Source: Candidatus Obscuribacterales bacterium (GTDB lineage: Bacteria; Cyanobacteriota; Vampirovibrionia; Obscuribacterales; Obscuribacteraceae). From it: 64,000 bases of DNA. Where the stretch lies: assembly GCA_949127735.1 (NCBI GenBank), contig CASBPX010000065.1, forward strand, positions 1 to 64,000. Reading direction: 5' to 3'. Position numbers and translations under genes: made by a program. The notes under the pieces are model-generated. The model was not told the origin of the DNA, made no database searches, and was given only the letters and a program-made list of their open reading frames with translations. Below are positions 1 to 64,000 of this stretch, piece by piece. How positions within the stretch are numbered: position 1 is the first letter of the stretch; the number at the start of each line of letters is the position of its first letter.

Positions 1-446
1 CCCAGTGACTGACGCCCGAGAGACGTCAAATATTTTTTAGCCACCAACTTTTCTGTGGCGCTCGCGCCAATGCCGGCCAGAGCGTCGACGCTACCCCATA
101 CCAGGTCAGCGGCGGAGGCTGTGCGGTCTTTGCTGTCAAGCATCACCGCTTCCATTCCACTTTTGGTGCCATATTTGACCAGAGAGCCGGCAGCCATAGC
201 CATTGGAATGGTCAGAGCTTTGCCCCAGTTGCGAGTACCGGCGGCGCTGGCGATTGAAAATACCACTGTGCCGGTGATGCCAGCGGCCAGGCTGCTGGTC
301 ATTTCAGCTGCTGCTTGCTTGAAGCTGGGGTCAGACTTTTCGGTCTTGCCAGGCTTGCCTGCCGCCGTCAGGTCCATCAAGTTTAAGCCACCATTTCCAT
401 GGGGTTGTGACGCATCGCTTGAATGAACGGCCTCGAGCTTGGGCAA
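1..446 (-). CDS. hypothetical protein with hydrophobic segments, truncated by the left window edge
   Basis: Reverse frame is open from a TTG at 446 (AAAGGGG 8 nt upstream) to the edge: LPKLEAVHSSDASQPHGNGGLNLMDLTAAGKPGKTEKSDPSFKQAAAEMTSSLAAGITGTVVFSIASAAGTRNWGKALTIPMAMAAGSLVKYGTKSG...; protein-like, unlike the plus-strand ORF 55..426. Confidence 0.5.
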   Translation of the reverse strand, partial: MPKLEAVHSSDASQPHGNGGLNLMDLTAAGKPGKTEKSDPSFKQAAAEMTSSLAAGITGTVVFSIASAAGTRNWGKALTIPMAMAAGSLVKYGTKSGMEAVMLDSKDRTASAADLVWGSVDALAGIGASATEKLVAKKYLTSLGRQSL

Positions 447-555
447 ATTACCGACCCCTTTACAAGTAAAGGTAAGATTATGGTAGTAATCTGGAATTAG
501 ATAAGGTGGTCGTCCCACACTTATACGTAGTTGCCCCACTTGACCGACTGAATTA

Positions 556-852
556 ATGCAATCTTGCCAATTAATTGAAGAAATTCCGGCTATTTGCCTT
601 TTTTGCTCTGCCCAACTTTGCTTGCGGCAGCAGGTGCTCAATCTCGCCCTGGGCGAAGACAAAGACGTTCTCTGCCTCAAATGTCTGGCGGCCGATAATA
701 ATAAAAGCCCTGAAGAATTGCTTGATTCGCTGGCTGGTTATATAGTCAGTCGCGAATGTTTTGCTAAACAATGGCAGCTCTATGCTGCTCAAGATGTCTG
801 CCCTGACCCGGTTGGCTGCTTGCCAGCCCTTTGCTTTAGCAAAAGGGGCTAA
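556..852 (+). CDS. small Cys-rich hypothetical protein (CxxC pairs, possible metal binding)
   Basis: 98-aa ORF with CLFC, CLKC and a C-terminal CPDPVGCLPALC, immediately upstream of and co-directional with a TusA-like gene. Confidence 0.5.
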   Translation: MQSCQLIEEIPAICLFCSAQLCLRQQVLNLALGEDKDVLCLKCLAADNNKSPEELLDSLAGYIVSRECFAKQWQLYAAQDVCPDPVGCLPALCFSKRG

Positions 853-870
853 AACTAAAAAGGAAATTGG

Positions 871-1119
871 ATGGAAGGCGCCCAGAATAGTTTTCTACTT
901 GATTTACGAGGGGTTGCTTGCCCTATGAATTTTGTCAAAACCCGTTTGCGACTAGACAAAATGGTCACTGGTGAGCTTCTTGAGGTATTACTTGATGATG
1001 GCGAACCAATCGAAAGTGTCACCAGTAGTGTTATGAGTGAAGGCCATCTGGTCGAAAGTTCAACTAAAATTGAAGCAAATTATCACAGACTAATAATCCG
1101 CAAAACAGCAGCTGCATAG
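871..1119 (+). CDS. TusA/SirA-like sulfurtransferase family protein
   Basis: LDLRGVACPMNFVKTRLRLDKMVTGELLEVLLDDGEPIESVTSSVMSEGH matches the TusA fold signature (RGxxCPxN). Confidence 0.8.
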   Translation: MEGAQNSFLLDLRGVACPMNFVKTRLRLDKMVTGELLEVLLDDGEPIESVTSSVMSEGHLVESSTKIEANYHRLIIRKTAAA

Positions 1120-1178
1120 GGCTTTCGGGTCGTTTCTAGCGGTTTCGGCAGAGGCCTGAGAGTAAAGCAGGGGCGATT

Positions 1179-1940
1179 TTGGCAAAAAACCGCTATCATG
1201 GCTTTCCTAAGGCCTCAATTGTTTTTGTTGGCGGTTCAGGAAACAGAAAACAGCATATGTTTAAAGTTATTTTGCTCGCAGTCACTATCACTGCTTTGTG
1301 CCAAACAACTGCTCTCGCCCAAGCGACTCAGCACAATTCACATGGTGTCGCATCTAGTGCTGCTGCTGCACCAGATTTGGTGCATTTGAAAGCGCGTGTA
1401 CAGGCTGAACCGTCTGATGCCAAAGTGCGTTACGCATACGCTGAGGGTCTGCGCAAGCTCGGTCGCAACAAAGAAGCCAGCCATGAGTATCTGGCAGTCA
1501 CCGAACTTGACCCGGCTTTTTATCATGCCTATCACCAGCTTTCTGTAATTTCAAGTGACAAACAATTACTTGATGATGCCATCAGTCGTCTCAATTTTGC
1601 CAAAGCCGAGAAGCCTAAAGATTTATTTTTGCGTGTGGCCCTGTCGGAGCTTTACGAGAAGAAGGGTGATAGCTACACCGCAGGTAAAGTACTGGTGGAG
1701 CTGGTTTACGATAATGGCGTACCCGAAAAATTTGCCGCCAAAGTCAATCAACGCATCAGATTTTTGCAGGCGAAGTCGAAGCATGGTCAGTCTTTAGACA
1801 AAGCCTTTGTCAACGACGACACCATGGAGACTAATCCTCCTCCCCTGCCGGAAGGCACTCTTAATCGCGATCTATCCATATCTAAGGTAAAAGAGCCAAG
1901 AGTGATGCAAGGATTTGGTCATGCCACATTACTTCCATAG
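1179..1940 (+). CDS. TPR-repeat secreted protein
   Basis: Signal-like N-terminus (MFKVILLAVTITALCQTTALAQA) then TPR motifs; true start probably about 1258. Confidence 0.65.
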   Translation: MAKNRYHGFPKASIVFVGGSGNRKQHMFKVILLAVTITALCQTTALAQATQHNSHGVASSAAAAPDLVHLKARVQAEPSDAKVRYAYAEGLRKLGRNKEASHEYLAVTELDPAFYHAYHQLSVISSDKQLLDDAISRLNFAKAEKPKDLFLRVALSELYEKKGDSYTAGKVLVELVYDNGVPEKFAAKVNQRIRFLQAKSKHGQSLDKAFVNDDTMETNPPPLPEGTLNRDLSISKVKEPRVMQGFGHATLLP

Positions 1941-2622
1941 ATACAGCTATAAAGACAGTTGTAAATACGGCGCGCTGATCTGCATCACGGCAGTATTAAG
2001 CCTGGGGGCCTGCTCCGGCCGCGTCGATCCGCCTTCCGAACGTTTTGGCAAGCTTGAGCAAAAAAATACAATTCACGCTGAGTCTGAAGCCCCCGGCACG
2101 GTGCAGGGCTCGCATCAGTTTGATATGAATGCCGAAACCATAATTTCAGACGGTTGTCTGCATGCCTGGCGCAAGGCCTGCGCCGGCGACGAGAAAACAG
2201 CAATGGCTGAATTGCAATCGCTCAATAAGCGCTATCCGCAAATTTTGACTATCGAAATGATGATGGGTCAAGTGCTTGATCATTTTGGTAAAAGAGAAGA
2301 AGCAATTGTGCACTATCGCAAAGCCGCTGTGGGCAATGAGTTCAGCTCACTGCACTCGTATAAGCTGGCCGAGGCTTACCGCAAAGCCGGCAAGAATGCC
2401 GAAGGCATAGTGATTTATCGCAAGCTTTTAAAGTTGGCGCCTGATTTTGACGCGGCCAAACTTGGCCTGGCCCAATGTCTCGCCAGCACTGAAGAAGGTA
2501 AGGTTGAGGCCCGGGGGCTGGTGATGGAAGTATCGAAAAATCCGCCCCCTGATAAACCTACTGCCGATTTGTTGGCAAAGCTCAGGGGCGAGTTGGGTCT
2601 TGGTAAAACGGTCTCGAAATGA
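1915..2622 (+). CDS. TPR-repeat lipoprotein
   Basis: Lipobox-like LSLGAC followed by TPR motifs; overlaps the end of the preceding ORF. Confidence 0.65.
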   Translation: MVMPHYFHRYSYKDSCKYGALICITAVLSLGACSGRVDPPSERFGKLEQKNTIHAESEAPGTVQGSHQFDMNAETIISDGCLHAWRKACAGDEKTAMAELQSLNKRYPQILTIEMMMGQVLDHFGKREEAIVHYRKAAVGNEFSSLHSYKLAEAYRKAGKNAEGIVIYRKLLKLAPDFDAAKLGLAQCLASTEEGKVEARGLVMEVSKNPPPDKPTADLLAKLRGELGLGKTVSK

Positions 2623-2741
2623 CACTGTTTTGAATGCAAGCCAATATTTTCTAAGAATTGACTTAATCAAACTACGCCTCATAGGCCTATGCTGGTCGTA
2701 CAATATGGAAAGTAAATATACTTTTTGTATTCACAGGCCTT

Positions 2742-3923
2742 ATGCGCCTGGCAACCGGTTTTAGCAGCGTTCAGCAGAGAAGAGAGGAATTAGTGGTGGT
2801 CAAAGAAGCTAGTGCACTAGAAGCAACGGGTAAAACCGCTGTGGAAGAAATTTCCATCGACGGATTTGATTACATCGAATTTTTTGTCGGCAACGCTCTG
2901 CAAGCCAGTTACTATTACAATCGAGGCTTCGGTTTTGACATCGTTGGTTACCGTGGTTTAGAAACCGGCAATCGAGACGCCGTTTCTTATGTGCTTAAGC
3001 AAGAAAAAGTGACTATCGTTCTAACGGCCGCTCTACAGCCAAACCACGCAGTGGCCGAGCACGTGCTCACTCATGGCGACGGTGTTAAAAATGTGGCCAT
3101 GCGCACTCGCGACGTACGTAAGGCTTATGAGACTGCCATTGCCCGTGGTGCTCGTTCGGTACAAGAACCTACTTCTGTTACTGATGAAAACGGCACTTAC
3201 ATCTCTGCGGCCATTGCCACTTATGGAGAAACTGTTCACACTTTTCTCGATCGCACAAACTATAAAGGTTTTGCTCCCGGCTTCAAAGAAGTTGAGAAGA
3301 AGGGTGTTTCGGTCGGCCTTGCCTCTGTAGATCACGTAGTTGGCAATGTGGAAGCCACCAAACTTGACCAGTGGGTTGAGTTCTACAGCAAAATTTTCGG
3401 GTTCCATATTTATCAATATTTTGATGCGAAAGATATCAGCACCAAGTATTCTGCCCTGGTTTCAAAAGTAATGGCCAACAAGAGCGGCTCAATCAAGTTG
3501 CCTATTAATGAGCCATTCGATGAAGGCTTACGCAAATCGCAAATTACCGAATATCTCGATTTCTATCATGCTCCTGGTGTGCAACACATTGCCATCACCA
3601 CCCGCGATATCATCGCCACGGTAAAAGAATTGCGTCAGCGTGGCATTGAGTTTCTCAACGCTCCGCCTTCTTACTACGAGGCGCTGCCTGCCCGTGTGGG
3701 CCAGATTGACGAAGATATGCAAGAACTGGCTAAATGGGGCATTCTTGTCGACCGCGAGTCAGAAGGTTATTTGCTGCAGATTTTCACCAAACCAGTGCAA
3801 GATCGGCCGACACTTTTCTTTGAAGTAATTCAACGCAAAGGTGCTAAGGGTTTCGGCAAAGGCAATTTCCAGGCTCTGTTCGAATCAATTGAGCTTGAGC
3901 AAGCATCTAGAGGCAACCTTTAG
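2742..3923 (+). CDS. hppD: 4-hydroxyphenylpyruvate dioxygenase
   Basis: Two VOC domains; DHVVGNVE...WVEFYSKIFGFHIYQYFDAKDISTKYSALVSKVM, QHIAITTRDI, RVGQIDEDMQELAKWGILVDRESEGYLLQIFTKPVQDRPTLFFEVIQRKGAKGFGKGNFQALFESIE. Confidence 0.95.
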   Translation: MRLATGFSSVQQRREELVVVKEASALEATGKTAVEEISIDGFDYIEFFVGNALQASYYYNRGFGFDIVGYRGLETGNRDAVSYVLKQEKVTIVLTAALQPNHAVAEHVLTHGDGVKNVAMRTRDVRKAYETAIARGARSVQEPTSVTDENGTYISAAIATYGETVHTFLDRTNYKGFAPGFKEVEKKGVSVGLASVDHVVGNVEATKLDQWVEFYSKIFGFHIYQYFDAKDISTKYSALVSKVMANKSGSIKLPINEPFDEGLRKSQITEYLDFYHAPGVQHIAITTRDIIATVKELRQRGIEFLNAPPSYYEALPARVGQIDEDMQELAKWGILVDRESEGYLLQIFTKPVQDRPTLFFEVIQRKGAKGFGKGNFQALFESIELEQASRGNL

Positions 3924-3928
3924 GCCTT

Positions 3929-5050
3929 ATGCCGGGCGAAGTTTTGCACTATCTCGACGAGCATATCCAGCCGCTACGCGCGGCGGTGAGTGAGCTCAGC
4001 GAGCAAATTAAAGTTAGTGCTGTGGACAGTAGTGTTGGTTATCTTGATAGCGCTGAAGCGGCTGAGGGCGCTGGAAAAGATCCTTACTGGCCTAAGTGGC
4101 ATAGCCCCTGGTGGCATGCTTTATTGCTTGACGAACTTGGTCTCGCCACTCGCATTCCGGTCACTTTTATTGAGCAGTATGCTGAAACCATCGATAAGCA
4201 TTATCTGCATTTTTTCCCCTTTACGGAAGAAGAAGTACCTCGCGGTTTCGACCCGGCGTTAAATGTAGCCTGCCACTGCTATTTAGGTTCTGTTTATCGC
4301 GTGTTTTATAACACCAAGCTTTTTGATGCCGATTTGAAACTACTTGACGGTCGCATTCTCTCCGGCAAAACTGCGGTTGCCCGCACGATCCCTAGTGATT
4401 CATTTGATGCCTCCCCTGACCATGAGCGGGCCTTGAGCTGGGTGCGCCCCTGGTTCGTCAGATATAAAATGCAGCAAGGTGGCCTCAATTGCGATGAGTC
4501 TAATTATTTGCAAGATCAGCCAAATGGTTCGGTGCTTTCTACAATGCCGGCTCTTGAAGCGCTTATTGCTTTTGATACCAATCTACTGACAGAAGAAGAA
4601 TTGCTCTTTTTAGATCAGGGTGTGGAATATTTATTGGAGAGGAAAATGTTTCGCTCCAAACGCACCAATGAAGTTATTGATCAGAAATGGCTGCAGCCGG
4701 CCTTCCCGCGCTTTTATTTCTATGATGTTTTGCGCGGATTAACCCTGGTGACAAAATGGGCGCTCAAGCGTTCGCGAAAGATTTCTCGGGATGCCATTAG
4801 CGAAGCTCTTGAACATCTGGCTGCACACGTGACTCCAGCTGGCTTTGTGCCTAAACAGTCGCATGTCAAAGAGTATAAAACTTTGATTCTAACTGAAGGT
4901 GGCGGGCACGAACGTGGTCACGCTTCTACATCTTTTGCTTTGCTTGACGCCGTGGACCGGCCAGGCGAGCCAAGTCTGGCTTTGACTCAGGAATATCTCG
5001 GTCTTCTGCTCAGGCTTAAATATATGTCTGATGGGCGTCTTTTGCGCTGA
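3929..5050 (+). CDS. hypothetical protein, 373 aa
   Basis: Long ORF starting 5 nt after hppD stop; no family recognised. Confidence 0.7.
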   Translation: MPGEVLHYLDEHIQPLRAAVSELSEQIKVSAVDSSVGYLDSAEAAEGAGKDPYWPKWHSPWWHALLLDELGLATRIPVTFIEQYAETIDKHYLHFFPFTEEEVPRGFDPALNVACHCYLGSVYRVFYNTKLFDADLKLLDGRILSGKTAVARTIPSDSFDASPDHERALSWVRPWFVRYKMQQGGLNCDESNYLQDQPNGSVLSTMPALEALIAFDTNLLTEEELLFLDQGVEYLLERKMFRSKRTNEVIDQKWLQPAFPRFYFYDVLRGLTLVTKWALKRSRKISRDAISEALEHLAAHVTPAGFVPKQSHVKEYKTLILTEGGGHERGHASTSFALLDAVDRPGEPSLALTQEYLGLLLRLKYMSDGRLLR

Positions 5051-5065
5051 GAATTTTTCAGAAAT

Positions 5066-5824
5066 TCACTCGGCGATAATAATGGCTCCCCCGGCCTTCT
5101 TACATGCTTTGAGTAAGCTTTTATCGAGCGCGTTGTCCGTGATGATCGAGCCAACGTCGTTGAGCCAGGCTATGCGATATGGTGCTGCCTTACCAAACTT
5201 ATCACTGCCTGCCAGAATAATTGTATCTGCCGATTGATTGATGAAGGCCCGCTTTACCAGTGCGTCATCAGGGTGCGAAACTGTGGCACCAAATTCTTCA
5301 TGCACACTTTCTACGCTTACAAGAGTAAGGTCGGCCTGGATAGTCTCAATTTCTTTCAACAGACCAGGGCCCATAGTAAGCAACAGCTCTTTCACCACCT
5401 TGCCCCCCAGCAGGCGCACATGGCAATCGGTGTGCTCAGTCAATGCTATGGCCGTGGGCAAACTGTAAGTAATGAATGTTGCTCTCAAGTTTTTCGCTAA
5501 AAATTGTGCCACCATGGCTGTGGTTGTGCCGCCATCAATAAATACAACCTGACCCTCGCCCACCATGGCTGCCGCTTTTTTTGCGATCACGGCTTTTTCG
5601 CCTGGTGCTTCTTTTTGTCTTTTGGCATAGCTCATGGGCACATTGCCTACGGGCAGGGCGCCACCGTGGACACGTTTTAGCATTCCCGCCATCGACAGAT
5701 CTTTAAGATCACGTCTGATTGTGTCTTCTGATACCTTGAGTTCAATCACAAGCTCAGAAGAGAGCACGCGGCCACGCCCAGCAAGGGCTTCGAGAATTTT
5801 GTTTTTGCGTTCTTGGTTAAGCAT
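5066..5824 (-). CDS. DeoR-family transcriptional regulator
   Basis: MLNQERKNKILEALAGRGRVLSSELVIELKVSEDTIRRDLKDLSMAGMLKRVHGGALP plus DeoR sensor domain (FIDGGTTTAMVAQFL). Confidence 0.9.
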   Translation of the reverse strand: MLNQERKNKILEALAGRGRVLSSELVIELKVSEDTIRRDLKDLSMAGMLKRVHGGALPVGNVPMSYAKRQKEAPGEKAVIAKKAAAMVGEGQVVFIDGGTTTAMVAQFLAKNLRATFITYSLPTAIALTEHTDCHVRLLGGKVVKELLLTMGPGLLKEIETIQADLTLVSVESVHEEFGATVSHPDDALVKRAFINQSADTIILAGSDKFGKAAPYRIAWLNDVGSIITDNALDKSLLKACKKAGGAIIIAE

Positions 5825-5960
5825 TTTATCGATTTTGCCGGTTTGGCTGTTCAATTCTTGTCAATTGCGGGTTTCTGCGCATATACTCGGGATTGTAATG
5901 GATTTCGCGTGTTTATGCACGTCAGGCTTTTTGAATATTTGGATGAGGGAATTAAAATAA

Positions 5961-6874
5961 TGAGCAGCAGCAAAAAAATAGAAAGCGGCATTCAGAAAAA
6001 ATTTCCCTTCAAAGTTGCAGCTATTGATCTCGACGGTACATTGTTATCGCCCGAAAAAACCGTCAGTCAAGCAAACCACGATGCTATCAACCTTTTAAGA
6101 GACCATGGCTGCCAGATTATTATGGCTTCGGGTCGCCGGCATGAAGACATTCTTCCGACCTATCATCATCTCGGTTTAACCGGACCTGTGATTTCTTGTG
6201 ATGGTATCGTCATCAAAATGCCTTTGACAGAAGAGATCTTGCTTGAGAAAAAACTACATCAAACCTTGGCCCACACTTTGATTCAAGAGGGGCGCGAGCA
6301 TAATGTCAGCGTTTATTACTATCATGGTGAATCGGTTTTCTATTGTCAGGAAAACGAATGGACTTTGAAATATCAGGCCTGTACTCGTTCGCGCAAGCCA
6401 ATTAAAAACGAATTTTTGCATGAGCTCAAAGGTGATCGGGCTCAAAAAGTTATCTTCTGCCACCATCCTGAGCGCATCGCAGAATTGCGAGCATCGCTCA
6501 CTGAGCGCTATCAAGATCACATGCAAGTAATTGAGACCGAGCCAGGTTTTCTCGAATTTATGCCCCTTGCCACCAGCAAATTTACAGCTTTGCAAGAACT
6601 GGCCTTTAAGCTCGGTTTTCATACTGATGAAGCCCTGGCCTTTGGCGACAACTGGAATGACGTGGACATGTTGGCAAATGTTGGCTTTGGCGTGGCTATG
6701 ACCGAAAGCAGTGAGAGCGCCAGGCGGGCCGCCAAGGCAATTTCGCCTGCGGGAGATTCGGCTACTTCATTTGCCAGAGCAGTTGAGTTAGTATTTGATC
6801 GCTTTTATCCGTCGCGAGCAATTCTTGCTCAAGCGCTGGGCCAAAGCGGTCAACCAAAGCTACAACTGGTTTAA
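5961..6874 (+). CDS. Cof-type HAD-superfamily hydrolase
   Basis: AAIDLDGTLLSPEKTVSQANHDAINLLRDHGCQIIMASGRR; ALAFGDNWNDVDMLANVGFGVAM; start moved from 5813 to the internal ATG. Confidence 0.9.
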
Positions 6875-7544
6875 ACCTCTGACCTCCATCTGCCTGGCCG
6901 ATCTGACTGCTTTTTTGCTTGAGAAATCAAGCAGCCGTCTGTTGCTTGGCATTGACGGTTGCGGCGCCGCAGGCAAGAGCACTTTCGTCCGTCGCCTGGT
7001 TGATGCTCTGGCACAAGGCGGGGCTGAGGCTCAAACTCAAATTCAAACTATTCATATGGATGATTTTTATAAACCGTCGGTTCAGCGGCTGCCGCAATGC
7101 GAATCGCTGGCGTTAATTGGATCTGATTTTGACTGGCAGCGCCTACGCCGCGATGTGCTCAAGCCTTTAAGTGACAATAACTCGGGCCATTACCAGCGTT
7201 ATGATTGGCCCAGCGATAAGCTTGCCGAATGGCGCGAAGTGCAGAATCGGGGCATCATTGTAGTGGAAGGAATTTATTCCACTCGCTATGAGCTCGATAC
7301 TTTTTATGATCTGACTTTCTGGCTTTATTGCTCGCGCTCAGAAAGACTTGATCGCGGCGTGGCGCGTGACGGCGAAAGTAAAAGAGACCTGTGGGAAAAA
7401 TATTGGCTGCCGGCTGAAGATCGCTATGTGGAATTAGACGAACCGCACCGTCGCGCCAAAATGCTTGTAGATGGCTCAGGCAGCACTGATCAAATTTCTT
7501 TGCGTTGCGATTTAGATAGTCTTTTCGCCGCGAGCAATCGTTGA
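6795..7544 (+). CDS. uridine-kinase-like P-loop kinase
   Basis: LLLGIDGCGAAGKSTFVRRLVDAL Walker A, IHMDDFYKP, IIVVEGIYSTRYEL; start uncertain because it overlaps the HAD gene. Confidence 0.75.
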   Translation: MIAFIRREQFLLKRWAKAVNQSYNWFKPLTSICLADLTAFLLEKSSSRLLLGIDGCGAAGKSTFVRRLVDALAQGGAEAQTQIQTIHMDDFYKPSVQRLPQCESLALIGSDFDWQRLRRDVLKPLSDNNSGHYQRYDWPSDKLAEWREVQNRGIIVVEGIYSTRYELDTFYDLTFWLYCSRSERLDRGVARDGESKRDLWEKYWLPAEDRYVELDEPHRRAKMLVDGSGSTDQISLRCDLDSLFAASNR

Positions 7545-7555
7545 TGTTTGCAAAC

Positions 7556-7588
7556 AAAAAGAGAGCCGGCAATGCCGACTCTCTTCAA
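7556..7588. terminator. bidirectional terminator between convergent genes
   Basis: agagagccggc-aat-gccgactctct inverted repeat with flanking A/T tracts, between stops at 7544(+) and 7609(-). Confidence 0.6.
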
Positions 7589-7608
7589 TGCTTTTAGCTA
7601 GAAGCTAA

Positions 7609-8103
7609 TTACTTTCTGGTGAAAGTAACAGTAGCTGTCTTTTCTTTAGAGCACATTTCAACGCCAGTTGTGAAGTCGAATTTGTGAGCCAAGGAAGTCA
7701 TGCAGGCTTCCATGCTTTTGGACATTTGATCGCGGTTTTCGTCTTTGATCAAGCCAGCTTGCTCAAGAGCTTTGAACATGCCGCATGAAAGGTAGTGAAG
7801 GGTTGCTGATTTCTCGTCGCCCCAGATTTCTACATTGCTGCCGTAGACGTTAACGTCATATTCAGCGATAGCTTTTACGAGCTCTAAAGGTGTTTTGACT
7901 CCGAGACCTTTGAAGTACTCAACTTTGTGAGCTTCCATTGTTGTTTTGAATTCTTCGACAGCCTTTTCTCCGCCAAACTTTTGGAGAAGTTGCATTGTGG
8001 TCATCCATTGAAGGCCCAAAACGCGTGAAGCTTGTTCTTGGATTCTAACTGTGTTCCAGTTGGTTTCAATAATGGTTTTCTTGGTTTCTACGGTTGTAGT
8101 CAT
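7609..8103 (-). CDS. hypothetical protein, 164 aa
   Basis: Complete ORF with protein-like composition; family not identified. Confidence 0.75.
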   Translation of the reverse strand: MTTTVETKKTIIETNWNTVRIQEQASRVLGLQWMTTMQLLQKFGGEKAVEEFKTTMEAHKVEYFKGLGVKTPLELVKAIAEYDVNVYGSNVEIWGDEKSATLHYLSCGMFKALEQAGLIKDENRDQMSKSMEACMTSLAHKFDFTTGVEMCSKEKTATVTFTRK

Positions 8104-8357
8104 TGTTCTTAAGTACTCCGGCAGTGTGTGGTGGGCTGTTAACTAAGTAAACTTGGTGTTAACTCCGTAAGTATATGAGCTAGGGTAAATTTCTTAGCCC
8201 GTTTTAAGACAGGCTTCCCTATTGCGCTTGACAATGCCGTTTCTGCCTCATCCCACCGGTTGTGTCAAGTGGTGAACAAATTGAAAAATCAACATTTTTG
8301 TTCTCTTGGCATTCAGTATAGATAGACAAAATGCAGCAAGCAATTGTTGGCTGATTG

Positions 8358-10415
8358 TTAACCGAGAATCAATTTAGGATACATACCAGGCACAATTTGC
8401 AAAGCTTCTTCGGCAATCATCTCGTCTATAGTGTTCATAATTTCTTCCATGCGCACGTGAGCAAATTTGCCGTAAGCAGCTACTTTATTGAGCTGTTTCT
8501 CTTTTAGTTTTTTAGCTTTGCTGCCGGCCAAAATAGAAGCAACAGTTGTGCGTCCAACTTTGCCGTTCAGTTCGCCGGTTAAAACAAGAATGGCATCACG
8601 CAGCGCACTGGGAGCCCCTGGTGTTTTCTTGGCTACGGTCTTGCCTGCTTTTGAAGCCGCAGTTTTAGCAGCAGTCTTAGCGTTGCCAGCGCTTTTAGCG
8701 GCGGCTGGTCGAGACTCCGAATAAAGACTTTGGGCCGAGCGCGAATTGGCCGCACGCTTGCCATCGCTTTTTGCCGCTGCAGCTAAGCTGGGCATAGCTG
8801 TAGATAAGTATGCCGGTTTCTCTAGAGGGTGGCAGGCATCGCATCCGGTGCAGCCATTGTCGAGGCTCTGGCCAAAGTAAGCGAGAATTTGTTTGCGCCT
8901 GCAGGTAGCGTCTTGTGCGTATTTGATAATTTGATTAAGCCGATAAGAATCTCTATCTTTTCTGGCATCGAGCCAGCTCATATCTATAGAAGGCATTCTG
9001 TGGCCTGATATTTCGCGCGCTCTCACACCACTGGCGTCAACGTCGAGCAAATTCAAATGTTTGAGCAAATCAAGAGCGCTGTTAATTGCAGAATCTTCCA
9101 TCCGCAAACGTTTATGCAAGTCCATAGGCCGCATAGATTGCTGCGAATTGTCATGCAAAAATTTGAGCAAATGAGCTACAGACTTGGCATCAGGAAAATT
9201 TTTGTCCATCAACCATCTTTGCGTGTAAATATCTTTGGCCTGATAAAGCAAGGTGCAAGTGGCGGCATTACCGTCGCGCCCGGCGCGGCCTGCTTCTTGA
9301 TAATAATTTTCCATCGAGCCAGGCATGTTGTAGTGAATCACTCGGCGAATATTCGCTTTATCAACGCCCATGCCAAAAGCCACAGTTGAAACAATAACGC
9401 TGATGCGATCTTCTTCAAAACTGTTTTGCACTTTTTTGCGCACATCAGGCGAAAGACCGGCATGGTAACAGGCAGCTGCCACTTTCGTTGCCTTCAAGCG
9501 CCTTGCCAGTTCTTCTGCTTCTTTGCGACTGCTTGTATAAATGATCGATGGAGATTTGGCATTGCCATTTGCTAAAAGCCCGTTTACATGCCGATCTTTG
9601 TCGGCATTGTTGGCACACTGTTCAACTTCGAAGCGCAAATTAGGACGGTCAAAAGAGCCAATCACGCAAGTCATGCTGGGCAAACCAAGCGATTCAGGAA
9701 TGTCGCGTTGCACGCGGGGAGTGGCCGTAGCTGTGAGTGCCAAAATTGTAGCTTTCGGCATGAGGCCGAGATAACTTCTCAAATTGCGATATTGTGGCCT
9801 GAAGTCATGACCCCACTGGCTGATGCAGTGCGCTTCATCAATCACTAATAGCGAAATATTGAGGCTCTGTAAAAGCGAGCGAAAACGTGGAGACTCCAGA
9901 CGCTCAGGAGCAACATAAACGAGTTTGTATTGCCCGCGCCGCAGACCGCTTACGCGTTCTTCTGTTTCATCGGCATTGAGAGAACTGTTGAGCATGGTGG
10001 CATTGCCAATGCCGCGACGCTCGAGGCCGCTCACCTGGTCGTGCATCAGGGCAATCAAAGGAGAAATAACAACAGTGACGCCAGGCAAAATTTGGCTGGG
10101 CAGCTGATAGCAAAGCGACTTGCCATAACCTGTGGGTAGAAATGCCAAAGTGTGGCGACCGGCGAGGATGCTGTCGATTACCTCTTTTTGCTTAGGCCGC
10201 AGCTCATTTAAACCGAAACTTTCTTTGAGAATGGTTTCTACTGTAAGCGGTTCAGATGCCAATCTACTTTTACTGGCGCGAGAAAAATTGGCACTGTTAG
10301 TGACGCCATTGAAAGCGTCTAAGGCAGCCTGGCTCACACTGTCTAAATCGAGAGAGAGCTGATTAGGGTTCGAAGCGCTATTTTTTCTATTACCGCCTAA
10401 CTCAAAAACAGCCAC
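8358..10415 (-). CDS. recQ: RecQ-family ATP-dependent DNA helicase
   Basis: [84 protein letters not shown]. Confidence 0.95.
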
Positions 10416-10533
10416 GGGACACCCTCAACTTTGTCCCACTAGTTTAAATGTTCGAGGCGCCACAAAAAGGTGCAATTGCGCAGTTGCTGTCAATTTAATC
10501 GACAACCGTATATGCGATCGGTCTACCCAGCGG

Positions 10534-11751
10534 TTATGGATTGGCTTTCTTAGTCGGTTCAGGCTGCATGATTTTTTTGAGTGCTGTGATCAGCAGTTTG
10601 TTTTCGGCAGGCAAGCCGATGCTGATTCTCCAGCAGGTAGGCAATCCGAAACCAGCCAGAGGGCGAATAGCGATGCCATTGCGCAATAAACCGTCGTGGA
10701 TTTTGGCTACTTTTTCTTGTGAGCCACTTTCAATCATGATGAAGTTGGAATGCGAAGGAATGCGCTGCAGGCCGAGCTTGTCGAGTTCGCCTGTGAGATA
10801 GGCCATTCCTTCTTCATTGTTTTCGAGTGTCCGACCCAAAAATTCGTCATCTTGCAAAGCGGCGAGGCCGGCTTCTTGAGCGAGAATGTTAGGCTCGAAA
10901 GGCAATTTGATGCGGTTGACATAGTCGATCAAATATTCGTGACCCAGGCCGTAACCAAGTCTGATACCAGCCATGCCGTACGCTTTGGCGAATGTGCGCA
11001 AGGTCAGCACATTGTCGAGGCGGTAACGCATAGAATCAGGGTATTCAGGATTGATGGCGGCAAATTCGTAATAGGCTTCATCAAGAATTACCAGAACATG
11101 CTCAGGAATTTTTCTGATGAAGTTTTCGAATTCGGTGCGATTGAAAATTGTGCCTGTTGGATTATTTGGATTGCAGAGATAGATCATCTTGGTCTTGTCG
11201 TTCACCGCAGCAGCGATGCCATCAAGATCGAAGTGATAGTTTTTCAGAGGCACGGTGTTGAGTTTGATGCCCTGAGCATTGACCAGTACGTAAAGGCCGA
11301 TGAACGTGCCTTGCGATGTAAGCACTTCGTCATCGCCGTGCAAGAACGCACGAACAATGTTAGCCATTGTGCTTTCAGAACCGCTACCTAGAGCGATGTT
11401 GTCGATTTTTGTGGCGAAGCGCTCAGCAAGAGCAGTTCTCAAGTTGGTTCCGCACAAGTCAGGATAGCGATTGATCTGCGGCAATGTGCGTTGGATAGCT
11501 TCAAGTGCAGAACTCGGTGGCCCTAAAGGATTTTCGTTGGAGGCCATATTAATGAAGCGCTCCATTCCGAGCTCACGCAAGAGCTCTACCGGAGGTCGGC
11601 CTGGTTGATATGGTTTCAAAGCTTCAACGTGAGGAGGTACAAGACGCTTTGGCAGTTCTTTAGTAGTGGCAAACGAGATTGTGTTCTTCGGATCGGATAC
11701 GAGAGCAAGTTGCTGCGACATCGAAGCTAAAGTTTGTATGAATGTTGCCAT
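10534..11751 (-). CDS. hisC: histidinol-phosphate aminotransferase
   Basis: MASNENPLGPPSSALEAIQ, LCNPNNPTGTIF, VILDEAYYEFA, LRTFAKAYGMAGIRLGYG. Confidence 0.9.
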   Translation of the reverse strand: MATFIQTLASMSQQLALVSDPKNTISFATTKELPKRLVPPHVEALKPYQPGRPPVELLRELGMERFINMASNENPLGPPSSALEAIQRTLPQINRYPDLCGTNLRTALAERFATKIDNIALGSGSESTMANIVRAFLHGDDEVLTSQGTFIGLYVLVNAQGIKLNTVPLKNYHFDLDGIAAAVNDKTKMIYLCNPNNPTGTIFNRTEFENFIRKIPEHVLVILDEAYYEFAAINPEYPDSMRYRLDNVLTLRTFAKAYGMAGIRLGYGLGHEYLIDYVNRIKLPFEPNILAQEAGLAALQDDEFLGRTLENNEEGMAYLTGELDKLGLQRIPSHSNFIMIESGSQEKVAKIHDGLLRNGIAIRPLAGFGLPTCWRISIGLPAENKLLITALKKIMQPEPTKKANP

Positions 11752-12115
11752 GGTTGCCTTTACTTTCTAAAGTTGCCAAAACCTAAGCCTCACCGAAGCC
11801 TTTAGCATTTTGAGCTTGAGCTTGCGATTTCCTCTTCGATATAAAAGTTATCACTAATCGACCCCCAAACACAAATTAAGACGGGCCATTTAAGGCTTGT
11901 TTAGGAAACTTTTAGATTTCTTCACGTGTTTGCTAAGCTAAAAGGGTGTAATGCCAAGTGGAACTGTCAACAACTTTTGCACTTTCACTACTTGTTTACA
12001 CGAATGAAGAGCTTACTGGGGCGCCAACGAGAACCGCTCTGAAAGCTAACTTCGAGTTACATAACAGATGAGTCAACTTTCGCGCGCTTGCACTTTATGC
12101 TAATCTTCAAACAGC

Positions 12116-12189
12116 GCGGGTGTAGTTCAATGGTAGAACGGCAGCCTTCCAAGCTTCATACCGGGGTTCGATTCCCCGCACCCGCTCCA
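12116..12189 (+). tRNA. tRNA-Gly (anticodon TCC)
   Basis: GCGGGTG/CACCCGC acceptor pairing, D-loop GTTCAATGGTAGAAC, anticodon loop CTTCCAA, T-arm CCGGGGTTCGATTCCCCG, encoded CCA. Confidence 0.95.
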
Positions 12190-12249
12190 TTTGAAGCTTC
12201 GATATCAGTGTTTAAATCGCAGATGAGTGGCGCTTAAGCTAAATAAAAG

Positions 12250-12276
12250 GACGGACCATCAGGTTCGTCTTTTTTG
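12250..12276 (+). terminator. rho-independent terminator after tRNA-Gly
   Basis: gacggacc-atca-ggttcgtc followed by TTTTTT. Confidence 0.6.
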
Positions 12277-12348
12277 TAAGTAAGATGGTACGCGTAAATT
12301 AAGTAGGCGTGGAAAATATCTATATAAGTACGGTAAGAGGTTTCGACT

Positions 12349-13344
12349 GTGACGGAAGAAAGACTGAGCATCAGCGACGTGCTGGTAGCGAAAAAAAGAA
12401 TTAGTGGTCTGGTCACCAATACGCCTCTGCGCAAAAGTCATTGGTTATGCGAACTTTCGCAGGCCGAAGTTTTCATGAAACTAGAAAACTTACAGGTTAC
12501 CGGTTCATTTAAATATCGCGGCGCACTAAATGCCATGACCTGGGCGAAAGAGCGTGGCTTCACCAAAGTGTTCACCGCATCAGCCGGCAATCATGGTCTT
12601 GGTATTGCCGAAGCGGCAGTAACAACTGAACGCGAAACTAGAATTTGTCTGCCAACTAATGTCAATCCAATTAAAAAGCAAAAGCTTGAACGCTACAACG
12701 TCGGTTTATTGCAGCACGGCGATGACATGGATTTGACCGAGTCTTACGCCATGCGCCTGGCTAAAGAACAAAAGGGTCTCTACATTTCGCCCTATAACAA
12801 TCGCGAAGTGATCTCTGGACAAGGCACTGTTGGTTTGGAAATGTATGAGTTGATCCCCAAACTCTCAACTATTATCGTAGCGGTTGGTGGTGGTGGATTG
12901 ATTTCTGGAATCGGCCTCGTTGCCAAAGTCATTAATCCTAAAGTGCGCATTGTCGGAGTGGTGGCAGCAGCGTCGCCAACCATGCAAACCGCTATTCATT
13001 CTGGTCGCGTAGTTAAAGTTTTACAGCAAGAGACAATTGCAGATGGTATCGCCGGTAATATCGACCCCGAAACAATTACTTTCCCATTAGTGCAAGAAGT
13101 TGTGGATGAATGGGTTGCGATTGAAGAACGTGATATTCATCAAGCCGTGTTCGACTTCTTAGAAAACGAAGGCATGCTTATCGAAGGAGCCGCTGCAGCA
13201 GCCATTGCCGCTATTTCAGCCAGGTACATCAACTTTAAACCACGCGAAAGAGTCGGCGTGGTTGTCTGTGGTGGCAACATCGGCCGCAACAGCTGGCGCG
13301 AAATTGTTGGCGAGCAGTTGCTTAGTGCTGGTAAGTCTTCCTAG
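12349..13344 (+). CDS. threonine/serine dehydratase (PLP-dependent, no C-terminal regulatory domain)
   Basis: VTGSFKYRGALNAM PLP lysine motif, TASAGNHGLGIA, VAVGGGGLISGIG, VVVCGGNIG. Confidence 0.9.
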   Translation: MTEERLSISDVLVAKKRISGLVTNTPLRKSHWLCELSQAEVFMKLENLQVTGSFKYRGALNAMTWAKERGFTKVFTASAGNHGLGIAEAAVTTERETRICLPTNVNPIKKQKLERYNVGLLQHGDDMDLTESYAMRLAKEQKGLYISPYNNREVISGQGTVGLEMYELIPKLSTIIVAVGGGGLISGIGLVAKVINPKVRIVGVVAAASPTMQTAIHSGRVVKVLQQETIADGIAGNIDPETITFPLVQEVVDEWVAIEERDIHQAVFDFLENEGMLIEGAAAAAIAAISARYINFKPRERVGVVVCGGNIGRNSWREIVGEQLLSAGKSS

Positions 13345-13394
13345 TGGACGGTGCTGATTTGCAAAAAGTGCGCCTCAATCATCATTGATGCGAA

Positions 13395-13886
13395 CTACTT
13401 TGCGTCCGCACTTTTATTAATGAAGCCATCAATAATATGAATTACACCATTAGAGCACTGAATATCAGTATCTTTGAGTTTTTCATCACCAATCCATAAA
13501 TCTTTTTCGCGTTTTTCTATTTTTAGGGAGCCACCGTCTACGGTGCGTAAGGTTGTGCCGCCGGTCAATTCAGCTTCGTTATACTTTCCTTTGACCAGGC
13601 CGCGCGAGAGCACGGTTTTCAGCAACGGTTTATTATTCCACAATTCAACCCACTTACCGTAAGGCATGTCGTCGAAAGCCTCATTCTTAGGCACAAAAAA
13701 TGTATATGGGCCTGGCCCGTGTAATGTTTTGCTCATACCGACTCGTCTCAGCGAATCGGAAAGATAGGCAAATTTTTTCGAGTCCTTAATGGTTTTTGCC
13801 ATGTCTTTTGAACCGTTTTTAGCGAAAGCAGATTGCGAGAGTACTAAAGCGGTAAGGGCAAGAATGGCAATGTGGGCTATTTTCAT
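13395..13886 (-). CDS. fasciclin-domain secreted protein
   Basis: Signal peptide; GPYTFFVPKNEAFDDMPYGKWVELW, TLRTVDGGSLKI, DIQCSNGVIHIIDGFI. Confidence 0.9.
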   Translation of the reverse strand: MKIAHIAILALTALVLSQSAFAKNGSKDMAKTIKDSKKFAYLSDSLRRVGMSKTLHGPGPYTFFVPKNEAFDDMPYGKWVELWNNKPLLKTVLSRGLVKGKYNEAELTGGTTLRTVDGGSLKIEKREKDLWIGDEKLKDTDIQCSNGVIHIIDGFINKSADAK

Positions 13887-13963
13887 CGAAAAATTCCTGT
13901 AGCTGTGCGTTTACATATAAAGTTCGACAGCAACAGGGTCAGTAAGTTCCCAATTTGACCAAA

Positions 13964-15091
13964 TCAATTATTTTTCTTCGCAGGCAGATCATAGGAATAT
14001 TTGCCAAATCGGAGAGAATCAAATGCACTGGTATTTGCACCATGTGCAGCATTGGGCAAATTTGCCAAATCAGAGCTTCGCGCGAGCCTTTGCTTTACCA
14101 CGGCATAATCCTCTTGCAGTCTTTCAGCGCGCTTGCTCAGCGAGTCAGTCATGGCTAAGTTTCCACAGTCTTGATAAATGCTAGCTGCGCGAAAGAGTGT
14201 CACGGGTAATGCGTCTGCTCCCAAATAGGCTTGATTGGCACGGTCGACAGCTTTTTCTAGTAAGGACTCGGCTTGTTTAATCTTGTGCCTGTCAGCATAG
14301 TATTTTGCCACAACAAGCAAAGCGTTGCAGTGCCTGGCGTCATTTCCCCTTGAATGCTGTGTGGCGAGCCAACGCTCCAGCAACGGTTCTGCACTGAGAT
14401 ATTCTTTGGCCGCAATATATTTGTCGGCTTGCCGCTTGAGCAAGTCTGTCATTTCCTGCTGAACAACTGTTCTACCGCTATTCATGGCCGAAAGCCTTGC
14501 CAGCAAAGGTTCAGCCTTATTGAATTGTCTGTTTAATGTGTAAAAGCTGGCCAGATTTTGCAGGCTGATTCTGATATTGAGGCTATTAGCTCCGGGGGCG
14601 TGTTCCCAGATTTTTAGGGCATGTTTAAACAATGCTTCGGCTTCAGCATTATTTTTATTCATGGCGTAATGCACAGCAAGATTTCGCATGCTTGGAGTTG
14701 TTTCAATGCTTTCGCTGCCAAACTTTTTTTGACGCATCGTCAGTAATGTCTTGAAAATTTCGCCTGCTTCCGCATTACGATTTTCGTGCAAGTAAATAAC
14801 TGCAAGGTTGTACATTGTTTCTGGTAGACGGTCATCATTGCCCACGAATTTTTTTGCTGCTACCAGAGCCTTTTCATAATGAGATTCTGCCTTGGCAAAA
14901 TCTTTTTTTTGTGCAGCTTCTAGGCCCTGGCGCATGGAAGCTTCCCAGGAAGGGCTTTGAACAAAATGTGCGACTATTAGTAAGGCGCCTGAAACCACCA
15001 TTCCAAGGCGCACATAATGAATTGTTCGAATGCGGTCGTGCATTTTTAATGGAGAATCTGCCAAGTTAACAGCCGCCGAGTTTGAGAACAC
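13964..15091 (-). CDS. TPR-repeat protein
   Basis: N-terminal membrane anchor plus repeated TPR motifs (AESHYEKALVAAKKF..., AEPLLERWLA...). Confidence 0.75.
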   Translation of the reverse strand: MFSNSAAVNLADSPLKMHDRIRTIHYVRLGMVVSGALLIVAHFVQSPSWEASMRQGLEAAQKKDFAKAESHYEKALVAAKKFVGNDDRLPETMYNLAVIYLHENRNAEAGEIFKTLLTMRQKKFGSESIETTPSMRNLAVHYAMNKNNAEAEALFKHALKIWEHAPGANSLNIRISLQNLASFYTLNRQFNKAEPLLARLSAMNSGRTVVQQEMTDLLKRQADKYIAAKEYLSAEPLLERWLATQHSRGNDARHCNALLVVAKYYADRHKIKQAESLLEKAVDRANQAYLGADALPVTLFRAASIYQDCGNLAMTDSLSKRAERLQEDYAVVKQRLARSSDLANLPNAAHGANTSAFDSLRFGKYSYDLPAKKNN

Positions 15092-15204
15092 AAAACTATT
15101 GTATGCAAAGCTTTGAGTTTAGAACATAGGGTTAACCAGTTAAAAGGCAGACCCCCGAGTTGGAGTGCTCGGAGGTCATCAAATTTGTTAAGTATTGAGG
15201 AAGC

Positions 15205-15735
15205 CTAAGGCATATTCAGGGCTGGATCTGGTCTTTCGATCAAGACGTTCTTTTGTTCAACAGTTTGTGATTGCTGCACAACTTGAGGCTGCACTACGGT
15301 GCGGCGAACAGCGACAGTTGAAGACGATCTAGCGGCTGGCCTCACTGCAACCCGTCTGCGAGCTGTACGACGAACTGCGACTCTTCTGCGTGGAGCTACT
15401 TTTTTTCGCACTACTGTGGTGGAGGCTGCCTTGTTGGTTGTCACTTGCTCACTGACCACACGAGCGGGTGTGATGTTAGTGGTAGTGGTTACTTTTTCGG
15501 TGGGAATGATTACTCTTTCTTGGCGTTCTTGAATAAGCGGTTCAACAGTCTTTTCTGTGGTGCCATCAGCAGCAGTGACGCTCTTTGTGCGCGAAACAGT
15601 TGGTTTCATATAGCTATCAACTACCTGGGCAGGCAATTGAGTTTCGGTGGTGGTTTCGATCACCTCAGCTTGAGCGGGCATGGTTGCGGCAAAAGCTAAA
15701 GCTGAAGCTAAAGAGCTCAGCAGCAATTTTTTCAT
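15205..15735 (-). CDS. secreted basic hypothetical protein
   Basis: Signal peptide MKKLLLSSLASALAFAATMPAQA; Arg/Val-rich low-complexity C-terminal half. Confidence 0.65.
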   Translation of the reverse strand: MKKLLLSSLASALAFAATMPAQAEVIETTTETQLPAQVVDSYMKPTVSRTKSVTAADGTTEKTVEPLIQERQERVIIPTEKVTTTTNITPARVVSEQVTTNKAASTTVVRKKVAPRRRVAVRRTARRRVAVRPAARSSSTVAVRRTVVQPQVVQQSQTVEQKNVLIERPDPALNMP

Positions 15736-15795
15736 TTAATGTGATCCTCCTGGGATTCGCAGAAGGAGACGGTAATTTATGTCGCTGGTTCCATT

Positions 15796-17856
15796 TTAAT
15801 GCTCCGGAGCTGCCAGACCGGCGTAATACACGCCTTGACGGACAGAATCGGTCTCCGAAAGCTTGGGATTTTTGGCCTGGCACTGAGAAATCATCGTTTG
15901 CCTCAAATCCACCGAAATCTGCTTCGTTCTGCCTAATGTCCAGAGTGGGTCCGGGCAGATGTAGCAATCCATGGGGCTAAAAATCAGCCGCAAGTAGTTA
16001 CTGGCCCTGGAGCTAATGAGAATGCCGCAGTTATTGGTCTGACAAACGTTAGCCTGAGGCTGAGTAATATGCACTTGCCTCAAAAATTCAGGCTCATTGT
16101 GCTGAGGAATTATTACCTTGGTTGGGCACTGTTGAATAAAAGGCCAGGCATTTTTGTCGTCAGCTGAAGATGCATTGCCTCCCAGTGCTATATGCAATTT
16201 TTGCTCGCGTGCAAAGTCGAGAATTTTTTGCAAAGACTGTCTGGCGGTTTTGGTTTTCATAAATGCGCCAATCTCTTCTATAAAAATAGCGGCCTTGCTT
16301 TCTGCCGCAAACTCGCAGAGTGATTTGGTCGCTTCTGCGGCCGCTTCTTCGTCGGCAAGGTCAATATCACCAGGTGCAATCATTTGCAGCAAGCGGCCGG
16401 CCTCCAAAGCTGCCAGCGGTGCTTTGAGTTGAAACTTCTCGCTTACATCACGACCAAGCAAGGTGCTGAGGAATGAAATAGACTCTGATGCTCCTACGTA
16501 AAGAACTCGAGACCCCTGGCAAAGTGATTTGAGGGCAATTAACGTAATGAGAGACTCGGTAGTTTCAGTTTGTCCGCCGGCCACAAAAATGTTAGATGAG
16601 ACGCGAGCTTCTAAAAACGCTGGTTCACGTGACTGCAAGGCAAAACCGATTGCGTGGCCAACCGATTTGTCTTCCATGGCCGTAAACAAAGGCCAGCATG
16701 CAGCAGCAATTTTGGTGGATACTCTGTGTTTAACTCCTAGTGCATCCAGGCCAAGCGGGCTGGCGCTGCGAAACGCTTCTATTTGATTGCCTTTAGCTTC
16801 TTTCAGAGTGGCGCCGCGCCGACGCAGAAACTCTTTTGCCTGTCCGCACTGGTAATCACCCAATTCTTTTGAGTTGTAATAAGTGGAAACATACATCGAA
16901 ATGTCGAGCGCCTTATCTTGCCCTTTTAGAATTGACTCCAGTGTTTTGCTTGTATTACCAGATGCGATGCTTTTGCGAATTTTCTTGTGAACATCGGTCT
17001 GTGAGCATGGTTGAAAATGCACAGAGACTGTGAGCGGAGCCATGATTGTCAACGAATCGATTAACCATCCCATCCAATTTGCGGTTGGCAATTGCGAGAG
17101 GAAAAAATTACGCGTCTGCATGTCTCCAGCTGTTAGCTGAAAATCGGTTTCACTAAATTCAGGTTCGCAAATTGTCGAGTCGCTCAGTGCTTCAGGAATT
17201 GCTTCTTGCAAAAAGGCGTCGGAATCTTTGGGAGGAAAAAGCATTGCCGCCAGGCTTTTTCGGCTCTCAGAGCGCGATAAAAATGATGGTGCCATTTTAA
17301 ATCGGGTCAGTAGTTTGGTGAAATTTTTCGACGCGTCTTCAAGTTTTGTGAGTTGGTCGCGCTCAGTTTTAAGCAAACGCTTCGCTGAAGCTTTGCTGAA
17401 TTTACCGGGCATTGTAATCACCACAAAAAATTCTGTGTCTGGTGTGAATGTGACCTCGGTAACGCGATGCAACCACTTGTCGCTGTAGTCGGCGTACCAT
17501 TTAAGATATTCATTTTCCGGCTTTGTAAGAGGAGGCCGTAGCTGTTTGCGATAGTTATCGAGATTGAATGGACGTGTAACCGCCACCAGCTGAATTGCGC
17601 AAGTAGCGTCGAGCAACAAAGTCGTAAACTCTCTTTCTAATTTAAGTAGTCGTTCACTATCAAAAAGCGGATTAATGCCGTTGCACTTGATGATGCGACG
17701 CAGGCCTCCATCAGGCAGCGCGAAAATTCCATCGTGTTCACCATCGAGAAAATTGATTGGTGGCAAAAGCGATGTCTTTTTTCGTTTACTTGGGACTGGA
17801 AGCTTTATCTTGTCGGAGAGGCATATGACTTTGTGCAGTGGTTGTTCACTCATCAT
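15796..17856 (-). CDS. VirB4/TraC-like (T4SS ATPase-related) protein with degenerate Walker A
   Basis: N-terminal VirB4-like layout (DGGLRRIIKCNGINPLFDSERLLKLEREFTTLL...), NIFVAGGQTETTES at the P-loop position, AAIFIEEIGAFM at the Walker B position, TKVIIPQHNE. Confidence 0.5.
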   Translation of the reverse strand: MMSEQPLHKVICLSDKIKLPVPSKRKKTSLLPPINFLDGEHDGIFALPDGGLRRIIKCNGINPLFDSERLLKLEREFTTLLLDATCAIQLVAVTRPFNLDNYRKQLRPPLTKPENEYLKWYADYSDKWLHRVTEVTFTPDTEFFVVITMPGKFSKASAKRLLKTERDQLTKLEDASKNFTKLLTRFKMAPSFLSRSESRKSLAAMLFPPKDSDAFLQEAIPEALSDSTICEPEFSETDFQLTAGDMQTRNFFLSQLPTANWMGWLIDSLTIMAPLTVSVHFQPCSQTDVHKKIRKSIASGNTSKTLESILKGQDKALDISMYVSTYYNSKELGDYQCGQAKEFLRRRGATLKEAKGNQIEAFRSASPLGLDALGVKHRVSTKIAAACWPLFTAMEDKSVGHAIGFALQSREPAFLEARVSSNIFVAGGQTETTESLITLIALKSLCQGSRVLYVGASESISFLSTLLGRDVSEKFQLKAPLAALEAGRLLQMIAPGDIDLADEEAAAEATKSLCEFAAESKAAIFIEEIGAFMKTKTARQSLQKILDFAREQKLHIALGGNASSADDKNAWPFIQQCPTKVIIPQHNEPEFLRQVHITQPQANVCQTNNCGILISSRASNYLRLIFSPMDCYICPDPLWTLGRTKQISVDLRQTMISQCQAKNPKLSETDSVRQGVYYAGLAAPEH

Positions 17857-17867
17857 GCTGCTTCCTG

Positions 17868-19160
17868 TTAGTGTGTTCGATTTAAGAGAAGATCTACTTG
17901 TTTTTGTACCGCAACAGTCCGTGGGTGTGTCGCCCCTAGCTGTTTCGCTCTAAAGGCAAGAATGTTTTGCAGCACGTCGCTTGCGAGCTTCACCCTGCCG
18001 GTGGCTGCATATATTTCGGCAAGGACGCACCCGCTGTCGGTCCATCCTGTATTTCTCAGACCATTAGCTCGTAATTCGACATCATAAGCTTCAAGAGCAA
18101 GTGTTTCCGCTTCAGAATATCTGTGCTGCGCAAGAAGAATTTGTGATAATTCGTGCAGGCTTTCAGCCAAATCTGGGTTGTTTCTATTGAGTATTTTTCT
18201 TCTGATAGAGACAGATTCTCGAGCCAGGGCCTCGGCCTCATCGTATTTTTTTTGCTCTCTACAAATTCGAGCAAGACTTCTCAAATTTCGAGCGATAGGG
18301 TCGCTGTCTGTTTTAGCAAGGCTGTCGTTGATTTTCAAAGCTCGACGCAAGAATGGCTCAGCTTCGTTGAATTTCTCAGCATCCAAAAGTACGCAACCCA
18401 TATTATTCAAATATAGCGCTTGAACACGGCACTCGTGGTTATGTTGTTTTTCCGCGAAATTCAGCGCCTTCTCACTCAGGGCGATGGCTTCCTTGTATCG
18501 GCCTGCACGATTGGCAAGTATGGCCATGTCAGTGTACAGGCACGCAGCATCATGAGAGTCGAAAGCAATGTTTTTGCTAATCACTGTTGCTTTTTTTAAG
18601 AGATTGTCGGCTTCAGCAAAGCGTTCTTCATCAGTATAGACATTCGCTAAGCCACGCAGGTTGGAAAGCACTGCCATGCTGTTTTCGCCATGCTGTTTTC
18701 GAGAAAGCGCTAGAGACTTCTCAAAGTATGTGCGTGCTTGATCTAAACGCCCTGAACAGGCATAAATAAAGGCAAGCTGATATTGATAGGCGGCAACATA
18801 AGTTTGGTCAAAAGCGGCATTAGCACTGGCAAGCGCTAGATAACGTACCAGGAGCGGCTCTGCCGCTTTGATGTTGTCGCAGAACAGATAGTGATTAATC
18901 AAATGTTTGTAGCTTTCAGAAACACGCCGATCGACGACGTCAAATTTTTGCGCTCTTTTCAGCGCTTTTTTCCAATATCGCTCGGCATCTTCATAGTTAT
19001 GACTTGCAACCGCAGCTTGACCACGATTTGTTGCCGAGACCCACCTTATATTGTCTCGCAATATCAATGTGCAGTGAATCGAACAAGCCAGCGCCACTGT
19101 AACTCTCAACCAGTTTTGTCGTGGTAGAAGATTGGATATTTTCAAAAATGCTGCAGGCAT
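17868..19160 (-). CDS. TPR-repeat (kinesin-light-chain-like) protein
   Basis: Multiple TPRs, e.g. NNMGCVLLDAEKFNEAEPFLRRALKIN, AESLHELSQILLAQHRYSEAETLALEAYDV. Confidence 0.8.
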   Translation of the reverse strand: MPAAFLKISNLLPRQNWLRVTVALACSIHCTLILRDNIRWVSATNRGQAAVASHNYEDAERYWKKALKRAQKFDVVDRRVSESYKHLINHYLFCDNIKAAEPLLVRYLALASANAAFDQTYVAAYQYQLAFIYACSGRLDQARTYFEKSLALSRKQHGENSMAVLSNLRGLANVYTDEERFAEADNLLKKATVISKNIAFDSHDAACLYTDMAILANRAGRYKEAIALSEKALNFAEKQHNHECRVQALYLNNMGCVLLDAEKFNEAEPFLRRALKINDSLAKTDSDPIARNLRSLARICREQKKYDEAEALARESVSIRRKILNRNNPDLAESLHELSQILLAQHRYSEAETLALEAYDVELRANGLRNTGWTDSGCVLAEIYAATGRVKLASDVLQNILAFRAKQLGATHPRTVAVQKQVDLLLNRTH

Positions 19161-19186
19161 ATCACCGCCAAATGTCGAAGGCTAAA

Positions 19187-19927
19187 TTACCTATTTAAAT
19201 CCGGTGCGAACGAGAGTTTTAAGTAATTCTGATACGGGTCATTATCATGCTTTTCAGAATTTCCAATTTGTAATTTAAAACTGCCTGGTTTCCGTTGGGC
19301 CAGCACAGCGAGGACCGCAGCCGGACGACCATGTTCCACGTAAAAAGTAGCCAAATTTTGGACGCTGATTGATAAGTTAATTTCCCAACCGGCCGGAGCT
19401 TGTTCCCAGATGGCAATTATGCGTTTGAAAGTTGCTTCCGCTTGGACCGGTTGTTTGTTGTGCGTATAGCTCACGGCCAGATCGAGTAGAGTCTCAGTCA
19501 GTCTTAAATCATGCTCTGGTAAAGTCTTTTCGCTCAACGCCTCAATCTTTTCAAAGAGTACGACTGCTTTTTTGTATTTCTTTTCATACAGATACACGTT
19601 GGCCAGTGATTGCATCGTATCAATCACGCAAAAGGGGGCAGCGTTGAATTTATTGGTTTCCTCAAGAGCAGCTGCATAATCTTGTTCAGCCAGCCTGTAT
19701 TTTTTAGCGGCACAGTGGGCGTCGCCAGCGGCCATACATTTAAGGTAGAAATTGCCCTGACTAAAGTGATGAGAATGAGCCACCCCGGCAGGCACGATTT
19801 CAGGCGGGGGCGCCTCAACTTGCTCAGAAGGCAGACCAATCACGAAGACTCCACCAATAATGAGCCCCAGGCGCAAGCAGTACAGTTGGGACTTTCTGTA
19901 TGGAGTATTAACTGCACAACCATTCAT
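19187..19927 (-). CDS. TPR-repeat protein
   Basis: TPR motifs; N-terminal layout similar to the neighbouring TPR proteins. Confidence 0.7.
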   Translation of the reverse strand: MNGCAVNTPYRKSQLYCLRLGLIIGGVFVIGLPSEQVEAPPPEIVPAGVAHSHHFSQGNFYLKCMAAGDAHCAAKKYRLAEQDYAAALEETNKFNAAPFCVIDTMQSLANVYLYEKKYKKAVVLFEKIEALSEKTLPEHDLRLTETLLDLAVSYTHNKQPVQAEATFKRIIAIWEQAPAGWEINLSISVQNLATFYVEHGRPAAVLAVLAQRKPGSFKLQIGNSEKHDNDPYQNYLKLSFAPDLNR

Positions 19928-20125
19928 GGTTTTACCGCCGAGTGAAGGCTTAAGCGTACTTTCCCCGAAAGGTTGTGCGCCAATATTTCAACCCGACCAA
20001 GGGCTGAAGCTGAACTAGTAAAAAACATCCACCTCTATTATATCGAGCCAGGGGTGCTTGGCAAGTTATTTCGCTAGCGCCAGTGACCGTTTACTCAGCC
20101 TGGCGTCGCTTAGCCGTTCAAGCGA

Positions 20126-21334
20126 TTATCTATGGTAAAGAAAATCGATTGATTGGAGCTTGCCTCTAGAGCCGTCAGGGCTATCAACGCAGTATTGTTC
20201 ATAGAATGCTTCCTGAAAATTAGAGTCAGCTTCCGTCGGTGCCGGAATTTCGTCGCATGCAGACTTCCATATCTTTCGCATATCAACAGCCAGCTGGTTT
20301 AGCTTTTTTGATAGAGCCGTGTCCCCAGCTTTTTGAGACAGTTTTGCGATGCCTTCAAAATCTCCTGCATATAAGTATGGCTGCGGATGATCACTGGATG
20401 ACCTCATGAAAAGATCTGCAATTCGTCTGACTAATGGTTTAGCTTTTTGAAATTCTCCATTACTGATGTAGAGCTCAGATAGGTCACACATCGCCGTGCA
20501 TTGAGTATCGGCTCCAAAGTCTTGCGTCTCAAGCATAGCTATGGTGCGTAAAATTAAAGGTTCGGTGTCTTTGAAATCGCTCGATGAATAGGTGTTGATC
20601 AAATCTTTGAGGGAAAAGTAAAGCCGCACTTGATCACTATAAAGCTTACTATCTATTGAAGCGATCAGGCGTATAAGCAGAGGTCTGGCCTCTTTTTCAC
20701 GCCCATGTAGCATATAAAAAGTGGCCAAATTACGCAGGCTAATTTCGACATTGTCTGAGTAATCAGCTTTTTCCCAGATCGATAGCATGCGTTTAAAGGC
20801 TGACTCAGCCAAGACGGTTTCTCCACAGTGGTCGTAGGCAATTGCCAAATTGAGCAAGCTATAAGTTGTATCAGGTTGCCCTGGCCCGTAAAATTTTTCT
20901 CGGTTGAGAGCGATGCGTCGGTAGTAAGGAAGTGCCTCCTCAAACTTTCCTTGAGAGGCATATGCACTCGCCAGCCCGTGTGTCGCTTGCAGCAAATCTT
21001 TTTCAGTCAGGCTGAATTTTTCTGCTTTTACGAGAGCAGCTAAGTATTCGCTGGCTGCCATTTCATAATCACAGCATTTGTAGTTAGATTCTCCCATGTC
21101 CATGTGCTGACGATAGACCGCATGATTTCGCGTCAGAAGATCATTTTGTTCTAGCCTTGCTCTTTGCTCCGCCAGGGAGCGAACATTGTGCTGATGGTAG
21201 GCACACCAAATTCCCAGAATTATCAAAATCATTCCGGCCGCATAAAATTTGAAAGAGAGCCTTTCAGCTCGAAGAAAAATTCCAATCATTTTCATTACCT
21301 GCGCGAGAAGTATTGTCTCGAAGCCGGTGGGCAC
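20126..21334 (-). CDS. TPR-repeat protein
   Basis: TPR motifs (ATHGLASAYASQGKFEEALPYYRRIALNREKFYG...); N-terminal anchor. Confidence 0.75.
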   Translation of the reverse strand: MPTGFETILLAQVMKMIGIFLRAERLSFKFYAAGMILIILGIWCAYHQHNVRSLAEQRARLEQNDLLTRNHAVYRQHMDMGESNYKCCDYEMAASEYLAALVKAEKFSLTEKDLLQATHGLASAYASQGKFEEALPYYRRIALNREKFYGPGQPDTTYSLLNLAIAYDHCGETVLAESAFKRMLSIWEKADYSDNVEISLRNLATFYMLHGREKEARPLLIRLIASIDSKLYSDQVRLYFSLKDLINTYSSSDFKDTEPLILRTIAMLETQDFGADTQCTAMCDLSELYISNGEFQKAKPLVRRIADLFMRSSSDHPQPYLYAGDFEGIAKLSQKAGDTALSKKLNQLAVDMRKIWKSACDEIPAPTEADSNFQEAFYEQYCVDSPDGSRGKLQSIDFLYHR

Positions 21335-21538
21335 GAGAGCGAGTTAGTCGATTGATAGTAATTTGTGTTACCTCGGACTTGCCTGAGCAGTCCGAGCTTT
21401 CATTGTATGGAAAAGCGCTATCTTGACAAGTTATTTCTACTACTGGTTGGTCCCCGCTGGCCCTGACTGGTTGTAACACCATTGGTACGTCAAGGCACCG
21501 GCACCGGCGGCGACACTAATCCTACTTCAGCGATCAAT

Positions 21539-22774
21539 CTATTCGAAAACTATGTCTTTTTCTTCTTTCTTAGGCACTACGGCCGCTTTCTTTTCTGCTG
21601 ATGGCGACGGTGGCAAAGAACGCTTTAGTTTTTCGAGAACGCGATGAATATTTTCTGGTTTTAACAGTTGATCATCTTTGACCAGATATTTAGGTAGCTG
21701 TCCGCCGTGAAGTTCTTGAGCTTCTTCCTTCAGAAGTTTGGTCAAGATTTTTAGTTGTTTCTCTTCCATGTCGGTATGGTTATTAGTCTTCAATCCAAGA
21801 ATATTTTCGGCGACTTGATAATAGCCACCACCTTTAATGACGCGACCCAGCTTCTCGACATCAGCAGTGGGTGTTAATATCTTCTGTTCTTCCTTAATCT
21901 GTTCTGCCAGCTTAGTTTTTTCTGTTTCTAATTTTTCATTGTAATTGTTGATATCTTTAAAATGTTTTTGTTTGTTCGCCACGTCGTCATCAGCTGCCGC
22001 TTTGCCTAATTCTGCTTGATTTTTTGCCCGTGCCAGCGGCACCAGCAATTTTCTGTCTGCTGCATTTAGTGTTTCGTGCTTTTTAATTCCGCGTTCGATA
22101 GATTCTTGATCAAAGTATGGTTTGCCGCTCCATGTGCGGCTATCAGTGTAATCATTGGCTGTGTAATGCACCGGAGTGGTGCTGCGGCCACGGCCGCCGG
22201 CTGGCCTGGTGGTGTCATAGAATGTTCCCATCAAATTTTTAGCAGCATCGCGCACTGCTTGAGATTTGTTCAAGTCGAATGCCAGGCTAGCTACGTCAGC
22301 CTTGTCTAAAATGTCTGTTTTCAGCGCACCACATAAGGTGGCAAAATCTTTCTTCACTTGCTCATCTTGTTTGATGCGTCCATCGATGCGTGCTTGTAAC
22401 GGATCTGCTTTTGCCGCAGCAGCATCAAACTTGTCACTCGCCACCTTTGGTGCCGTTCTTGAATCGGTCACTAATTTCGCAGCCCCGTCCACGTCACCGG
22501 GAGCAAAGCTCTCAAGCTTTTTCAATTTTTCGTGATCAACGTCCAGGCGTGTTTTGACTGCACCAAAATCAATGAAGGTTGCGCCTTCAGGTAGTACTCC
22601 GCTTTTTACCAGCTTATCTAGCGCTTCTGGTTTGGCACTGCCGCCATAAAACTTACCCTGTATGTCATCCAATAACTTCTGGCCCGCCATGGCGCTGTCT
22701 ATTGCTGCTTTGTCTAAAGGGGCCAGGGCTCTGTCTTGATTGTGAATTGCTTCTTGCGGTTTAGAGTTGGTCAT
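21539..22774 (-). CDS. hypothetical protein, 411 aa, charged, helix-rich
   Basis: Long ORF with protein-like composition, no recognised family. Confidence 0.7.
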   Translation of the reverse strand: MTNSKPQEAIHNQDRALAPLDKAAIDSAMAGQKLLDDIQGKFYGGSAKPEALDKLVKSGVLPEGATFIDFGAVKTRLDVDHEKLKKLESFAPGDVDGAAKLVTDSRTAPKVASDKFDAAAAKADPLQARIDGRIKQDEQVKKDFATLCGALKTDILDKADVASLAFDLNKSQAVRDAAKNLMGTFYDTTRPAGGRGRSTTPVHYTANDYTDSRTWSGKPYFDQESIERGIKKHETLNAADRKLLVPLARAKNQAELGKAAADDDVANKQKHFKDINNYNEKLETEKTKLAEQIKEEQKILTPTADVEKLGRVIKGGGYYQVAENILGLKTNNHTDMEEKQLKILTKLLKEEAQELHGGQLPKYLVKDDQLLKPENIHRVLEKLKRSLPPSPSAEKKAAVVPKKEEKDIVFE

Positions 22775-23020
22775 ACTGGCGTTCTCCAGTTTTCGACGAC
22801 AGAAGACCTGAAGTCGTTAGGCATAAAAACCATAAGTGTTGGCAGTGTCTTAGTCGGGGGGGACAAAACTGCAGCTTTATCGAAGTTACTCGCTTTACCG
22901 GGGGTGAGGAAATATATACGCCTTGTCGAGTTTTTTGGCATTGCCAGCCGGTCTTATTCTCGATTAGGATTGATATGATGATGTTGTCTTTAACTAAGTT
23001 GTTCTGTTGAAGGGGCAAGG

Positions 23021-23764
23021 TTGTTTAAATCGATATTTTTTCGCCTCTGCATCATTTGTATTCTCCTACTTATCAGTTTTACTGGAGAGCATTTCGCCGT
23101 TGCGGCAGAAAGTAAATTGCATTTTGGTATCAGGCCGAGGACGATTGAAGCACCCAGCAAATTTTCTTATCGGCTTTTCCCTCAAGAAAAGCTGGCGTTT
23201 GATTTTGTTGTAGCGAGGCCATCTATTAAAAATAAACGAGTTGTTCTTTGCATTCCCGCTGCATTCACTATGCAAGACGGAACCATTGATGGCCTCTGCA
23301 TCATCAATGGTGTAAAGCTAAATGGTCCTGTTAACAAAGAACTCGGTGGCGCCATGATTATAGAAAGGGGTAATGCTCGATTGCTTTCTACGAACAAAGG
23401 CGCCATTCTGAACAAAAACTTTCTGAACATTGTCAAAGCAAAAAAAGCATCAATGTTTCAACAGTTTCTGATTGTACAAAATGGTACACCGGCATCTTTT
23501 AGAGACCAGAGCAAGTTTCAGAGGCGTGCTGTTTGCCAAAGTAAACACGGCGCTTTTTTAATGGTCGAAAGTGAGAGCCCTGTGACTTTTATGACATTCA
23601 ATAGCGACCTCGCCTCGATTGGTATGGTGAACGCAATCTATCTCGATATGGGCTCTTGGGATGAAGGCTGGTATCGTGATGCCACCAGTGGTACCGTGGT
23701 CACAATTGGATTAAATAGGTCACGCACTGAGAGCCAGAGTAACTGGCTGCTACTAAAAAAATAA
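23021..23764 (+). CDS. secreted hypothetical protein
   Basis: N-terminal signal-like MFKSIFFRLCIICILLLISFTGEHFAVAAE; ends shortly before the methyltransferase. Confidence 0.65.
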   Translation: MFKSIFFRLCIICILLLISFTGEHFAVAAESKLHFGIRPRTIEAPSKFSYRLFPQEKLAFDFVVARPSIKNKRVVLCIPAAFTMQDGTIDGLCIINGVKLNGPVNKELGGAMIIERGNARLLSTNKGAILNKNFLNIVKAKKASMFQQFLIVQNGTPASFRDQSKFQRRAVCQSKHGAFLMVESESPVTFMTFNSDLASIGMVNAIYLDMGSWDEGWYRDATSGTVVTIGLNRSRTESQSNWLLLKK

Positions 23765-23787
23765 CGTTGGAACGAGGGTTTTGATAA

Positions 23788-24555
23788 ATGACCGTTAAGC
23801 CACAAACAATTAACTGGTATGAGAAGTTCTTTCAAGGGATGGCTCTCGATCTTTGGCGCGCAGCTATTCCTATTGAGACAACAGAGGAGGAGCTGGCATT
23901 TTTGCTTCAGACATTAGCTGCTCCTCAAGGGGGAAGGTTGCTCGACGTTCCATGTGGCAATGGCAGGCTCAGTCTGCCGCTGTCTCTTTCGGGCTACAGT
24001 GTTACAGGTGTAGATTTCTGTCAGCCCTTTCTTGATCAAGCTGCCGAATCAGCCCGAGCCCATAAAACGAAAATTGATTATATTCAAGGCGATATGCGTG
24101 CCCTCAAGCTCAAAAATAAATTTGCTGGTGCCTTTTGTATGGGCAACAGTTTCGGCTATTTTGATCGCCCCGGTACGGTCGATTTTCTCAAAGCAGTGGC
24201 TGCTTGCCTGGAATCTAAAGCTCGCCTGGTGATTGATTCTTCTATGGTGGCAGAATGCTTTATTGTCAACGGCGGTGAAAAGGAATGGCTTCAGGTCGGC
24301 GATATGCTCATGCTGGTCGAAAACAATTATGACTGTCGAAAGAGTGCCGTCGAGTCAACTTACACATTTATTCGCGGCAGCGAGAAGCAAGTTAGCAAAG
24401 CCGTGCATTGGATTTATACTTCTGGTGAACTCAGTGACATGCTTGAATCTTCCGGCTTTTCAATTGTAGACATGCTTGCAAATACTGATTTGGAGAATCC
24501 GGAGAAGTTTGAGCTGGGGTCAGAGAGACTGTTGCTGGTGGCAGAAAAGATTTAA
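23788..24555 (+). CDS. class I SAM-dependent methyltransferase
   Basis: GGRLLDVPCGNGRLSLPLSLSGYSVTGVDFCQPFLDQA motif I/II; DYIQGDMRAL. Confidence 0.9.
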   Translation: MTVKPQTINWYEKFFQGMALDLWRAAIPIETTEEELAFLLQTLAAPQGGRLLDVPCGNGRLSLPLSLSGYSVTGVDFCQPFLDQAAESARAHKTKIDYIQGDMRALKLKNKFAGAFCMGNSFGYFDRPGTVDFLKAVAACLESKARLVIDSSMVAECFIVNGGEKEWLQVGDMLMLVENNYDCRKSAVESTYTFIRGSEKQVSKAVHWIYTSGELSDMLESSGFSIVDMLANTDLENPEKFELGSERLLLVAEKI

Positions 24556-24586
24556 ATTTTTTAGTTCTAGCAATGATAGCGTTCTT

Positions 24587-25447
24587 TCAGTTGCCCTGGA
24601 GATTTTCTGCTCGACGTTCTTCTCGTTTCGACCGCCGCTCTTCACGAGCAGAGCGGCGAGCACTTAGGCCCGTACCGAGGGTCTGTCCGGCTTGCATTTT
24701 TGAGTCGGCATATTGTTGATCGCTCGATGCATTGCTCGCCTGGTTTTGCGAGCGATTTTCGAGGCGCTCCCCTCGGCGTTCTCGTCTCATATCCATCCGA
24801 CTTTGCCCTCCGCTTTGTGATGCGGAGCTTTTCATTTGTTGCGCGCCTTGCGGACCTTCAGCATAGGGTTGTTGTCCGTATGGAACCTGTTGCTGCCACT
24901 GGTTCAAGTGTGCGCTGGTCTGAGGGCTCGGCGTAACAAACTGCTTATTGCCGCCCGGAGCCATGTAACTATACTGTCCGGCTCCTTCCATGTTTATTGG
25001 CGTGCCGTAAGGAATGCCGTTAAACCCACCAGCGTAGGCGGGCGTGGAGCTATAAAACGACTGCGCTGGTGGCATCATTTGTGGTGGCACGCCCGCGCCT
25101 CCTGACTGTGCGTTGATCTGGCTTTGCGCCGCTTCAAGTTGCTCAGGAGTGACTGCTACTTGCTGACCGTTCATTGCGGTGTACCAGAAGCGGTTAGCCG
25201 AATCGTGGTAGACGGATACCTGAGCTGCATTCGGTGCGATCACCAGTCCCGGCACAGTCACCTGTTTACCTGAAGGGGTGACTAAATATTGATTGCCGTC
25301 AGGCTTGCGCACGACCGGATAAATTGTCATGCTAATGCCGCCATTACCTGCCTGATTTACAGGCTGTGCCTCTGTTTCTAGAGGCAAAAAGGTTAAAGCC
25401 GCCATTGATAGAAATATAGCGATGCTCTGCGAAAGTTTCATTGTCAA
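24587..25447 (-). CDS. secreted Gln/Arg-rich hypothetical protein
   Basis: Signal peptide and low-complexity C-terminus. Confidence 0.65.
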   Translation of the reverse strand: MTMKLSQSIAIFLSMAALTFLPLETEAQPVNQAGNGGISMTIYPVVRKPDGNQYLVTPSGKQVTVPGLVIAPNAAQVSVYHDSANRFWYTAMNGQQVAVTPEQLEAAQSQINAQSGGAGVPPQMMPPAQSFYSSTPAYAGGFNGIPYGTPINMEGAGQYSYMAPGGNKQFVTPSPQTSAHLNQWQQQVPYGQQPYAEGPQGAQQMKSSASQSGGQSRMDMRRERRGERLENRSQNQASNASSDQQYADSKMQAGQTLGTGLSARRSAREERRSKREERRAENLQGN

Positions 25448-25474
25448 TTCTCCGAATCGTGCACAATTTGATAT

Positions 25475-26353
25475 TTACTTAGTTACCTGACCGGCTGCAG
25501 CTGAATTACTGGTCGCACGATCATCTTTCTTATATTCTTCGATTGAAATCAAAGCGGCTTGATAGCGAATTTTCTCTAACTCTTCAGCGCGTTGGAAAAT
25601 ATTCAAAGCCGCATTAGCAATGATGGCATTGGCTCCCGCGTCCTCGTGTTCATCACCAACCGGTAGCGCTCCCTGAACTTGATCTAACGATTTATTGATA
25701 CTGAGCACATCATCACGCCAGGTAGAAAAGATCGGATTGATGCGTTGTTCAATTGCCTTAGAAACTTTGCGACCATTGGTGTCAATGTCGTTAATGTCTT
25801 CGCAGAGCAAATGAACAATTGGTTCGAGGGTGTTAACATAGAGTACAAGCCATTCTTTGCGCGGCGGTAAGTATTTCTTTTTGGCGTCGAGCATTTGCGC
25901 TGTTATTGTCGATGGGCTTTGCTCTAGAGGAGCATCGTTTACTGTCATGCTCGGGCGAGTGGCCTCTAGAAATAGATTGATTGCTTGCTGCTTAAGCTGA
26001 GTCAGGGTCAGTCTGGTATCGCGCAAATCGCTGAGCATTTCATCTGGCGCCATTTGTACGTCATCGCTGATGGTGCGCTTTGGCAAGCGTAGGCTGGTAG
26101 AACTTGTACTTGAACTTGTACTATTAGCATTCGCTTCCGCAGAGAGGGCTGGCGAGTACAATGAGCACATTAGAGATGCAATACTGAGTACGGCAACTCG
26201 GCCAAATAACGTATTAGCTAAAAACATCCGATCTTTTCCCTCGAATATACAATTACAGAATAAACAGGCTGTCTGACAGACCTTTGTTGAAATCAAGTTG
26301 GTCAAAGAAGACGAAAGCGTTGGGATGCCCGTTTTTATAAGTGTTCCAGGCAA
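25475..26353 (-). CDS. secreted hypothetical protein
   Basis: Signal-like MFLANTLFGRVAVLSIASLMCSLYSPALSAEA; start probably at that internal Met. Confidence 0.6.
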   Translation of the reverse strand: MPGTLIKTGIPTLSSSLTNLISTKVCQTACLFCNCIFEGKDRMFLANTLFGRVAVLSIASLMCSLYSPALSAEANANSTSSSTSSTSLRLPKRTISDDVQMAPDEMLSDLRDTRLTLTQLKQQAINLFLEATRPSMTVNDAPLEQSPSTITAQMLDAKKKYLPPRKEWLVLYVNTLEPIVHLLCEDINDIDTNGRKVSKAIEQRINPIFSTWRDDVLSINKSLDQVQGALPVGDEHEDAGANAIIANAALNIFQRAEELEKIRYQAALISIEEYKKDDRATSNSAAAGQVTK

Positions 26354-27077
26354 TGGGAATTTTTGTTTTTGCGCTCAGGTAGACCACATGTACGAATGAA
26401 CTTCCAATTATTTGTTCTTCGCCTTTCTTTTCGCGCATCAACAAAACCAGGACAGGCTCTTTAAAGGGTGCTAGTTTAACGGGCGCCGATATGGTCGCCG
26501 CGGCACCACCCGCCACTTGGCGTTTGAGCGACGATGAGAGAGAAAGAAAATCGCTCTCCGCTAAACTGAAACCGGTGGGCAACTTTAGGGTGCGTGAGTC
26601 AGGCTGGAGTGTCATTTTAACCAGGCTCAGTGTGCCACCACCCTTGCCTCTAATGGCACCATCTTTCTGCTTTACCACCACAGATCCGTTGCGATAATCG
26701 AGCGATTTGATCTCGGCACGCAGCAATTCTCTCTGCTTAAACGATAAGTAAGCGCCGCCGAAATCTTTCCATTGGTCGCCTTTGCCTTTCAGTGTAAAAA
26801 GCTGACAAAAACACTGATAGTCGTGCAAATTCGAGGCCGCAGAGCTGAGTGTATCGAGATACGATATGTCTACTGTTGTCTTAGCCAGCTTGTCTACTGT
26901 GGTGCTATCGGGCAAGTTGCTCTCAAGGTCTTGCTTGGTCATGGCAAAAGCAGGGGGGCAGAAAATCGTTGTTGCTAGCACGGTGGCAGTCAACGCCATA
27001 CGTGATAATCGCAGCCGATCGGGAGTCATGGACACTCTCTTCTCGCGGGGAATACCGGGAAGCAATAAATTTAGCAT
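26253..27077 (-). CDS. secreted hypothetical protein
   Basis: Signal-like MALTATVLATTIFCPPAFA; overlaps only the over-extended 5' end of the neighbouring ORF. Confidence 0.6.
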   Translation of the reverse strand: MLNLLLPGIPREKRVSMTPDRLRLSRMALTATVLATTIFCPPAFAMTKQDLESNLPDSTTVDKLAKTTVDISYLDTLSSAASNLHDYQCFCQLFTLKGKGDQWKDFGGAYLSFKQRELLRAEIKSLDYRNGSVVVKQKDGAIRGKGGGTLSLVKMTLQPDSRTLKLPTGFSLAESDFLSLSSSLKRQVAGGAAATISAPVKLAPFKEPVLVLLMREKKGEEQIIGSSFVHVVYLSAKTKIPIAWNTYKNGHPNAFVFFDQLDFNKGLSDSLFIL

Positions 27078-27218
27078 GTTATGAGCAGATGGCGGAGTGG
27101 AGGTTTAAGGCTGTCAGGTTGCCAGGTGTATAATTGGTAAAAATTGCATATTTTGAGCGCTATATGAAACTAACTTCAGAGTCTTTTTTTTGTATGGTGT
27201 GTTGGACCAGAGCTATTG

Positions 27219-27246
27219 AAAAAACCGAAGGATCCTTCGGTTTTTC
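27219..27246 (-). terminator. rho-independent terminator downstream of the SulP gene
   Basis: Perfect palindrome AAAAACCGAAGGATCCTTCGGTTTTT. Confidence 0.75.
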
Positions 27247-27303
27247 TTTGAACCTGTTTTTCTCTAAGGCGAGTAGAGAGCCGTAACGCTACTTTTTGTA
27301 AAT

Positions 27304-28935
27304 TTACGCACCATGGTCGACTGGCGCGGGCTCGACCAGATCAAGTTTCTCAACGTCACCAAAAGCAATGTGCGCTATAGCATCACTAACCGTGTCGTAA
27401 GAATTGGGCAGTGCCACTCCGACTCTCGACAGTGTTGATTTGGTCGGTTCTGACAACTTTACCGCAATGACATAGATATCCTTTTCCGCCCAGCGCTCTA
27501 GCGCATCTTGAAGGGCAAAGGCTCCCGATAAATCAGCAAAAGGGACATTAGCAAAATGCAAAATGATGTATTTGGCCCCTACAGGAACACTCTCCATCAG
27601 CTTTTCCAAGATGGTCACTTCGCCAAAAAAGAGCGGTCCGTGAAAAGAGTAGACGAATGTTTGCTGCTGCACTTCTTCGGGTAATGACTGCACCACTGGA
27701 TAGGCTTCTGGAATGCTCGTAACAGCATCAACATGCATAAGTTCCGTATCTGCCATTTTCTTTGCAAAAAGTAGCGCGGCTACAGCCAACCCGGCAATAA
27801 CTGCAATGATCAAATCAACGAATATGGTGTGCAAAAGCACAATTACAAGAACGATCATGTCCTCTTTTGGTGCTTTGCGCATTAGTTTCAGCGCCCGGTA
27901 ATCGACAATGGAAATACCCACGCTGATTAAGATAGCCGCAAGACAAGCAAGAGGAACCTTTTGCGCAAATGATCCAAGTCCTAATAATATCGCCAGAAGA
28001 ATGACACCATGAGTAAATCCGGATAGTTGTGTCGTAGCACCGGTTTTAATGTTAATTACACTACGCATGGTGGCACCCGCACCAGGCAGTCCACCAATGA
28101 GACCGGATGCGAAATTACTAATCCCTTGACCTATCAGCTCTTTGTTGCTGTCGTGTTTGGTTCTAGTCAGTCGATCCACAACCACTGACGTTAGGAGTGA
28201 ATCGATCGATCCCAGCGTCGCTAGGGCGAAGGCGTTTGTGATCACGACATGCCAATCAGAAAACGAAAACCACGGAATTTTCGGTAGAGGGAGCCCAGCC
28301 GGAATCTGCGCAATCGTAGGCAGCTCAAGCTGAAAATATACTGCTGCCGACGTGCCCACGATAAGCGCCACAAGCGCAGCTGGAATTTTCTTACTTATGA
28401 TCGGTACGACATAGATGCAAGCAAGGCAAAGTAGTCCGAGGCCGAGCGCCTGTAAATTGTGGTGCTGAAAAATCTCCGGCGCCGACTGCAAAGTGCCGAG
28501 AACTTCCCCTATTCCAGGTAAACCCACAAGGGGTCGCAACTGCAAAATAACAATAATCATGCCGATGCCGGTCATAAAGCCCGACACCACCGGATAGGGT
28601 ATGTACTCAATCAGCTGACCGGCTTTGAGCAGGCCGAGGCCTACCTGACAGATTCCGCCCACAATAATTGCAGCGAAAATTATTTCTGGATGACCGACAT
28701 GAGTGCTTACCATTGCCGCAACCACAACAGTCATGGGTCCGGTTGGTCCCGACACCAGTGTTTTGGTGCCACCAAAGAGGGCGGCCAGGATTCCGCAAGC
28801 GATAGCGCCGTAAAGACCAGCGGGGGCACCTAAACCAGAAGCCACGCCAAAGGCAAGGGCAATAGGCAAGGCTACGATAGCGGCCGTTAAACCTCCAAGC
28901 AGGTCACCGGGTATGTGTGCAAATTTAGATGACAC
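27304..28935 (-). CDS. SulP-family anion permease with STAS domain
   Basis: GDLLGGLTAAIVALPIALAFGVASGLGAPAGLYGAI, FGGTKTLVSGPTGPMTVV, C-terminal STAS; GTG start at 28935 with AGGAGAA upstream. Confidence 0.9.
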   Translation of the reverse strand: MSSKFAHIPGDLLGGLTAAIVALPIALAFGVASGLGAPAGLYGAIACGILAALFGGTKTLVSGPTGPMTVVVAAMVSTHVGHPEIIFAAIIVGGICQVGLGLLKAGQLIEYIPYPVVSGFMTGIGMIIVILQLRPLVGLPGIGEVLGTLQSAPEIFQHHNLQALGLGLLCLACIYVVPIISKKIPAALVALIVGTSAAVYFQLELPTIAQIPAGLPLPKIPWFSFSDWHVVITNAFALATLGSIDSLLTSVVVDRLTRTKHDSNKELIGQGISNFASGLIGGLPGAGATMRSVINIKTGATTQLSGFTHGVILLAILLGLGSFAQKVPLACLAAILISVGISIVDYRALKLMRKAPKEDMIVLVIVLLHTIFVDLIIAVIAGLAVAALLFAKKMADTELMHVDAVTSIPEAYPVVQSLPEEVQQQTFVYSFHGPLFFGEVTILEKLMESVPVGAKYIILHFANVPFADLSGAFALQDALERWAEKDIYVIAVKLSEPTKSTLSRVGVALPNSYDTVSDAIAHIAFGDVEKLDLVEPAPVDHGA

Positions 28936-29364
28936 TGCTTCTCCTGAGACTCTCGCGTTTAGTAAGTGGCACCGCATACGGTGTTGAGACCGTGGTTTCT
29001 TTCGCCTCGCTTGCATTTTTGATGGAGCTCTCTTTGTACCACGTCTTTCATCCAAGTTATCTCAGCTTACGGAATACGAATCTGAGCAGCGGTAATAAAG
29101 AAGCAGGCGCGCACTCTTCCCTGTTGATGATTCATACGACTCAATCCCTGCTAGAGCTTCTAAATAATCGCGAAAAGGATTTGAAAGGTTGCTTGGATAT
29201 CATAATTTTAGAAACGATTGACGTGTTTCTCTAACAAGCTAGCTTCACTAGCGACAAATTGTTGTGAATTGCTACCTGGCGGGTGCCGACCTGGGTTGCA
29301 TTTTGCATGTCAATTTTAAATAGACACGTCTATGTCTCGGAGCCTGTGTGGCGGAGGTGACAAG

Positions 29365-29904
29365 ATGCAATACGAGAACTCTGTGAGACCGAAGCTACTC
29401 GTTCCGGTTAAAGGTAGTCAAAGCATCTGCCGACTGACCACCTGGCTCTCGGCGAATCCACAAGTGTGGAACGCAGAGCTCAGGCTCATTCACGTGCTTG
29501 AACCGCAATGGCTCAACGATATTCCTTACTCGCCACTTCAGGCATTAAGGCGACTCGACGAACAAGACCGCGTTATAGCCGAGGTTCAACGAGAGTTCAA
29601 TGCGTTGGCGGTGACTGTTCAAAACCAATTTTCCAATTCATTAATATCAGCGCACGTGGTCAATGGCATATCTGACCCGGGCGCGATCATAGTCGATTTT
29701 GCGGATCGGTGGCACGTTAACTGCATCCTGATCTTTCGCAGTCATCAAGGTCCAATACGAGAATTCCTGCGCGGCCGATTGATAAGTAGAATTCTGCGCT
29801 CGGCGACGTGCGCAGTTCAAGTCATTCAAAGCCCGCAGGAACACGTGCATAAGAAAGATCAGTTCACCGTTCGGTTTTTTCGCCGATTTAATGTGACTGT
29901 CTAA
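29365..29904 (+). CDS. universal stress protein (UspA)-like
   Basis: KLLVPVKGSQSICRLTTWL..., ILIFRSHQGPIREFLRGRLISRILRSATCAVQVI; GGAGG 7 nt before ATG 29365. Confidence 0.7.
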   Translation: MQYENSVRPKLLVPVKGSQSICRLTTWLSANPQVWNAELRLIHVLEPQWLNDIPYSPLQALRRLDEQDRVIAEVQREFNALAVTVQNQFSNSLISAHVVNGISDPGAIIVDFADRWHVNCILIFRSHQGPIREFLRGRLISRILRSATCAVQVIQSPQEHVHKKDQFTVRFFRRFNVTV

Positions 29905-29948
29905 TACTTGTAAAGCTTGACACTGAGCGGAACACTGGGGGAACCGAC

Positions 29949-31559
29949 ATGCAGGAATCAATCAAAACCAAGCTCTTCTCTAATTTGCTCGGCGATGTTA
30001 TGGGCGGCATCATGACCACCGTCGTAGCGATACCTGTAGCTATGGCATTCGGTATTGCTTCTGGTTTAGGGGCGGCGGCAGGGCTTTACGGAGCCATGTG
30101 CTGCGGTTTGTTCACCGCCCTATTCGGTGGCACCAAAGGTCAGCAGTCTGGTCCAACCGGACCAGTTGCCGTCATAATCGCTTCGATGCTCGCTGCAAAC
30201 AATGGCAATCTTTCCATCGTCTTTGCTGCCATTATTCTTGGCGGTATCCTTCAAATCGTTGCCGGAAAGTTTGGCTGGGGAGATCTGGTCAGATATCTTC
30301 CCTATCCTGTCATATCAGGATTTATGACGGGAATTGCTTTCATTATTATCCTTCTCCATGTCAATCCCCTGTTCGGAATCAAGGGGAGCAAGCAAATTAT
30401 GGAAAACATTGCTAGCTTCCCCAGTATTGCAACAGAGATGAATCTAGCCGCCCTTGGGATAGGTGTGCTGACTTTGGTTCTTATCTATGGAATGAAGCTC
30501 ATCTCTAAGAAGATACCGGCATCACTGATTGCGCTTTTGATTGCCAGTACTGCCAGTGTGGTCTTGAATCTCAAAATTCCGCGCATTGGAGAGATTCCCA
30601 GCCAACTGCCAGTGCCGGCCTTACCGATGATTGATATGTCGATGCTTACGGTCATTCTTGGCGGGGCCGTGACCATTGCTCTGTTAGGGGCTATTGATTC
30701 GCTTCTTACTTCGCTTATCGCTGACAAGATTCTCAATAGTCATCACAACAGCAACAAAGAGCTTGTCGGACAGGGATTGGGTAACATTGTTGCAGGCTTG
30801 ATGGGAGGGCTGGCTGGTGCGGGGTCAACCACGAGGACTCTCGCCAATATCGATGCTGGTGGCAGAACACCACTTTCAGGCGTTATCTACGCAGCGCTGG
30901 TTCTTCTCGTGATCATCGGCTTAGGGAAGGTCGCAGCGCTGATTCCGATGAGTGCGCTGGCTGCCATTCTCATAGTTCTGGGCATTGGAATCGTTGACTG
31001 GCGATCGATCAGACATATCCAGAAAGCTCCACGTTCTGATGTAGCTGTTATGGCCGTTGTATTGTTCATGACCGTCTTTATTGACCTCATCTCAGCAGTG
31101 CTAATCGGCATGGCCCTCGCTTCGGTGCTGTTCGTCAAGAAAATTACTGATGCGCAGTTTTCTGAATTTGGAACACTTGATACCATTTCCGAACTGGGAC
31201 ATCTCGTGGAAAAGCTACCGGCAAGTCTGTTGGCTCAGACGTTCGTTTATACATTTGATGGACCGATCTTCTTTGGCGAGACCAAAAATTTAGGCAAGAC
31301 AAGAAGCGTTGATAATGTCAAAACTTTGATTCTAAATTTCGAGCAGGCCCATTTTATAGACCAGAGTTGTTGCTATTACTTGGAGGACATGGTGGGCGGG
31401 TTCCGAAAGGACGGCAAGCTTGTGCTGATCTTAGGCCTGCATGATGAATTGAAGACACGGCTCAACAATATGGAATGTTTTGCCGTTGTAAACGAAGAGT
31501 TCCAGGTGGGGCGATGGACTGGTGCCATCGACAGAATCAGATCACCTGCCACAGTCTGA
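29949..31559 (+). CDS. SulP-family anion permease with STAS domain
   Basis: GDVMGGIMTTVVAIPVAMAFGIASGLGAAAGLYGAM, FGGTKGQQSGPTGPVAVI; paralogue of the divergent SulP gene. Confidence 0.9.
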   Translation: MQESIKTKLFSNLLGDVMGGIMTTVVAIPVAMAFGIASGLGAAAGLYGAMCCGLFTALFGGTKGQQSGPTGPVAVIIASMLAANNGNLSIVFAAIILGGILQIVAGKFGWGDLVRYLPYPVISGFMTGIAFIIILLHVNPLFGIKGSKQIMENIASFPSIATEMNLAALGIGVLTLVLIYGMKLISKKIPASLIALLIASTASVVLNLKIPRIGEIPSQLPVPALPMIDMSMLTVILGGAVTIALLGAIDSLLTSLIADKILNSHHNSNKELVGQGLGNIVAGLMGGLAGAGSTTRTLANIDAGGRTPLSGVIYAALVLLVIIGLGKVAALIPMSALAAILIVLGIGIVDWRSIRHIQKAPRSDVAVMAVVLFMTVFIDLISAVLIGMALASVLFVKKITDAQFSEFGTLDTISELGHLVEKLPASLLAQTFVYTFDGPIFFGETKNLGKTRSVDNVKTLILNFEQAHFIDQSCCYYLEDMVGGFRKDGKLVLILGLHDELKTRLNNMECFAVVNEEFQVGRWTGAIDRIRSPATV

Positions 31560-31592
31560 ACGCCCCCGGTTTCGCATTTCAGTCTCTGTGAT

Positions 31593-31931
31593 TTAACGGC
31601 CAGAGAATTCTTTCATTACTTGCCCGTACCGCTTGCCCACTGCGCCGCAAACGATGTCGCAGAGCTCGTATATGCTGCTGTCGCCAATGCTGTAGTAAAC
31701 GAACAATCCCTGCCGCCGCTTTTGAACTATGCCCTGTTCCGATAACACAGATAAGTGTTTGCTGACGTTGGCCTGACTCAATTTGCTCAACTGACATAAT
31801 TCCTGCACTGAGCACTCTCCTTTAAAGAGATACTGCAGAATTTGCAGGCGTGATGCATCTGAGAGAGCGCGGAAACGTGCGGCGACAATTTCGAGCGCCG
31901 GTCGCGATAACTGCTTGTTTTTGTCTTTCAT
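31593..31931 (-). CDS. ArsR-family transcriptional regulator (possible thiol/persulfide sensor)
   Basis: RFRALSDASRLQILQYLFKGECSVQELCQLSKLSQANVSKHLSVLSEQGIVQKRRQGLFVYY; Cys in ECSVQELC and YELCDIVC; divergent from the rhodanese operon. Confidence 0.85.
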   Translation of the reverse strand: MKDKNKQLSRPALEIVAARFRALSDASRLQILQYLFKGECSVQELCQLSKLSQANVSKHLSVLSEQGIVQKRRQGLFVYYSIGDSSIYELCDIVCGAVGKRYGQVMKEFSGR

Positions 31932-31989
31932 AAGATTTATAGATGCCAGGCTAACTAACTCCATTATATAACTGATGAGTTGATTCTGC

Positions 31990-32033
31990 AATCAACCTTT
32001 TGGTTGATTCGCTGTATAACCAATTGGTGATAT
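31990..32033. promoter_or_regulatory. divergent operator region with two inverted repeats
   Basis: AATCAACC-TTTT-GGTTGATT (perfect) and TATAACCAATTGGTGATA (imperfect) between ArsR and rhodanese starts. Confidence 0.6.
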
Positions 32034-32063
32034 AGTAAAGCTGTTACCAGGTGAGGGCTCGTT

Positions 32064-32645
32064 ATGTCAGAACCGTCGACGTCTAATTCTGTTGTTTGTG
32101 AGCAGATAGCTCCTGCTGACCTGGCCGCGAATGCCGGACCGACTGTACTGCTAGATGTTCGTAGCCCAATTGAATTTGAGACAGAGCACATAGCAGATTC
32201 CATCAATTTACCCATGGGTGAGCTAGAAGCCCGCTTCGAAGAGGTGCCCCGTCAAGGTCAGCTTGTGGTCATATGTAGATCTGGCAAGCGAGCTGAACGT
32301 GGTGCATATACATTGCTAGGTAGAGGCTTCCAGCCTCAAGTTCTGGATGGTGGACTGCTCGCGTGGCGAAAGGCCGGGCTACCGCTTAAGGAAGGTAAAA
32401 AAATGCTGCCAATTGAAAGGCAGATCCAGCTCGTCGTTGGTATTGGCGTTTTGACAGGCGTGCTGTTGGGGTTTTTCGTCAATTCCTGGTTCCTTGTCAT
32501 TCCTGTGTTTTTCGGAGCGGGGCTGACGTTCGCAGGTGTGACTGGAACGTGCGCTTTAGGGATCATATTGGGAAAGGCTCCGTGGAACAAATTGCAGACA
32601 CCATCGGTCGCCCGCAATGTTCGTAAGACTGATTGTTGCCCGTAG
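32064..32645 (+). CDS. rhodanese-like domain plus DUF2892-type membrane protein (YgaP-like)
   Basis: LLDVRSPIEFETEHIADSINLP, VVICRSGKRAERGAYTLLGRGF; two C-terminal TM segments. Confidence 0.9.
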   Translation: MSEPSTSNSVVCEQIAPADLAANAGPTVLLDVRSPIEFETEHIADSINLPMGELEARFEEVPRQGQLVVICRSGKRAERGAYTLLGRGFQPQVLDGGLLAWRKAGLPLKEGKKMLPIERQIQLVVGIGVLTGVLLGFFVNSWFLVIPVFFGAGLTFAGVTGTCALGIILGKAPWNKLQTPSVARNVRKTDCCP

Positions 32646-32663
32646 CAAGAGGAGGCTGACTAG

Positions 32664-33416
32664 ATGTTAGGCGGCGCTCTTTCGGGGATTGCCACAGGCA
32701 CATTACTTGGACTGCTCGGTGGAGGGGGAAGTATCATCGCTGTTCCCATTCTTGTGTATGTTTTCGGAATGGAAGCCAAAGCGGCTATTGGCACAAGTCT
32801 GCTTATTGTTGGTGTGGCAAGCCTGCTGGCGGCATGGAGTCATCACCGCGATCACTCGGTACTTGTTTCCACTGCGCTTGTATTCGGTGTAACAGGAGCT
32901 TTGGGCGCTTTTGCCGGCGCCAGGCTGGCACACAATATTTCAGACGTAGTGCAACTAACCATGTTCGCATTGGCGATGGCCCTTGTCGGGCTGCTCATGC
33001 TGAGACCTGGAAAAGCGACTACCGAGGCTGTTAGTGAGCCAAGCGTCACCGCACTACCAGTGGTGCTGGTAGTTGGGCTAGGCGCCGGTCTGTTGACTGG
33101 CCTGCTTGGTGTTGGCGGCGGATTTATAATTGTGCCTGCAATGACCATGCTTTTGCATCTGCCAATTAAGAAGGCGATTGGCACTTCATTGGTAGTTGTA
33201 GGCATCAACAGCATGGTCGCCGCGATCTCGTATGGTTCGTCCATCAATCTAAGTTTTGCAATTTTGCCTTTCGCCATAGGCACAGTTGTAGCGGCCCCGA
33301 TTGCTGGTCGATTGGCGCATTACATTCCCCAAGAAAGGCTGAAGACTGGCTTTGCGATTTGTCTGCTCATATTGTCTGCCTGGATGATGGGAAAACAGTT
33401 TTTAGTTAACTCTTGA
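32664..33416 (+). CDS. TauE/SafE-family sulfite/anion exporter
   Basis: GTLLGLLGGGGSIIAVPILVYVFGMEAKAAIGTSLLIVG, GLGAGLLTGLLGVGGGFIIVPAM. Confidence 0.9.
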   Translation: MLGGALSGIATGTLLGLLGGGGSIIAVPILVYVFGMEAKAAIGTSLLIVGVASLLAAWSHHRDHSVLVSTALVFGVTGALGAFAGARLAHNISDVVQLTMFALAMALVGLLMLRPGKATTEAVSEPSVTALPVVLVVGLGAGLLTGLLGVGGGFIIVPAMTMLLHLPIKKAIGTSLVVVGINSMVAAISYGSSINLSFAILPFAIGTVVAAPIAGRLAHYIPQERLKTGFAICLLILSAWMMGKQFLVNS

Positions 33417-33419
33417 CGG

Positions 33420-34847
33420 TTGGAGGTTGATATGTTTTTCAAACAGTTTTATCTCGGTTGCCTGGCTCACGGCTCCTATCTGCTCGGTTCAGACGGTGAA
33501 GCCGTGGTGATCGACCCACAGAGAGACGTTGATCAGTACATTGAGGAGGCACAAGCACAGGGGCTCAAGATTAAGTATGTGATTGAAACGCACCTCCATG
33601 CCGACTTTGTCAGTGGGCACAGAGAGCTTTCGGAAAGAACCGGTGCGCAGATCGTTTTCGGCGAAAAGGCTAAAGCTACTTTCCCGCACATTGCCACCAG
33701 AGATGGTGACATCCTCAAAGTGGGCAGGCTGGAATTGAAGACATTTGAAACACCGGGTCACACACCTGAGAGCATTTGTATTCTCGCAAAAGATACGGCA
33801 GAAATTGGCAGTTCTGAAAAACTCTTCACCGGCGATACTCTCTTTATCGGAGACGTCGGACGTTCTGATCTGGTCGGGGCCAAAGGTCATACTGCGCAAG
33901 AGATGGCCGGACTAATGTACGAGACTCTTCACCGCAAGCTCCTCAATCTAAATGATGCCGTGGAAGTTTATCCGGCTCATGGGGCCGGCTCGCTCTGTGG
34001 TAAGCACCTTTCAAATGAAAAGTCATCGACTATCGGTCAGGAGAAGAAGTTCAACTATGCGTTAAAGCCTATGTCTAAAGAGGCTTTTGTTGAAATGATG
34101 ACTGCCGATCTACCAGAAGTGCCCGCCTATTTTCCCGAAGATGTGGAGATCAATCGCCGTGGTGCCGCGCCGTTGAGCACCATGGCGAGACCTCTGCCAC
34201 TAGACGCAGCCGCAGTGGCGAAGCAACTGGAGCGCGGTGCCCTCTTGCTCGATGTTCGCAGTGCAGTCGAGTATGCGGGTGGGCACATCAAAGGTTCGTT
34301 AAGCATCGGACTGGGCGGGCAGTTTGCCTCATGGGCAGGTACGCTGATCAAGGTTGGTACTCCCATAATTATTCTGGCAAATAGCCCGGCCGAAGTTGAT
34401 GAGGCGGTTATGAGACTTGCCCGCGTTGGCTTCGAGACCGTGGTCGGCTATGGCGACGCGATTGAAGGTTGGAGCAAGGGTGGCTTGGAAGTAGTTCGGT
34501 CGCTGATGGTAACTGTTGATGAACTGAATCAGATGCACACTGAAGGCGACGAAAAATTTGCGGTTATTGATGTTCGCCGCACTGGAGAATTCAACAGCGG
34601 ACACGTGCCGAACGCCATACATATTCCATTGGCTAATCTACCTGAGCGGCTCGGTGAGCTGCCGGCAGGCAAGTTGGCTCTCATTTGCGCCAGCGGTTAT
34701 CGTTCGACAATGGCGATGGGAATTCTGGAAAGACACGGAATGGTCACTGCTATGAACGTACTTGGTGGAACCAATGCGTGGAAAGCTGGCGGCTATGAAA
34801 TTGTGACTGAAAAAGAGGGGGCGAGCGAAAAAATAGCAATTGTTTGA
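33420..34847 (+). CDS. MBL-fold hydrolase (persulfide-dioxygenase-like) with two rhodanese domains
   Basis: ETHLHADFVSGHRELSERTGA, FETPGHTPESIC, FTGDTLFIGDVGRSDL; LLDVRSAVEYAGGHIKGS and VIDVRRTGEFNSGHVPNAIHIPL...LICASGYRS. Confidence 0.92.
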   Translation: MEVDMFFKQFYLGCLAHGSYLLGSDGEAVVIDPQRDVDQYIEEAQAQGLKIKYVIETHLHADFVSGHRELSERTGAQIVFGEKAKATFPHIATRDGDILKVGRLELKTFETPGHTPESICILAKDTAEIGSSEKLFTGDTLFIGDVGRSDLVGAKGHTAQEMAGLMYETLHRKLLNLNDAVEVYPAHGAGSLCGKHLSNEKSSTIGQEKKFNYALKPMSKEAFVEMMTADLPEVPAYFPEDVEINRRGAAPLSTMARPLPLDAAAVAKQLERGALLLDVRSAVEYAGGHIKGSLSIGLGGQFASWAGTLIKVGTPIIILANSPAEVDEAVMRLARVGFETVVGYGDAIEGWSKGGLEVVRSLMVTVDELNQMHTEGDEKFAVIDVRRTGEFNSGHVPNAIHIPLANLPERLGELPAGKLALICASGYRSTMAMGILERHGMVTAMNVLGGTNAWKAGGYEIVTEKEGASEKIAIV

Positions 34848-34894
34848 TCTGCTGGAATCACGCAGCGAAGCGGGAAGTGCTTTAGGAGAGACTT

Positions 34895-36649
34895 ATGATA
34901 GTTAACGGTTCCGACATGGCCCCAAAGAAAATTGTCATCGTCGGTGGTGTCGCTGGTGGAATGAGTGCAGCTGCAAGAGCGCGACGCCTTTCTGAAGATT
35001 CGGAAATTATCGTCTTTGAACGAAGCGGCTACGTCTCCTATGCCAACTGCGGCTTGCCGTATTTTCTAGGGGGCGAGATTAACTCGCAAGACCAACTGAT
35101 CGTGGTCACACCTGACGCATTGAGAACCAAGCTCAATCTTGATATTCGCGTCCATCATGAAGTCGTGGAAATCAACCCGAAGACAAAGGTCATAACGGTA
35201 AGAGAGACGACTACTGAAAAGATCTACCAGGAAAGTTACGACGATTTGATTCTTTCGGTGGGTGCCGCCGCCATCAGACCGAACGTACCTGGAATCGAGT
35301 TGCCTGGGCTGTTCACGCTCCGCAATATAGAGGATGTTGAGTCGATTCAATCTTGGTTTGATGATCGAAAGCCACGCACAGCGGTAGTGGCCGGTGGCGG
35401 CTTCATCGGTCTGGAGATGGCAGAGCAGCTAGTTCGCAGGGGACTGGATATTACACTAATTGATGGCAAAGAACATGTGCTGGCGCCACTTGATATTGAA
35501 ATGGCGGAACTCGTGCACGATGAACTGCGCCACCATAAAGTCAAACTTGTACTGGGACAAACTATTGATGGCTTCCTTGCACCGGACCAACAAGTGGCAA
35601 CCGCAGAAGATGTTCCAAAATCATGCTGGGTTCTGGCCAGCGGACACGAGCCAATCCCAGCCGATCTTGTTATCCTCGGACTAGGAATTAGACCGGAAGT
35701 AATGCTGGCGCGTAATGCCGGATTAACCATTGGTGAGCGCGGTGGCATTCGGGTAAATGAAAATTTGCAAACTAGTTCACCGCACATATGGGCCGTAGGC
35801 GATGCCATTGAAGTGCGCAATCCAGTGAACGGCGAATGGACACTGATCGCTCTGGGAGGCCCGGCCAATCGCCAGGGACGAATTGCGGCAGACAACATTT
35901 TTGGCGCAAAACAAACTTATGATGGCACCATCGGCACTGCCATCCTTCGAGTTTTCGATCTGACCGTGGCATCGGTTGGACTGAATGAAGCGCAATTGAA
36001 ATCGATGCTTCCTTACGAGGCAATCTACCTGCATCCAAGCCATCACGCCAGCTATTATCCAGGGGCCGAGCGGCTTGACATGAAGGTGCTCTTCAATAAG
36101 GAAACCGGCACATTGCTGGGCGCGCAGGTGATCGGCAAGGAAGGGGTCGACAAGCGTATAGACGTCTTCGCTACCGCGTTAAAGGCGCGCATGAGCATAC
36201 GTGATTTGTCCGAGCTGGAACTGGCTTATGCACCGCCTTTTGGCTCAGCCAAAGATCCAATAAATCTAGCAGGAATGGCCGGTTCGAATGTCTTCGATGG
36301 CTTGACTGAGCAAGTGCAGTGGCATCAAGTGCCAGCATTGAGCATGGACGGGGCTGTAATTATCGATGTTCGCACTCGTGGTGAACGCGCTAAAGGCTAT
36401 ATCGATGGCAGTCTTCACATTCCGCTTGCTGAGCTAAGAAAACGGTTGTCGGAGATACCAGCGGAAAAAGAAATAATCACGTACTGTCAGAGCGGTCAGC
36501 GCTCTTACAACGCAACTCGTTTGCTCAGACAGAAAGGTTTCAAAGTAAAAAATTTAGCTGGTGGATATCTGACATGGAACTCGATGCAGTCAGCAGGCAA
36601 GAAATTAGGATTAGACCAGCATAGCGCACCACCAGTGATGGCAAGATAG
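34895..36649 (+). CDS. FAD-dependent CoA-disulfide-reductase-like oxidoreductase with C-terminal rhodanese
   Basis: KIVIVGGVAGGMSAAARARRLSEDSEIIVFERSGYVSYANCGLPYFLGG, HIWAVGDAIEV, IIDVRTRGERAKGYIDGSLHIPLAELRKRL...TYCQSGQRSYNATRLLRQKGF. Confidence 0.92.
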   Translation: MIVNGSDMAPKKIVIVGGVAGGMSAAARARRLSEDSEIIVFERSGYVSYANCGLPYFLGGEINSQDQLIVVTPDALRTKLNLDIRVHHEVVEINPKTKVITVRETTTEKIYQESYDDLILSVGAAAIRPNVPGIELPGLFTLRNIEDVESIQSWFDDRKPRTAVVAGGGFIGLEMAEQLVRRGLDITLIDGKEHVLAPLDIEMAELVHDELRHHKVKLVLGQTIDGFLAPDQQVATAEDVPKSCWVLASGHEPIPADLVILGLGIRPEVMLARNAGLTIGERGGIRVNENLQTSSPHIWAVGDAIEVRNPVNGEWTLIALGGPANRQGRIAADNIFGAKQTYDGTIGTAILRVFDLTVASVGLNEAQLKSMLPYEAIYLHPSHHASYYPGAERLDMKVLFNKETGTLLGAQVIGKEGVDKRIDVFATALKARMSIRDLSELELAYAPPFGSAKDPINLAGMAGSNVFDGLTEQVQWHQVPALSMDGAVIIDVRTRGERAKGYIDGSLHIPLAELRKRLSEIPAEKEIITYCQSGQRSYNATRLLRQKGFKVKNLAGGYLTWNSMQSAGKKLGLDQHSAPPVMAR

Positions 36650-36714
36650 TTAGGGAGGCAAGTTTTTGGATGAACGAATCGATAAAGACACTAAAAAGAA
36701 AGAGGCAAATTCCC

Positions 36715-36903
36715 ATGGAAAGTATGATCTGGTTGTTCGGCATTGTTTTAGTCTACTTTGCTCTGCAACTCTGGATACTGCCGAAGCTTGGCATATCTAC
36801 TTGAATGTCGCGTAGCTGCTCGGTCGAGCAGCCGAAGACAACGCGTAATCAGCCAGAAGAAAAAGAGCCTATCAAGCATGGTGAACCAGGCAAAAGCGAT
36901 TAG
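36715..36903 (+). CDS. candidate small membrane selenoprotein (62 aa if TGA at 36802-36804 is read as Sec; 29 aa otherwise)
   Basis: MESMIWLFGIVLVYFALQLWILPKLGIST(U)MSRSCSVEQPKTTRNQPEEKEPIKHGEPGKSD*; GAGG 9 nt before ATG 36715 (alternative ATG 36670); hairpin GCTGCTC-GGTC-GAGCAGC at 36815-36832, loop 17 nt after TGA. Confidence 0.55.
36815..36832 (+). promoter_or_regulatory. candidate bacterial SECIS hairpin
   Basis: Perfect 7-bp stem with GGTC tetraloop directly 3' of an in-frame TGA. Confidence 0.45.
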
Positions 36904-38602
36904 CTCCAGCTGTTTGACGCTGTTGTGCGTACTGATAGCACTTAGCCTCAGCGGTGCTGCGTGGTGCGAAGAGGGCCAGCCGACTGTTGCTCCAAGCTCA
37001 CTAGCTATGGGTGCGCGGTGCACAGAAGATGCCTCATGTGTAATTGTCGGCGACACGCACATGCTGGAATGGAAGAGCCCGGCTCCAGCCAAAATCGTTG
37101 TCGTGTGCATCCACGGCCTCGGTCTGTGCGCGAGGGCATACAAACCGCTAGCCAGAGAGTTCTCTGCGGCAGGCATTGATGGATTCGGTGTGAACGTGCG
37201 TGGCTTTGGTCCAGACAGAGACAAGCCAGAGCGTGCAAAATTGAATTGCGTAGAGACAGTAGGCGATGTAGGCAAGCTGCTTACCAGCATCCATAGAGAT
37301 CACCCTGATTACAAGGTGTTTCTTGTCGGTGAGTCAATGGGGGGTGCTCTCGCTATAAGAATCGCCGTTGAGAATCCAGGACTAGTAGATGGTGTCATTT
37401 GCTCGGCGCCGGCATGGAAATTACTCAAGGTGCGTGGAACGGCGGTGAAAGGCGTCTTTGAATTGTTTGTGTTTCCCGGAAGTCAGCCAGGTGCTGCCTC
37501 GCGAGCCGTCATGCACCAGGCCACCACAGACCCTGAGCTTACTGAGCACTGGCTGACAGATCCGTCTCACAAGTTGAAACTAACCTTCAAAGAAGCCACT
37601 TCTTTCTTGAGCTTCATCTCCAAGACAGAAGTCTACGCCAAACAACTGACAATACCAATCTTGGTTGTTCAAGGGCTCGATGATCATCTGGTTTCACCGG
37701 AAGCCGTTGCCAAACTTGTCAGAGACATCCCTTCCGGTAGCAAAACTTTTCTCATCGATGGCGAGGGCGAACATCTCCTTCTTGAAGAAGCAAAATTCAC
37801 ACCACTGTTGGTAGAGAAATTAATCAGCTGGATCAAGATTGACGCCATCGATAAATTTAAGACAGAAACCATCGAAGTCTTGAATGATCAAGCTCTTTCG
37901 CCTCAAGGAAAGCGGCGTTTGCAGGCATTATTGCGACTGGCCAAGACGAAGTTTGCAGTGAAGTGGGCTGGGGCTTTGCGAAATGTCCATCAGGGTTTAG
38001 ACTTTAGTGGCACGATTGCCCTGCCACCACTGGCAGAGCTACCGCATCTGTACGCGGTCGGTCCGTTGGAAGATCTGCTTGGCGAGGTCACGATATGGGA
38101 CGGCAAGGCACTGATTTCAAGGATAAAAGACGGGACGCTCAAGATCGATAATGTTCTTAGTAACAAGGCATGCTTTCTCGTATACGCTCAGGCGCGAGCG
38201 TGGAAGCGAATCAAGATTGGTTCTTCTGTGATCTTGAGTGAAGTCGATGGCGTGATAAAAAAGCAGGCCACTAAATGCGGTATCAAAACCAACCGTCCAT
38301 TTCCATTTTTGATTGAAGGCACAGCAAAAAACGCTCGATATCATGTGATGAACCGAACAGATTCGTCACCACCCGCGCCCGGCCCATCAGCTCATGAACA
38401 GGCAAAGGTCCGCTTTACGATCAAAAACATGCCGGTTCAGTTGCTCGGTTTTTACTCTGAGCATCACCAGGGTATCTTCACCCACCACAGTAGCTTCACT
38501 CACGTGCACGTAAAGACGAAGGACGGCAAAAATGCCGGACACTTAGAAGATATGCAATTGGAACCAGGAGCACTGCTGCTGCTGCCGAAGGGGTATCAGT
38601 GA
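36878..38602 (+). CDS. alpha/beta-hydrolase (lysophospholipase-like) fused to an acetolactate-decarboxylase-like domain, secreted
   Basis: VVCIHGLGLCARAYKPLAREF, VFLVGESMGGALAIRIA, LVVQGLDDHLVSPEA; C-terminus LYAVGPLEDLLGEVTIWDGKALIS...THVHVKTKDGKNAGHLEDMQLEPGALLLLP; start moved to ATG 36878 (signal peptide follows). Confidence 0.7.
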   Translation: MVNQAKAISSSCLTLLCVLIALSLSGAAWCEEGQPTVAPSSLAMGARCTEDASCVIVGDTHMLEWKSPAPAKIVVVCIHGLGLCARAYKPLAREFSAAGIDGFGVNVRGFGPDRDKPERAKLNCVETVGDVGKLLTSIHRDHPDYKVFLVGESMGGALAIRIAVENPGLVDGVICSAPAWKLLKVRGTAVKGVFELFVFPGSQPGAASRAVMHQATTDPELTEHWLTDPSHKLKLTFKEATSFLSFISKTEVYAKQLTIPILVVQGLDDHLVSPEAVAKLVRDIPSGSKTFLIDGEGEHLLLEEAKFTPLLVEKLISWIKIDAIDKFKTETIEVLNDQALSPQGKRRLQALLRLAKTKFAVKWAGALRNVHQGLDFSGTIALPPLAELPHLYAVGPLEDLLGEVTIWDGKALISRIKDGTLKIDNVLSNKACFLVYAQARAWKRIKIGSSVILSEVDGVIKKQATKCGIKTNRPFPFLIEGTAKNARYHVMNRTDSSPPAPGPSAHEQAKVRFTIKNMPVQLLGFYSEHHQGIFTHHSSFTHVHVKTKDGKNAGHLEDMQLEPGALLLLPKGYQ

Positions 38603-38625
38603 ACTAGAAATCGGCAAATTAAAAG

Positions 38626-39195
38626 ATGATTCAAAGCGATAAGGAGGTTCAGTCAATGCGAAAAGCGAAGTATTCGAATATTACGAAAGCCAAGGTCCGC
38701 GCCATAGTTCTCGCCGGTCTGACTGCTTTGGGGGGAATGGTCTGTTTTTTTGCAGAAGCGTCTCTAGCTCAGAATCAGAGCAATAAATTGCCAGCGTCAC
38801 CAATTAAAGCCTCCCTTAGTAGTGATACACCGAAGGTCATTCCGGGTAAGCCATTCACCCTGTTCGTCGTCTTCGATATGGAGCCCGGATGGCACATTTA
38901 TTACAAAGACCCTGGGCAAAGCGGCATGCCGACGCAAGTCGATTTGACTTTACCCAAAGGTTTCGCAGCACAGGCGCTAAGCTGGCCGCCACCGGAAACA
39001 TTCAAGGAAGTCGGCATTGTCACATACGGATATGCAAAGAAGCTGCGCCTTTCAACAATGGTGACGCCTTCCAAAGATCTTAAACCCGGAGAGTCGATCA
39101 AGATAAAAGCGGCAACAAGCTGGTTGGCTTGCAAACATAGTTGTGTTCCTGGAACCAGCTCAATTTCACTCGATCTAAAAGTCCAGACGAAATAG
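38626..39195 (+). CDS. secreted DsbD N-terminal (alpha)-domain-like protein
   Basis: EPGWHIYYKDPGQSGMPTQVDLTLPKGFAAQALSWPPPETFKEVGIVTYGYAKKLRLS...SWLACKHSCVPGTSSISLDL. Confidence 0.8.
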   Translation: MIQSDKEVQSMRKAKYSNITKAKVRAIVLAGLTALGGMVCFFAEASLAQNQSNKLPASPIKASLSSDTPKVIPGKPFTLFVVFDMEPGWHIYYKDPGQSGMPTQVDLTLPKGFAAQALSWPPPETFKEVGIVTYGYAKKLRLSTMVTPSKDLKPGESIKIKAATSWLACKHSCVPGTSSISLDLKVQTK

Positions 39196-39211
39196 CGGCA
39201 AACGCCAGACT

Positions 39212-40984
39212 TTAAACTTTGGTTGCTAACCGAGGCTTGTCGCCAAGCATCTTCTCAAGTCCGGAGGTGTCTGAGGGAGCCTGAGTCAGCCATGGCACCA
39301 CCGCAACGCGGCTGGAGAGTTGCTCTACTTCTTTGATGTATGCTTTTTCGTTTACTTGACGGCTGAGCAAAACAGGATTTGCAGTCTCAACCGGAGATAG
39401 CGACTGATTGATTATCCATGCAAATGGATGAATATCGGCTCTGGCAAGATCCTCTTGCAGGCGCTTTGCCTCATGCACCGGAGTGGCTTCCGCCAACGTT
39501 ATGATCAATATACGAGTAAATACTGGGTCTCGTAGTCTCGGCAATAAATTAATCACGGAGTCAGGCATGTTACTTGATTGACGCATTACTTCTTTGTGAT
39601 AAGCCTGGGCGGCATCTAGCAGCAGGATTGTGTGTCCGGTTGGTGCCGTATCTAGTACCACAAAACCAGCTTGTCCCTTGGCGACAATGTTGGCAAAACT
39701 TCTGAACACTGCTACTTCTTCAGTACAAGGAGAGCGAAGATCCTCGTCAAGCAGAGCTCGCCCCTCGTCATCAAGATTGCTGCCTGCGCTTTGCATAACT
39801 TCCTTTTGATACGCTCTGGTTTCTTCGGCAGGATCTATTCGACTGATCGTCAGGTTCGCAACTGAATGCTCCACGACCCAAGAGATGTGAGCGGCCGGGT
39901 CTGTTGTGCTCAAATGCACTGGATTGCCTCGACGCGCCAGTTCTACTGCTATTGCCGCAGCAATACTCGTTTTGCCGACACCACCTTTGCCCATGGTCAT
40001 AATCACGCCTTTTCCTGCTTTCTCCAGCTCGTCGACGATATTAACTAGAGATTGCGGAAGTTTGTCATTGCTTGATTCGTGTGCAGGAGCAATTACTGAG
40101 GCTTCAAGGTTGAACATACTGCGAAGCGCCTTCACACCAAGCAGTGCAGTTGCACTCAGTAGTATTTCCTGGGTAGGAAGCTTTTTCAATGACTGCGGCA
40201 TGGAATCCATCGCCGCCTGTGCACGGGTGGCAAACGCGGTCGCTGTAGCATCACCAGTAGTATCAGCGCTGAGAACACCATTTAATACCAGGCATTGATT
40301 GGCGACGCCAATCTCCATCAGCTCAGCGCTTGTGTTTGCGGCTTCCCGCAATGCTGATTGCTCTTGGCGCGAAACAAGCACGAGCGTTGTGCGAGCACCG
40401 TCCATGAGTGTGCGAACTGACGAAGCGTAAGTGTCTTGTTGTTGTTGAAGCCCAGCAAGAGGACCGAGGCACGATGTGCCGGTTGTATTGCCTTCAATAA
40501 AGGTGGTCCAAGATTTTGGCAAAGACAGAAGACGCATGGTGTGGCCGCTCGGGGCCGTATCAAATATAACGTGATCGTAGTTAGCGGTGTGATTAGCATC
40601 GCCGAGAAGACGAGCAAACTCATCAAATGCGGCAATCTCAGTTGTGCATGAGCCAGACAGTTGTTCTTCCATGCTCTTTAAACTTGCCTCCGGCAACAGA
40701 CCACGATAAGGGCTAAGCAGTCTTTCCCTGTATTCAAGTGCGGCCGCTTCCGGATCGATATTTAAGGCATCAAGTCTGCTTACACCGGGCACTGATGTTG
40801 GAGTCGACTTCAGGTCGACATGCAGCACTTCGTCGAGGTTCGAGGCCGGGTCTGTGCTTACGAGCAATACTCGTCGCCCTTTGTCGGCCAGCGCAATTGC
40901 TGCTGCGCAAGAAACGGAAGTTTTGCCTACTCCACCCTTGCCGGTAAAGAACATGTATTTGGTGGCTTGTTCAACCAGGTTCAT
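39212..40984 (-). CDS. arsA: ArsA arsenite-efflux ATPase (tandem A1/A2 halves)
   Basis: FFTGKGGVGKTSVSCAAAIALAD and TMGKGGVGKTSIAAAIAVELA; two DTAPTGHT/DTAPSGHT motifs. Confidence 0.95.
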   Translation of the reverse strand: MNLVEQATKYMFFTGKGGVGKTSVSCAAAIALADKGRRVLLVSTDPASNLDEVLHVDLKSTPTSVPGVSRLDALNIDPEAAALEYRERLLSPYRGLLPEASLKSMEEQLSGSCTTEIAAFDEFARLLGDANHTANYDHVIFDTAPSGHTMRLLSLPKSWTTFIEGNTTGTSCLGPLAGLQQQQDTYASSVRTLMDGARTTLVLVSRQEQSALREAANTSAELMEIGVANQCLVLNGVLSADTTGDATATAFATRAQAAMDSMPQSLKKLPTQEILLSATALLGVKALRSMFNLEASVIAPAHESSNDKLPQSLVNIVDELEKAGKGVIMTMGKGGVGKTSIAAAIAVELARRGNPVHLSTTDPAAHISWVVEHSVANLTISRIDPAEETRAYQKEVMQSAGSNLDDEGRALLDEDLRSPCTEEVAVFRSFANIVAKGQAGFVVLDTAPTGHTILLLDAAQAYHKEVMRQSSNMPDSVINLLPRLRDPVFTRILIITLAEATPVHEAKRLQEDLARADIHPFAWIINQSLSPVETANPVLLSRQVNEKAYIKEVEQLSSRVAVVPWLTQAPSDTSGLEKMLGDKPRLATKV

Positions 40985-41379
40985 TGATTTTCCTTTGAAT
41001 TAACCGGCGGAGCGCTGCAGCAACCAGAGCCGACGGCAACTTGTTGTTCAACAGTAAATTTGAGCCCGCTCTTGGGCGCCTCAAGACCGGCCATCTGAGC
41101 CAGTTTATCTCGTTTTGGATAGGCGCCTTGAAAAATTATTTTTCCATCGACAAGAATAAGAGGAAGGCATTCGTTGCCGTCTTTCTTGAGCGCATCGGTG
41201 ACGGTGGCGTTGCTCACGAAGGCCTGCGTCTGTTGGGATAGATTGTACCGCTCTACTTCAATTCCCTGGCGCTTCAGCCAATCAAGATCAGCTGTGAACT
41301 CAACAAGGGCTGGATCGACACCTGGTCCACAGATACCGGTTGAACAGCACATTGGTGGATCGAAAATCTGGACTTTCAT
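40981..41379 (-). CDS. arsD: ArsD arsenic metallochaperone
   Basis: MKVQIFDPPMCCSTGICGPGVDPALVEFTADLDWLKRQGIEVERYNLSQQ; C-terminal GCCSA. Confidence 0.95.
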   Translation of the reverse strand: MKVQIFDPPMCCSTGICGPGVDPALVEFTADLDWLKRQGIEVERYNLSQQTQAFVSNATVTDALKKDGNECLPLILVDGKIIFQGAYPKRDKLAQMAGLEAPKSGLKFTVEQQVAVGSGCCSAPPVNSKENQ

Positions 41380-41471
41380 TTTTAGCTCCTTTTCCTTTCA
41401 AGACCGACACTTGTCGGTCCCAGTTCCGTACTGTTAACTTTTAAGATTGATTTTTTGCAATACCCCTCTCG

Positions 41472-41582
41472 TATTCCTGCTCCGATGCAGAGAAATACCC
41501 AGACTGTAAGCCAACGTTCGAAGAATCCAATCGACGCTTCTTCAGGTGGATTCGCTATTGTCTCTTCCGCTTGCGTGATCAT
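41472..41582 (-). pseudogene. N-terminal remnant of ACR3-type arsenite efflux permease
   Basis: MITQAEETIANPPEEASIGFFERWLTVWVFLCIGAGI resembles the ACR3 N-terminus; diverges after GAGI and stops at 41382; sits between arsC and arsD. Confidence 0.6.
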
Positions 41583-41658
41583 CGACTGTTATCCAGCTCC
41601 AAATTGTAAATGCGTTGCGCGTGTGGTCAACATTGGGAGCGAGACGGAACGCACCTTG

Positions 41659-42060
41659 TTACTTTGCGACTTTCGTTCTAGCCAATTGTTCGACTTTCGT
41701 TTTAATTTCATCACGGACACGGCGAAATTCTTCTATTGGCTGGCCCTTTGGGTCGTCGATAGCCCAGTTTGCCTGCGTGCCAATGAATGTGGACGGGCAG
41801 AAATCAGCTGTTTTGATGGAGCACATGGAAATCACGGCATCGTAGTCACCAAGCTTCTCGCTGTCGATTGCTTTGGAGAATTGCTTGGATATGTCAACTC
41901 CTGATTCGTCCATCACTTTTATTGCGTCAGGGTTGACGCCAGTGCCTGCTTTGACGCCCGCGCTATCTGCTTGGAGGCCGAATTGACGGCCAAATCCCTC
42001 AGCTATCTGGCTACGGCAGGTGTTCTCGGCACAAATGAATAGAACCTTCACTGACTGCAC
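41659..42060 (-). CDS. arsC: ArsC low-molecular-weight-phosphatase-type arsenate reductase
   Basis: VKVLFICAENTCRSQIAEGFG P-loop (C-x5-R), AVISMCSIKTADFCPS, WAIDDPKG; GTG start. Confidence 0.9.
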   Translation of the reverse strand: MQSVKVLFICAENTCRSQIAEGFGRQFGLQADSAGVKAGTGVNPDAIKVMDESGVDISKQFSKAIDSEKLGDYDAVISMCSIKTADFCPSTFIGTQANWAIDDPKGQPIEEFRRVRDEIKTKVEQLARTKVAK

Positions 42061-42548
42061 TCCTTCTTTCCGATTTGTACTGGTACAGCTTCTGGTACTA
42101 TCTCTGGTACTATTTCTGATACTGCCTCTGGTGCACAGCAAGCGGCTTTGCTTTCGCGCGGGAGCTGTACATCTTCGCCATAAGTGGTTGCTTCGCCGGT
42201 GGTATAGAAGGACTCCCAGGCGATTCCTTGCGGATCGTGAACCCATGTTTTGTCCGATTGTGCATAACAACAAGTAGTTTTCTCTTGCTCAAGGATGTCT
42301 TGCTTGGCTTGTTTTAGCCGCAGAGATATTTCCTTCAATGAGTCGTCGTCATCAACCTGAATTCCCAGGTGATCGAGACCTGGTTGGGTTCCGCGTTTTG
42401 AGATAGCGAAATTAATGCGTGGATCATCGAGCATCCACTTTGCGTAGTCTTCTTTCTGAACAGATGGTTGGGTGTTGAAGAATGTCGTATAGAACTGAAT
42501 AGATTGATTCAGATCTGCTACTGCAACATGGACGTGAAACCTTTTCAT
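42048..42548 (-). CDS. arsI: ArsI/CadI-family VOC metalloenzyme (organoarsenical C-As lyase-like)
   Basis: MKRFHVHVAVADLNQSIQFYTTFFNTQPSVQKEDYAKWMLDDPRINFAIS, LDHLGIQVDD, TTCCYAQSDKTWVHDPQGIAWESFYTTG. Confidence 0.9.
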   Translation of the reverse strand: MKRFHVHVAVADLNQSIQFYTTFFNTQPSVQKEDYAKWMLDDPRINFAISKRGTQPGLDHLGIQVDDDDSLKEISLRLKQAKQDILEQEKTTCCYAQSDKTWVHDPQGIAWESFYTTGEATTYGEDVQLPRESKAACCAPEAVSEIVPEIVPEAVPVQIGKKECSQ

Positions 42549-42847
42549 TAGCAATTGCCTCCATTGTCGACGCAACAGTTTTCCATGAGGAAGCTCAGCA
42601 ATTCTTGCATTTGAGCATAATCAGCTGAATAGATAATTGATCTACTCTCGCGCCGTGACACTATCAAGCCAGCGTTGTTGAGTTCCTTCAGGTGGAATGA
42701 CATCGTCGCTGGTGGCATTCCAAAGTGGGTACTTAAATCGCCTGCCGCCATACCGGCAGTTCCCTTCCTGACCAGCAGGCGAAAAATTTCCAGACGTGAT
42801 TCTTGTGCCAATGCCGCCAGGGCGTTAACCGCGTTTTTCGTTTTCAT
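42548..42847 (-). CDS. arsR: ArsR-family repressor
   Basis: ALAALAQESRLEIFRLLVRKGTAGMAAGDLSTHFGMPPATMSFHLKELNNAGLIVSRRESRSIIYS. Confidence 0.9.
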   Translation of the reverse strand: MKTKNAVNALAALAQESRLEIFRLLVRKGTAGMAAGDLSTHFGMPPATMSFHLKELNNAGLIVSRRESRSIIYSADYAQMQELLSFLMENCCVDNGGNC

Positions 42848-42930
42848 ATTTCCAATATAATCGAAATGATATTATGTGTCAAGCGAATAATTTGGAGCCC
42901 ATCCAAGTCGAGCGCCGTGCGGCCGCAGGT

Positions 42931-43077
42931 CAGCGCAGTGACTGAATCAGCATCCAAACGCCAAGCGCAAGGATGACGGCAGAGACGACACGTTTGAAAG
43001 TACGTTCGTCAATGCTGTGCAACAGCGCCAGCAATTGCTGCGACAATTCCGACAAGCAACGTAAAAGGATCAGGCAT
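42931..43077 (-). pseudogene. fragmentary TauE/SafE-like membrane protein remnant
   Basis: Reverse strand MPDPFTLLVGIVAAIAGAVAQH* and, in another frame, LHSIDERTFKRVVSAVILALGVWMLIQSLR*; resembles a TauE C-terminus with a small deletion/frameshift. Confidence 0.4.
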
Positions 43078-43093
43078 TGTCCACAACCATCGT

Positions 43094-43570
43094 TCACCGC
43101 GCGGCCAGCAGGCTTACCAACATCGGGTGCACTTTCGTATCTTCTTTTTCAACGTGTGAAACGAAATCTTCCTGCACAATTTCAATGGTTGCAAGCAACT
43201 TCTCTTTCAGTTCACTTGCCGAAGCATCGTCAATAATTGTCTGATAGACGCCTGCCAGAGCGTTACCACAACCGTCATGCTCCTTTTCCATTTCGGCAAC
43301 GCGTTCGAGCAAATTCATTTCTGTCGGTACGGCTTCACCACCCGTTTCTAGAGCTACGCCTGTGGGAAACAAAACTGATTCTTCGTCGCGCAAATGCGCT
43401 TCGACTTTCGCTCTTACTTTTTCAAATATCTGCTGCGCTTCGGTTATGGATTTGCTTTCAGCATTTTCAGTGGTCAGCGCTTTAATGAGTTCAGAGATTT
43501 TTGGTAGTTCTCTTCGCAACAAGCTGTGATGCGTAGACATGATCTCTTCAACAATTTTTTGGAAACTCAT
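43094..43570 (-). CDS. hemerythrin/HHE cation-binding domain protein
   Basis: EEIMSTHHSLLRRELPKISELI, VEAHLRDEESVLFP, EKEHDGCGNAL, FVSHVEKEDTKVHPML. Confidence 0.85.
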   Translation of the reverse strand: MSFQKIVEEIMSTHHSLLRRELPKISELIKALTTENAESKSITEAQQIFEKVRAKVEAHLRDEESVLFPTGVALETGGEAVPTEMNLLERVAEMEKEHDGCGNALAGVYQTIIDDASASELKEKLLATIEIVQEDFVSHVEKEDTKVHPMLVSLLAAR

Positions 43571-43635
43571 GTGCTCCTTGTCGGTATCGCTTCGTCGTTT
43601 TACGGGAAACATTAAAATGCCGCCTAGGGTTTTTT

Positions 43636-43677
43636 TACAACTTGAAGGTTGTATATTCCTACAACTTATAAGTTGTA
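43636..43677. promoter_or_regulatory. two tandem palindromic operator-like sites
   Basis: TACAACTTGAAGGTTGTA (43636-43653, imperfect) and TACAACTTATAAGTTGTA (43660-43677, perfect), start-to-start 24 bp, upstream of the hemerythrin gene. Confidence 0.6.
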
Positions 43678-43994
43678 AAATTCCTTAGGCTTCTAAAAAG
43701 CAATATTGCCCATGAGCTTATCGATTTATTCAAGAACGGATAAGAGACCAGTTTACCAAGCATTGCTCCTGTACGGAAAGCATTTTGCACCGCTTGTTGT
43801 TTTTCCGCCTGGGTGCCATCGGCCATCCCGGCAAAGAAAGCCATAGCACCACCCACGGTAAGGCTAATAGGCGCAGAGACATCAATAAAACTGGGCTGCG
43901 CGGAAGCAGTGTTCGCACTGTCCGAATTTCTTTCACCGGCATGTGAACTTCCCATAGTGATTTGACCTGTTGGGGGGATAGACAGCTCCCGCAA
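43659..43994 (-). CDS. hypothetical protein, possibly truncated
   Basis: ORF with ISLTVGGAMAFFAGMADGTQAEKQQAVQNAFRTGAMLGKLVSYPF; its stop lies inside the perfect palindrome. Confidence 0.4.
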   Translation of the reverse strand: MRELSIPPTGQITMGSSHAGERNSDSANTASAQPSFIDVSAPISLTVGGAMAFFAGMADGTQAEKQQAVQNAFRTGAMLGKLVSYPFLNKSISSWAILLFRSLRNFTTYKL

Positions 43995-44092
43995 CTAGAA
44001 ATCTGCTTGACTGGAGTTGTGGTATCTATCCGGATGGCTTTAATTTTGGACAGCAGCCGCGAAAATTCGGCGTTTCTAAAGACCGCCGATTT

Positions 44093-44146
44093 CTAAATCC
44101 ATGGAGCAAGTGTTGGAGAAAGTTGCGCGTCAAGCCAGATGATCAT
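44093..44146 (-). pseudogene. truncated DUF5615-type (PIN-like) toxin
   Basis: ATGA overlap with the antitoxin stop; MIIWLDAQLSPTLAPWI* then no recognisable continuation. Confidence 0.55.
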
Positions 44147-44367
44147 GCTGCAACAATTGGATGGTCAAGTCGTCTGGCGGCGTAGCTCAGGGCTGCTTTG
44201 AGATCGTCCATTTCCAGGTCGGGCATTTCATCCAGGATCTCTTTAGCTGTGAGTCCTGCTGCGTAGAGATCCAGTATGTCAATTACCCTTATTCGCATGC
44301 CACGAATGCAGGGCCTGCCGCCGCACTGTTCGGAGTTTATCGTGATGCGCTCAGTTAGGTTGGCCAT
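44143..44367 (-). CDS. DUF433-family antitoxin-like protein
   Basis: RITINSEQCGGRPCIRGMRIRVIDILDLYAAGLTAKEILDEMPDLEMDDLKAALSYAARRLDHP. Confidence 0.9.
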   Translation of the reverse strand: MANLTERITINSEQCGGRPCIRGMRIRVIDILDLYAAGLTAKEILDEMPDLEMDDLKAALSYAARRLDHPIVAA

Positions 44368-44835
44368 TTGCTACCGCCCTTATGCTTCGGGAACACCATT
44401 AGTATAAGGGGTGACAATAGATGTTGTGTGCAGTTGGTGTGGTGCGTTCCCCAATTCGTACCCACGTCTGTCTAGAGCAGCCGGATAGGCACCGCTAGCA
44501 GTGGCGCGGCCAAACGACGCTATCTGGGGTTGACGGCCTTCCAGGCCTTTAAGAAATAATCAATTGCGCTTACTGCGGTACTGGTTACGTCCTGGTCAGA
44601 TCCAAGGCTGCCAGACAATTCTGCTGAATTGCTCCATTTGTTGCAAACTATAGGAATGTTGTTGTTGTCCGGCGCTATGGGCACGGCAAGGTCACCGAAA
44701 CCATGAAGACCGTTGATAAGCAAGTGCAGGATGGCTTGCTTGACGAAGTCGAAAACGACGAAGAAGCTATCAGCATGAGTGTTTGATGATGGATTTGACA
44801 GTGATTTCGAAATCGCGACATTTTTGGCGACATTT

Positions 44836-44882
44836 TGTCCCGATTCCAAAGATCGAATTATCGAAATTCGAGAATCGGGACA
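44836..44882. repeat. nested inverted repeat
   Basis: TGTCCCGATTC (44836-44846) and GAATCGGGACA (44872-44882) perfect 11-bp arms, with inner TCGAAT...ATTCGA; flanking direct repeats of GACATTTTGTCC. Confidence 0.7.
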
Positions 44883-44985
44883 ATTTGCGGGACATTTTGT
44901 CCTGATTTGGATGCTTAATCGGCAAAGCCACCACCAGACAATCAAGACGATCTTCCTTGCAAATCTCCTTTCTATGTTTCCTGAA

Positions 44986-45516
44986 TCAATAGTCATCCGA
45001 TGGTACTGATGATGGTGTCGGTTTTGTGCGGATCAATTTATAGGATGCGAAGGTCAGCACCGCGGCTAAGACTAGAAAGAAATAGGGCATTCCTGAAGAG
45101 CCCCGCGTCAGACAAGATTCTGACGGATCGGCTGGATTGTATGCGATCTGGATGTTTGCACCGACAGGAAACTCATCCTCCTGTTTGTGTTCGAGCGCAA
45201 CGCGTTTGCTGTCGCGCGTCAACGGGGCGCTGCCGCGGAATGACTTACCTGCCGCCTCGTAGCCGTAGGTCAAAATCAGGGCATAGAAGCCGCTCTTCCC
45301 CGCAGGTGGATCTTCGATTCTTGTTTTCAAGACAGAGCCAGTCGTGTGAGTCCAGGAAGTTTGGCTAAAGGCGTTAGTAGACAGCAAACATAAGCCGATA
45401 ACTGCCGGGATCATCATATAGCCTAGAAATATTTTGCTTAGCCGATCCCTTTTTTGCTCGCGTCTGACTTCGCTCTTCAGTATGAAATTGTATATTTGCT
45501 TCAGGGACTGAAACAT
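44986..45516 (-). CDS. DUF3592-domain membrane protein
   Basis: ALILTYGYEAAGKSFRGSAPLTRDS...FPVGANIQIAYNPADPSESCLTRG between TM segments. Confidence 0.75.
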   Translation of the reverse strand: MFQSLKQIYNFILKSEVRREQKRDRLSKIFLGYMMIPAVIGLCLLSTNAFSQTSWTHTTGSVLKTRIEDPPAGKSGFYALILTYGYEAAGKSFRGSAPLTRDSKRVALEHKQEDEFPVGANIQIAYNPADPSESCLTRGSSGMPYFFLVLAAVLTFASYKLIRTKPTPSSVPSDDY

Positions 45517-45552
45517 CCTTCTCTCCTTTTGTGCGATCGAAAATGAAAAGCC

Positions 45553-46077
45553 TCAGTCCGGCCATTCCTCATTGTTGTCATGTTCCTGGTTAGCCACAAT
45601 AGTTTCGGCATCGACGAGCATTTCTTCGAGCATCTTGTAAGTTCGTGGGGTTACAGGAGCGGTGCGTTGATTTTGCGTAGACTGGTTTCGTTCAAATTGG
45701 TATGTCACGACAAGATCAAACTCTCCTTGCCTGAATCTAAGTCTCAATTTCTTGTCAGATTTGCCTTTTCGAATTAGACCAATATCATTGATAACCTCTT
45801 GGAGCGCGTTTAAAGTGCTCGGCGTCAAGGGTATTTTGAAGCACAGTCTTCCATGCTCTTCGTGGGTGCAAGTCAACTCAAATCGGAACGCATTGCCCTT
45901 TTGCTTCAGCTGAGCACTGACACAGTCTTCTTTGTTGGTTATGTCGCTGTAGTCACGAATAGTCTCACCGACCAATCCGTTCTTAAGAAGTTTCAATTGA
46001 CGCTTAAGTGACATTTTTAAGCCTCTTTGTCGAGATTTCGAGTCTCCCACACAGGCATGTTGACTTCTATCGAACAC
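45553..46077 (-). CDS. hypothetical protein
   Basis: Protein-like ORF in a run of co-directional genes; start probably internal (MSLKRQLKLLKNGLVGE). Confidence 0.6.
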   Translation of the reverse strand: MFDRSQHACVGDSKSRQRGLKMSLKRQLKLLKNGLVGETIRDYSDITNKEDCVSAQLKQKGNAFRFELTCTHEEHGRLCFKIPLTPSTLNALQEVINDIGLIRKGKSDKKLRLRFRQGEFDLVVTYQFERNQSTQNQRTAPVTPRTYKMLEEMLVDAETIVANQEHDNNEEWPD

Positions 46078-46090
46078 CTGAATGTAGAGG

Positions 46091-47575
46091 TTAACGGCCA
46101 GGAGTCCGACCAGGAAAGAACTGGTGCTTGAAATGGAACTGAAGCTCCAATAAACCGGTGTTGTTCAGGCGCCGGTATGGCAGCAACGGATGTTCGAATA
46201 ATTGTTGCACGCTTCGCTCGAAATCCGACTTGAAAGCAAAACCGCCTGCATCAAAGCGGCCGGATGAAGAATCATACTTTCCATTGACCCGGAGTTCGAC
46301 CGGTGTCTCCAGTCCGCGAGGATACCAGTTTCTTTCACACTTCAAAGTCAATCTGTTCAAGAAATCTTGAAGCTCAATCGAGGAATCGTTGAGTGTTGAT
46401 TCAATCGACACGCTGCAAAAATGTGAAGGTTCGTTTGTTGTTACGGCCAGACTAGCTGTGGACCCGTTTTCAGGCTTCAGAATTTTGATTGCAAACTGTT
46501 CTTGTACGTGGACCGGAGAGTAGTGAAAAGAACTCACATCTCCAAAAACCGACGGTCCTGCGATCATTTTGCCGGCCGTGTTTACTACGCCCCAGACTGG
46601 TCCTTTCATTGTGCCACTACCGGTGGTTATCGCTCCAGGAGTCAGATCTTCATCAACGATAGTAGTTTGTAATCCGTTCCGCCTGCCGACAACGGCGCAT
46701 GCGGCCAGTCCGTCGTGAAACTCGGCTGCGGCAGCGAATCTGGCTGGTATTGTCAGTTGCCCGGTTCTATCGGTGTATCCCCATTTGTTCCTCTGGCGGA
46801 CCGCTGCCAGTCCCTCGGAGAAAGCTCGAGCTGACTGGAACCGGGCCGGAATCACTATTCTTCTTGCCGGGTCGATAAACCCAAACAGCTCTCCATCTCT
46901 AAAAGTGATGCGGTCATCTTTCGGTTCGCCGATTTCTATCAAGCGTGGCTTGAGAACCGGCAGGCCGCTTTGCGTGAGATATACGCTTTTGGTCCAGATC
47001 AGCGTGCCGATTGCACCGAAAAAAATGGCGTTTGCAACAGTAAAAATCTGTCTTTGAGTACGCGAACCGACTGTCCAGAAGTTTCTAACCATGCCCAGGC
47101 AGGCAAACACCGAAAACATTCCAAGTATCGAAAAAGCTGCTGCACCGCACCAGAGTATTGACACGACAATACTTTCCTTGCCTTTCAGACCGCCGAAAAT
47201 AATCAAAGCGCAGAGTCCGAGATAAGCCAGAGCCGTTGCTATTCTGACCAGGTAAGGTATGCGAAGAAGAACTCGTTCGTACAATCTCGGAGACGAAGAA
47301 CTGGCAAGATTTTCGTCAAGCAGCACAATGCAAAGCCACAATAGTGATATGAGAAGCGCCCAGCATCCCAAAAGAATCAACAGAAACCCGCCTGCACCAA
47401 GAGCAAGAATAATGGCAACCGCCGTTGCGATCGATGCCAGTGCGATCAAGGGCAGGGGTAATTTGCAAGGTCTGTTAGCTGGCGCGACAAAGATTGCGTT
47501 GAGAACGAACAAAAAAATCATGGCGACAATGCCGACCAGCTCGATCGATGCATACTGCTCGCCGTGGATATTCAT
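46091..47575 (-). CDS. membrane protein with WG repeats
   Basis: Several TM helices then ARAFSEGLAAVRQRNKWGYTDRTGQLTIPARFAAAAEFHDGLAAC...PVWGVVNTAGKMI. Confidence 0.8.
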   Translation of the reverse strand: MNIHGEQYASIELVGIVAMIFLFVLNAIFVAPANRPCKLPLPLIALASIATAVAIILALGAGGFLLILLGCWALLISLLWLCIVLLDENLASSSSPRLYERVLLRIPYLVRIATALAYLGLCALIIFGGLKGKESIVVSILWCGAAAFSILGMFSVFACLGMVRNFWTVGSRTQRQIFTVANAIFFGAIGTLIWTKSVYLTQSGLPVLKPRLIEIGEPKDDRITFRDGELFGFIDPARRIVIPARFQSARAFSEGLAAVRQRNKWGYTDRTGQLTIPARFAAAAEFHDGLAACAVVGRRNGLQTTIVDEDLTPGAITTGSGTMKGPVWGVVNTAGKMIAGPSVFGDVSSFHYSPVHVQEQFAIKILKPENGSTASLAVTTNEPSHFCSVSIESTLNDSSIELQDFLNRLTLKCERNWYPRGLETPVELRVNGKYDSSSGRFDAGGFAFKSDFERSVQQLFEHPLLPYRRLNNTGLLELQFHFKHQFFPGRTPGR

Positions 47576-47639
47576 CGGGACCTCGGGCTACTTATTGGGC
47601 CGGGCGTGATGACAGACCTGGCGACTTGCTTACTGGCGG

Positions 47640-47665
47640 CAATGACACTGCCGGTAGTGTCATTG
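47640..47665. repeat. 26-bp near-perfect palindrome
   Basis: CAATGACACT-GCCGGT-AGTGTCATTG. Confidence 0.7.
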
Positions 47666-47690
47666 TATGACCCGTCAAATGACACAATGG

Positions 47691-48125
47691 TTAGTCGCCG
47701 ACGACCTCAACATCCATGTCCACCTTATCTCCGAATTCGTTTCTGCCGTCGGCCATACTGTACTGGAGCGTGTAACGTCCGGTCCATTTCGAGGCTTGCA
47801 CTTTGAAGCGGCAGTCCCATGTTTGACCGGTATTGACCGTAGCGCTGAGATTGACTTCAGGCGTTAATTCTTCTCGCTGTGTGGGAGCTCCCGATGGTCC
47901 GCGCTTTATCTTGCTCTTCATTCTTATATTGCGCCCTTGCCATTTGATATCGCCGACATTCTTGACTTTGATGGTCACGTCGTACGATTGGCCGGCTTTC
48001 ATGGTCGAAGGAATTTTGATGCTGGAACGCGAGAATTGTGCATCCAGAGGCGCGGAAGCCAGCGCTGATGTGCCTACACTAGAGGACATCATCAATGCCA
48101 CTGTCAGTGCTTTTACACTTTTCAA
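47691..48125 (-). CDS. secreted NBR1-Ig-like domain protein
   Basis: Signal peptide; FSRSSIKIPSTMKAGQSYDVTIKVKNVGDIKWQGRNIRMKSK...VNTGQTWDCRFKVQASKWTGRYTLQYSM. Confidence 0.65.
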   Translation of the reverse strand: MKSVKALTVALMMSSSVGTSALASAPLDAQFSRSSIKIPSTMKAGQSYDVTIKVKNVGDIKWQGRNIRMKSKIKRGPSGAPTQREELTPEVNLSATVNTGQTWDCRFKVQASKWTGRYTLQYSMADGRNEFGDKVDMDVEVVGD

Positions 48126-48176
48126 TTTATTTCTCCTTGCATGTCCAATTAACTAGTCTTCATTGCTCGAAAAAAA

Positions 48177-48821
48177 CTAGCGCGTGGTCTGTTCGACGTT
48201 TAGCTTGAAGCCACCCTCAGTCAGTCCGTTGGCGCCGGCCACACCGATGAGAATGCTGTAGGGGTTGCCCACGGAAGTGAACTCGATCTTTCTAACCCCA
48301 TCATCCTTGTTTTGGATTTTTTTCATGGCATCAATCTTGGCATATTTTGGATAACTGGCTTCAGCCGAAATCGCCTGTGTGACATTCGGGGGAACAGGTT
48401 GATTACCGGCGGCAGACTGACGCAGCGCGTACAGATTGATCGCGGCTTTGTCTTTCGGTGTCAGTGTAATTTTTAGCGAAGAGCTTGCCGACATCGGGAC
48501 TCGATAAAAAACATGATTACCATCAAATTGCTCAAAGCGCGTCGCGGGAAAACAAGCAACGTTGCTTAGTTCTGCCCAGCCAAGCGGGATTTTCTTTCCC
48601 GCTTTGATATTTCCCTCGACGCTGGAAGGCGTGGAGGGGCCGCCTACGGTTATTGCCGTCACAGTTTGTGTTGCTGCTTCATCAGCGTCTGCTGGCATCT
48701 GTGCGCTCAAAGCGGCCATAACCATTGCACAAGAAAAAAGACGTTTCATCGTTTGCTCCCAAAAATTTGGATTATAGAGCAGGGTAGCCACGCTCACCAT
48801 ATATTTGATGCTATCGGGCAT
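48177..48821 (-). CDS. secreted hypothetical protein
   Basis: Signal peptide MKRLFSCAMVMAALSAQMPADA; start probably at that Met (about 48749). Confidence 0.65.
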   Translation of the reverse strand: MPDSIKYMVSVATLLYNPNFWEQTMKRLFSCAMVMAALSAQMPADADEAATQTVTAITVGGPSTPSSVEGNIKAGKKIPLGWAELSNVACFPATRFEQFDGNHVFYRVPMSASSSLKITLTPKDKAAINLYALRQSAAGNQPVPPNVTQAISAEASYPKYAKIDAMKKIQNKDDGVRKIEFTSVGNPYSILIGVAGANGLTEGGFKLNVEQTTR

Positions 48822-49605
48822 TATTTGGAGACTGGTTTTCTGGGAGATACGCCGAACCTTCGGCCTGCATTAATGTGCCGTTGACTTGTTTGCCGATGAT
48901 CTCTGCTTTACCAGGAGACAGTAGGAGAAATCTAACTCGGAGATCCGACTGGGCGTTCTGTGGAAAAACAGAAATCGCATTGTCACGCAGCCTTTTCAGT
49001 TTCGCAAGCTTGCTCACTGGAGACGTATCGAGATTTTCAATCGGCATCTCCTTCCAATATCGATTTGTTGTCGGCATTAGCAGGAGCGGATCGATTTTGT
49101 ATTTGCCAATCCTCATCGACTGCGACCACCAATTATTGCACTGAAACGGACCAGGCTCCTCACCCTCAGAAGCTTCAATTCGTTGGGCCGTGACGCCCGA
49201 CGAACTCTTGCTATTACCGCTTTGCGAGCTGACTTTCTCAACATCCCTCCGCATTATCAGCCCTTCGACAGAAACGCCGTAATCCTTATCGGTAAACTGC
49301 TCCGGACCGGTGACAATGCCCTCTACCATGACAAGCTTGTTTTCATTGGCCGGATCTATCTTGTCGGCAGATGCCTGAGTGTACTTACCGTCAGCTATGA
49401 GCTGTGCTTCTTTAGAGCTACAGCCGGCCGTGCCCAATAACATTACTGCAGCCAATAATAAAAAGCGGCGTGATGACATTTTAAACCCCGATATCCTGAA
49501 ACAAGCCGTCACGGACCGTAAGCTCCATAGCCATCTGCGGTATCGGCAAATAGCAATCCATGATACGCGAACACAGCTAACATGGGCCACTCTTGGCAGG
49601 CGCAC
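48811..49605 (-). CDS. lipoprotein, hypothetical
   Basis: Lipobox in MSSRRFLLLAAVMLLGTAGCSSKE; start probably internal (about 49480). Confidence 0.65.
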   Translation of the reverse strand: MRLPRVAHVSCVRVSWIAICRYRRWLWSLRSVTACFRISGFKMSSRRFLLLAAVMLLGTAGCSSKEAQLIADGKYTQASADKIDPANENKLVMVEGIVTGPEQFTDKDYGVSVEGLIMRRDVEKVSSQSGNSKSSSGVTAQRIEASEGEEPGPFQCNNWWSQSMRIGKYKIDPLLLMPTTNRYWKEMPIENLDTSPVSKLAKLKRLRDNAISVFPQNAQSDLRVRFLLLSPGKAEIIGKQVNGTLMQAEGSAYLPENQSPNNAR

Positions 49606-49882
49606 GCCAACTTTGGCAAATTACTGAGGATCTGGTTTTACGAGCGAGGCGCTCCTCCTGAGCCTCGGGCACCATATACAGTGGCGCGCGCTCGATCGTG
49701 GTCGAGGGTAAGGTAATGGGTTGGGCGAGAAGAGTGCCGGAGGTCTTCGCAGCGTTCTTAATTTCGCGATAGACAAACAATAGCCAAATCTCGTTGACAG
49801 TCATTCCTGACGCTCAACCAATCTGATCCGTTTTGAGCTAGGCATTGCATTAGGCGCGCACTTTTCACCTACCCCAATAAAA

Positions 49883-49912
49883 AAGTCGGCTTCTCGCTGA
49901 GACCGCCGACTT
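49883..49912 (-). terminator. terminator downstream of the tRNA-Met 3' fragment
   Basis: AAGTCGGC...GCCGACTT; on the minus strand followed by TTTTTTATT. Confidence 0.65.
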
Positions 49913-49927
49913 GATTGTGTTCTTAAT

Positions 49928-49974
49928 TGGTTGCGGGGGTAAGATTTGAACTTACGACCTTTGGGTTATGAGCC
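49928..49974 (-). other. 3' fragment of tRNA-Met (CAT) with CCA; putative att site
   Basis: Minus strand GGCTCATAACCCAAAGGTCGTAAGTTCAAATCTTACCCCCGCAACCA: anticodon-arm part, T-arm, acceptor 3' strand, CCA; no 5' half upstream. Confidence 0.75.
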
Positions 49975-50147
49975 AAAAAATATCGGTTTTGACGGTGGTT
50001 CCCTTGACTAGATAAAACTCTCTCAACCTGCGTACTGGTGGCGCTTTTGAGATTTAATCTTGTTGACCGGTTTTGATCGATCCGTCCGATTTATAATGAA
50101 TTTGCGTTAGGCATAGCGTTAGGCGTTTAGTTCTGGGTAGGAACCCA

Positions 50148-51497
50148 ATGGTTGAAGAAAAAACTGGCAAGAAGTTCACTGCGAAGCACATACGGGCACT
50201 TTCCTGCCCGGATCATCTAAAACAACGTTATGTTTCGGTGCTGCCCGATGTTCATTTGTATGTTTCGGTCGGACGGGGTGGCAAAAAGGCGTTCTGCTTT
50301 CGGCTCCCAATAGAACGAACGTGGCGCGTCTTAGATTTGAACTGCAAGTTCGAGGATTCGCTTCCAGACGCGCTATTACGCGACATCATGCTTGAAGCCC
50401 AATCGAGAGCGGCTGAATTGACGGCCCGTCTTAACCGCGGCGAAAACATCTTTGAGAAGCAACGCAAAGAGGCGTCGCATACGCTTCAGGAGCTGTTCGA
50501 TCATTACAAGGAGAATCACCTGGAAAAAAGAGGAAAGCGCGTCCTAGACAACGAGAACAACTTCAAACGCTGGTTCGCAAAGAAGAATCTGGCCAAGAAA
50601 AAGGCGAACGACTTTTCCCACGAGGACGCAGCGCGACTTCATTCATCAATGGAAGAAACTCCGGGCAGCGCAAACCGCGCAGTGCAACTTGGTCGCGCGA
50701 TGTTCAACTTTGGCATCAAGACTCACTTCATTTCGCGAACAGATAACCCGTTTGCCGGAGTTTCGTTGTACAGGGAGAACGAGCGAGACAGAGTCCTTTC
50801 GGATGAGGAAGCAGCCAAGCTATTGACCGCACTTGAAGCCATTCCCTCAGTTCATACAAGAGAGCGTACGTTGCGCGATTTCATTCTCCTGTCGCTTTTG
50901 ACGGGCGCGCGTAAGTCGAACGTAATGACTATGCGCTGGGACGAAGTGGATCTTAAGAGCGGCACCTGGAGCATCCCTGCAGAGAAAACCAAGACGCAGC
51001 GCGCGCAATTAATACCGCTCGGTGAGATGGAGAAGGAGGTTCTCACACAGCGTGAACAGCTGCTCGAAGAAGCCGGAGTGATTAAACGTGATTGCCCTTG
51101 GATCTTCCCTGGAAAAGGATCAGCTGCCGGACACATGATCGATCCGGGAAATGCCTGGGAATCGCTGCGCGAGAAACTTGGGATGAGCGATTTATGGATT
51201 CACGACCTGCGCAGAAGCCTGGCATCATCAATGGCGAACACCGGTGCAGACGTGTCACTTGTCCGAGCAGCTCTCAACCACACCGACACACGCACCACGC
51301 TGAAAGCCTACATCAGGACAAGCCAGCAAGTACAACTGCAAGCAAGACAGAAGGCGCAAGGAGCATGGTTTGAAGCAATGAAGAGCCAGCAGACAAAAGC
51401 GGCAGAATCAAATGCGGTTGATGATGCAGACGCAAAGTCGAGCGACAAGAAAATTGCTAAGAAATCCAAAGCCAAACGCGGAAATAAGAGAAGCTAG
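50148..51497 (+). CDS. tyrosine-type site-specific integrase
   Basis: LLSLLTGARKSNVMTMRWDEVDLKSGTWSIPAEKTK, LWIHDLRRSLASSMANTGADVSLVRAALNHTDTRTTLKAYIR (R...HxxR...H..Y). Confidence 0.95.
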   Translation: MVEEKTGKKFTAKHIRALSCPDHLKQRYVSVLPDVHLYVSVGRGGKKAFCFRLPIERTWRVLDLNCKFEDSLPDALLRDIMLEAQSRAAELTARLNRGENIFEKQRKEASHTLQELFDHYKENHLEKRGKRVLDNENNFKRWFAKKNLAKKKANDFSHEDAARLHSSMEETPGSANRAVQLGRAMFNFGIKTHFISRTDNPFAGVSLYRENERDRVLSDEEAAKLLTALEAIPSVHTRERTLRDFILLSLLTGARKSNVMTMRWDEVDLKSGTWSIPAEKTKTQRAQLIPLGEMEKEVLTQREQLLEEAGVIKRDCPWIFPGKGSAAGHMIDPGNAWESLREKLGMSDLWIHDLRRSLASSMANTGADVSLVRAALNHTDTRTTLKAYIRTSQQVQLQARQKAQGAWFEAMKSQQTKAAESNAVDDADAKSSDKKIAKKSKAKRGNKRS

Positions 51498-51719
51498 CGC
51501 GCACTATGCCACCAGATGCGGTATCGGACGCAGCCTGGACAGCACAGAGCAACGTAACGTATCGATCTTGCGCATTAGGCGCCGCTTGGCAAACCGGTTC
51601 CTGGCATTCTAGTTGTATGATTAGTAACCTTTAGACAATGGTTTCCAAGCGATTCCGCGCTGCATGCAGGTGCTGGTTGGAAGTGACTGTCCGGGGCAGG
51701 CTGCTTTTAGGAACCGCTT

Positions 51720-53030
51720 ATGCTTTTGCTGCACATTTCTGACATCCATTTTAAGCATCCGCTATGCGATAGCAATATGGACCCAGATCAGCCGTTTCGA
51801 ACGCTCTTAGTGAGCGACGTCCGAGCTCGTTGCCAAGGTGCTGGGAGAAAAGTCGATGCGATTCTGGTGACCGGCGACATAGCCAATGCTGGGAAAGAAA
51901 AAGAGTACAAGGCAGCATATAAATGGCTTTCAGAACTCGCAGAAGCATGCTCGTGCGAGATGGAATCCGTGTTTGTTGTGCCCGGCAACCACGACGTAGA
52001 TCGCAAGATAAACGCAGAGCGCGCGGCTGTCCAGAATGTTCACAAAGCCATTCTGTCTGACAAGAGCCCAAAGGCATTAGAGAAACAATTCCTCCGGCAG
52101 TTCAACGATGCTGATGCTGGGCATGCACTGTTTGCGTCGCTAGAGGAGTACAACATTTTCGCTGCACGGTTTGGTTGCAACGTTTACCCCACAGAGAAAT
52201 TGTGCTGGATGCAAGACATTGAACTTGAGCACGATGTGACCTTGCGGCTTTTCGGGTTAACTTCCACCTTGCTATCAGGTGTTGACGGCGAAAAAGACCA
52301 ACCCCGCCAAAACCTGTATATGAGCCCTTTCCAAACGGTGCTAAATCCTGAAGACAATGTCGTTAATGTCGTGCTTTCCCATCATCCACCTGATTGGCTT
52401 ATAGATGCCGATGATGTTGATGATGCGATCAGAGCCCGGGCGACGCTTCACTTTTTTGGTCATAAACATCGGCAACGAAACTTCTGCGATACGAATTACG
52501 TACGATTTAGTGCTGGAGCAGTAAATCCTGACCGGCATGAACCAGGATGGGAACCCGGATACAACCTAATCAACATCGATGTGGCCAAAGAATCGTTGCG
52601 CTGCTATATCGACGTTAGAGCCGAAATAATGATCTGGCAAACTGATCCAAACGGCTTCAAACCTAAGCGTTTCGGCGACACAGAGTTTCTGAAGCATCGC
52701 GTACCGGTAAGAGCAAGACAAATAGCGCCGGTCGCTGTATCGCACTCTTCCGTGGAAAAGGAATTGGTGGCAGTGGAAGAACTAGCCCCTGAGACGGTGA
52801 AAGTGGAGGCAACGATGAGCGATGAGCATTCTCGTAACATAGTGCTTCGTTTCTGGAATTTGCGGGCGAGCGAAAGACGCGAGGTAGCCACCAAACTCGG
52901 TATTATCGAGAGCGACGAAATCGCTCTCCCCGAGGCAGAACGTTACGACAGAGCCCTGCGAAGAGCCTCTGAACGGGGGCTTCTTGAAGAACTCGCAGCA
53001 GAAGTTAAAATACGGGAGGACGCACGCTAA
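51720..53030 (+). CDS. calcineurin-like metallophosphoesterase with C-terminal effector-associated (death-like) domain
   Basis: [51 protein letters not shown]-terminal [53 protein letters not shown]. Confidence 0.85.
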
Positions 53031-54133
53031 TGGTTGAAACAGCCACCATCACCATAAATCCAGATTTCGTGAAATGGTATAGAACAGTCGGGGTTGACGA
53101 AAATCGAGAACGTCTTGAAGCTCGGTTTAAAGGCGTCCAGGCACTGCTCAAAGCTGCGACTTACAAGGATGTTGAAACTCTGATCAAACTTGCTTTCTCG
53201 ACGAAGCAGCGCCCATCCTCCGAATCTCTTGAACGTGTAAGCAACTTCTTTAAGCAATTCGACGACCTTTTCGACGCCCGCGACGACAAAGAGCTAAAAC
53301 TCTTGTCGGCATCCGCGTTGACTCTATTGCTAGAGTCGAGTTCGCACGTATTATCCTTGACGGGACTGTCAATAAAAACGACCGCCTGCGGTGGCGCGCG
53401 AACTCCAAATCTGCCAATGGATCTACCAGGTCTTGCCGAACAAGCCTTAGCGAACAGCGCTGAAAGACGCAGAGATCGCCCAGATATAACCAAAGACAAA
53501 TTGGTGGCTACGAAGATAACCGATATCGAAGCGCACAAGACAAAGCTTTCTTCAACCTTCGATGCTGAGAGCGTAAATGCCTGTATTGATGTTCTCTCGG
53601 AAAACCTCAAGAAAAGCATAACCGCCGTAATTCAACAATCGAACACAGCGCTTTCGCAATTTTCAGACTACATAAAGGTTCAGGACGAAGAACTAGAGCT
53701 GCTGTGGTGGATATTCGGCGAAAGAAGCATCGACCTCGACAAGTCATTTAAGGACATACCAGTCGATCAGCGTGCACTAGTTTTGGCCAAAGAAATGGCA
53801 GACAACACGTACTTTCTACCTGGGCCGCTCTCAACCAAGGCGCTTTTGTGTCGAACTGGGATTTCGCAAAAAAAGACTAAGCTGACTGCTGCTATTAGTG
53901 CGTGCGAGACTAGCTGGCTGGAGTCGCTAAAGATGCCAGATGAAGCCAATCCGGTTGTTCTGCCGATACACTTTGGCATCGCGCGGAGGTTAGAGACTAA
54001 TGACGAGGCAGCATGGATAGCCGGATGGAGTGGAGCGACTGGTATTGACCAGAACCTCAGCCTGTCTGGGATAGAGCTGAGTCTATTGTTCTACTCGGAG
54101 CAGCTTATAGTGCAGTTTGACAAGGGAGGCTAA
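53030..54133 (+). CDS. all-helical protein, GTPase-associated system (GASH-like)
   Basis: Position in operon (TAATG overlap with upstream MPE) and helix-rich sequence consistent with GASH; family by recollection. Confidence 0.6.
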   Translation: MVETATITINPDFVKWYRTVGVDENRERLEARFKGVQALLKAATYKDVETLIKLAFSTKQRPSSESLERVSNFFKQFDDLFDARDDKELKLLSASALTLLLESSSHVLSLTGLSIKTTACGGARTPNLPMDLPGLAEQALANSAERRRDRPDITKDKLVATKITDIEAHKTKLSSTFDAESVNACIDVLSENLKKSITAVIQQSNTALSQFSDYIKVQDEELELLWWIFGERSIDLDKSFKDIPVDQRALVLAKEMADNTYFLPGPLSTKALLCRTGISQKKTKLTAAISACETSWLESLKMPDEANPVVLPIHFGIARRLETNDEAAWIAGWSGATGIDQNLSLSGIELSLLFYSEQLIVQFDKGG

Positions 54134-54137
54134 TAAT

Positions 54138-55163
54138 TTGGCTGAGACTACTCAAGTTTTATGTCGCAATCCCGACTGTGACTATGCAAAAACCCAGAAG
54201 TGTATAGACGGTTTGGATAGCTCGGCTCATCCGCAAGTCTCAGCTGATAGCAAGCCAGCTGCATTCGACTCCGATGCGGCGAACGACGAGCTTATCGCTG
54301 CGCATACATCGTCTATCGAATCGCTATGGACCGGTGAGTGCTTAGATTGCAGCGAAGCGTCGAAAATACTTCGTCGTGATGAAAGTCGTGTACTTGCTGT
54401 CATTGGTCCAACTAAATCAGGTAAGACAAGTCTCATTTGCTCAGTATTCGAGTTGCTGCAGATTCAAGTGCGAGACGACTTTCAATTCGCCGGATCTCTC
54501 ACACTGTTTGCATTCGAACGGGCATGTCATAACTCTCGAGGCGAATCACTTAGACACGAGCCGGTTATGGAACATACTCGTCACAATCCGCTGCCATTCG
54601 GAGTTAGCTTTTATCACCTGAAAGTCGCTCAGAGAGAAGAGCATCCAGTTAGTTTGCTATTTGCAGACCGGACTGGCGAAGATTACAAAGCGGCTTGCGA
54701 TGATCCTAGTGTCTGTTCTGATTTTGTCGAAGTGAAACGAGCCGACAGCATTACCATCCTTGTCGATGGACAATCGGTTCTCAATAGCGCTGAACGGCAC
54801 AACGTTAGAAGTACTACCGAACTAATCGTACAAGGATTGAAGGATGGTGGCGTGCTTAGCGGGAAGCAAGCTCTGTTGGTCGTACTTACCAAGCAAGACA
54901 TGATCGAAGCCGAAAACGAGGAAAATAAGGAAAAAGCGTACGCATTTTTTGAGAGTCTAGTACAAAACATTCAGCGATTATATTCGGAACTTTTTGAAAA
55001 CATTCAAGACTTCAAAATTGCAGCTTCGCCCCAAAACAGCCTGCTGCCATACGGGCACGGAGTTTTCAATTTGATGTCTCAATGGTATGGCAGCGCTCCT
55101 AAAGCTCCGCCGATAGTACTACCTGCGGTGACATCCAAAAGGGCTATGGGACGCATTCAATGA
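54138..55163 (+). CDS. P-loop GTPase (DO-GTPase1-like)
   Basis: VLAVIGPTKSGKTSLICSVFELLQ, SLLFADRTGEDYKAA, VVLTKQDMI; N-terminal Cys cluster; TTG start after GGAGG. Confidence 0.75.
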   Translation: MAETTQVLCRNPDCDYAKTQKCIDGLDSSAHPQVSADSKPAAFDSDAANDELIAAHTSSIESLWTGECLDCSEASKILRRDESRVLAVIGPTKSGKTSLICSVFELLQIQVRDDFQFAGSLTLFAFERACHNSRGESLRHEPVMEHTRHNPLPFGVSFYHLKVAQREEHPVSLLFADRTGEDYKAACDDPSVCSDFVEVKRADSITILVDGQSVLNSAERHNVRSTTELIVQGLKDGGVLSGKQALLVVLTKQDMIEAENEENKEKAYAFFESLVQNIQRLYSELFENIQDFKIAASPQNSLLPYGHGVFNLMSQWYGSAPKAPPIVLPAVTSKRAMGRIQ

Positions 55164-56041
55164 CAAACATGCTCCACAACGGTCGCTTAGTTATCATCGC
55201 TGGACTCCCTGAGTCCGGCAAAACGACCTATCTTGCAGCTTTGTGGCATCTAATAACCGCCCGAACCCACACAACAAAGTTCACCTTTGATTCACTAGTC
55301 AAAGGTGAACACAAACATTTGAATGCTCTTGCCGAAAGATGGCGCCAAGGTCACGTCCAGATTCATACGGAAACAGCTGCGAACAGTGTTGTTGATATGA
55401 ACTTGTTGGATTCGTCAGGAGAGCAAGTTCGGTTATCGTTTCCCGATGTTTCCGGCGAGTCATATAGGGACATGTGGGAAGCTAGAGATTGCACCACAGA
55501 ATTAGCAAACTTGCTTCGTAGTGGTCGCGGGTTGATGTTGTTCGTCAATACTGATTTGATACAGGCACCGCTGCTTACAGTGCAATTGGCCGCACAGGCA
55601 CAAGCTATCGGTGTGCCTCTTCCACCGGGGCAGAGCCAGCCATGGAATGCAAGGGAGGCTCCGACCCAAGTACAACTTGTAGACCTATTGCAACTGTGTC
55701 GTTTGCAGCCTCTGGACATAGATACCAAGCGTGTTTCAATCATTTTGTCCGCATGGGACAAAGTGGCAATTGAACTACGAACTCCACAACAGTTTCTTCG
55801 GGAACGACTGCCCTTACTCTACCAGTATCTAACGATCGGTAATGTTTGGGATTGGCGAGTATTTGGGGTAAGCGCTCAAGGCGGCGACTACATTCGTGAT
55901 GATAAGCCACCAACACCGGAAGAACTGGCAAAGGTAGAGGAGCTTCGAAATTTGGATGATCCAGTTCGTCGTATTTCAGTAATAAGCGATGTGGATCACG
56001 CACACGACCTAACGGAGCCGCTAGCATGGCTCCTCGAATGA
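55160..56041 (+). CDS. P-loop GTPase (DO-GTPase2-like)
   Basis: LVIIAGLPESGKTTYLAALWHLI, LSFPDVSGESYRDMW, SIILSAWDKV; ATGA overlap with upstream gene. Confidence 0.75.
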   Translation: MTNMLHNGRLVIIAGLPESGKTTYLAALWHLITARTHTTKFTFDSLVKGEHKHLNALAERWRQGHVQIHTETAANSVVDMNLLDSSGEQVRLSFPDVSGESYRDMWEARDCTTELANLLRSGRGLMLFVNTDLIQAPLLTVQLAAQAQAIGVPLPPGQSQPWNAREAPTQVQLVDLLQLCRLQPLDIDTKRVSIILSAWDKVAIELRTPQQFLRERLPLLYQYLTIGNVWDWRVFGVSAQGGDYIRDDKPPTPEELAKVEELRNLDDPVRRISVISDVDHAHDLTEPLAWLLE

Positions 56042-58104
56042 CCAGTCCGGCAGCTATAGAAGTCCACCAGGCGGTTCATGGGTATTCCGGCGGACACAGC
56101 AGGCTTGCATCATCGATTGAGATAAAATCGCGTGATCAAAAGAACATGCTCGTAATGAGTGATGCATCGGGTCCAAGCGCAAACATTTTGGATGATGGCT
56201 ACTTCACCGGCTACCCGCTGGCCGAGTCAGGAATGTATGTTATCGCAAAGACATGGTCAGCAACCGAAATGGACCGTCCAGGCTGCGTTTGGACGCACAG
56301 CCTTCTCGTCGATTTTTCAGATCTTGCGCGACTATCGGACGTAAGATGGCTTACAGCCGCCTTCAAACGACCGAGCACCAATACATTGTCTTCGAAGGAA
56401 TTTCGTCAGCCCCTCGCGATGGTGCCGCCCGATGAAAGCTCTTCCGATCAGGCTTTTGATGAAATCCAAAAGTCCGCGGCGATGCAGATCCTTTGGGCGC
56501 TCTACTCAGAACCAAATTCTAGGGTAACAGCATCAGCAGCAATCCCCTCATCGCTGGTTTTCCGAATCTGGGCTCAACAATGGCCTCGATTGAGGCGCAC
56601 CTTTCGTTTTTGCACTTTATCTTTTGCCGACAGATCGACGGATCTAGCTCCGTTCGATTTGCAGCTAATTCCGCCTGACAGATCGACGAGATCCCGCTTC
56701 GTGAAAACAACGGATGCTGAAAAATTAGCTATCGATCTGACTGCTGAATGGCTCCAATACGCAACGGCAGACATCGAAAGCCCGAACACAAAATTTAGAT
56801 CTTTCTTTCGCGATTTTGGAAGTGACGTTACAGATGGACGTGCCAATTTCGTGCCCCTCTGCCAGCTTTATCAACTCCTGAGTGATTTCGACGATCCAGC
56901 TCGATCTGTTGACCAAGCTGTTTCTTTTGCACAAGATCTATTCCAAGATGCCAACGGCATCGGAGTTCGAACTCTCATAGTAACGAGCGCGGCAACGAAT
57001 GCTCGAAAGATCAGTATGCATTCATTGTTGTTTGCAATTTCAAATCTGGACCTTTTGAAGTCATCCTCTAATTCTCAAAACGCGAGTCAGCTAGTCCAGG
57101 AGTTGTGGAATCGTGCTCCAGAAGCGCTGTTCGAACGTTCTAAAGAGAATTCCACCGTTTACGAGCTTGCTACAGACTTGTTCAAACGATTGTCGTTACA
57201 CGAACTAGGCGCTCAGTTAGAGCGAATACCAGATGCAATTCCCATGCTCCTCGAAGCCCGTCCCGACGTCGTCTCAACCGCCAACTTTTGGCGAGCGACA
57301 AACCAGTTTCAGGACAAAGCGTTTGACATTGCGCAAGAGCTTAATGTTGTCCAAGCTAGTTTGGGCGCCATGTTCACAGCAGAGCGAGCAGACCTCGCAT
57401 CGTCGATCAGTACCGCTTTCGGTCCCAAGGAAGTGCTGCGCGCGCTTGACACGCAAATCGCAATGAATAGCTCAGCAACTGACTCTGAGACGTTTTCTTC
57501 ATGGCTGTTCGAATCAATCGGAGATAGAAGCGCCTTAGCTGATGTATTCAACCTCGGAGTGATTTGCCAACGCAAAATGTTGTACGAGATTGCAGTTCGA
57601 ACCAGACCTGGGGATCTAGAAACAACGCAATCCGATCCATGGATGACTGCAGTCAGCTCTGCCAACCAGGGCGATATTCCACTTTGGCAGTCGCGCTATC
57701 TTTACAGTTACATATTCGCCCGAGCATTGGAGTCCACCACAAGTAGCGGTGAATTGATGTCGTTCTCTTTGGACTCGCTCTATGTTGCGTTGGCGAATTC
57801 TGATCTTGCAGAGGATGCCTGGATACTAGTAGAACGTCGCCTGCCAGAACCAGCTTGGTGGTGGAGGTGGGATCGCTGCCGCCGGTTGCGTGAATCAATT
57901 GCCGATTTGTCACTTGACGGACGCATCCAACCCATTGAGCTTTTAACAATTACGGACAGCGACGCACTATTCGTAGCATTGGTCGAAACTATTTGGTGGC
58001 GAAAACACGGCCGTCGTTTTGTCACCGAAGCAAAACTTGCAGCTCGAAGTGATCGTGGCGGACCGTTAGCCAAAAGAGCCCAGTTGCTCGAACAGTTCCA
58101 TTGA
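56038..58104 (+). CDS. GTPase-associated protein 1 (GAP1)-like large protein
   Basis: AIEVHQAVHGYSGGHSRLASSIEIKSRDQKNMLVMSDASGPS...FTGYPLAESGMYVIAKTWSATEMDRPGCVWTHSLLVDFSDL; ATGA overlap with the GTPase. Confidence 0.7.
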   Translation: MTSPAAIEVHQAVHGYSGGHSRLASSIEIKSRDQKNMLVMSDASGPSANILDDGYFTGYPLAESGMYVIAKTWSATEMDRPGCVWTHSLLVDFSDLARLSDVRWLTAAFKRPSTNTLSSKEFRQPLAMVPPDESSSDQAFDEIQKSAAMQILWALYSEPNSRVTASAAIPSSLVFRIWAQQWPRLRRTFRFCTLSFADRSTDLAPFDLQLIPPDRSTRSRFVKTTDAEKLAIDLTAEWLQYATADIESPNTKFRSFFRDFGSDVTDGRANFVPLCQLYQLLSDFDDPARSVDQAVSFAQDLFQDANGIGVRTLIVTSAATNARKISMHSLLFAISNLDLLKSSSNSQNASQLVQELWNRAPEALFERSKENSTVYELATDLFKRLSLHELGAQLERIPDAIPMLLEARPDVVSTANFWRATNQFQDKAFDIAQELNVVQASLGAMFTAERADLASSISTAFGPKEVLRALDTQIAMNSSATDSETFSSWLFESIGDRSALADVFNLGVICQRKMLYEIAVRTRPGDLETTQSDPWMTAVSSANQGDIPLWQSRYLYSYIFARALESTTSSGELMSFSLDSLYVALANSDLAEDAWILVERRLPEPAWWWRWDRCRRLRESIADLSLDGRIQPIELLTITDSDALFVALVETIWWRKHGRRFVTEAKLAARSDRGGPLAKRAQLLEQFH

Positions 58105-58177
58105 ATGACTTACTACCGAATCCGGTATCACACCTAACTCTCTTGCTCAACACAGGGTATTGCCGACATTTACTCTG

Positions 58178-61100
58178 TCACGCTAGACCAAAGTAACGCT
58201 CGAAGTATTTCGCCAATTTGTCCAGCACAGTCTGTTTCTTCTCTGCGTGACTGCTGTTTTTAGAGAATCTTGAAACTGCCGGCAGGATTTTAGTGATCGC
58301 GGTCCCAGTCGCCGGAATTGCGCCGTCGCGGAATGCATTGTCCACGAATGTCCTGGTCTCGTCAGCATTCAAAATCTCATCGGCAATGATGCAATCGAGT
58401 TCCTCGGCCTTTTTGACCTTGATGAAGGCAAGCCAGTCTGCATCTACTCTGGCCGCCGTTGTGATGGAGTCGACGAACTCTTCAATGAGGTCTTTTTTGT
58501 TACGCAGGGACGGACTGGAATTGATCGCACGCTCGATGGTAGCGAGGATTTCTTTGTCCTCACCAGTACCTTTCGCTTTGATATATCGCTCGACAAGCAT
58601 CAGAATATAATCGACGTTGATCTCAACTTGTTTAATGAGCTCGATTTCAAACACGACATCATCGTTGATGGATTCTTTCTCCGCCTTGGATGCATTGCGG
58701 AACTCGGCATAAAGGTTCAGATAGACGCTTTGGTAATCTTGAAAATCACGTTCGCTGAGTATCTCGTTACCCGCAAAATCGTCAAAGGATCTGAGAATGT
58801 TCTTGAGCCTTAGGATCGAGCCAAAGAGTTTAATGAACTGTTTCTGCGCATTCTCGCCGATGATCGGCGTGCCGACCTCGAAGCGATCAACCAATTCGGC
58901 GATCTTCTTCTTATATTCCGCGTAATAGTCCGCATAAGGCTTGAGCAAAACAATACCCTTGGCGTCTTTGTTGCCAAAAAGCGCAAGCGCGTCATTGGTT
59001 TCTTCTTCCAGATTGCGAAAGGAAACAATATTGCCGTAAGTCTTAACTGAATTGAGGATGCGGTTGGTCCGAGAGTATGCCTGAATCAGTCCATGCGCGC
59101 GCAGATTTTTGTCCACCCACAGCGTATTCAACGTTGTGGCATCGAAGCCAGTCAGAAACATGTTGACGACAATGACGACGTCAAGCTCACGGTTCTTCAG
59201 CCGCTGGGACAAATCCTTGTAGTAGTTTTGGAATTTATCAACAGAGGTATCGTAGCTGGTGGCAAACATGCCGTTATAGTCCTTAATAGCAGCATCCAGA
59301 AAATCCCGCGAGCCCTGGTCCAGCTCTTCGGTCTCGAACTCTTCCTCGCCTAGAAGTCCGTCGTCATCGTCATCATTGACGGCGAAGCTGTAGATCAGCC
59401 CGATCTTCAGCCTCTGCGCGATTGCGATTTCTTTCTGCTGGCTGGTGAATTCGGCATAATATCGCTTAGCGGCGTCGATGGACGCCGTGGCAAAAATGGA
59501 ATTAAATCCACTGACTCGTTGACTGCGCCGGATTTCTTCAATCCTGTTCCGGCTGGCGATAACTTCCGTCACGTTTGTGACAATACCGTGCTGATAAGTG
59601 GAGCTCCCACCGCGCTTGGTCTTCTGATCGAAGTGCTCACGGATATATGCCACTATCTGGTTGATGCGCTTCGGAGCGAGTAGTGCCCGCTCTTTATCGA
59701 TGGCCGACACTTTCTTGTCGCGGACATTTGGCGCGGTTTTGATGGTATTGATGTAGTCAATGCGGAACGGAAGGACGTTTTTGTCATTAATGGCATCGAC
59801 AATAGTGTAGGTATGCAACTTGTTGCCGAACGCTTGTTCTGTCGTGCGGCGTTGTGGATTGCCACCAGTCCCGGCGTTATCGGCGAAGATCGGCGTGCCG
59901 GTGAAGCCGAAAAGATGATAACGGTTGAAAACTCTCGTGATTTCTGTGTGCATGTCGCCGAACTGGCTGCGATGGCATTCGTCGAAAATCACTACGACAT
60001 GCGAGTTGTACACAGAGTGCCTTTTGTTCTTCGCAACGAATCGGCTGAGTTTTTGGATGGTGGTGATGATGATACGCGCTGCCGGATCTTCGAGTTGCTG
60101 TTGAAGCACCGCAGTGGAAGTATTGGAATTGGCCGCGCCCTTCTGAAAGCGTTCGTATTCGCGCATGGTCTGGTAGTCCAGATCCTTGCGATCAACAACG
60201 AATAGCACCTTGTCGATCTCGCTGAGTCCCCGTGCCAGCTGCGCAGCCTTGAAGCTAGTCAGCGTTTTGCCGGAGCCAGTTGTATGCCAGATGTAACCGC
60301 CAGCCGAGATGGTGCCCAGTTGCCGATGGTTCGTGGCTGTTAGAATGCGCTGCAGAATGCATTCGGCGGCGACAATTTGGTAGGGCCGCATCACAAGTAG
60401 TTTCCGATCCACATCGAACACACAATACTTGGTGAGGATGTTCAGCAGCGTGTGCTTGGCGAAAAAAGTTTTCGTAAAATCGGCTAACTCTGTGATCGGT
60501 GTATTCTTCGCATCGGCCCACCAGCTGGTGAAGGAAAAACTATTTGAGGTTTTCTTTCGGCTCCGCTTATTGCGCTGCTCTGCTAGATGTCCCTCGCGGA
60601 CGGTATTACTGTAGTACTTGGTCAGTGTGCCATTACTGATTACGAACAATTGGACGTACTCAAATAGCCCTGAACCAGCCCAAAAGCTGTCTCGCTGGTA
60701 GCGGTTGATCTGGTTGAATGCCTCGCGGATGTCCACGCCCCGGCGCTTGAGTTCGACATGCACCATCGGCAGTCCGTTGACCAAAACAGTTGCATCGTAA
60801 CGGGTGCTGCGCGCACCCTCAACCTCGTACTGATTGATTACTTGCAGACGGTTGTTATGAATCGATTGCTTATCAATCAAGTAAACGTTTTTTGTGGTGC
60901 CGTCGTCGCGCTTGAGTAGTTGGATGTGGTCTTCCTGAATACGTGCGGTCTTTTCTACAACGCCATCGTTTGCTCCAGCTATCTTTTCACCGAAGAAGCG
61001 TTCCCATTCGCTGTCACTGAACTCGATCTTGTTCAGCGTCTCCAACTGGCGGCGCAAATTGGCGATGAGATCAGCCTCGCTCTTGATACGCAGGTATTCA

Positions 61101-61264
61101 TAAGCCTGAATTTGTAGCCGCTTTAGAAAGTTAGCTTCAAGCACCGCCTCGCTCTGGTAATTGTCCTCTCGCACTTTGTATTCGCGCACGAACTCGGCTA
61201 CTACCGTACTCTCGCTAGAGAGAGCAATCGGCTCGTAGCGAATCGGCTTGAGGTCTTCGCTCAC
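58178..61264 (-). CDS. hsdR: type I restriction endonuclease subunit R
   Basis: GGYIWHTTGSGKTLTSFKAAQLA, VVIFDECHRSQFGDMH, LFGFTGTPIF; GTGA overlap with hsdS places the start at 61264. Confidence 0.95.
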   Translation of the reverse strand: MSEDLKPIRYEPIALSSESTVVAEFVREYKVREDNYQSEAVLEANFLKRLQIQAYEYLRIKSEADLIANLRRQLETLNKIEFSDSEWERFFGEKIAGANDGVVEKTARIQEDHIQLLKRDDGTTKNVYLIDKQSIHNNRLQVINQYEVEGARSTRYDATVLVNGLPMVHVELKRRGVDIREAFNQINRYQRDSFWAGSGLFEYVQLFVISNGTLTKYYSNTVREGHLAEQRNKRSRKKTSNSFSFTSWWADAKNTPITELADFTKTFFAKHTLLNILTKYCVFDVDRKLLVMRPYQIVAAECILQRILTATNHRQLGTISAGGYIWHTTGSGKTLTSFKAAQLARGLSEIDKVLFVVDRKDLDYQTMREYERFQKGAANSNTSTAVLQQQLEDPAARIIITTIQKLSRFVAKNKRHSVYNSHVVVIFDECHRSQFGDMHTEITRVFNRYHLFGFTGTPIFADNAGTGGNPQRRTTEQAFGNKLHTYTIVDAINDKNVLPFRIDYINTIKTAPNVRDKKVSAIDKERALLAPKRINQIVAYIREHFDQKTKRGGSSTYQHGIVTNVTEVIASRNRIEEIRRSQRVSGFNSIFATASIDAAKRYYAEFTSQQKEIAIAQRLKIGLIYSFAVNDDDDDGLLGEEEFETEELDQGSRDFLDAAIKDYNGMFATSYDTSVDKFQNYYKDLSQRLKNRELDVVIVVNMFLTGFDATTLNTLWVDKNLRAHGLIQAYSRTNRILNSVKTYGNIVSFRNLEEETNDALALFGNKDAKGIVLLKPYADYYAEYKKKIAELVDRFEVGTPIIGENAQKQFIKLFGSILRLKNILRSFDDFAGNEILSERDFQDYQSVYLNLYAEFRNASKAEKESINDDVVFEIELIKQVEINVDYILMLVERYIKAKGTGEDKEILATIERAINSSPSLRNKKDLIEEFVDSITTAARVDADWLAFIKVKKAEELDCIIADEILNADETRTFVDNAFRDGAIPATGTAITKILPAVSRFSKNSSHAEKKQTVLDKLAKYFERYFGLA

Positions 61265-62490
61265 AACGCCTCTCTGAACGTGAGCAATCGATTGCGATAG
61301 TATTCGTACTGTTGTCGACGAGCCTGGATCTCCACTGGCAGACATGAAGAAAGCTCATTCACCAGCGCGGCTAACTTGTCCAGGATCGAGACGACGCGTT
61401 CCTGTTCTTCAAACGGTGGAACATAGATTCGAATTTTTCCCAAGCCTTCGCTGGAAACTCGGATCATTTTCGCACCGGCAGCGAATTTGACTTTCTGCTC
61501 GTTAAAATCGCTTGTTTGAAAAAAGTAGGCCATGTACTTCGGATTCAGCGAGTGCGTGAAAATGTAGCAATCGTCGTGGACGGCTACTCCGTCGTCGCCC
61601 AACCATGCAACGGCTTTTCCAATATCCTCCACACTTTCGCCGGTTCCTGCGATCACCAAATCTCCGTTTTTTGCCATACGGAGAGTGGCTGCCAATTCTG
61701 GTCGAAGAAAAGATTTGGTTTCCGATGCACATAAACCGTAGTGCGTATAGATTTCCCCATAGTGAATACAGCCAACCCCGGATTCGACAAAATCCTTGTT
61801 TGTGAATCGGCGTCCGCGCACGAACGTGCCAACCTCGCTCAAGGTTGTCCATCCCTCGCTTGCGCTCGCCAAGCCATCTTTGAATGTGAGTAGCTTGTCG
61901 TGATAATACTTGTATTGCAACTTTCGTGCTGCAAGTTCGGACTGAAGCTCCGCGGTAAGCTCCAGTTCAATCTTGGTGAAAACATCCAGTACTTTCACGA
62001 TTTCCTGCTGGACTTCGACCGGGGGGGTAGGAACGCGATATTTTAGGATCATTGCCTTGCTCCCACGCGGCATCTTCGCCCCCTTCGCATGCTGCATATT
62101 AAAAGCAAAAAACGCGTCTGAAGAAAGAATTCTGTAGAGGAAGTTTGGCGTTAGTTTCGACCGACACACTTCAGCGATGCGCAGAGCAAGCACGTCGCCA
62201 TTGCATCCACCTGTGTTTGTCGCTAGCCAGATTTTTTTGAGATAAGGTCGAATGTTACCGATCAGTATGTCGCCCGGCCGATACTCGGTAAGATTTCCTG
62301 CAGTTGGAACGTAAGTTGAAGCTGTTCGTCCGGCTTGGTTCGGAAGCAAATTATCAACCCCTACAAACGATTCTTCATCAACGGAAGATGCTGAAATCCG
62401 AGTGTCTGAATACGAAGCAAGTTCGCCAAGCTCCTGATGTTCGACACCATTAGGACAATGCTTAGCAATGAGATCGTCGATGCAACTCAT
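61261..62490 (-). CDS. hsdS: type I restriction-modification specificity subunit S
   Basis: Two target-recognition halves, each ending in a VDIL-type segment (PPVEVQQEIVKVLDVFTKIE; PPFEEQERVVSILDKLAALV). Confidence 0.95.
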   Translation of the reverse strand: MSCIDDLIAKHCPNGVEHQELGELASYSDTRISASSVDEESFVGVDNLLPNQAGRTASTYVPTAGNLTEYRPGDILIGNIRPYLKKIWLATNTGGCNGDVLALRIAEVCRSKLTPNFLYRILSSDAFFAFNMQHAKGAKMPRGSKAMILKYRVPTPPVEVQQEIVKVLDVFTKIELELTAELQSELAARKLQYKYYHDKLLTFKDGLASASEGWTTLSEVGTFVRGRRFTNKDFVESGVGCIHYGEIYTHYGLCASETKSFLRPELAATLRMAKNGDLVIAGTGESVEDIGKAVAWLGDDGVAVHDDCYIFTHSLNPKYMAYFFQTSDFNEQKVKFAAGAKMIRVSSEGLGKIRIYVPPFEEQERVVSILDKLAALVNELSSCLPVEIQARRQQYEYYRNRLLTFREAL

Positions 62491-64000
62491 TCTGTCCCAT
62501 CTTCCAGAGCGGACACGATTGCGTCAATCTGTGTCCGCAGTTCCGCTTGCCGGGAAACGATACCAATTAGCTTTGCATTGAGCGCTTGAATGTCCACAGC
62601 TTCGTCTGTATCCTGCTGCTGCACGTATGACGAGACGGCTAGGTTGTAATTATTGGCGGCAATATCAGCATTATCGACGAGTCGGGCGAAGTGCGCGATA
62701 TCTTTTCGTGAGATAAATGCATCGAGAATTTTTTTCTGATTGTCCTCGGTGAGCTTGTTTTTGTTGCCGCCACGCACGAATTCCTCTGAAGCGTTTATAA
62801 AGAGCGTTCCGTTGTCGTGTTTGGATTTCTTTAGCACGATGACGCACGTCGCGATCGTAGTACCAAAAAATAGATCAGGAGGTAATTGGATGACGGTGTC
62901 AACGTAGTTATTGTCGATAAGGTATTGCCGGATTTTTTGCTCTGCGCCACCCCGATAAAGCACACCAGGAAATTCAACAATAGCTGCCGTTCCATTGACA
63001 GCAAGCCAGCTTAAGATATGCATCGTGAAGGCTAGATCGGCTTTGCTCTTCGGCGCTAGCACACCAGCAGGCGCAAACCGGGGGTCGTTGATGAGCAACG
63101 AATTGCTATCGCCAGCCCATTTAATCGAATATGGTGGGTTGGAAACAATGGCCTCAAAAGGTTCGTCATCCCAATGATGCGGGTCTGTGAGTGTGTCACC
63201 ATGAGCGATGTCGAACTTCTCATAGTTCACATCATGCAAGAACATGTTGATTCGACACAGGTTATAGGTCGTCAAATTAACTTCCTGTCCGAAGAAGCCC
63301 TGCCTCACTTTATCCTGTCCCAGCACCTTGGCGAACTTGAGCAGCAACGACCCGGACCCACAGGCTGGATCGTAGACCTTGTTGACCTCTGTCTTACCCA
63401 CCACTGCGATGCGGGCAAGCAACTCAGAGACTTCCTGGGGAGTGTAGAACTCGCCGCCCGATTTGCCCGCCGTGGAGGCATACATTTGCATAAGGTATTC
63501 GTAAGCATCACCAAACAAGTCGATGGTGTTGTCCGAGAAACTTCCCAGCGGAAGATCGCCTATCGCGTCGAGCAGTTTGACGAGCTTTTCGTTTCGTTTG
63601 ATCACGGTGGGACCGAGCTTACCGCTGTTAACGTCGAGGTCGTCGAATAAGCCCTTGAAGTCGTTCTCGCTGTCAGAGCCAATAGCGGAGCCTTCAATGT
63701 CCTTGAACACTTTCGACAGAGTTTCGTTTAGGTTCTCGTCATGCCGCGCTTGCTTGCGCACATTGGCGAACAGATGGGAGGGCAAAACATAGAAGCCCTT
63801 TTCCTTAACTGTCTCGACCCGACCGTATTCAGCATCCTCATCGGATAGATTTGCATAATTGAAACTTTTGTTGCCAGCTTTACGCTCCTGCGCGTTCAGG
63901 TAGGCAGTGAGGTTCTCTGAGATGAAGCGGTAAAACAAAAGACCGAGCACGTAGGTCTTAAAATCCCATCCGTCAACGCTCCCCCGCAAATCATTGGCAA
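62487..64000 (-). CDS. hsdM: type I restriction-modification methyltransferase subunit M (5' end beyond window)
   Basis: NDLRGSVDGWDFKTYVLGLLFYRFISENL, YDPACGSGSLLLKFAKVLG, EAIVSNPPYSIKW (NPPY). Confidence 0.95.
   Translation of the reverse strand, partial: ANDLRGSVDGWDFKTYVLGLLFYRFISENLTAYLNAQERKAGNKSFNYANLSDEDAEYGRVETVKEKGFYVLPSHLFANVRKQARHDENLNETLSKVFKDIEGSAIGSDSENDFKGLFDDLDVNSGKLGPTVIKRNEKLVKLLDAIGDLPLGSFSDNTIDLFGDAYEYLMQMYASTAGKSGGEFYTPQEVSELLARIAVVGKTEVNKVYDPACGSGSLLLKFAKVLGQDKVRQGFFGQEVNLTTYNLCRINMFLHDVNYEKFDIAHGDTLTDPHHWDDEPFEAIVSNPPYSIKWAGDSNSLLINDPRFAPAGVLAPKSKADLAFTMHILSWLAVNGTAAIVEFPGVLYRGGAEQKIRQYLIDNNYVDTVIQLPPDLFFGTTIATCVIVLKKSKHDNGTLFINASEEFVRGGNKNKLTEDNQKKILDAFISRKDIAHFARLVDNADIAANNYNLAVSSYVQQQDTDEAVDIQALNAKLIGIVSRQAELRTQIDAIVSALEDGTE

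Follow-up and report, generated by a model that had tools for sequence, protein, structure and literature searches.

In Escherichia coli fdhF, the UGA codon for selenocysteine (Sec) is followed by a hairpin whose apical GGUC lies ~17–18 nt downstream. The eukaryotic SELENOK and SELENOS proteins span the membrane once and carry Sec in a cytosolic tail that is disordered. Products of the Tso operon (i.e. TsoA with its LULAXC motif, NF045695, and TsoB, a rhodanese/DsbD fusion, NF045694) combine a rhodanese/DsbD neighbourhood with Sec placed near Cys or a second Sec. A 2026 review of prokaryotic selenoproteins recognises 119 families or subfamilies, including Sec-containing CoA-disulfide reductase-like and rhodanese-like proteins (PMC13188914, Table 1), and lists the NCBIfam accessions of three hypothetical families from the deep-Sep paper (PMC12013277). 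The same review describes a SECIS hairpin as having a G in the first two loop positions, a distance of 16–37 nt from the UGA and a folding energy of -7.5 kcal/mol or lower (PMC13188914).

The window, i.e. the whole 64,000-nt stretch of DNA that was analysed, derives from a fragmented MAG of a Candidatus Obscuribacterales bacterium with an estimated completeness of 78%. A short gene within it has the following features:

36715–36903, plus strand: small membrane selenoprotein gene of 62 codons including the UGA (Sec30), with TAG as stop; translated with TGA as U; homologues have TGA or Cys at position 30
36702–36705, plus strand: Shine-Dalgarno-like GAGG, read from the sequence, 9 nt before the ATG at 36715
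36718–36786, plus strand: predicted single transmembrane helix, residues 2–24 (AlphaFold2; 19-residue hydropathy window up to 2.27)
36802–36804, plus strand: UGA Sec codon in LPKLGIST-U-MSRSC, at a constant alignment position across ~145 homologues, replaced by TGT or TGC in Cys forms
36815–36832, plus strand: SECIS hairpin with a 7-bp stem and apical loop GGUC, from folding; its position and compensatory stems are conserved
36817–36819, plus strand: codon of the partner Cys35 (U-x4-C), inside the SECIS stem; Cys35 is invariant in alignments A1 and A2

An earlier note on this DNA had proposed a selenoprotein here, and its coordinates for the GAGG, ATG, TGA, stem arms, loop and TAG, as well as the Cys spacing, were all exact on re-reading. 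Its interval, however, began at 36670; a real in-frame ATG occurs at this position but is not conserved, and homologues start at the equivalent of 36715. Beyond the in-frame UGA the frame stays open to a later stop (TAG, 36901–36903), as expected of a SECIS-directed selenoprotein gene; a Cys follows five residues on, and the readthrough product of 62 aa is MESMIWLFGIVLVYFALQLWILPKLGIST-U-MSRSCSVEQPKTTRNQPEEKEPIKHGEPGKSD.

The genome of the window encodes SelA (G000:C56), SelB (697 aa, G000:C212), SelD (G000:C238) and tRNA-Sec (anticodon tca, G000:C96), so that the four genes for which the note had proposed a search, selA to selD, were all found. The locus thus resembles fdhF in its UGA, in the spacing of its GGUC hairpin and in the accompanying machinery, but the protein is unrelated, with 62 aa, one membrane helix and no known domain. 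Coding of Sec by this gene is nearly certain: the UGA at 36802 is almost certainly read as selenocysteine by SelB and tRNA-Sec, aided by the predicted hairpin 17 nt downstream. The insertion route is the ordinary bacterial one, whereas the protein family and its architecture are new. No consistent match to Pfam or NCBIfam 20.0 models was obtained for 23 diverse members, which also failed to match the models of the three hypothetical families of PMC12013277. A one-helix U-x4-C entry was absent from the table of the 2026 review (PMC13188914), with the families of Haft and colleagues being compared through that review and NCBIfam 20.0; overlap is possible with the unnamed candidates of a groundwater-MAG survey cited by PMC13188914, which lie outside this comparison. 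It is highly probable that the gene encodes a membrane selenoprotein belonging to a family of its own, a judgement that leaves its detailed role aside.

The architecture was examined by structure prediction and alignment. The AlphaFold2 model, computed with 18 sequences, consisted of a helix at residues 2–24 and a disordered tail, with pLDDT values of ~90 over the first 20 residues that fell thereafter. Sec30 lies just beyond the helix in LPxxGxxT-U-x4-C. Lys and Arg averaged 3.5 in the C-terminal flank versus 0.1 before the helix (58 sequences), from which the positive-inside rule predicts Sec to be on the cytoplasmic side near the membrane surface; the tail of the 62-aa protein is thus probably cytoplasmic. 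The likeness to SELENOK and SELENOS is one of architecture only, an analogy with no evident sequence relation, and differs in that Sec sits where the tail leaves the membrane and a bacterial hairpin serves its insertion. The spacing is U-x4-C, not LULAxC, and there is one helix only, in contrast to the Tso system; none of the 23 members matched NF045695 or NF045694 (for TsoA, no hit at E <= 0.5), and membership of TsoA was rejected on the unmatched model and on the family motif, T-U-[ML]-x-x-x-C. A thioredoxin fold with UxxC or CxxU was likewise rejected, there being no domain match and a prediction of one helix plus a disordered tail.

The note had placed the gene in a sulfur/rhodanese operon, and this setting was confirmed by Pfam and NCBIfam domains. 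A SulP-type transporter gene is also present upstream, and the other neighbours are:

31593–31991, minus strand: ArsR/SmtB-family regulator, divergent from the operon (NCBIfam NF033788 above cut-off; BigR and TsoR models below theirs)
32064–32645, plus strand: rhodanese and YgaP-like transmembrane protein (Pfam)
32664–33416, plus strand: TauE/SafE sulfite exporter family protein (Pfam)
33420–34847, plus strand: metallo-beta-lactamase fold with two rhodanese domains, persulfide-dioxygenase-like, in the same operon (Pfam)
34895–36649, plus strand: CoA-disulfide reductase-like and rhodanese fusion, Cys form (NCGLP), directly upstream (Pfam, NCBIfam) and beside the gene in several Obscuribacterales
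36875–38602, plus strand: alpha/beta hydrolase with an acetolactate-decarboxylase-like C-terminal region (Pfam); from its likely ATG it overlaps the final 29 nt of the selenoprotein gene
38626–39195, plus strand: DsbD N-terminal-domain protein (Pfam PF11412)

Selenium is found with the same kind of sulfur chemistry as in the catalogued Sec-containing CoA-disulfide reductase-like and rhodanese-like proteins, but in the window it resides in the small membrane protein while those enzymes have Cys (NCGLP in the CoA-disulfide reductase). The hydrolase/acetolactate-decarboxylase-like fusion is itself unusual. On the opposite strand, at 39212–42847, tandem ArsA-like ATPase, ArsD-like, arsenate-reductase-like and ArsR-like genes (named by eye) form an arsenic-type cluster that converges on the sulfur operon, and ArsA and ArsD beside the selenoprotein gene recur in other Obscuribacterales. 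In some Obscuribacterales, a methyltransferase-like gene (~240 aa) is often immediately beside or near the selenoprotein gene (L060–L066, L078 and L090), followed in L066 by an ArsP-like permease.

Neighbours of the homologues were also surveyed. Rhodanese and CoA-disulfide reductase genes recur in several Obscuribacterales; in other phyla, a thioredoxin gene is close by in L088 and adjoins the gene in L112, L114, L115, L120 and L151 (as it does in L090), genes of DsbD/CcdA type are near L087, L088, L152, L160 and L166, and a type-III sulfide:quinone reductase-like gene is near L092 and L109, with SQR_III as the best NCBIfam match, below cut-off. Sulfur and thiol genes numbered 16 per 100 kb at distances of up to 1.5 kb from the selenoprotein gene and fewer than 1 beyond 3 kb, an enrichment that is inflated because several of the query proteins were picked for adjoining the gene at one locus. 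A divergent TGA-containing paralogue in the same genome (G000:C81:12766-12888; L039:3767-3994) stands alone, apparently as a single-gene unit with a terminator-like hairpin after it. Sulfur genes are missing from the vicinity of many loci and this paralogue is on its own, so the role may be more general.

Computation established that the gene codes for Sec, that the U/C pair is conserved, that the protein has one helix and which genes surround it; from these features we infer the redox chemistry and the partners of the Sec30/Cys35 protein. The surrounding sulfur and thiol genes suggest a membrane-tethered selenol/thiol relay. Sec30 and Cys35 would reversibly form a selenenylsulfide (or a perselenide would arise), allowing the protein, tethered to the membrane, to relay electrons or sulfane sulfur, with thioredoxin, rhodanese and CoA-disulfide reductase as candidate cytoplasmic thiol partners and proteins of DsbD/CcdA type and sulfide:quinone reductase as candidate membrane partners. 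This function is moderately supported overall, and the chances of a thiol/sulfane-sulfur (persulfide) role are evenly balanced. A tentative alternative, of fairly low probability, is that the selenoprotein passes reductant from cytoplasmic thioredoxin to CcdA/DsbD-type membrane proteins and does not act on persulfides. The adjoining thioredoxin genes and the DsbD-like genes near L152, L160 and L166 are consistent with such a transfer, as are the DsbD_N protein of the window operon and the position of the Cys forms L087 and L088, which sit between thioredoxin and DsbD-like genes; yet it is CoA-disulfide reductase and rhodanese that are the direct neighbours in the window and its closest relatives, and both the orientation and the partners of the protein are predicted ones.

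A role in metal(loid) handling, in which the membrane selenol/thiol pair would bind or pass As(III) or similar for the arsenic genes, is unlikely. Both in the window and in some Obscuribacterales (among them L069, in which no rhodanese operon was found), the ArsA tandem and ArsD converge on the gene; an ArsP-like permease adjoins it in L066, and ArsR-family regulators are nearby. These ArsA and ArsD neighbours, however, were observed in Obscuribacterales alone and lie on the opposite strand, and distant phyla have thioredoxin, DsbD and SQR-like genes instead. Nor do the regulators point to arsenic alone, since ArsR-family proteins also sense persulfides. Returning to the relay, we give an even chance to the full proposal that an uncatalogued family of one-helix micro-selenoproteins, common in Desulfobacterota and Obscuribacterales and scattered over at least four other phyla, acts as a membrane-tethered selenol relay in the metabolism of thiols and sulfane sulfur and has been missed by gene callers and surveys for its shortness and its UGA split.

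Homologues numbering ~145 were found in Obscuribacterales, Desulfobacterota, Verrucomicrobiota, Planctomycetota, Myxococcota and SAR324, almost all with a single in-frame TGA at one alignment position and a Cys 5–6 residues on. A search of 60 related genomes yielded ~30 full homologues, and in nearly every one a single TGA stands in the same place; their DNA encodes LPxxGxxT, then TGA or TGT, then usually MSxSCSVEQ. GTDB species genomes were scanned with a pattern confined to the helix ([YW][FL][AV][LM]Q[LVF]W[IL]LP), which carries no bias towards U or C. The Sec position in the resulting 80 loci, from Obscuribacterales/Melainabacteria, Deltaproteobacteria/Desulfobacterota, Akkermansiaceae, Pirellulaceae, Myxococcota and SAR324, was TGA in 76, Cys in three (L054, L087 and L088) and CGA (Arg) in one (L118). 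When 148 Desulfobacterota genomes were sampled with a profile built from 23 members, 63 proved to carry the gene, and TGA lay within all hits but one weak one. This apparently places the family among the more widely distributed selenoproteins, and the bacterial selenoproteome gains a large family. The 20 Desulfobacterota members that were read closely all had the helix, LPxxGxxT, TGA and a Cys 5–6 residues later, and 18 of them had a hairpin of at least 5 bp. In Verrucomicrobiota, one of 146 sampled genomes was positive, this being the seed itself, and the family is not general in that phylum. No homologue was found in plasmid records. Every sequence in the protein alignments has the residues L, P, G, T, U/C and Cys35.

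Possession of tRNA-Sec was compared with the residue at position 30. In 39 genomes of the same order, tRNA-Sec was present in 23/23 genomes with the TGA form (Fisher p = 5e-5), while the nine genomes without tRNA-Sec had no TGA form and a single homologue, a Cys form (G035). For 29 genomes reached through named loci, tRNA-Sec was present in 24/25 with the TGA form and 0/3 with the Cys form (p = 0.001). The exceptions among TGA forms were L096, with no tRNA-Sec detected, and L094, with a marginal one, gaps that are perhaps due to MAG incompleteness. For that reason lone absences of tRNA-Sec are weak evidence, but the overall Sec/Cys pattern is not. Homologues with Cys at the TGA position, which the earlier note had suggested seeking, were found (L054 = L017/L053, L038, L087 and L088). 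The long-diverged Cys forms L087 and L088 lack a hairpin; it is still present in the Obscuribacterales Cys forms L017/L054 and L038, which fits recent Sec-to-Cys changes. Bin G005 holds both a TGA copy (C399, L025) and a TGT/Cys copy with an intact SECIS hairpin (C448, L038), so either Sec gave way to Cys very recently or the bin mixes two strains. In L054/G035, a Cys form with the ancestral hairpin kept, selA is present, tRNA-Sec was not detected and the overlapping hydrolase frame is broken; this looks like selenocysteine use being lost. The CGA-bearing locus (L118:3114-3200), whose genome has tRNA-Sec, encodes a tail just a few residues long and is probably a decayed copy.

The hairpin of the window comprises stem arms GCTGCTC (36815–36821) and GAGCAGC (36826–36832) around the loop GGTC (36822–36825), which starts 17 nt past the TGA, and lies within the SECIS limits of PMC13188914. 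When the 60 nt beginning at the TGA were folded, the hairpin lay inside a longer stem, at -18.3 kcal/mol (z = -1.86 versus dinucleotide shuffles); for this single sequence the energy is modestly better than chance and only suggestive. A chance origin is excluded by comparative evidence across the family. A scan that counted stem pairs identified a G-loop hairpin of 6 bp or more, suitably spaced from the TGA, in 66/89 members, versus 2.7% of dinucleotide shuffles and 5/88 upstream controls; an energy-based scan, in which closure of the whole sub-window was required, missed many of the hairpins. GGTC occurred at +15 to +25 in 63/104 TGA genes (~4.5 expected). Pairing was observed for 80% of positions in 31 distinct stem-arm pairs (e.g. 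CTGCTC/GAGCAG, CTGTTC/GAACAG, AGCACC/GGTGCT, CGCGCC/GGCGTG, TGAGTC/GACTCA and CTTTCC/GGAAAG) as compared to 58% (maximum 68%) after re-dealing arms among sequences, a signal partly shared through kinship, yet with changes falling on both sides of the same pairs. The GGUC loop and its position are thus kept while the stems vary with compensatory changes, and the selenoprotein reading of the earlier note is supported by the machinery, the conserved U-x4/5-C and this hairpin.

Termination at the TGA, giving a 29-residue peptide and leaving the hairpin as an RNA element of another kind (e.g. a terminator), is very improbable. A membrane peptide of 29 aa ending at this stop is possible, and the hairpin is rich in GC, but no T-run follows it. 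Frames of the homologues continue past the TGA position: in genomes without tRNA-Sec, Cys takes the place of TGA and the same MSxxC follows, Cys35 is invariant, and TGA, not another stop, occupies the position in nearly all members. This explanation is strongly disfavoured by the Cys forms, Cys35 and the recurrence of TGA, and was rejected. A decayed pseudogene or an assembly error, compatible with MAG sequence and with the CGA and very short tail of L118, is not viable given the comparative data and has a negligible probability, as the same TGA recurs across ~145 independent loci including one in Desulfoluna butyratoxydans MSL71.

The gene of MSL71, a deposited isolate genome, lies near 56.4 kb of NZ_CAADHO010000003.1 (L104), so the family should be testable. 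Annotation pipelines would truncate or drop such genes, and microproteins split by a UGA are a blind spot. The family ties selenium use to sulfide/persulfide and thioredoxin–DsbD gene neighbourhoods. It also brings selenoproteins to a non-photosynthetic order of Cyanobacteriota, where no prior report was found; literature searches on selenoproteins in Melainabacteria, or on the motif QLWILP, returned nothing relevant.

Conservation beyond the TGA is uneven. In Obscuribacterales, the first ten codons are nearly fixed and later codons drift, residues 11–32 being poorly conserved except where they overlap the hydrolase gene. The gap to that gene would be 70 nt if the TGA were a stop and becomes an overlap on readthrough; the hydrolase start overlaps the selenoprotein 3' end in five genomes (i.e. 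the window and L055, L056, L057 and L059), and this overlap accounts for part of the C-terminal similarity. The hairpin stem encodes CSVEQ in Obscuribacterales, and elsewhere the hairpin shifts and the residues after Cys change freely, so that SVEQ appears constrained by the RNA and only Cys35 by the protein; the conserved CSVEQ of Obscuribacterales looks largely dictated by the RNA hairpin. In one member (L085 = L034, G016), CSVEQ has been lost and a different hairpin, GCGAC-AGG-GTCGC, stands at the same place, which suggests selection on RNA structure rather than on the peptide.
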